Assembly (NCBI GenBank): GCA_030614255.1
Contig: JAUWKI010000013.1
Span: forward strand, 1 to 33,022
Source of the DNA: Actinomycetes bacterium
GTDB taxonomy: Bacteria > Actinomycetota > Aquicultoria > UBA3085 > Oleimmundimicrobiaceae
Direction: 5' to 3'
Length of the DNA: 33,022 nucleotides
Part shown: positions 1-33,022 of the stretch, piece by piece
Layout of the letters: every line of letters begins with the position of its first letter
How positions within the stretch are numbered: position 1 is the stretch's first letter
The notes under the pieces: model-generated
Databases searched by the model: none
What the model saw: the letters and a program-made list of their open reading frames with translations, nothing else
Told to the model about the DNA's origin: nothing
Made by a program: the position numbers and the translations under genes

Positions 1-20
1 TAACCTCCTTACCTGTTGAT

Positions 21-64
21 TGGTAACCATTAGACCTCCTTATCTTAAGTCTAATAGGTTACCA
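21..64. repeat. Near-perfect inverted repeat (TGGTAACCATTAGAC / GTCTAATAGGTTACCA)
   Basis: 15-bp arms around a ~13-nt spacer; AGGAGG-like motifs on the minus strand nearby suggest the 5' region of a leftward gene outside the window. Confidence 0.6.
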
Positions 65-114
65 TGCCAGCCTATTTTTCGGGAATTTTAATTGTCGTTG
101 ATCGGTAATTTTAA

Positions 115-330
115 TTGTCGCTCATCAGCAGGGAAAGAAAAGTAGTCGAAGCAAGAAACCTCTTTATATTCATTTCCGTAAGACAACTGGGGTATGGAAG
201 TGCAGAAGTGGCAAAATTTTTAAGAAAAGATACCTCATCCATTACTCACGCTTTAAACAGGATGGAGAAAAAATTAGCAAAAGACAATGTGTTGGTTGAT
301 AAAGTAGATGAAATCGCTTCTCGGATATAA
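115..330 (+). pseudogene. C-terminal DnaA-domain-IV-like HTH fragment of a REP-associated (Y1/IS200-like) transposase
   Basis: 71-aa ORF 'SRERKVVEARNLFIFISVRQLGYGSAEVAKFLRKDTSSITHALNRMEKK' resembles the DnaA_C-like tail of RAYT transposases; no HUH catalytic domain upstream; followed by a GGGGTCAGGCTTGA-type repeat. Confidence 0.6.
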
Positions 331-410
331 TCTATCACCCTGTCAGCTAAGACTTATTTATTAATTAAAATTCAAAGTTATTCAACTTATTCAAGCCTGA
401 CCCCAAAGAA

Positions 411-3400
411 CTAGAAATCATCTCCGTGTCTGTGGCAATCAAAACAATACGGCCAACTACTGCCGCCGGTGCCATGAGGAATACTAGTATGGCATTCCTG
501 GCACATATCCCAGGCACCCACGCCGCGGGCGCTGGTTACTGACACCGAGCCACCGTCGATGGTCTCCTTGATATGATAGATATTACTACTTCCGTGGGGA
601 TCGTGGCATTCTGTGCAAGGTAACGGATTCATGGGTGATTTATAAGGAGCACTTATACGAGAACCCCCGGAACCACTACCGTGAGCATCAGTAGTATATG
701 CTGTTGCAATATTTTTGGTTTTTGTCGCCGTCCATGTAACACTTGAAGGAGGAGAATTATCATGACATTTATTACAGAAAGTAGGTGTATCGAGCTTCGT
801 TTCATCTCCAGTTGTATAATTTACAGTCATAGTTGTCACAAAGTGTTGGGTTCTGTCATCTGGATTGATAACCACACTTGAAGTGCTACTTAGCGAGGTC
901 GTGTTTATATGTGCATTGTGACAATCACCGCATTCCATTTTAACGCCATCTGATTGATAAGTATGTTGATCAGCATATGAGATATCATGCTGAGTATTAA
1001 TCAAGGCATTCGTTCCAGCCGAAAATCCAGTTGCGCTTCCTTTGTTGAACTGATTCTCAATATCTATTCCATTAACTGAGCTTGCCACCGAGTGACAAGC
1101 GCCGCTTGAAGACGAACCGCCATAACATAAGTACTCTTCATCGCTATATGTGCTATCTGAGCTTGTTCCATATGCCCATCTTAAAAGCAGATAGTCGAAG
1201 GCCGTACCGTCTCCCCTGTCTTTTCCATGAGGATTGTGGCAGTTTATGCACTGTTTCGCTTCAGCTCCACCCGTTTCGAAACCACCTCCAGTATCGGAGG
1301 TCGATGGCCACACATTATAAGCACTCGCGCTCACCCCATGGCCCGAAGCCGTATAAGTTGTCTTACCCCTATACGAATATGTGGAGCCAAATGAAACGGA
1401 TGAATCATCGTGACACATGTAACATAGTTGATTCTTCTCGGACGCAAGATAACTTGTGTCTCTTTGCAAATCCGTGTATCGAGAGCCATGAACATCGTGA
1501 CAGTTCAAACAGAGTCCCCTCGCATACGAAGTATCGGGATAAGTCCCAAGAGCACTTGTCGCCGCACCAGTCGCGTGTTTGCTCGCCTCAAATATGGTCT
1601 CACCCCACCAGGCATCGGCGGTGCCTGTCAAGTAAGATAACTTTTCATGACAGGCGTAGCAAGCCGTATTGTTGTTTCCGGTTACCGTCGTTCCCCTTAT
1701 TGAGCTCCTCACCAATTTAGCGGTGCTGGATGGGTCGTAATGGGGCACATGACAACTGTCGCAGTATTTTATCGTCGAGTCGTCGGGTTCCGTATCGGGC
1801 TCTATAGAGTGCGCTGAATAACACGTTGTGTCCCGATAACCAAATTTGGTCTCTATATCCGTTGAGCTGCCCGTTCCATCGTGGCAGACATAACAAGTAT
1901 CCTTCTGCGTAGTTCTACGGAAGACAAAGGTAGAGCCTACAGCTCTATGTATCTCGTGACAATCTTTGCAAAGATCCGTTGCATCCTCATAAACTCCGTG
2001 AGGCTTTTCGCTACCAGAAGCGGCCTCAGGACCCGCAACATCCGAAAAAGTCCCCAACCCAACTCCATTTCGCGCAAATATAGCGTAGTAATAATCTTCG
2101 CCAGGAATAACCGATGTATCCTGATATGTCAAAGTTACACTATCCGTACTCCCAACAGCCTCATCGGTGCGGTCTACGGTCGCATCGATAGAGCGATAGA
2201 CCTCGTAACCATCTATTTCACTTTCGGCATCAGAGGCCGCAACCCAGTTCACAGTAATTAAACTATCCCCGGGCGTAAGAGTCACATGAGGCGGTGGGGT
2301 TGCCGGCCACACCGGAGGTGTGGAATCCCAGGTCGCTCCATACCCACTAAAGATGGTCGTTACAAGAGATATAGTCGAATTAAGCTCACTTACAACCCCA
2401 CCGGCAAAAGACCAGTCTAAATCATCCCAGTGGGCTAAAAATAGTAAATTTGCCGGATTCGAGGTACTATATCTAACTGTCAAAGTCGCCCCCGAAGACA
2501 AGGTAGCCCCACCAAGACTTATGTCAAAGTAATCACTTATCAACGTTAAACCAGCAGGTGCAGTCGTATCGTAAATATCCACCGTAGTATTTGCCGAGAG
2601 TGCGTTCGGGGGAATCACCAAAGAAATTTCTCCGTTTGCCGCCTCAAGAGAACCACCGTTAATTTTACTTATCGTCTTGGACATGTTGGTCTTCTCGTTC
2701 CTTGCCCTAGAGGTTTTACTGCTTTCATTTTGAGTTCCTTGGTCAATTGCCGATATCTTGTACCAGTAGTACTGTTTGTTCTTAGTAATGACATCATCGT
2801 AGGTCGTGACCCCAACATCGGTTGAGTGAATGGGGTTGTAAGACCCTTTTTCGGAAGAAGCACGATATATCTTATAGAAGACATTCGCCTCGGGATTTAA
2901 ATTCCAAGTAAGGTAATTTTTGCCGTCTTGTGCTTCCACAACAAGCCCCGATGGAATCTGCGGTGGACGGGTAGAAAAACTCCAAGTATAGTTGCTTGCC
3001 ATGTTATGTCCTGCCAAATCTTTTACCCCCGTAGTTATGGTGGCGGTATAGTTGTGGTCGGTCACAAGGTCTGAGGTCGGATTAAGGGTTGCCTTTTTAA
3101 GCAATTCGTCGTAGCTTACCGCGCCCGTTACGCTGCTTCCAATTGTATCGTCATAAAGGGTAAATGTGGACGTAGTTATGGTGCCGGGCTCCATCGATTC
3201 ACTGAAAGTAGCATAGATGTTTGCCGCATTAGCAACACCAACAGAGCCATCAACAGGGTCTGTGCTCAAAACAGTTGGAGGCGTTGTATCTACCGTTACC
3301 GTGTTCCCGGCGCTTGGGGTCTCGACATTGCCCGCATTATCGGTTGCCTTAGATTGTATGGTGTAAGTTCCATCTTCAGGCAAGGTCCAGACATACTCCC

Positions 3401-4508
3401 AGGTGCTAAAGTTGGTTCCCGTATTTGTAGCCGCATTCCAGGTATCGCCGCCATTGGTTGAGGTTTGAACCCCCCCTACATCCGAGCCAGGAGATGGGTC
3501 GCTCGCCGTTCCCGTCACTGTATATGTGGGGCCAGAGGTTATATAGCTACCATCGGTGGGAGCAGTTACCGTAGATGAGGCGTGCTGGGTATCGATTTTA
3601 AAATCGCAGACTTTAGTTACCTCCTGATTTGTGTAATTGTCAACGCTGTAATACCAGATGTCGCGCCAACCCTCGGTACTGGACTGAACAGCCCCGGAGT
3701 ATGTTGAAAATCCCGTTGTTGGAGTAGCTACACCATGTGCCGTCCATTGATAATAAGTGGCCCCCGGCTCATCTCTGGTGAGAGTAACCGTTGGGTTAGT
3801 TATATACCAACTGTTATTGCCGTCAGGAGATGTGGGATTTACTGAAAGAGTAGTTACCGGAGGAGTTGTGTCATATACGATATCCAAACTTATATCGTCA
3901 AAGTCGGCCCCACACTGCCCCTTATCAGAGCCCATAGCCGCGCCGGCCTGTAAATTCCAGCATATTTTGATAGTCCAACTGCCAGTCGCTCCCGCCTGAA
4001 TATTGCTTTTTACATCTATGTTGGTTTGAGCATTCCAAGCACCCGTTCCCACAGCTTGAGTTGCGATATCCGTCCACTCATAGTGGGTAATCGAACCGGG
4101 ATCAATTAACTGAACTTTGATATTATGCTTTTGTGAGGTGGCATTTACGGCCCATTTCCGCCAGGTGAAGTTCAAAGTCGCACTGACAACGTGGGCATCG
4201 ATATAATCCACGGTAAAACTCTGAGTAGCATTCCCCGCCCATGTGTCCCCATCTGCACGTTTGGTTTGACCGCGCATGCAGCCAGTGCCATCGGCCGTGG
4301 CCGTATCGGTATTGTATAAAATCCCATCATCACTACTACTGGAGGCAGCTTTTGAAAGCGTCCAATTGTTTAAATTTCCATTAAAGGTCCCGTTTGTTAT
4401 AACATTAGCAGCAAAGCTAAAAGTGGAGATAATTATGCATAAAATACACACGGTCAATACCAAGAAACCTTGTTTTATTCTCTTTTTGCCTCTTAAAAGA
4501 GACTTCAT
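411..4508 (-). CDS. Giant secreted multiheme cytochrome with Ig-like/Big_5/Fn3-like N-terminal region and doubled-CXXCH C-terminal region
   Basis: Signal peptide (KQGFLVLTVCILCIIISTFSFA); SbsA/Big_5-like 'PPTVLSTDPVDGSVGVANAANIYATFSESM'; Fn3-like segments; 12 canonical CxxCH motifs. Start moved to ATG at 4508, which has GGAG upstream; the ORF track begins at TTG 4520. Confidence 0.88.
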   Translation of the reverse strand: MKSLLRGKKRIKQGFLVLTVCILCIIISTFSFAANVITNGTFNGNLNNWTLSKAASSSSDDGILYNTDTATADGTGCMRGQTKRADGDTWAGNATQSFTVDYIDAHVVSATLNFTWRKWAVNATSQKHNIKVQLIDPGSITHYEWTDIATQAVGTGAWNAQTNIDVKSNIQAGATGSWTIKICWNLQAGAAMGSDKGQCGADFDDISLDIVYDTTPPVTTLSVNPTSPDGNNSWYITNPTVTLTRDEPGATYYQWTAHGVATPTTGFSTYSGAVQSSTEGWRDIWYYSVDNYTNQEVTKVCDFKIDTQHASSTVTAPTDGSYITSGPTYTVTGTASDPSPGSDVGGVQTSTNGGDTWNAATNTGTNFSTWEYVWTLPEDGTYTIQSKATDNAGNVETPSAGNTVTVDTTPPTVLSTDPVDGSVGVANAANIYATFSESMEPGTITTSTFTLYDDTIGSSVTGAVSYDELLKKATLNPTSDLVTDHNYTATITTGVKDLAGHNMASNYTWSFSTRPPQIPSGLVVEAQDGKNYLTWNLNPEANVFYKIYRASSEKGSYNPIHSTDVGVTTYDDVITKNKQYYWYKISAIDQGTQNESSKTSRARNEKTNMSKTISKINGGSLEAANGEISLVIPPNALSANTTVDIYDTTAPAGLTLISDYFDISLGGATLSSGATLTVRYSTSNPANLLFLAHWDDLDWSFAGGVVSELNSTISLVTTIFSGYGATWDSTPPVWPATPPPHVTLTPGDSLITVNWVAASDAESEIDGYEVYRSIDATVDRTDEAVGSTDSVTLTYQDTSVIPGEDYYYAIFARNGVGLGTFSDVAGPEAASGSEKPHGVYEDATDLCKDCHEIHRAVGSTFVFRRTTQKDTCYVCHDGTGSSTDIETKFGYRDTTCYSAHSIEPDTEPDDSTIKYCDSCHVPHYDPSSTAKLVRSSIRGTTVTGNNNTACYACHEKLSYLTGTADAWWGETIFEASKHATGAATSALGTYPDTSYARGLCLNCHDVHGSRYTDLQRDTSYLASEKNQLCYMCHDDSSVSFGSTYSYRGKTTYTASGHGVSASAYNVWPSTSDTGGGFETGGAEAKQCINCHNPHGKDRGDGTAFDYLLLRWAYGTSSDSTYSDEEYLCYGGSSSSGACHSVASSVNGIDIENQFNKGSATGFSAGTNALINTQHDISYADQHTYQSDGVKMECGDCHNAHINTTSLSSTSSVVINPDDRTQHFVTTMTVNYTTGDETKLDTPTFCNKCHDNSPPSSVTWTATKTKNIATAYTTDAHGSGSGGSRISAPYKSPMNPLPCTECHDPHGSSNIYHIKETIDGGSVSVTSARGVGAWDMCQECHTSIPHGTGGSSWPYCFDCHRHGDDF

Positions 4509-4510
4509 CT

Positions 4511-4534
4511 CTAGCTCCAATTTTTAGTCTTCAT
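4511..4534 (-). CDS. Possible 7-codon leader ORF (MKTKNWS)
   Basis: ATG with GGAG ~6-7 nt upstream; stop TAG lies 2 nt before the cytochrome ATG. Confidence 0.35.
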   Translation of the reverse strand: MKTKNWS

Positions 4535-4728
4535 AAAACTACTCCACAACCCTTTTTTTCTATACGACCCATAATTCCCCATCTTTTAACTGGGTCTGAT
4601 CTAAGGTTTAGATATTTAAAAATATTACTTAGCTATGAAATTATACATCTTTTTATTCTGCCCATAACAAACTTGCCGTCTAACAGACAGCTATAAAAAT
4701 CGCCTCTACTACTATGTTCTTTCTAAAT

Positions 4729-4755
4729 TTATCGGCAGCATTAAGCTTTTCCTTA
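4729..4755 (-). promoter_or_regulatory. Candidate sigma-28/WhiG-type promoter TAAG-N15-GCCGATAA
   Basis: Minus strand TAAG (4755-4752), 15-nt spacer, perfect GCCGATAA (4736-4729), ~220 nt upstream of the giant cytochrome start. Confidence 0.5.
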
Positions 4756-4929
4756 ATGGAGCCCCACAGGTTAAGCCTGTGATACTCCCTTGCACGTCCA
4801 ATCGGGCAACATCCCCTGCCTGTCGGCAGATAGGGTCTGCGTCGAAGGATAAAGTTGAACTTTTTTTCACAAAGAAAATTATTGTACTTAATTTCGGCCT
4901 ATTCTCCTAGTGACACACTCCGATTTGAC

Positions 4930-5571
4930 TTATTCTGAATGCTCCTCTAACAATTCCTTCGCTTGGTCGTTGTCGGGGTCTATTTCTAATGCATTTTGCC
5001 ACTCGGTTATAGCTTGTTCTTTTTTGTCATTTTCCAAGTACACCAAACCGAGCTCTGTATGAACCGTGGCCATATCAAACCCGTAGGGATTAATATCGAC
5101 TATCTTCTCGTAGTGCAATTCCGCCTCGTCAAATTCTCCTTCGTCGAAATACATCTTGGCCAGCATAAATCTCGCACCGACAAAACTTTTGTCGTTTCTC
5201 ACAGCTTTTTTCATCGTCGCAATTGCCCAATTTTTCTTTCCCTTCGCCTTATAAACAATTGCCAAATTATAAAGTGCTCTTGAGTCATCCGGTTTTAGCT
5301 CAACCGCCTTCTCGTATGCATCCACCGCTTTATCAATATCTCCGAGAGATTCATATGTTTGACCTAAAAGATATTGAGCTTCAAAATCTTTTGGGTTGTT
5401 GGCAACAACTCTCTCTAACTCTTCCAACGCTTCTTCAAGCTTTCCTTTTTCATAAGAGGAAAATGCCTTCTGGTAGCTTCCGGTTTTTGTTACAGAGGGC
5501 TCCTTCTTCCCCCGTTCATACAGAAAATTGGGGACTTGAAAATAGACGGACAAAACCGCCATCGCCAACAC
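4930..5571 (-). CDS. TPR-repeat protein with N-terminal membrane anchor
   Basis: TPR motifs (AQYLLGQTYESLGDIDKAVDAYEKAVELKPDD...). In-frame codons upstream of the called GTG encode KKRKLFLGIVIII, completing a TM helix, so the true start is probably upstream. Confidence 0.85.
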   Translation of the reverse strand: MLAMAVLSVYFQVPNFLYERGKKEPSVTKTGSYQKAFSSYEKGKLEEALEELERVVANNPKDFEAQYLLGQTYESLGDIDKAVDAYEKAVELKPDDSRALYNLAIVYKAKGKKNWAIATMKKAVRNDKSFVGARFMLAKMYFDEGEFDEAELHYEKIVDINPYGFDMATVHTELGLVYLENDKKEQAITEWQNALEIDPDNDQAKELLEEHSE

Positions 5572-5720
5572 AATTATTATTACAATTCCTAAAAACAGCT
5601 TTCTCTTCTTAAGTGGGCTGGAAATGTTTCTTAACTTATGTTTTCCTACTTTTCTTATTTAACTCACCTTTCCCTGATGATTATTCAAAGCGTTGCAGAG
5701 CCTTAAATAACTTTTTCAAA

Positions 5721-6692
5721 CTAGTACGTCCAAACCCTTACTATGTTCTCGGTGCGGTCTGCCACAAATATTTTATCATCTTTAAGCCCAATAGCTACAT
5801 CATTTGGAGCCGTTAAAATAGACTCTTCGTTTTGACCATAAGAAAAAAGAAACTTCCCCTCACCACTAAAGACGAGAACCGCGCGAGCAAAGATGTCCGC
5901 AACATGAATTCTGTTTAGGTTATCTATGGCAACTCCCTTTGGTAGCTGAAGCGCGATTTCCGGTCCGCCGTCGCTAATTTCAAATTCAAATTTGCCATCG
6001 GAGTTGAAGACCTGAATTCTACCATTGTTGGAGTCCGCAACATAAATTCTTCCGTTCTTATCCACTGCAACCCCATTAGGATATAAAAACTCTTCAATCT
6101 CGTTGCCATATTTCCCTATCGTCTGCAAAAGTTTTCCACCTAAGCTAAATATTTTTATGGTGTGATCACCGATATCGGTCACATAAAATTTTTCATTGCT
6201 ATATGTTAGAGCTAACGGCTTTATCATAACCTTATGCTCTTTGGGAAAATCATGCAGATAATTACCGTCGGAGTCAAAAACCATGAGCCGTCGACTTTTA
6301 ATTTCCGAAACGTAAATATTTTTGCCCGGGCCAATTGTAATACCTGCAGGATAAGTTTCTGGTTGGTCAGTTGGGAGGGAGAACGAGAACAAAAAACTTC
6401 CCTTTGAAGTAAAAACCTTGATTTTCCCGTTTAAACTATCGGTGACATAGACTTTGTTTTCCGAAACTGCCACGCTAAGAGGTCTATTCAGAGCTCCCTC
6501 TCCAGTTTCTTTGCCAATATTGTATAGAAATTCGACGGGTTCGCCCTCTGTTTCTCCCTGAGGAGTGATAAAATTATAGTAATAAATTATCAGAAATAAA
6601 AGCGCCGCAAACAGTACAGCAACGAGGCACAACATAGATATATGTTTCCATTTTCTTTTATTAAATCTTCCGGTCTTTCTAGAAGACGCCAC
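5721..6692 (-). CDS. Membrane-anchored NHL-repeat beta-propeller protein
   Basis: N-terminal TM; repeated 'PNGVAVDKNGRIYVADSNNGRIQVFNSDGKF' blades. Confidence 0.9.
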   Translation of the reverse strand: MASSRKTGRFNKRKWKHISMLCLVAVLFAALLFLIIYYYNFITPQGETEGEPVEFLYNIGKETGEGALNRPLSVAVSENKVYVTDSLNGKIKVFTSKGSFLFSFSLPTDQPETYPAGITIGPGKNIYVSEIKSRRLMVFDSDGNYLHDFPKEHKVMIKPLALTYSNEKFYVTDIGDHTIKIFSLGGKLLQTIGKYGNEIEEFLYPNGVAVDKNGRIYVADSNNGRIQVFNSDGKFEFEISDGGPEIALQLPKGVAIDNLNRIHVADIFARAVLVFSGEGKFLFSYGQNEESILTAPNDVAIGLKDDKIFVADRTENIVRVWTY

Positions 6693-7453
6693 TTCTGCCT
6701 CCAGGTCATAATCGTCTATAAATATTAATTGATAGAAATTATAAATATATTAACAAAACCAGCTAAACTTAGCCACCAGCCCCTTAGTCGGTAGTCTGTT
6801 AGTGAGGAGTCGGTAGTTTGTTGGCCAGATTGCTGGTTTTACTATACTCTATACTCCATACTCTATCAGCCATCTGCCATCTGCCATCTGCCATCAGTTG
6901 GGAGTCTCTTAGTTGGGAGTTGGGAGTCGGGAGTTGGTAACTTTGAGATTGCTTCGGTCGCTTCGCTTTCTCGCAACGACAGAAAAGTTCTTTATCTTTA
7001 CCCGTTACCCCTTACCCTTTAACTTTCAGCTATAAGCCATATCATTTAAAACCAGCTCCCTGCCTCCAAGAAAATCAAAAGAGCTTTTCGTAAGATTTGG
7101 GTTTTTTAATATCCCGTGGTTCTTACTCGGAGCGACTCTGAGCACGCCGTTAAACGAGCAAAACTCGAGTAGTAGCGGCACCGTGCCTACCGGCAGACAG
7201 GTAAGCAGAGTCTCCAGTGAGAGCCACAAAAAAAGAAATTTTAGGCAAGTAAGAAAATGAAGGAGAATAAAGTTTCGCTCTGCAAGGGTGAACGAGTAAG
7301 CACTGTCTCTTTATTTTACAAGTTCTCACTTGGCAAAATATACTTCATTTGCCAAGATAACATCACATCTGTAAAATATAAGCCGCTAAACTGCGTAACT
7401 GCTGCGAGGCAACCTGCATGTCGACAGGCAAAACATATGAGGTACCGAAAGCT

Positions 7454-8473
7454 ATGAAAAAACGAGAAAGAAGGAAGAAGAAAGAGAATAACGGTTCATC
7501 TAAAAAGACCAAGAGACCATCTTTAAAAACAATCATCCTGAGCATCGTCGTCTTGGCCGTTGTCGCTTTGGCCATTCTGCTAATAATAGTGACGACTTAT
7601 AGCGAAGAATCCCAGGAAATATTCTGTAAGACCTGTCATGTTATAAGAGATGAATTTGATGCTCTAAAAGACTCGCCTCATAAGGACGTACCTTGTTTAT
7701 CATGCCACAGCGACCCCGGCATACTCGGTTTCTCTTCTAGGATGATAAGTGGATTACAAAATGCTTTGTCTTACACATTTGAAAGTTATGAAGAACCCAT
7801 CGTTTCGGAAGTATCAAACGAGGCCTGTTTAACATGCCATTCTGATATAAAAAGGGGATTAGCGATAAATAACGCTATACAAGTAAGCCACAAAGAGTTT
7901 TTAGCCGCTGGGTACAAATGCTCTGACTGTCACAATACGGTGGCACATGGAGACTCTATTGCCCAACCAAAAATGCCCCACATGGATAAATGTACCGCTT
8001 GCCACAACAATAAGGATGCTCCAACAACCTGTGATTTATGCCATATGAAAGAAATGAAAAGAGAGGTCAGAGCTTCAGGACCATGGGCAATAACCCATGG
8101 CTCTACATGGGAAAGAACCCATGGGATGGGAAACTTAACCACGTGTATCATATGTCATGAAACTGAAAAATGCGCAAAGTGCCATATCGAAATGCCTCAC
8201 CCCGAAAGTTGGCCTTACATTCACGGAGATAAAGCCAAAAATGTGAGCAAGGAGGATGATTGCTACAATTGCCATGTAAAGAGCTTTTGTAAAGATTGTC
8301 ACAGAGTTGAGATGCCTCACCCGACGGGATTCTTACCGGAACACCCAAAGGTGGTCCAAAAAGAGGGAGATGAGATATGTTACAACTGCCACGTAAAAGG
8401 CGATTGTAGAGCATGCCATGAAAGACATACACACCCAGGGCTCCATCCTTCAGAGATAGAGGGATTAAATTGA
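7454..8473 (+). CDS. NapC/NirT-like membrane-anchored dodecaheme cytochrome c
   Basis: N-terminal TM then FCKTCHVIRDEF...CLSCHSDPG; 12 CxxCH. ORF track begins at ATG 7418, but that start overlaps a REP-like palindrome; ATG 7454 (MKKRERRKKK) preferred. Confidence 0.9.
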   Translation: MKKRERRKKKENNGSSKKTKRPSLKTIILSIVVLAVVALAILLIIVTTYSEESQEIFCKTCHVIRDEFDALKDSPHKDVPCLSCHSDPGILGFSSRMISGLQNALSYTFESYEEPIVSEVSNEACLTCHSDIKRGLAINNAIQVSHKEFLAAGYKCSDCHNTVAHGDSIAQPKMPHMDKCTACHNNKDAPTTCDLCHMKEMKREVRASGPWAITHGSTWERTHGMGNLTTCIICHETEKCAKCHIEMPHPESWPYIHGDKAKNVSKEDDCYNCHVKSFCKDCHRVEMPHPTGFLPEHPKVVQKEGDEICYNCHVKGDCRACHERHTHPGLHPSEIEGLN

Positions 8474-9543
8474 AAGAAGCATTATTGGGACTATTTACAA
8501 AGGAAAAGGTAGTCGAAATATTGTCGCATCCTGAAAGCAATTCCCAGGAAGCCGTATTGCTATTGGGTATGATTATAATCATCGTCTTCATGCTCTTGAT
8601 TTTAATTGGGCTCTTTGTGGTCAAGCCCTCTAAAAAAGATAAAGAGACAAAAGTAGTTAAAAAGAAGTTCAGGAAAGAACGCTTTTTAATAGGTGTCGAG
8701 ATATTTATAGTAATTATTCTTTTGATTACTACGTCGACATTAATCTACACCTCTACGCCAACTTTCTGTAAATCCTGTCATGTAATGCAAAACGAGCACG
8801 AAAACTGGAAAGCATCCGCACATCAAAACGTGGGGTGTATAGCGTGCCATCACCAACCCGGTTTACTCGGTTTCGGTATCGGGAAAAACTCTCTTCTTCG
8901 AATGACCTTCAAATTCTTTGCTAAAACATACGAGAACCCCATCCTCACCGAGGTGGGAAACGACTCATGCAATAGATGTCACGAAGGCGTGAAAGACAAA
9001 TCCCTTATAAGCCATACAATAAAAGTAAGTCACAAGGAATTTTTAGAAAAGGGAGCAAAGTGCATCGATTGTCATAATACAGTGGCCCATGGAAAAACGA
9101 TTCTTCACCGAAAATATCCCCACATGGATTACTGCGTAACTTGCCATAACGATAAGGAGGCGACCAGCAAGTGCGAACTCTGTCACGTAGAAGACATCGG
9201 CAAAAGACCGAGAGAAGTCATGGATTACCCCAAAGTCCATTTGGAGCAGATTATCTCATGTGATGGATGCCACGATACAAAAACGTGTAATGAGTGCCAT
9301 GGAATCGAAATGCCTCACCCACCCGACTTTGCATCTCCATGGCAACATGCAAAATTGGCGGTTTTCGAAAGACAAAGGGTTTGTTCAAAATGCCACAGTC
9401 TTGACTTTTGTAATCAATGCCACTTATTCCCAGGTCACCAATATGAATTTAAATCAACTCATGGTAACGCGGGCTGGGATGACCATAACTGCCTGGGTTG
9501 CCACCGAACAGAGAATTTCTGCGCTTTATGCCATACTAGATAA
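8470..9543 (+). CDS. Paralogous NapC/NirT-like dodecaheme cytochrome c
   Basis: TM then FCKSCHVMQNEHENWKASAHQNVGCIACHHQPG; 12 CxxCH; TTG start overlaps the TGA stop of the upstream gene by 4 nt. Confidence 0.9.
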   Translation: MKEALLGLFTKEKVVEILSHPESNSQEAVLLLGMIIIIVFMLLILIGLFVVKPSKKDKETKVVKKKFRKERFLIGVEIFIVIILLITTSTLIYTSTPTFCKSCHVMQNEHENWKASAHQNVGCIACHHQPGLLGFGIGKNSLLRMTFKFFAKTYENPILTEVGNDSCNRCHEGVKDKSLISHTIKVSHKEFLEKGAKCIDCHNTVAHGKTILHRKYPHMDYCVTCHNDKEATSKCELCHVEDIGKRPREVMDYPKVHLEQIISCDGCHDTKTCNECHGIEMPHPPDFASPWQHAKLAVFERQRVCSKCHSLDFCNQCHLFPGHQYEFKSTHGNAGWDDHNCLGCHRTENFCALCHTR

Positions 9544-9881
9544 TCCAGCTCCCAGCCGTCAGCCACCAGCTTCCAGGAAAACAAAAATGTGTGATTGGAA
9601 TGAGAGCTGGTAGCAAATAAGTAAATGAAAAATGGAGAATGAAAAAATAAAAAAGGTCTCCAAGCATAGTTTGCTTAATAAAAGATGTTGGCCTAATGAT
9701 AAACATTATTTTAAGGGCTTTCCATTTTAAATTTTTATATACCGTGCCTACCGGCAGGCAGGTAGTTTTTCTTTTTTCATTTTTAGTTTTTAATTCAATT
9801 GGCTGAGGTAAATAACAGAGAATAGTTGAAAGTTGAAAGGAAAGTCAAAAGTAAACCGTCTACAAACCTTACCAATCAATC

Positions 9882-11900
9882 CTAACTCTCAGCACCAAGT
9901 CTCTTAATAGCTTGTAATGCATCATAAAAGTCATTATCTATAACGTAAGCGGCTTCGTAGGCCTCTATTGCTTTGTCTTTTTGGTCGAGCATTTCATAAC
10001 AAAGTCCCATTTTAAATTGGTAGATGGCCAAATTTGGTTCAATTTTTGCAGCTTCTCGATATTCCGGCAAAGCTTCTTCGTATTCGTTGAGCTCAAAGTA
10101 ACAGTCGCCTTTGGCTTCATGAGCCCCAGCATGATATGGCATAATTTTAATAACTTTTTCCAAATATTCCTTAGCTTTTTGATATCCGCTCTCGCTTCCC
10201 AGAGACGAATAGGCATTAGCTAAGTGAGTATGGACCTCGGGCTCAACATCATTAACTTCCAATGCCCTCACATATGCCTCGATTGCCTTGTTGAAATCAT
10301 CTTCATTCTTCGTCCTATCATAACGCTTCGACCAGTTGTCGCCGGCCATTAAATAATAGGTTTTTTCATAAGGAGCAAATCTTATGGCCTCTTGAAGAAA
10401 GTAATTTGCACCAAATTCATCCCTTTCAATCATGGATTTCATTACAGCTTTTCGATAATTCATATCAGCTAGAAACGGCCGTGTGGCCATTGATAGAGCC
10501 CATAAAGAAACTGACACGACTAGAAATCCGAGTAAAAATTTAAAAAGAGATGGGAGCTTAAACTGCAAGTTGCGCTCAGAGATGGGCTTCCAACCCATGA
10601 TAATGCCAGCGAGCAGCCACCAAAAAGGGGTAGTCGTTACGCTCGTCGGGTTAAGTTGCCAAAATGCCATATAACCTATCGCTGAAGCAAAAAGAGCCGC
10701 AAGCATTGGTTTCACATCAGACTCGTCTTTTTTCGCAATTACGCCGCCGCGCCAGATAAAGATTCCAAATATACCGAGCAATACAATAAGGGCAGGTAGG
10801 CCAAGAGTAGCCGCCGTATTTAATAAAATGTTGTGAGCATCCGCATCTACGGCTCTCTGTTCAAGCTGAATTTTCCCCAACGTCATATGCGTGTTCATCG
10901 CAATTCTATATGTTCCTGGCCCCCATCCAAAGATTGGGCGCTTCCCGGTTATGATTATGGCACTTTTCCAATTTTCAATACGTGTGGCCATCGTCCCTTG
11001 CCCTGTTAAAATAGTCGTAACCCTCTGTATGGCAGACTCTCCTCTGTAAGATAAAACAAAATTCCCGATAAGAAATAGTCCCATTAAAACAATTAAGAAT
11101 ATGATGATAAAGTTTCTTTTCTCTTTGAGATAATTCCTTCCTGAGATTAAGAAAAATACCAAAATGCCCACCAAAGCTGCTAGCCACCCCGCCAAACTTA
11201 AACTTATAGCCAACGCAATAAGCATTAGAAGTAAAATCCCGCCAAATAAAGAAAGATTACGAAGATTTTTGGACTCCAGATACTTAGCAAACACAATCGG
11301 TAAAGCGATGGCAAGGAAGGACCCTAGAAATACGGGATTTCCAAGGGTTGAGCTTATGCGACCGCCGAACGAGCCCAAAGCTCCTCCAGAAAACTTGCCG
11401 TACCCAAAGAACTCGACCACTCCAAGAAGAGATACCAGAAGGGCAGATAAAATGAAGGCGCCGCTTATAAACCTTATTCGTTTCGGTGTCCAGTTGGTGT
11501 TGACCGCCGCAAAGAATAGAACCAAGTAACTTGCAAAGATGGTGATTCCCTCTCCATAGTTATAACGCCCAAACATGCTCGTTGGAAGATGAACCGAGTT
11601 TAGTGCGGAAATGAGAAACAAAACCGCGAATAAAATTATGGGGATATCGAGATAAGTTCGCCTTAAAACACCTCTGCCCGCAATCAGTCTAACGAGAAAC
11701 AGGGCAACAAGAATAATGGCTGTCCAATTCAAAAGTAACAATTTAGTAAAGTAATAGCCGTTAACCAGCAAGTTGCTCCACGCGAGAGGACTAATAAAAA
11801 CAAACAATGCCATTAGGTAGAATTGGGCATCTTCTATCGAAAAAATCGCCTTATTCCGTTGCGCAAGCTTTACATCATCATTTACATTAACATCTTCCAA
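9882..11900 (-). CDS. O-antigen ligase/Wzy-like polytopic membrane protein with C-terminal TPRs
   Basis: Many TM segments; 'GWGPGTYRIAMNTHM...DADAHNILLNTAATLGLPALIVLL' Wzy_C-like loop; TPR tail. Confidence 0.88.
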   Translation of the reverse strand: MEDVNVNDDVKLAQRNKAIFSIEDAQFYLMALFVFISPLAWSNLLVNGYYFTKLLLLNWTAIILVALFLVRLIAGRGVLRRTYLDIPIILFAVLFLISALNSVHLPTSMFGRYNYGEGITIFASYLVLFFAAVNTNWTPKRIRFISGAFILSALLVSLLGVVEFFGYGKFSGGALGSFGGRISSTLGNPVFLGSFLAIALPIVFAKYLESKNLRNLSLFGGILLLMLIALAISLSLAGWLAALVGILVFFLISGRNYLKEKRNFIIIFLIVLMGLFLIGNFVLSYRGESAIQRVTTILTGQGTMATRIENWKSAIIITGKRPIFGWGPGTYRIAMNTHMTLGKIQLEQRAVDADAHNILLNTAATLGLPALIVLLGIFGIFIWRGGVIAKKDESDVKPMLAALFASAIGYMAFWQLNPTSVTTTPFWWLLAGIIMGWKPISERNLQFKLPSLFKFLLGFLVVSVSLWALSMATRPFLADMNYRKAVMKSMIERDEFGANYFLQEAIRFAPYEKTYYLMAGDNWSKRYDRTKNEDDFNKAIEAYVRALEVNDVEPEVHTHLANAYSSLGSESGYQKAKEYLEKVIKIMPYHAGAHEAKGDCYFELNEYEEALPEYREAAKIEPNLAIYQFKMGLCYEMLDQKDKAIEAYEAAYVIDNDFYDALQAIKRLGAES

Positions 11901-12250
11901 GATTAATCTCCTTTGATTATCCTTATCAAATTTGATGTTTATTATATCTCATCGCTCTGGAAAAGAAATGTAGTTATTTCTCACATCAAGACTTCAGCCG
12001 ATTCGCTCCATTGAATTTTCATCTTCTCGTCATCACGAGGGCTTTAGCCCGTGGTGATCTCAAGATTGCTTCGGTCGTTACACTCCCTCGCAATGGGCAT
12101 AATAGTCAAGAATGTGGCCTAAGAACATAACATATTACCAGTTGGAGTCAGGATTTGTTAAGGTAATAGTTAAAACGTTTTAACTTTCGATAGGGTAAGG
12201 ATGGAGAAGATGGTAAAAAACGATGCCTGTATTACGGAGAACATCAAGTG

Positions 12251-12361
12251 TTGAAAGGATACTTCTCAAGGCTTAAAGGACATTACAGACAACATCGTGG
12301 ACTTTCGCCATCAAAACGTGAGAATTATTTTAATTGGTATTTTTATTTACGTCCGAGGTGA
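12251..12361 (+). pseudogene. Degraded transposase C-terminal fragment (tentative)
   Basis: Translation LKGYFSRLKGHYRQHRGLSPSKRENYFNWYFYLRPR* resembles a transposase C-terminus; the upstream portion (…ACGGAGAACATCAAG…) is in a different frame. Confidence 0.45.
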
Positions 12362-12670
12362 TGAAAGAGGCCACATTTTTGGTCATTAAGCCCGCAATGA
12401 CGAACCTACAAACCATATCATTTAAATACAGACTCCAGCTACCAGACACCAGTCTCCGGGAAAAACAAAAAACTTTTATTAATTTTGGTTTTCAAAACCC
12501 AGGTGGATTGCTCGTAGGCGACCCTCCACCTGCCCGCGCCAATGCCTAACGGCATAATAGACGTAGGCAGGCGGGGAGGCGGGTAAACATATGAGAGCGC
12601 TAACGAGCAATCGACGAGGCGGGGTTTCGACCGAAGCTGTTTGAGCCCCGATTTATCGGGGGGGGTTCTA

Positions 12671-12722
12671 CCGTGCCTACCGTGCCTACCGTGCCTACCG
12701 GCAGGCAGGCCGGCAGGCAGGC
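12671..12722. repeat. Expanded REP-like palindrome: (CCGTGCCTA)x3 followed by two CCGGCAGGCAGG-type units
   Basis: Read directly at 12671-12722. Confidence 0.85.
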
Positions 12723-12764
12723 AATCCGGAGTTGTTGCCCGCCCACAAAAAAATTTTAGAGTAC

Positions 12765-12798
12765 TAAAAAAAGTGCCCCCGAAACGGGGCACTTTTTT
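12765..12798. terminator. Bidirectional-looking intrinsic terminator
   Basis: AAAAAAGTGCCCC-C-GAAA-C-GGGGCACTTTTTT, just downstream of the minus-strand cytochrome ending at 12836. Confidence 0.85.
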
Positions 12799-12835
12799 GA
12801 TGGACTGTTTTCCAGGTACTTACTGGTCTGACGAT

Positions 12836-13867
12836 TTAGTAGGTCAAGCCAACACCATCGCTACCAGACTTGTGACAATCCAAACAGACACTATCAAGAC
12901 CAGTGCCGGTATAAGTATCTTTCAAGAAGTATTTGCCAGGAGTCAAGTGTGGGAATGACTCATTCCAAGCATCAGCGGTAACTGGGCCTCCATCAGTGCT
13001 ATAAGTTGTCACATACGTATCAAATGTGCCACCGCTAGTGTAATCAGTTGGAACAGCTCCACCGCTTAGACCACCTCTGTGACATCTGCGGCAGTTTCGA
13101 GAACTTTCCCAAGCGGTCTGCACTGTAATCTGAGATACGCCAGAATACATTGTCGTCGTCGTATCTGTCATCACGTGAGTTCCTTGACCCGTCGTGGTGT
13201 AGAAGTTTAGATTATGACAATCGGCACAGAACTGATTCTGGGTCTCAGTGTTGTTTTGGTAAGCCCTGGGGTAACTCGTCGGATCCGCTATAAAAGTTGC
13301 AATAGCCACCGTGCTACCATCTTTAAGCTGCACGTTACCATCACCATTTCCATCAAGTTTTACGATACAGTTGTTATAACAGTTTGCTCCGTGGACGCTG
13401 TGACAGTGACTGCAGGTAAATCCACCGGTGGTGTAAGTTGTAATAGTCGAGTCAGGGATGGGAATATTTCCAGCCGACCAAAGGGTATGTCTCCTGTCGC
13501 CTAGATCAGCCGCCGCGTCATAACTTCCAGGTGTTTCATCATAGTTAGCACTGCTACCTCCGTAGACAGCAAGCTGAGTGAGCGGAGCGCCGGCGACATG
13601 ACACGCCTCGCATGCGGAAAGAGCATTAGTTGCCCCCGAACGTAGCAAAACATAGGTTCCAGTTGCTTGGTGAATCGCGTGACAGACTTTACATTTATCC
13701 GTGCTGGCAGCGTATCCACCGTGCGGGTCTGTAACTTCACCGCTTATATAATACGTATTACCACCAATGGTAGTGGTTCCGCTTGTGTCATAGCCATAAC
13801 CAAAAGCAAAAGTGGTCATACTCAAGACGAACACAGCAGCTAAAACCAGAATAATTGCTCTCTTCAT
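12836..13867 (-). CDS. Secreted hexaheme doubled-CXXCH cytochrome
   Basis: Signal peptide AIILVLAAVFVLSMTTFAFG; 6 CxxCH; SD GAGGAGG upstream of ATG; opening 'PHGGYAASTDKCKVCHAIHQATGTYVLLR' parallels the giant cytochrome 'KPHGVYEDATDLCKDCHEIHRAVGSTFVFRR'. Confidence 0.9.
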   Translation of the reverse strand: MKRAIILVLAAVFVLSMTTFAFGYGYDTSGTTTIGGNTYYISGEVTDPHGGYAASTDKCKVCHAIHQATGTYVLLRSGATNALSACEACHVAGAPLTQLAVYGGSSANYDETPGSYDAAADLGDRRHTLWSAGNIPIPDSTITTYTTGGFTCSHCHSVHGANCYNNCIVKLDGNGDGNVQLKDGSTVAIATFIADPTSYPRAYQNNTETQNQFCADCHNLNFYTTTGQGTHVMTDTTTTMYSGVSQITVQTAWESSRNCRRCHRGGLSGGAVPTDYTSGGTFDTYVTTYSTDGGPVTADAWNESFPHLTPGKYFLKDTYTGTGLDSVCLDCHKSGSDGVGLTY

Positions 13868-14043
13868 CTTCTTTCACCTCCTCGCTGGACTTAGATATAA
13901 TTATTTAAATCTAAAATTTTTATTAAAATTATAAGCCAAACTAACCTAAAGTTATATTACCATACCTGGCTCTATATTCAAAATTTACTTAAATAAACAC
14001 CAAGCCCCTTTTGTTCTACTAGACCCAGCGCTTTCTACTCTAT

Positions 14044-14070
14044 TTATCGTCATTTTAGAAAAAAACTTGA
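14044..14070 (-). promoter_or_regulatory. Candidate sigma-28/WhiG-type promoter TCAAGTTT-N11-GACGATAA
   Basis: 14 of 16 positions match TAAAGTTT-N11-GCCGATAA; ~180 nt upstream of the ATG at 13867. Confidence 0.5.
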
Positions 14071-14132
14071 GTTTGTCAACAATTTATGTAACTTTTAGCT
14101 CAAATCACTCATTTGTGTAGCTTTTGCCTAAA

Positions 14133-15101
14133 TCACTCTTCTTTAACAGTAATCCTGACCACTTGCGCGCGATTATTGTACTTATCAGCTATGGCAAAAA
14201 CGTCATTTCCCATATAAGCTATACCTGTTGACCAGTTAAGTTGCCCATCTAATTTGCCGCGTTCGCCGACTTTTTCAATTTCTTTGCCTTTTGAATTAAA
14301 TATTCTGATTGAATCATCAAAAGAATCCACAAGATACAAATAGTTGTCTTCATCAATCGCTAACCCCATGGGAAGCTGAAATCGCCTATTTCTTTCATAC
14401 ATGCTTTTTAGAGGAGAACCCACAACCCATAGGACCTCGCCATCCTTATCCAAGGCCTGTAAGCGCATATTGTTGCCATCAGATATATAAACATTTCCTT
14501 CATCATCCACAGCTATCCCGTTGGGGAAATCGAAATTTCCCTCTTCTTTGCCTCTCTGTCCCCACCTTTGAATGAGATTTCCATCCAAATCAAATATGGT
14601 AACATGTCCATAGGTTGTAACATAGAGTTTCCCATCAGCAATATAGGGAATGAGCGGCATCATTTCCTTAATCTCTTTTATAAGTTTGCCGCGCGCGTCA
14701 AAAATCATAATTTTGCTCAGAATCCGATCGCATACGTATATATGCCCGTCATCACTTACGGCAATTCCCAACGGACCCTGCATTTCACCCTTTTTTTCGC
14801 CCTTCTTGCCAAACTTGAGAAGAAATTCTCCATTTTCATCAAAGACCAATACTCGACCATGGCCAGAGTCCGTTACGTATATATTTTTATCTTTATCAAC
14901 CGTTATTCCGTGGGGCTTTAAGAGCTGATCTTCAGGTTTCGGCCCGTAACCATATATGGAAAAGAGGTGGGTAAGCCCTCCGACCTTAACCGGCCCCCTG
15001 GCTTCAGGCGGCTGTGACAATACCCAAAAAAGATAGACCAACCCTATAAGTAATATAATCAAAATAACTAAAACTATCTTTAAAAAGGTTTTTCTTCTCA
15101 C
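14133..15101 (-). CDS. Membrane-anchored NHL-repeat beta-propeller protein (paralogue of 5721-6692)
   Basis: N-terminal TM; blades 'PHGITVDKDKNIYVTDSGHGRVLVFDENGEFLLKFG'. Confidence 0.9.
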   Translation of the reverse strand: MRRKTFLKIVLVILIILLIGLVYLFWVLSQPPEARGPVKVGGLTHLFSIYGYGPKPEDQLLKPHGITVDKDKNIYVTDSGHGRVLVFDENGEFLLKFGKKGEKKGEMQGPLGIAVSDDGHIYVCDRILSKIMIFDARGKLIKEIKEMMPLIPYIADGKLYVTTYGHVTIFDLDGNLIQRWGQRGKEEGNFDFPNGIAVDDEGNVYISDGNNMRLQALDKDGEVLWVVGSPLKSMYERNRRFQLPMGLAIDEDNYLYLVDSFDDSIRIFNSKGKEIEKVGERGKLDGQLNWSTGIAYMGNDVFAIADKYNNRAQVVRITVKEE

Positions 15102-15653
15102 TCGTCCACTACCTCCAGAAAATTAACTTTATAAATATAGCACGACCAAAAGTGAGTTTGCAATGAATATCACTTTCAGCCACCTAGCTGATGGCTCGTT
15201 CGCTCCCACTCACTCGATAGCTGATAGCCCGTTCCTCCATCAACAATGGAGTCACTCAATGGCTGATAGTTCAAACTATAAGCTATACAATTATTTCACC
15301 CTCCCCCACCAGAGGCGGACAAGCCTAACCCCTCCCATCAAGGGAGGGGAGCGTAAGGAGGATTCTGCCATCTGCTATTTGCCCCGCCAGCGACGGGCAA
15401 GCATCAACCATCTGCCCATCAGTCGGTAGTCTTTTAGTCGAGAGTTGGGAGTTTGTTGGTTTTTTCCTTTACCCTCTCAACTTTCTATCAGCCATAAGCC
15501 ATTTGCTATCTGCTATCTGCCATCTGCTATTTGCTCCGCCAGCGACGGACAAGCATCAGCCATCTTCACTTTTAACTTTTCAATTTTCAATTTATCTTTC
15601 TCCATTACCCTCTACTTTTAAGTTTTACTAGAGGCTGGAGGCTGACGACTATC

Positions 15654-16910
15654 TTATGGCAACTCCTCCACTTGATGGCAGAGCAAACAAAAACCGTCTT
15701 TCTCTCCTGTCACCATTGCCGGATATGGTGTGTCATGTGGGTCGTGACATGAGCTTGAACAGGTTAAAGTCCCACCCGTAAGCTCATCTATATATGGCTC
15801 ACCATAGGGATGGTCAATCCTGTGTTTTGGCTCCAAAACGTGGCATGTCTTACACAAAGCCACCGCCTCCTTAACAAGTAATGGGGAGTAATCTGAGCCA
15901 TGGACAAAGTGACAATTTAAACATGAACCTTCAGGAGCAACCCATTGTAAATAATCGTGGGCACATCCAGAATAATATTCGTTTATGTGCTCATGACATA
16001 AGAAACAGAGAACATTGCCTTTTTCGGGTAGCAACTTATCGTAGGGTGCGCCATGAGGGTCATGACAGTTTACACAGTAAAATTTCTCCGTCATGGGATG
16101 TGTTGACGCCTTTTCGAATAAAACTTCAATATCTTCATGGCACAAGAAACAAAAATCAAGTTTTTCTGCCCAAAGTTGCACGGGGTAATCGGTTGCATGG
16201 TATCCGTGGCAGTCGGTACATCTATCATTCTCAATAGGAGGATGAACAGAAGGGTTCTGTATCTTCTTTCCAACATCGGGATGGCAGACCACACAAAGGA
16301 TCCTCTGGTTTTTGATGAGACCTTTATCATAATCTGAGCCATGTGCCACATGGCAGCTCAAGCAAAGCCCTGCCTCAAAAGGTTGATGGAGATCTTTCAT
16401 AGCCAGCTCTTCCGCAAACCGGTGGCAGTAAAAACAGAGGTTCTCGGGCTTGTCTTTCAATAAGGCATAATCAGAAGAGACATGAGGTAAATGACAATCG
16501 AGACAAAAACCTTTTCCTACCGGGTCATGTACAAAATGTCGAGTGATGTCTTTCCCGATACCCGGATGGCAAGAGAGACAGAGCGTCTTTATGGGAGCTA
16601 TTAGCTCCGACTTTTCTCCTTTTTCATGAGGAGTATGACAACTGGTGCAGTGGACTTTATCGTATGGATGATGCGAAAAAGCGCCGCTTTCCTTCTTGTG
16701 GCACAAAAGACATTGATAAGACGGAACAATTTGGCGAAGCCTGGGCTCATATTTTTGTAAATATGGGAGTATAAAAACTAAAGAACCGAGAAGGGCGGTT
16801 ACAAGAAGTGGAATAAGCCAAACTCTGGAATGAACAAGCCATCCCCGGAATCCAGATTTTTGCCCTTTGCCCCCTAATTGTTCATCTTTCTCTCTTCTTT
16901 GACCTTTCAA
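15654..16910 (-). CDS. Membrane-anchored doubled-CXXCH multiheme cytochrome (15 motifs)
   Basis: N-terminal TM; 14 CxxCH plus one CSSSCH (CX3CH); repeated 'C..CHxPHG' pattern. Confidence 0.9.
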   Translation of the reverse strand: MKGQRREKDEQLGGKGQKSGFRGWLVHSRVWLIPLLVTALLGSLVFILPYLQKYEPRLRQIVPSYQCLLCHKKESGAFSHHPYDKVHCTSCHTPHEKGEKSELIAPIKTLCLSCHPGIGKDITRHFVHDPVGKGFCLDCHLPHVSSDYALLKDKPENLCFYCHRFAEELAMKDLHQPFEAGLCLSCHVAHGSDYDKGLIKNQRILCVVCHPDVGKKIQNPSVHPPIENDRCTDCHGYHATDYPVQLWAEKLDFCFLCHEDIEVLFEKASTHPMTEKFYCVNCHDPHGAPYDKLLPEKGNVLCFLCHEHINEYYSGCAHDYLQWVAPEGSCLNCHFVHGSDYSPLLVKEAVALCKTCHVLEPKHRIDHPYGEPYIDELTGGTLTCSSSCHDPHDTPYPAMVTGEKDGFCLLCHQVEELP

Positions 16911-16936
16911 GAGTTACTTTCTCCTAAATAATCGAA

Positions 16937-17620
16937 TTAAGGGGTGGTCAAACGTTCTAACGCTTCCTTCGCGTCATCATAATCCGGAACATACCTTAAT
17001 GTTTCTTCATATTCGCTGATAGCTAAATCGTTCTCACCGGTTTTTTCATAAGCCAAACCGAGGCTATAATGCGCACTTGCAGATACGGGGTTCAACTCGA
17101 TGCACTTCTGTAAAATCTCTATAGCTTTTTCATACTCCTCTTGCTCTAGATAAATTTGTCCCAACAAAAAACAAGCAAAGTCGTGGCTTGGACTTAATTC
17201 TATTGTTTTTTTCAATTCATCAACCGCTTTACTCATCTCGCCCCTTCTCTCATAAATAACAGCGAGGAAGTAATGTGGCTCAGCATATTTCAAATCTAAT
17301 GAGATGGCTTTCTCGAATTCTTTTACTGCTTTATCCTCTTGGCCAATTTCAAAGTAAGTCTGACCAAGATTTACATGAGCAACGGGGTCATCAGGGTTGC
17401 CCTCAACCTGGCTTCTATACATGAGAAGATCTCGCTCAACAGAAGTTCGAGGAACTTCTGCTTTAAAAAAAGCTGACTTAACAATAAGACCGCTGAAGAT
17501 AAGTATTAACACAACCAAGACTATCACAACCCAAAACAACCAGTTGCTAGAATCCTTAGTATGTTTCGCTCCAATATCTTCTTTTAAATCAACCATCTTC
17601 CCCTCTCTTTTACTTTGCAA
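16937..17620 (-). CDS. Membrane-anchored TPR protein
   Basis: TM 'WLFWVVIVLVVLILIFSGLIV' followed by TPR units (DPVAHVNLGQTYFEIGQEDKAVKEFEKAISLDL...). Confidence 0.9.
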   Translation of the reverse strand: MQSKREGKMVDLKEDIGAKHTKDSSNWLFWVVIVLVVLILIFSGLIVKSAFFKAEVPRTSVERDLLMYRSQVEGNPDDPVAHVNLGQTYFEIGQEDKAVKEFEKAISLDLKYAEPHYFLAVIYERRGEMSKAVDELKKTIELSPSHDFACFLLGQIYLEQEEYEKAIEILQKCIELNPVSASAHYSLGLAYEKTGENDLAISEYEETLRYVPDYDDAKEALERLTTP

Positions 17621-18042
17621 AATTCTATGAAAAGATTAGCAGAATAACTCCATAGTGTAAAGCTAGTCAACTATCAGCTCCCAGCCATCTACCACCTAGC
17701 TAATAGCTCGCTCCCCGCCAGTGGCGGGTCACTTGATAGCTGATAGCCCGTTCTTCCATCAATAATAGAGTCACTCAATAGTCGAAGCTCAAACCATAAA
17801 CCATCTGCCATCAACCATCGGCTATCCATGTCGCCTACGGCTCCATTGGAAAATGAAAATTGTAAAGTGCAAGCGCAGCTCCTGTACCAGGAAATGCAAA
17901 TTTGTTCTGATTATTTTCCCGCTTGCCCGCAGACACGGCAATCTTCAATTTGACGAAACCGCTTAACTATTTATAGTAATCGGAACTTAGAGAAGAAAAC
18001 ATTAAAATATAGAGAGGGTTTTTAAAAGATTTTTCAAATAAC

Positions 18043-18675
18043 TTAACCGGTTAGTGTTTTATAAAACGACAATATTTGTAACTCCACCGACAAATCTATT
18101 TGACGTACAACAATTTCATCTGACACTTTTAATGAAACGGGTGCGAAGTTTAATATGGTGCTTATTCCACAGGAAACAATCCTATCCGCCACTTTTTGAG
18201 CTTCTGAAGCTGGCGTAGTTATTATACAAATTTCAATCTTTTCCTCTTTGATAACCCTTTCTAGATTTTCAACATCATTTATTAATAGGTCATTAATCTT
18301 CTTGCCCACTTTTTGTAAATCAGTATCAAGTATCGCGCGTATCTTAAATCCTTTTTCAGCAAAACCTTTATAACGAAGTAAAGCTGTTCCAAGCTTTCCG
18401 GCACCTATAATGGCAACCGACTGTTCTCTATCTAAGCCCATAAATTTTGATATTTGATGAGCCAACTCTTTAACATCGTACCCGACACCTCTTGTCCCGA
18501 GCTCACCCAGGAATGAAAGGTCTTTTCTAAGTTGCGGCCCATTCCCCCCCGCCAATTCAGCTAAATCATGAGAAGAGATAACAGGAATGCCTTTTCGGGC
18601 TAGCTCATTGAGATAACGTAAATAAACAGGCAATCTTGTAATTGTAACTGCTGGAACCATCTTTTTTTTCTTCAT
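18043..18675 (-). CDS. rex: Redox-sensing transcriptional repressor Rex
   Basis: N-terminal wHTH (ITRLPVYLRYLNELARKGIPVISSHDLAELAGGNGPQLRKDLSFLGELGTRGVGYDV) and Rossmann fold (VAIIGAGKLGTALLRYKGF). Confidence 0.95.
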   Translation of the reverse strand: MKKKKMVPAVTITRLPVYLRYLNELARKGIPVISSHDLAELAGGNGPQLRKDLSFLGELGTRGVGYDVKELAHQISKFMGLDREQSVAIIGAGKLGTALLRYKGFAEKGFKIRAILDTDLQKVGKKINDLLINDVENLERVIKEEKIEICIITTPASEAQKVADRIVSCGISTILNFAPVSLKVSDEIVVRQIDLSVELQILSFYKTLTG

Positions 18676-18706
18676 TAAAACCTCGTATTATTCTCAACGA
18701 TAGATT

Positions 18707-18757
18707 AAAAAAAGGCATGCCCCGCAGAAACACTGCGGGTACGGGGCATGCCTTTTT
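18707..18757. terminator. Intrinsic terminator between the cytochrome operon and rex
   Basis: AAAAAGGCATGCCCC...GGGGCATGCCTTTTT with an inner CCCGCAG/CTGCGGG hairpin. Confidence 0.85.
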
Positions 18758-18762
18758 AGAGC

Positions 18763-19659
18763 TTACCTAAACATCCTTACGTGACAATCCGCACAGAAAG
18801 GTGCATATGAAGGCCCATGACATTCAAAGCATCCTTCAGCGCCCTTCTGTTTTGCAATAATCGGATGGCCTTTAAGCGTCCAATCACCCATCGCAGGCGT
18901 CCATCCTTGATGATGACACGTCTCGCAGAAATCGTAGTTCGGATGACATAGTTTGCACGAATCTCGGTCGTTCTTCCGATCAGTTGTTGCCCTAGTTCCA
19001 TGCTCTCCACTTATAAAAGTATCCAGATGAGGCATTTCCATCTTGTGACAGTCCATACAAAATTGCGTCTTATGACATATGTCGCAATTTTCTCCCTCTT
19101 CTGCTAAGGCAAGGTCCGCGTGCTTCGGCGGCAAGAAATTGGAAGCAAAGTGATCTCCATATTCCGACCCGGTCCCCGGTCTTAATCCAAAAACAGGAGG
19201 GTGACAAAGAGCACACTTGCCCGAAACCTTCGCTGCTTCCAGTCCATGACAATCAGAACCATAACAGATGTCCATTGGTGGCCTATTAACCTTTTCTGGT
19301 TCGTGCACGGGAAGTTCATGACAGCGCGAACATTTTGTTCCGATATTTATGTGCGGCACGTGGGTAAAGGTCAACATATTTCTGTCAAATAATTTCTCAC
19401 GCACCCGACCATAATCTATACTGCCATGACAATAGGTGCAATTAAACCCTTCTTCCATCTCGGGAAGACCACCCGTTAAATCTGCTTTTGCTTCGGTTTC
19501 AGCGGATGTGGTAGATGTCGCTGTTTCTCCTTCTGTTGTTTTTTCTTCTTCAGTCTTCACTTGCTCACACCCTACAACAACAAAGAGAAGTCCGATTAAA
19601 ACCAAAAGAATAACACTTAATAAAAGATACTTCTTGGTACTGTTAGGGATATTAAACAA
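18763..19659 (-). CDS. Decaheme lipoprotein cytochrome
   Basis: Lipobox-like LLFVVVGC; 9 CxxCH plus CYGSDCH (CX4CH). Confidence 0.9.
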   Translation of the reverse strand: MFNIPNSTKKYLLLSVILLVLIGLLFVVVGCEQVKTEEEKTTEGETATSTTSAETEAKADLTGGLPEMEEGFNCTYCHGSIDYGRVREKLFDRNMLTFTHVPHINIGTKCSRCHELPVHEPEKVNRPPMDICYGSDCHGLEAAKVSGKCALCHPPVFGLRPGTGSEYGDHFASNFLPPKHADLALAEEGENCDICHKTQFCMDCHKMEMPHLDTFISGEHGTRATTDRKNDRDSCKLCHPNYDFCETCHHQGWTPAMGDWTLKGHPIIAKQKGAEGCFECHGPSYAPFCADCHVRMFR

Positions 19660-19857
19660 TCAGCTTCACCCCTTTTTTGTACAATTTTGTGAATAATTTT
19701 ACTTTTTAATATATAAGAGGAGCATGTCCCCCTTGCTCAGAGAACATGCTCACCCTTTTATCCTATCTTCTGACCTACCTGCAAACCTGCCTGCCCTGTC
19801 TCTGCCGACAGGCACGGCGGCAAGCACGGTAAGCCCCAACATGCCTCTTCATTCGCA

Positions 19858-21243
19858 TCACGATTTGGGACCCGTAATGTCCGGATACGGAACTCCTCTT
19901 ACATGACAGTAAGCACAATAAGTAGGTCCGTGACACTCGAAGCACGCTTGTGCTCCAACTTCTTTCACGAGAGGCGGATGGCCTATTCCTTCGAATGGAC
20001 CCCACTCAGCTTTATAACCCTCATGGTGACAATCTTCACAGAATGTCCGCTTTGGATGACAGTAGTCACATTTCGCTTTCAGGTTTTTGGCCTCAGTTTT
20101 ATGCTCCCCTACCTTGAAGTCGGCGGGGTGAGGTATCTCCATTCCGTGACAATCAGCGCAGAAGCTCTGAAGGTGACAAATCTGGCACTTATTTATATCT
20201 TTCGTGGCCAAATCAGCATGATTTCGTACCAGGAAGTTCGAAGCCATGTGGTCGCCATAGATAGAACCCTTACTTGGAACCAGGTTAAACTCTACCGGAT
20301 GGCATGCCTCACATTTTCCTGTGCCTGGAGCTTTCTCCATCCCATGGCACTCTTCGCTATAACAAGAGTGCATCGGCCACTCTTGAACCTCAGTAGCATC
20401 CTTGCCTTTATGACACTCATTGCAAGCAAACTTCTTCTCAAAGTGTGGCTCATGCGTGAAGATAAATGACGGAGAAGTATAAACGCCCGTCTTGAGTTCA
20501 CTGTGACAGCTTCCACAGTTTTCCATTGTAATAGAGACGTTCTTCACATGGTGACAATCAGAGCAAAATTGTCCTTTATGGCAAACTGCACAATCCGTGC
20601 CATCTGTTTTTGCGTCCGGCCTATGCTCACTCATATAAAAAACCGAGTGAGGCATTGGAGTTTTATGACATTCAGCACAAAATTCATAAGCATGACATAT
20701 GTCACAATTTTCAAGTTCAAATCCTCTTATTTCACCATGTGTTGTGCCCCAGTTAGCCAAGTTATGGTCTTGCGGTATTGCCTTCTTTGCGGTATGACAA
20801 TCCGCGCAGAAAGGTTGAGCATGACAAGTGTAACAGTGGGTAATATCTTCTCTTGCTTTCTTTATATGTTCTCCAGGGAAAAAACCCTCTCTTTTGTGAT
20901 AAGCAGGTTTTAAATCAAATCCCGGAGGATGACAGACACCACATTCCGGAGGAGCCATTTCTCCTTGTTCGCCATGAGCTAATCCATGACAATAATAACA
21001 TAAGTCCATTGGAACACGATTTGTCTTATTCTGTTCATGAACGGGGGCTTTATGACAAAAATCACATTTATAGCCTCTGTCCAAATGCACCGGGTGGTTA
21101 AAAATCAGTCCGAATTTCTCTTCCCACTTGATTGGCTGATCTAACTCCCCGTGACACTGTGAGCATTCGCTCATGGTCACTTTACCCTCATCGTCACCAG
21201 CTTCTCCCTCTGCAAAAGCATAAAACATTCCGCCGCTAACCAA
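19858..21243 (-). CDS. 20-heme cytochrome (tandemly duplicated decaheme module)
   Basis: 19 CxxCH plus CYSEECH (CX4CH); second half aligns motif-for-motif with the 298-aa decaheme. Called TTG start probably truncates the signal/TM region. Confidence 0.88.
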   Translation of the reverse strand: MVSGGMFYAFAEGEAGDDEGKVTMSECSQCHGELDQPIKWEEKFGLIFNHPVHLDRGYKCDFCHKAPVHEQNKTNRVPMDLCYYCHGLAHGEQGEMAPPECGVCHPPGFDLKPAYHKREGFFPGEHIKKAREDITHCYTCHAQPFCADCHTAKKAIPQDHNLANWGTTHGEIRGFELENCDICHAYEFCAECHKTPMPHSVFYMSEHRPDAKTDGTDCAVCHKGQFCSDCHHVKNVSITMENCGSCHSELKTGVYTSPSFIFTHEPHFEKKFACNECHKGKDATEVQEWPMHSCYSEECHGMEKAPGTGKCEACHPVEFNLVPSKGSIYGDHMASNFLVRNHADLATKDINKCQICHLQSFCADCHGMEIPHPADFKVGEHKTEAKNLKAKCDYCHPKRTFCEDCHHEGYKAEWGPFEGIGHPPLVKEVGAQACFECHGPTYCAYCHVRGVPYPDITGPKS

Positions 21244-21339
21244 GAGAGCGATAACTAAGCAAACTAAATATAGGGCTATCTTGCTACGCCTTATTTTTCT
21301 TATTGCAATCGCACCTCCTTTGCTAAAACCTATTCACTC

Positions 21340-22140
21340 CTACCAAGGGAACCAAGAGAACAGCCCCCGTAGCCATTTTAAAACGATATTTTCCTCGAAA
21401 CCTTTTTGCAAGCCATGAATCGAAGGCCCGTACCCATCGGCAAATTCCTTAGTGGAGCCCGGGTGACAATTACCACATGTTTTGTAGAGATTTGCATCGG
21501 AAATTAAGGAATTTGGATTATCTTCCGGAAGGATATTATGATAATCATGACATTCCCAACAAGTAGGAGCTTTCCTAAAACCTACTTTATAGGGCTGCCC
21601 GTGATAGTAGTCACTATAACTTTCCCAGTAATCCTCGTGGCAACTCCCGCAAACCTCTTCCGCGTTTGCCCAAAGTTCTTCCTTTGTCTCCTCGTTTTTT
21701 AAACTTTTAATGTAGTGAGATCCATGACAATCAGCACAAGAAGCTGAATCGGCCTTACCCATAAGGGCAGCCTTACCATGTGCACTATTCTTATATTCGT
21801 CATACACATCTTTGTGACAATCTTTGCAAATCAAAGAGGCCACTCTCAGCGGATCACCTTTAGTGTCTGGGTGTGGCAGATTAATAAAAAATCCAATGTG
21901 GCACTCGGAACAAAGAACATTTTTATGAACAGATTCTTTATAAGCCCCCTCGTCTATATAGAGACTTTTTCCGTTCGCCTCCAGCTCGTTATCGGCATGG
22001 CAAACCATACAACCTTGAGAAGGAGTTATCCCACCATAATATGAGGATACTTGAGCAAATGCCGTTCCACAAAAAATAAAAAACATAAACAACAATAATA
22101 AAGAGAAAAATAAGCCACTAAAAAAAGAAATCTTTTTCAA
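21340..22140 (-). CDS. Secreted heptaheme cytochrome c
   Basis: Signal sequence KKISFFSGLFFSLLLLFMFFIFCGTAFA; 7 CxxCH; TTG start at 22140 preceded by AGGAGG (ORF track starts at 22158). Confidence 0.88.
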   Translation of the reverse strand: MKKISFFSGLFFSLLLLFMFFIFCGTAFAQVSSYYGGITPSQGCMVCHADNELEANGKSLYIDEGAYKESVHKNVLCSECHIGFFINLPHPDTKGDPLRVASLICKDCHKDVYDEYKNSAHGKAALMGKADSASCADCHGSHYIKSLKNEETKEELWANAEEVCGSCHEDYWESYSDYYHGQPYKVGFRKAPTCWECHDYHNILPEDNPNSLISDANLYKTCGNCHPGSTKEFADGYGPSIHGLQKGFEENIVLKWLRGLFSWFPW

Positions 22141-22322
22141 ACTCACACCTCCTTGCAATTAGGATTTGCGGTAAAAACCTAAAAAACCAGGGGTATATTC
22201 CTCTTGAGCCCCCTTACTCAACAAACACTTAACCAAAATCTAAAAAATTCACGCTCAAGATAGAAAATCTTTTATTATTGTAAACAATATAGCCAAAAAC
22301 ACTACATGAATGCAAGGAAATT

Positions 22323-22340
22323 TTGATAAATATTTCACTT
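22323..22340. promoter_or_regulatory. Candidate Rex-like operator TTGATAAATATTTCACTT
   Basis: 10 of 14 half-site positions match TTGTGAA-N4-TTCACAA; lies upstream of the heptaheme cytochrome operon. Confidence 0.3.
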
Positions 22341-22472
22341 ACTTCATCAATTTTTGGGCAAGGATACCGCCTCATTCATGTGACGGAGGAATTGCCCTCT
22401 CCTTTCTAAAGATTTGGGCCAGAGGTCCATCAGCCTATGGCCGATGATACTTTGTAGGTAATATGTTATTAT

Positions 22473-23603
22473 ATGAATATGAAACTTACAAGAACCATCA
22501 AACTTAAACTTGATATTCCGATAGAAGCTATTAAACCTACTACTGAGTCTTACACTAATGCTTTTAATTATGTTTGTAATATAGGCTGGCAGGATGGAGA
22601 CTCCAATGGGGTGTCCCTGCATCACAAAACCTATCAAGAGACTCGAAAATATCTCCCTTCTCAACTTGCTGTCTCTGCCAGAATGAAAGCCACAGAAGCT
22701 CTTAAGTCCGTTAAGGCAAAATCGAGAAAGAAACAAAAGGAAACGTGTCCAAAAGCTAAACAGACTTCTATTAGGCTTGACGCCAGAAGCTATAATGTTT
22801 GGTTTAACAGAAATGAAATTTCTATCCTTACCATTGATGGCAGAAAGAAAATTCCTATTTCTGTCCCTGAGTATTTCAAGCAATACCTTAATTGGAAACG
22901 ATGTTCTGCCGACTTGTTTTTGAGAAAGAACAAGGTTTTCTTGAGCATAGTTTTGTCTAAAGAGATTGCCGACGCTGAACTTACCGGTAAAGTTGTCGGC
23001 ATCGACAGAGGGATAAAAAAGATCGCTGTTACCTCTGAAAATCAATTTTTTGGGGACGGCCAAATCAAAAAAGTCTCTAAGCATTATGAGAAACTGAGAA
23101 GCGCTTTGCAATCTTGCGGAACAAAATCTGCCAAAAGACACCTTCGTAAAATTTCTAAGAAGGAGAACCGTTTTCGCAGAGATGTTAATCACGTGACTAC
23201 TAAACAAATTGTGAACTCTTTTGATGAAGGAACAGTAATTTCTATTGAGAAATTGACCGGAATTAGACAAACTGCGAGACTTCGTAAAAAACAACGCAAA
23301 GATTTGCATAAGTGGAGTTTCTATCAATTCGAGCAATTTCTCACCTACAAAGCAGAAGCTAAAGGAATGAAGGTTGAATATGTTGACGCTCGCTATACTT
23401 CGCAAAAATGTAGCGTTTGCGGGTATGTCTCTCGTTCCAATCGTCAATCTCAATCTGTTTTTAAGTGCAAACATTGTGGTTTCTCCTTAAACGCCGACCT
23501 TAATGCAAGTCGAAATATTCGGCAAAATTATCTGGATGCTACAAGCTCACCAGATAGGGTTGATGTCAACCAACCTATCGTAGCAATGGCCTCTGGCCAT
23601 TAG
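22473..23603 (+). mobile_element. tnpB: Solitary TnpB (IS200/IS605 family, IS1341-like)
   Basis: RuvC-like motifs GIDRGIKK (D), ISIEKLTGI (E), NADLNASRNI (D); zinc ribbon CSVCGYVSRSNRQSQSVFKCKHCG; no TnpA in the window. Confidence 0.92.
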
Positions 23604-23638
23604 TTACAAGCTCCTTCCTTTAGGAAGGGGTAGTTGAC
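23553..23638 (+). ncRNA. Putative omega-RNA scaffold at the TnpB element right end; guide would start near 23639
   Basis: Three consecutive hairpins: GATAGGGTTGA-tg-TCAACcaaCCTATC (23553-23579), ATGGCC-tct-GGCCAT (23586-23600), CCTTCC-ttta-GGAAGG (23613-23628), then GTAGTTGAC. Confidence 0.6.
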
Positions 23639-23734
23639 GTATTTAAAATGCAATTAAAATATTATTCCAGACAAAAATTAGTTTTCCTTCTTTTTTGAGA
23701 TAAATTTCACAAAAAACTCGGAGGGCAAGTCGCT

Positions 23735-25813
23735 TTAATCTTCTCCCATGAGCAGCTCGAGTTTTTCTTTGGCTTTTTTAAAGTTCGGCTCGATTTCAAG
23801 CACTTTTTCATATGACTCAATCGCCTTTTGAATTTCCCCTTTGCCTTCATATGCCATACCCAGCTCATAATGGGCGAAAAAGTCACCGGGATTCGTAAAT
23901 ATAGCTTTATTTTCTTCAAAGATTGCATCATCATATAAACCCTTTGCTCGATAAAGAGCTCCCAACCGCTGGTGGGCAGCGGAAAAGTACTCATCTATCT
24001 CGATTGCCTTTTTGTATGCCACCTCAGCTAGCACCAATTTTTCCTCTTTATGCCATGTAGAACCATAGTAAGAAAGAGTGTTTCCCAAATTAAAATAGAT
24101 GTCCTCGTCCAGTTCGTTAAGTGCCAGAGCATCATCATATACAGAGATAGCTTTGTCGAGCCAGAACGAACTACCCGTAACTACCGCTTTGCGAAGATAA
24201 GCACTTCCTAAGCAAAATCTGTAAGTATTATAATAAGGGTTCAAGGCAACAGCTTTTTCAAACCCATCAATAGAACCATTTATCTGACCCAAGATTTTCA
24301 GCTTTCCTCCATTATAAAGGTGGATATCAGCAGTAATAATTGTCCCTAAATAAAAACTAATGCTTAAAACAACAATTAAAACAACTCCAAACAACATTAT
24401 TATGAATTTCCTAAACGTGGGCGAGGATGGGGGTTTAAACCTTTTAGTGCCCCAAACTCTAAAACCGGCAAAATTGCCCATAGCCATAGCGCCTCCCATA
24501 AACAACCAAAAAAGTGGCGCAACCCCAACCATGCTTGGCTCAAATTGAATCTGAACAATATAAGCAACACAAGCTGCTAAGAGTCCGACGAAAAGAGGAT
24601 AAGCATCTGAGCCACGAATCTTTTTAAGCAGGATTTTAGTAGATAGAAAAAAGGCGATTAATGTCCAGAGGTAAAAAGCAAGACCCAAGAGTCCTGTGCC
24701 TGCAGCCATATGTAAAAAATCGTTGTGGGCTCTGTCGGGCATCGTTTTTTCACCTTCAATTCTTATAAAATCAAGAGAGCGGTATTGAGGAAAAATTGTG
24801 CGGAAAAGTTCAGGGCCATACCCAAGAATGGGTCTATCTGCAATCATCTTTACGGTGCTGCCCCAGATACTCAACCTGGTCCCAACGGTTCCTTCTTTAA
24901 GCGCAAAACTCGATGCAATTCTGGAAAACTCTGAGGAGGAAATATTTTCTTTAAGAGAGCCAAGGAAAAAAGTACTCATCAAAACAGCCATCAAAGAGAG
25001 GCATACAAGTACAATAAATACTCTGCGTTTTTGCAAGAAACGCTTACCGAAAAAAATGACCAAAAAAACCATCCCGGCTAAAAAACCCAGCCAACCGCCA
25101 CGAGAGTATGTAAAAAATAAACAAACCATCTCAATAAGGAGAGTACCTGTTAAAAACAGATACAACCAGATGTTTTTGGCATATGAAAAAAACACGATAG
25201 TAATCGGAACACTCATAGCCAAAAAAGCGGCCAGAAAAACAGGGTTTCCCAAAGAAGAAAAAATTCTACCTCCAAATGGCAGAGAGGCCACCCCAAGAAA
25301 TTCATAGCCAAAATATTGAGCAATTCCATAAACTGAAATCAAAAGAGATGCCGCAACTAGAGCCATTGCTAAATATTTAATTTGTTTCTCTTTCTTAATA
25401 AAATAAAAAGCCAAATAGAAAAGAATTATATAATTTAAAAGGGTAGGTAATCCCTCAAATCTTCTATATTGGCCAAAAATACTGATTAAAGGATTGACAG
25501 AAAAAATTGTGCTAAAAATAATCGCTAAAGCAAATAAGAAAAGCGGCAAATCCATAGAGGTACGACGATATACAAAATAACCATCTCGAGCTATTTCATA
25601 AAACCAAATTGAAAGCATTATTAAAGTGGCTGTGTGAAGAAAAATTATTTTGGGTAAGTTGTAAAAATCATAAGTCCATGGGCAAACAAGAACGGGCTGG
25701 ATAAAAGCCACGGCTATAAGAATATAGCTAATTAGAGACCCTGAGATTACATAGGATTGGCTGGACAATTGACTTGTTGGTTCACTAGTTTGCTCGATTT
25801 CCACTTTTCTCAT
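23735..25813 (-). CDS. O-antigen ligase/Wzy-like membrane protein with C-terminal TPRs (paralogue of 9882-11900)
   Basis: Polytopic; 'GYGPELFRTIFPQYRSL...DRAHNDFLHMAAGTGLLGLAFYL'; TPR tail. Confidence 0.9.
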   Translation of the reverse strand: MRKVEIEQTSEPTSQLSSQSYVISGSLISYILIAVAFIQPVLVCPWTYDFYNLPKIIFLHTATLIMLSIWFYEIARDGYFVYRRTSMDLPLFLFALAIIFSTIFSVNPLISIFGQYRRFEGLPTLLNYIILFYLAFYFIKKEKQIKYLAMALVAASLLISVYGIAQYFGYEFLGVASLPFGGRIFSSLGNPVFLAAFLAMSVPITIVFFSYAKNIWLYLFLTGTLLIEMVCLFFTYSRGGWLGFLAGMVFLVIFFGKRFLQKRRVFIVLVCLSLMAVLMSTFFLGSLKENISSSEFSRIASSFALKEGTVGTRLSIWGSTVKMIADRPILGYGPELFRTIFPQYRSLDFIRIEGEKTMPDRAHNDFLHMAAGTGLLGLAFYLWTLIAFFLSTKILLKKIRGSDAYPLFVGLLAACVAYIVQIQFEPSMVGVAPLFWLFMGGAMAMGNFAGFRVWGTKRFKPPSSPTFRKFIIMLFGVVLIVVLSISFYLGTIITADIHLYNGGKLKILGQINGSIDGFEKAVALNPYYNTYRFCLGSAYLRKAVVTGSSFWLDKAISVYDDALALNELDEDIYFNLGNTLSYYGSTWHKEEKLVLAEVAYKKAIEIDEYFSAAHQRLGALYRAKGLYDDAIFEENKAIFTNPGDFFAHYELGMAYEGKGEIQKAIESYEKVLEIEPNFKKAKEKLELLMGED

Positions 25814-25900
25814 CTAAAAATGCCTTTTCTTATTATTGGCTGCCCCCGATGCGGACGACGGCTCCCGTTCTATGGAGCGTGGCAGTCTCTAGATTGCTTC

Positions 25901-25956
25901 GTTGAAACTAATAGTAATTTGTTGTAATTCATTGAAATTAATTGTAATTTATAGAT
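25901..25956. repeat. Left copy of ~55-bp direct repeat flanking the S23-like gene
   Basis: GTTGAAACTAATAGTAATTTGTTGTAATTCATTGAAATTAATTGTAATTTATAGA, near-identical to 26353-26408. Confidence 0.85.
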
Positions 25957-25958
25957 AT

Positions 25959-26342
25959 TCATGAAGATTGCTTCTTTGATGCTCTTCCCCGAGTTGTAGC
26001 AATAAGATTATTTATTTTTACCCCGAGTCGATCAATATCCTGAATTAATTGCTCGGTGATCGTTTCATCTATAAATTTTAAATCAGTTGCGATTAATATA
26101 TGACTCTTCAACTCAAACAATGAGCCTCGTGCATTAAGATAAAACTTAGCTTTGTCAAGATAATGGAACCTTCCAAATCCTTCTGCTATGTTTGCTGGCA
26201 CAGACAATGATGCTCTTTTAACCTGAGAGATAATGCCAAATGTTTCATCTTTCGGAAAAAGCGGTGCAAGCTCATAAGTTCTTACAACCAACTCTTTGGC
26301 TCGCCTCCAAACTTCCAAATCCTCAAAACTTTTAATCTCCAT
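25959..26342 (-). CDS. Four-helix-bundle protein (S23/23S rRNA intervening-sequence protein family)
   Basis: 'SFEDLEVWRRAKELVVRTYELAPLFPKDETFGIISQVKRASLSVPANIAEGFGR' signature. Confidence 0.93.
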   Translation of the reverse strand: MEIKSFEDLEVWRRAKELVVRTYELAPLFPKDETFGIISQVKRASLSVPANIAEGFGRFHYLDKAKFYLNARGSLFELKSHILIATDLKFIDETITEQLIQDIDRLGVKINNLIATTRGRASKKQSS

Positions 26343-26352
26343 TTATTGCTCT

Positions 26353-26712
26353 GTTGAGACTAATAGTAATTTATGGTAATTCATTGAAATTAATTGTAAT
26401 TTATAGAAACTTATTGAGATTTGCTGTAAAACAATTGTAATTTATGGTAATTCATTGAGACTAATAGTAATTCATTGTAATTTATGGTAATTACCACTTA
26501 ATCTCCACCAATTACCACCTAATTTCTACTTAATCTCTATTTAATCTCCACATAATCTCTTCCCAATTTCCACATAATCTCCACTTAATTTCCACCAATT
26601 ACCTCTTAATTTCTATTTAATCTCCACATAATCTCTTCCCCGTTTCCATTTAATTACAACTTAATTACCGCCTAATTTCTATTTAATTTCCACCAATTAC
26701 CACTTAACTTCT
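26353..26712. repeat. AT-rich degenerate short-period (~10-11 bp) repeat array including the right copy of the 55-bp repeat
   Basis: Recurring (A/G)TAATTnAT(T/G)G on the left part and TTAATnTCCAC / AATTACCAC on the right part. Confidence 0.8.
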
Positions 26713-26791
26713 CTTTACCCTCTCAACTTTCTATCTGCCATCTGCCATCCGCCATCCGCCTCGCCAGAGGCGGGCAGGCATTTGCCAAAGT

Positions 26792-28174
26792 CTACCTCGC
26801 TCCCTTTCCTGTAAGCACAACTTTTATGGTTTGAAGTAATATCTTCAGGTCCACAAAGAGTGACTGATGGTAAACATAGATTAAATCATACTTCAACTTA
26901 TTTTCCGAAGTTGTTACATAAGAGCCGCTGACCTGCGCAAGCCCAGTTGCCCCAGGTTTAATCTTAAAACGCTCCCCGTAGCCAGGAATGCTTTCTTTAT
27001 GCTTCTTGACAAAGTAAGGACGCTCGGGCCTGGGGCCGACAAAACTCATATCTCCTTTTAAAATATTCCAGAGTTGAGGCAACTCATCTATCCGAGATTT
27101 GCGCAAAAATTTTCCTATAAAGGTTATTCTGGGATCATCTTCGATTGCCAAAACCGGCCCACTTTCTTCTTCAGCCCCAACGAACATCGTGCGAAACTTA
27201 TACAAATTAAAAGGTCTTTCTCCTTCACCAACCCTAACCTGTTTATAAAAAATGGGGCCCTTTGAAGTAAGTTTAATTAAAATTGAGGATATAAGCATCA
27301 TGGGCAAAGATAAAATACCAAGAAAAGCCGCTAACAAGATATCGATGATTCGTTTTAAAACAAAGACCCATTGAGGCACAGGGTCTTTCGTAAGTTTGAT
27401 TAAAGGAATATCATTTACCAGAGAGTAATCAACTTTCCCGATAAATATCTCATATAACTCGGGGATTGCCTCAACTTTTATACCGGTTTCATCGGACTTC
27501 GCAAACTCCTCAAGCAATTCTCTGTGTCTAATTGGAGATGTAATTATAACTCTATCGATATCGAGCTCTCTGACCACCTTGATGACATCACTTACTCTCC
27601 CCACAATGGGGATGCCCTGGATTTTTTCACCCATTCTTCCGGCGTTTCTCTCTACTAGTCCCACCACCTCATAGCCCCATTGGGCACGCTCTTTTAGCTC
27701 TTTCAAAAGCTGTGTGGCAATCTCGCCCGTCCCAACAATTAAAATCCGTTGAGTTGGCCATCTTATTTTAAGAACATCCAAAGCTAGTATGCGCCAGCCA
27801 CCAATTATCAAAATGAGCAAGGCCCATGAAATGGCAAAAACCGTTCGAGGAAAAGAGAAAAATCTTAAGAAAAAGGTGATAGACATAACAACCAAAATAC
27901 TTAGAGAAACTGCCTTAATAACCGCAAAGAATACATCCCAGCCACTTTGAATTTTTTCCGGGTCATAAAGATCATATATGTAAAAGGCCCCTAAATGAAC
28001 CAAGGTTATAAAGATAGCAAGATTCGTATATGCCTGAAAGTTAAAAATGGGAAGTTTGCCACCAAAACGCAAAAGAAATGACAGAATGATGCCAAAATTA
28101 ATAAGGACAGCGTCCATAATTAGCGAAATTATTAACCATCTTGTCTTTGATAATCTGGTCACTCTAACAATCAC
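26792..28174 (-). CDS. Exopolysaccharide biosynthesis polyprenyl glycosylphosphotransferase
   Basis: N-terminal TMs, CoA-binding-like domain, C-terminal bacterial sugar transferase 'KRIIDILLAAFLG...YKFRTMFVGAEE...KSRIDELPQLWNILKGDMSFVGPRPERPYF'. Confidence 0.95.
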   Translation of the reverse strand: MIVRVTRLSKTRWLIISLIMDAVLINFGIILSFLLRFGGKLPIFNFQAYTNLAIFITLVHLGAFYIYDLYDPEKIQSGWDVFFAVIKAVSLSILVVMSITFFLRFFSFPRTVFAISWALLILIIGGWRILALDVLKIRWPTQRILIVGTGEIATQLLKELKERAQWGYEVVGLVERNAGRMGEKIQGIPIVGRVSDVIKVVRELDIDRVIITSPIRHRELLEEFAKSDETGIKVEAIPELYEIFIGKVDYSLVNDIPLIKLTKDPVPQWVFVLKRIIDILLAAFLGILSLPMMLISSILIKLTSKGPIFYKQVRVGEGERPFNLYKFRTMFVGAEEESGPVLAIEDDPRITFIGKFLRKSRIDELPQLWNILKGDMSFVGPRPERPYFVKKHKESIPGYGERFKIKPGATGLAQVSGSYVTTSENKLKYDLIYVYHQSLFVDLKILLQTIKVVLTGKGAR

Positions 28175-28464
28175 TCCTTAATTGGCTTGCTCTTTTTTGT
28201 TCAGGTAGGTAAGTTCTCCCTCTAATGAAAATCCCCTTGTTTTTTCTCTTGTCATTGTCTGCCAGCCATGCCTGCCGGTAGACATGGTAAGTACTGTGAA
28301 CCCCCGTTCTATGGGGCGTGGCAATCTTGAGATTGCTTCGGTCGCTTACACTCCCTCGCGATGACGAGGAGAAAAATTGTTCATCACAATAACAAAAAAA
28401 TATCAAGTCAACCTTACAATTTTTGCAATTTTTTGCCAAGTAGAGTTTGCAACTTTTATATTCT

Positions 28465-29661
28465 CTAAACCAACAGTTCCTCGTAAATTTTCAAAATCCG
28501 TTCTGCCATCAATTCCTTGGTAAATTCCTTACGCACTCTTTCTTTGCCGTTCATCCCGTACTTTTTCCTAAGAACCTCATCATCCAAAAGCTTATTTATA
28601 GCCCCGAAAAGTGCCTCCGTTGAACATGGAGGAACGATAATACCTGTTACCCCATCCAGGTTGGCATAAGGAACCCCGGTTGTTAAATTGGTGCTCACCA
28701 CTGGCTTTCCGCAAGCGTGGGCCTCAAGCTGAACCAAACCAAAGGCCTCGCTTCTGGCCACCGATGGAAGAACAAAAACATCGCAGGCATGGTAGTAAGC
28801 AGGCAAAGCATCGTCTGTAACTTCTCCAATAAGATGCACTCTATCTTCTATGCCCAAACTGAGAGCGAGCTCCTTTAAATCATCCTTCAACGGCCCTTCC
28901 CCAACGAGAAGAAGCTGGCCATCTACCGCCTTCATCGCTCTTACAAGATATTCGACACCCTTATAATAGATTAATCTGCCAACAAAAAGCACAATCCTGT
29001 CACCATAACGATTTCTAATATCCCCCGCCTTGTTTGAAACCTCTTCTGTAAACTCAAATCTTTCAGTATCAATCCCAAAAGGGACAACCACACACTTCTC
29101 TTTAACTCTATTTAAAAATGGGGAGTGTTCAATCATGTTTGGAGAAGAAACTAAAATCTTATCTGCCCTCTTCAAAAATGCCCTTAAAAAAGGATTGTAA
29201 AGAGAGAGCAAAAATTTCTGCCGAATAATATCGCTGTGATATGTAATCACCAATTTCCCGGACGGTTTCGCAAGTAAATATGAAAATTCTCCAAAGGGAT
29301 ATGGGAAATGGAAGTGGTAAATATCGCTTTTAAGTTTTCTTAACCAACATGGAAAAGTTGGCGCAAGAGGAGTAGATTTAAAAGTGCCGAGGTTTGCTAC
29401 CTTATGAACTTCTACACCGTCTATTTTCTCCTCAACCGTTTGAAAAGAAGTATTGGCAACCAGCACTTTCACGTCAATTTGGGAAAATAATCCATTCGCC
29501 AAATCCCGAACATGATTTTCAACTCCTCCAATTACGGGATAATATAGTTTGTTTACCATGAGAACTTTCAATTTTTTAATTTTAAACCTCCGATATATCC
29601 TCACAGGAGTTCTAAGCTGTTGAGTAATCGCCAAATGAGCACTATTTTGGATTTCACTCAT
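28465..29661 (-). CDS. Glycosyltransferase family 4
   Basis: 'VGGVENHVRDLANGL', 'LFVGRLIYYKGVEYLVRAM', 'VFVLPSVARSEAFGLVQLEAHACGKPVVSTNLTTGVP'. Confidence 0.94.
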   Translation of the reverse strand: MSEIQNSAHLAITQQLRTPVRIYRRFKIKKLKVLMVNKLYYPVIGGVENHVRDLANGLFSQIDVKVLVANTSFQTVEEKIDGVEVHKVANLGTFKSTPLAPTFPCWLRKLKSDIYHFHFPYPFGEFSYLLAKPSGKLVITYHSDIIRQKFLLSLYNPFLRAFLKRADKILVSSPNMIEHSPFLNRVKEKCVVVPFGIDTERFEFTEEVSNKAGDIRNRYGDRIVLFVGRLIYYKGVEYLVRAMKAVDGQLLLVGEGPLKDDLKELALSLGIEDRVHLIGEVTDDALPAYYHACDVFVLPSVARSEAFGLVQLEAHACGKPVVSTNLTTGVPYANLDGVTGIIVPPCSTEALFGAINKLLDDEVLRKKYGMNGKERVRKEFTKELMAERILKIYEELLV

Positions 29662-29675
29662 TTAACAATTTAATA

Positions 29676-31187
29676 TCAAGATTCAAGAATCTCAACAATA
29701 AAATCTCCAAAAGCCAAAATATTGCCGTCCAATTGACCTTTCCTCAAAACCTCAAAATATTTAACTTGATTATTCACACGGATAGTAACCCATGGATATC
29801 CAGCGGTGAGAAGCAAATAATTCATCAAAAGTCTTGCCGTTCTCCCATTGCCATCACTATAAGGATGAATGGTAACAAAGAAGTAATGAGAAAGAACTGC
29901 TTTTACTATTGAATTTCTTATTTTATTTATCGAGGATACATAGCTAGCCATCAGCTCTGATAGTTTCTCGTAAGAAGGAGGAACATATTGCGTTCCTCTA
30001 ATAAATGCCGGTACCGTTCGATAGCTGACCAAACTCAAGTAATCGATAATCCCTGCATCAGCAGATGGCTTGAAAAGATGATAATAGACGTCTTTAATAA
30101 AATCCTCGCTTATCTCTTGCTGCTCAAAATTTTCTTGAATCTTGTCGATTACAAAATCAAAAGCTGCCGAATAGCCCAGAATGGCCGTGCGGTTTTTAAT
30201 CTTTTCAACATTGTTATACTCCTGAGCTTTTTTGGTTTTCGGTAGGGCTCCAGAAAGCAAAGCTTCAACTTCTTCGGGTGTTATCCTATATCCTTCCAGA
30301 GTTGTTGAATGATACGTATCATATTTTTTATGCTCTCTAGCTTGGGTTAGTAGTTGCTCAAGGGGACGCTTTTTAATTTCTTTTGTCTTTGAAATAAGAT
30401 GTTTTTCTAAAGTTTTTTCAAATTCTTGAAGTTGCTTCTCCTGACGAATAACCCACGAAGGCGTAATTGTTGCTCTCTTTATCATTAATTCGGGCTCAAC
30501 TTTTTTCTTTCCGGAAACGCGGTAATGGGTGTGGGTCTCAATGATTTTCTCTATACCCGAAACTAAATCAGACCTACCAGCATCTTCGACCATGCCAACC
30601 AATCTCTTAAATACAATGGGCTTTGGATTTTTAGCATAAATTGTCTCTAAAGTTCTTAAATCAAAGGGGGTGCCGGCAATAAAGCTCTGGATTTCGAAAC
30701 TTGGCTTTAGTTTGCTCACATCGATTAGAACTTTTTCAGGTATGTCAACCGGAATATTTCTTCCCGCGATTTCAATTTTTTTCACAAGACGTTCATCGAA
30801 ATTAGGGTCACAAACAAGGGACACATCAAATCCTGTAGACAGCAATACTTTTCGATTAGTCTTTTTTTTGGTCCTTACTAAAAGATGCTTTTGGGGTGTT
30901 TGATCACCATTCAAAATTTTAAGGGCAGACCTGCCCCTAAGTGACCAGCAACTGAAACGTGAAAGAACTTTTTCAATAATCTGCCAGTAAAGCAAGAAAA
31001 AAACTTCTCCAGTCTCATCCTCTGGCCTCTTCAGAATCCAATATCCTTTGATTAGAGGGTAAAGAAATTTATCTTTAACAAGGGCTTCTCTTTGTCTTTG
31101 AGGAGGAAGTTCATTGGAGGAAGCGACATACTCATCTCTTTCTGTTTTTTCGACCCACCACTTTAATGCTTTATCTTTGATGCTCAT
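29676..31187 (-). CDS. Fic-domain AMP transferase with AbiEi-like N-terminal region
   Basis: Fic motif HPYSDGNGRTAR; STTLEG matches the [S/T]xxxE[G/N] inhibitory motif; N-terminus 'KGYWILKRPED...SRFSCWSLRGRSALKILNGDQTPQKHLLVRT' resembles AbiEi antitoxins. Confidence 0.85.
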   Translation of the reverse strand: MSIKDKALKWWVEKTERDEYVASSNELPPQRQREALVKDKFLYPLIKGYWILKRPEDETGEVFFLLYWQIIEKVLSRFSCWSLRGRSALKILNGDQTPQKHLLVRTKKKTNRKVLLSTGFDVSLVCDPNFDERLVKKIEIAGRNIPVDIPEKVLIDVSKLKPSFEIQSFIAGTPFDLRTLETIYAKNPKPIVFKRLVGMVEDAGRSDLVSGIEKIIETHTHYRVSGKKKVEPELMIKRATITPSWVIRQEKQLQEFEKTLEKHLISKTKEIKKRPLEQLLTQAREHKKYDTYHSTTLEGYRITPEEVEALLSGALPKTKKAQEYNNVEKIKNRTAILGYSAAFDFVIDKIQENFEQQEISEDFIKDVYYHLFKPSADAGIIDYLSLVSYRTVPAFIRGTQYVPPSYEKLSELMASYVSSINKIRNSIVKAVLSHYFFVTIHPYSDGNGRTARLLMNYLLLTAGYPWVTIRVNNQVKYFEVLRKGQLDGNILAFGDFIVEILES

Positions 31188-31235
31188 TTTGTTGCTCCCC
31201 TAGTAAACTAGAGTCAATATTTGCTAGTAAATAAA

Positions 31236-31280
31236 ATACAACATTTTATAGTAGATTCTATACAACATTTTATAGCAGAT
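31236..31280. promoter_or_regulatory. Direct-repeat operator candidate upstream of fic: two copies of ATACAACATTTTATAG(T/C)AGAT, 24-bp period
   Basis: Copies at 31236-31256 and 31260-31280, ~50-95 bp upstream of the ATG at 31187. Confidence 0.5.
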
Positions 31281-31442
31281 AAAATCTTTTTCAAGAAAAA
31301 AAACTTTCTTTTTGATATTCTTCTTGAGCCCAGAAAGAACTTTGAGTGATTGGTGCTTTGTTACTATTTTTTCAACAGTTAAACAAGTATAAGTAATTTG
31401 CTCGATGAGTCAGTAGCCCAGTGGACTAGTGGTCAAAGGGAG

Positions 31443-31585
31443 TCGAAGGATTGAGTTATTCAAGTTTGTCAAGCCTGACCCCATTTGTATACAAATAAAA
31501 AAGCTTTTTTGATTTTTGATTTTCCTGGTGGCTGAGGACTGGAAGCTGGTAGCTGTTTTAAGCTTGTCAAGCCTGACCTCGAATT
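31443..31585. repeat. Left copy of dispersed repeat flanking the MNT/HEPN module
   Basis: GTCGAAGG...GTTATTCAAGTTTGTCAAGCCTGACCCCATTTGTAT...GGTGGCTGAGGACTGGAAGCTGGTAGCTGTTTTAAGCTTGTCAAGCC; matches 32797-32902. Confidence 0.9.
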
Positions 31586-31597
31586 TTAATAACTTCT

Positions 31598-32047
31598 CTA
31601 TCTTAAAAAATCTGGATAGTTCTTTAAAAGCCATTCATTAATTTTACTCTTAAATATCTTGGCTTCATCTAAAAGCTCTTGGGCTTCTTTCTCAGAAACC
31701 TGACCCGCGCGATCGTAATCAGTTATATTTCGCTTGACGCGGCAAGCATCAAAATAGTCAGCCAAATCCCGGCCTTCTTCCCCTAACGTATGCTTAAGAG
31801 TCTGGAACACAGTGAAATGATGCCCGGTGCCGGTGGGACGATATCCCTTACAGTAAAGAGCAATTGTAGCAAGTTGAAGGGCTGCATTGTAAGCAGTGGC
31901 AAAACAGCGGTCCGCGGAAAGTTCTTTGATGGAAGCGTCAGCAATATCTCTCTCAACCATTTTAAACAGCTCTGCAATTTCCCTTGTTGAAGTCGTATGT
32001 TTTTTTAGACGACCACTAGCTAATAAGCTTTCTAAAGACATCTTCAT
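31598..32047 (-). CDS. HEPN-domain protein of an MNT/HEPN toxin-antitoxin-type pair
   Basis: All-helical; 'FDACRVKRNITDYDRAG' at the HEPN RX4-6H position; overlaps the MNT gene by 32 nt. Confidence 0.8.
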   Translation of the reverse strand: MKMSLESLLASGRLKKHTTSTREIAELFKMVERDIADASIKELSADRCFATAYNAALQLATIALYCKGYRPTGTGHHFTVFQTLKHTLGEEGRDLADYFDACRVKRNITDYDRAGQVSEKEAQELLDEAKIFKSKINEWLLKNYPDFLR

Positions 32048-32603
32048 CTCCTGCTAAAAAAATTTTCGGTTTATCTATAATAGATGATATAAAGTGGTCT
32101 TTTTGACTTACTTTATTGCTTAACTCTTCCTTGCTCACAACATAAAAATTCATTTCACGTCCCAATTCTTCCTTAGCTTTAGCTAAAACTACGGAAAGTT
32201 CCTTAGTGCTAATATCACCAACAACAAAGATGTCGATATCGCTTAATGGCCCCTCTTCTCCGCCAGCATAAGAACCATAGATAAAAGCAACATTAATCTT
32301 TTGGCTGATGTCTTTGAGTTTTGGTCGAAGAAGGTCTCCAAGAGCAACGGTTTTAAGAAAAATCGCCTTTAACTCAGGGAAAATAGGATTTTCCCGATTG
32401 ACTTGATAGTATTGACGCTTCCCCTCGCTTAGACACGAGATTAGCCCTATCCCCTCAAGCTTAGAAACCTCCCGCTGAACTGCTCTGATGGGCAGCCCTG
32501 TAATTGAGGCAATTTCTCGCTGATAGAAACGGCTACCAACGTTTAAGAGAAAAAACTTCAGAACTGATACTCGGGCTTGCGAGGAAAATAATTCTGTGAG
32601 CAT
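32016..32603 (-). CDS. wHTH-fused minimal nucleotidyltransferase (MNT)
   Basis: N-terminal wHTH 'YQREIASITGLPIRAVQREVSKLEGIGLI'; NTase motif GSYAGGEEGPLSDIDIFVVG. ATG at 32603 has AGGAGG 7 nt upstream (ORF track starts at 32657). Confidence 0.88.
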   Translation of the reverse strand: MLTELFSSQARVSVLKFFLLNVGSRFYQREIASITGLPIRAVQREVSKLEGIGLISCLSEGKRQYYQVNRENPIFPELKAIFLKTVALGDLLRPKLKDISQKINVAFIYGSYAGGEEGPLSDIDIFVVGDISTKELSVVLAKAKEELGREMNFYVVSKEELSNKVSQKDHFISSIIDKPKIFLAGDEDVFRKLIS

Positions 32604-32620
32604 GCTCTTTCCTCCTTGTA

Positions 32621-32658
32621 TACATCTTGTAGTCAAATATATACATTTTGTAGTCAAA
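32621..32658. promoter_or_regulatory. Candidate autoregulatory operator: two copies of TACAT(C/T)TTGTAGTCAAA, 21-bp period
   Basis: Copies at 32621-32637 and 32642-32658, each containing dyad TACA-N3-TGTA, immediately upstream of the HTH-MNT start. Confidence 0.6.
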
Positions 32659-32796
32659 AGTCAAGTTACACTAACGTCTAGCTCAAAGATATTTCATGCC
32701 CAATATCCCTGAACCACTCCCTGCCTGTCGGCAGACACGGCGTAACAAGATATTTAGTTAAGCTGTCTTCTGTTAAGCCATTTTCATTATTGGATG

Positions 32797-32902
32797 GTCG
32801 AAGGGTTAAGTTATTCAAGTTTGTCAAGCCTGACCCCATTTGTATGTGGTGGCTGAGGACTGGAAGCTGGTAGCTGTTTTAAGTTTGTCAAGCCCGCGAA
32901 TT
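32797..32902. repeat. Right copy of dispersed repeat flanking the MNT/HEPN module
   Basis: GTCGAAGGGTTAAGTTATTCAAGTTTGTCAAGCCTGACCCCATTTGTATGTGGTGGCTGAGGACTGGAAGCTGGTAGCTGTTTTAAGTTTGTCAAGCC. Confidence 0.9.
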
Positions 32903-33022
32903 GCCTCATCTAAAATCTATCTGAAATTGTATCGTTGCCTCAAATAAAAATCTACTTGAAAAGGAGGAAGCATTAGGTTGTCTTTAAAAGACGGAATTGT
33001 TTAAAAAAGGAGGCAACCGCAA

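Follow-up and report, generated by a model that had tools for sequence, protein, structure and literature searches.

A candidate WhiG-type promoter facing a secreted multiheme cytochrome gene in an actinobacterial genome without detected flagellin

Which promoter directs the transcription of a giant surface cytochrome gene, and to which regulatory network would it connect that gene? The question is raised by the window analyzed here, a 33,022-nucleotide stretch of an Actinomycetes contig, in which the initial annotation placed a promoter of the sigma-28 (FliA/WhiG) class upstream of such a gene. The encoded protein is secreted, has 1,369 amino acids, and combines 12 CXXCH motifs with Ig/fibronectin-like domains. 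Translation likely starts at the ATG at 4508 (MKSLLRGKKR) rather than at the listed TTG at 4520, since the former is preceded by GGAG and is conserved in the orthologs of two relatives (G001 and G003). The features of the locus are as follows.

411..4508, minus strand: gene for the secreted multiheme cytochrome, whose N-terminus is hydrophobic and which has 12 CXXCH motifs besides Big_5/Big_13 and fn3 domains
4509..4722, minus strand: predicted 5' untranslated leader, ~214 nt long, that contains an alternative TATAAT (4640..4645) and a hairpin of -10.6 kcal/mol (~4660..4692)
4715..4724, minus strand: predicted transcription start region, about 4722, placed by promoter geometry ~7 bp past the -10 element
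4729..4736, minus strand: putative -10 element GCCGATAA, perfect against the flagellar/WhiG consensus (PMC8325347)
4752..4755, minus strand: putative -35 element TAAG, in the 15-bp register of the initial annotation, read from the sequence
4753..4756, minus strand: putative -35 element TTAA, in the 16-bp spacer register, read from the sequence and arranged as before the pilA-like gene at G000:C1:2255-2282
4930..5571, minus strand: upstream gene for a TPR-repeat protein, syntenic with the cytochrome gene in G001 and G003

The minus strand from 4756 to 4729 reads TTAAGGAAAAGCTTAATGCTGCCGATAA, and the same bases can be taken in two registers, TAAG-N15-GCCGATAA and TTAA-N16-GCCGATAA, each with a perfect -10 element and three of the four -35 positions; the match described in the initial annotation is therefore confirmed by the sequence, and holds in the second register as well. 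The other upstream sites in the home genome (G000) have the TWAA-N16 spacing, and a spacing of 15 bp also occurs in the class. As had been claimed, the site is intergenic, lying in the 409-bp spacer between the TPR and cytochrome genes and facing the latter, at ~221 bp ahead of its start codon (class median 57 bp, with 8 of 88 sites beyond 200 bp). The pattern TAAGGAAAAGCTTAATGCTGCCGATAA, at 4729..4755 on the minus strand, is matched once in the 33-kb window against 0.03 expected, which is suggestive only, as the site was picked by eye, and the genome provides the fairer test. A position weight matrix scan found no second WhiG-type site in the window, and none was found for the other cytochromes that it encodes.

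A genome-wide motif scan, suggested in the initial annotation as a check, gave a clear excess of sites. A wide search for TAAA-N12..18 in the home genome returned 10 matches against 6 in the control, and those lying ahead of genes had 16-bp spacers, apart from one 12-bp site before glnA, so the pattern TWAAG-N15-GCCGATAW (W, A or T) was adopted; a search allowing two mismatches was set aside as uninformative (285 matches against 255 in the control). The adopted pattern has seven matches in the 1.44 Mb of the home genome, where the reversed control has none and a second-order Markov model expects 0.37. In 36 genomes of the class, T[A/T]AAG-N15-GCCGATA[A/T] is found 149 times against 6 in the reversed control; because the home genome had already been seen and served to refine the pattern, the other 35 genomes form the independent part and the fairer test, with 142 matches against 6. 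In 24 genomes from other classes of the phylum, the counts are 8 and 2.

These counts bear on the possibility that the window match arose by chance and that the cytochrome gene is transcribed instead by read-through from the TPR gene or from a housekeeping promoter, such as one near the TATAAT at 4640..4645. Between 0.37 and 0.9 such motifs are expected by chance genome-wide, and 36 of the 140 class sites examined are intragenic and presumably fortuitous, while 88 lie upstream of and face a gene. However, only ~0.02-0.03 upstream-facing chance matches are expected in the home genome (an estimate, 0.37 multiplied by the upstream share of the genome), where five were observed besides the window site. 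The upstream sites also show preferences at positions that were not used in the selection: 66% have a T before GCC, and the sequence after the -10 element is A/T-rich. The window site has both the T and an A directly after the -10 element. Its overall flank score is ordinary: it ranks at the 16th percentile when set against upstream sites, above 81% of intragenic sites and above 90% of random window positions; taken alone, this score hardly separates it from the better intragenic matches.

The initial annotation named a fliA/whiG homolog as a prerequisite, and the home genome encodes two sigma factors of this family that exceed the curated TIGR02479 (FliA_WhiG) cut-off. For both, the best match among solved structures is the Streptomyces venezuelae WhiG complex (6pfj/6pfv). 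The better-matching one (G000:C3:38111) adjoins dprA- and xerC-like genes. Its paralog (G000:C43:65452, L007) adjoins gltX and a CheY-like gene. In addition, a homolog of the anti-sigma factor RsiG is encoded at G000:C52:13857 (Pfam PF22802, 1.9e-15, over the cut-off); its best solved matches are the Rubrobacter RsiG structures, and it carries a single c-di-GMP motif, in which E(X)3S(X)2R(X)3[Q/H](X)3D is present as EEKLSCQRRILHGKID. Flagellin (PF00669) had no match in the home genome, G001 or G003, and is present in G002 and G004 of the same family. The claim that a motility/development-type sigma factor controls the cytochrome thus stands in part: a WhiG-type promoter is the best reading and both sigma factors and a motif set are in place, but motility in the flagellar sense is inapplicable, as flagellin was not found in the home genome.

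The genes that follow the sites define a predicted regulon, in which targets were annotated with Pfam for ten genes and otherwise from sequence motifs and recognizable starts, and gene calls at the loci of relatives were simple open reading frame calls. Sites in the home genome precede N-methyl pilin (prepilin) genes at C36:4272 and C1:2255, the latter site being TTAA-N16-GCCGATAA and its pilin gene being followed by a prepilin-peptidase-like gene. Other sites precede genes for a PAS/GAF protein (C5), a GAF protein (C26), an HD-GYP protein (C21) and a CWB2 surface protein (C5), as well as a membrane protein gene next to rplI, for which orthologous sites are kept in G001 and G003; the GAF and HD-GYP sites each deviate from the strict motif at one position. 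Several of these targets had been considered as GGDEF proteins, an identity that was dropped when Pfam gave HD-GYP, PAS/GAF or no family. In other members of the class, sites were observed before pilM operons, pilins, pilT-like genes, motA/motB, GGDEF genes, and genes for receptor-like and secreted proteins. As delineated by the promoter motif only, the regulon covers genes of the type IV pilus and of c-di-GMP turnover.

In two class genomes of one lineage, G012 (L145, G012:C22) and G024 (L153, G024:C55), TTAAG-N15-GCCGATAA lies 22 bp upstream of rsiG itself, which suggests feedback. The motA/motB-like genes preceded by WhiG-type sites were found in G035, G022, G007, G032 and G033 (L211, L216, L221, L225 and L261), so the same sigma factor may serve the motors of flagellated members of the class.

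We therefore favor, with a probability of roughly 0.7 that expresses judgment and is not a computed value, the reading that a WhiG-type promoter controls the surface multiheme cytochrome; it is the best reading because the genome has two FliA/WhiG sigma factors and because the motif set, in genome and class, stands before pilus, c-di-GMP and surface genes. The motif, its enrichment before genes in the genome and the class, and the sigma and anti-sigma genes are computed results, and from them we infer the use of the window site, the choice of sigma factor and gating by c-di-GMP. Under this reading, a promoter of the sigma-28 (flagellar/WhiG) class would direct transcription of the cytochrome gene, most likely with the WhiG ortholog G000:C3:38111 or else with the paralog G000:C43:65452. 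The single-motif RsiG would hold WhiG inactive at high c-di-GMP and free it when c-di-GMP falls, a mechanism established in Streptomyces and Rubrobacter, and the cytochrome would be co-expressed with the type IV pilus and with c-di-GMP turnover and sensor genes. Counted in favor were the exact motif, its position and orientation, the few upstream sites expected by chance, the surface-protein regulon and a one-mismatch site in G003; counted against were the lack of conservation of the exact site, the long leader with its hairpin, and the fact that none of the 88 upstream class sites was seen to have a multiheme cytochrome gene as the first or second gene behind it.

The orthologous spacers speak to both the WhiG reading and its housekeeping alternative. 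In G001 and G003 the corresponding spacers are shorter and unrelated and lack the exact window site, and in both genomes the synteny of the TPR and cytochrome genes across a short spacer suggests co-transcription there; moreover, the TATAAT at 4645..4640 of the window is perfect. Nevertheless, no good -35 element is listed 16-18 bp before that TATAAT, and the G003 ortholog has a near match of its own, TAAA-N17-GCAGATAA, with one mismatch, in the -10 element, and a 17-bp spacer that is not the favored spacing. The G001 ortholog has two mismatches at best. Among 83 upstream regions gathered irrespective of motif, a site with at most one mismatch occurs only at the window gene and the G003 ortholog, where a shuffled control gives ~0.0045 per region. 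Taken together, we regard transcription from a housekeeping promoter or by read-through as unlikely, though less so than the other alternatives. A separate, exact WhiG-type site was observed in G003 (L130, G003:C15:5333) 44 bp past the cytochrome ortholog, before a gene for a beta-propeller-like protein; its counterpart in the window would lie near or beyond the contig end.

The predicted leader is longer than at most class sites, and its hairpin could attenuate transcription. A working WhiG promoter might then serve a small RNA or leader ending at the hairpin at ~4660..4692 instead of the cytochrome gene, a proposal to which the terminator-like hairpin 30-60 nt past the predicted start and the long distance from the site to the gene lend some color. 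The hairpin does not have a proper T run (AAGTTTGTTA), however, and no conserved small gene was found in the spacer, and we consider this reading quite improbable.

The initial annotation had also pointed to a short dyad, ATTAAG-N6-CTTAAT, over the -35 element, and two further features of the spacer need to be introduced here.

4745..4791, minus strand: adjacent hairpins GGGAGTATCACAGG..CCTGTGGGGCTCC and ATTAAG..CTTAAT, the second overlapping the -35 element; no Rfam family
4815..4830, plus strand: one copy of a short palindrome, CCTGCCTGTCGGCAGA, that is dispersed across the genomes of the family

The dyad is present, but other sites do not share it and it does not characterize this type of promoter, since the 409-bp spacer holds five dyads of this kind and the positions between the -35 and -10 elements of the 88 other upstream sites carry almost no information; a role as a promoter part was ruled out on the latter ground. 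The hairpins at 4745..4791 are probably a structure at the 3' end of the upstream TPR gene. On the minus strand, 4725..4845 has a stable multi-stem fold (z = -3.17) with the -35 element inside one stem, which could be taken to mean that the 120 nt round the site form a structured RNA, such as a riboswitch-like leader, with GCCGATAA as one strand. Against this, the fold lies upstream of the predicted start, covariance-model searches matched no Rfam family, whether at gathering or at relaxed thresholds, and no homologous copy was found in 60 relatives save the dispersed palindrome and one unrelated, similar hairpin in G003. The structure arises largely from the palindrome and a terminator-like hairpin, and is explained more simply as the end structure of the upstream gene together with the palindrome. 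Lacking Rfam matches or homologs, the structured leader was rejected as the least credible of the alternatives.

The similar hairpin, CACAG..CTGTGGGGCTCC, occurs once in G003 (L062, 1480-1540), flanked by a tRNA-like stretch and an FKBP-type gene, and was judged to be terminator-like rather than a homologous regulator. The palindrome CCTGCCTGTCGGCAGA has eight copies in the window with at most three mismatches (0.14 expected), for example at 4815-4830, 32720-32735 and 19801-19816.

Returning to control by WhiG, the closest known system is that of Rubrobacter radiotolerans, where Schumacher et al. (2021, PMC8325347) reported that a switch of WhiG, RsiG and c-di-GMP governs type IV pili as well as c-di-GMP enzymes. 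RsiG has been reported only from Actinobacteria (PMC8325347); together with WhiG, it points to an actinobacterial affiliation of the home genome. The predicted set in the home genome (two sigma factors, a single-motif RsiG and no flagellin found) matches that switch, and the two systems share a WhiG-family sigma factor, the consensus TAAA / GCCGATAA, and targets in pilus and c-di-GMP turnover; they differ in that here there are two WhiG paralogs, a multiheme cytochrome as a proposed extra target, and an uncharacterized lineage known from sequence. In R. radiotolerans, 12 of 20 predicted WhiG sites had mapped starts, of which three lay within the pilus cluster and five ahead of genes for c-di-GMP enzymes (PMC8325347). 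At such a validation rate, a predicted site is no proof. The promoters of E. coli FliA and B. subtilis SigD have the same -10 element, GCCGATAA, and a TAAA-type -35 element, whereas in the home genome, in contrast to flagellar sigma-28 systems, flagellin was not found, the predicted regulon consists of pili, signaling and surface proteins, and a 16-bp spacing is favored. Similarly, the Streptomyces WhiG regulon has an orthologous sigma factor and a related anti-sigma factor RsiG, but there RsiG is twin-motif and the targets are those of sporulation, while here a single-motif RsiG goes with surface targets.

The promoter type and the switch are thus already known, and the novelty lies in proposing a multiheme cytochrome as a target; WhiG and a multiheme cytochrome were not found together in the literature searched. 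On this basis we put forward, as a proposal with even odds, that in a flagellin-less actinobacterial lineage a WhiG/RsiG switch gated by c-di-GMP governs both type IV pili and a surface multiheme cytochrome, tying extracellular electron transfer to the decision to attach. If true, a single c-di-GMP/anti-sigma switch would set both pilus attachment and an electron-carrying cell surface in a poorly known lineage, and the range of the single-motif RsiG/WhiG system, here with a regulon predicted across the class, would extend beyond Rubrobacteria and Thermoleophilia, the groups from which it has been reported. Elsewhere in the class, WhiG-type sites were also observed in G021, G017 and G019 (L304, L310 and L292) before the gene for an XRE-like regulator paired with an apparent ImmA/IrrE-type protein.
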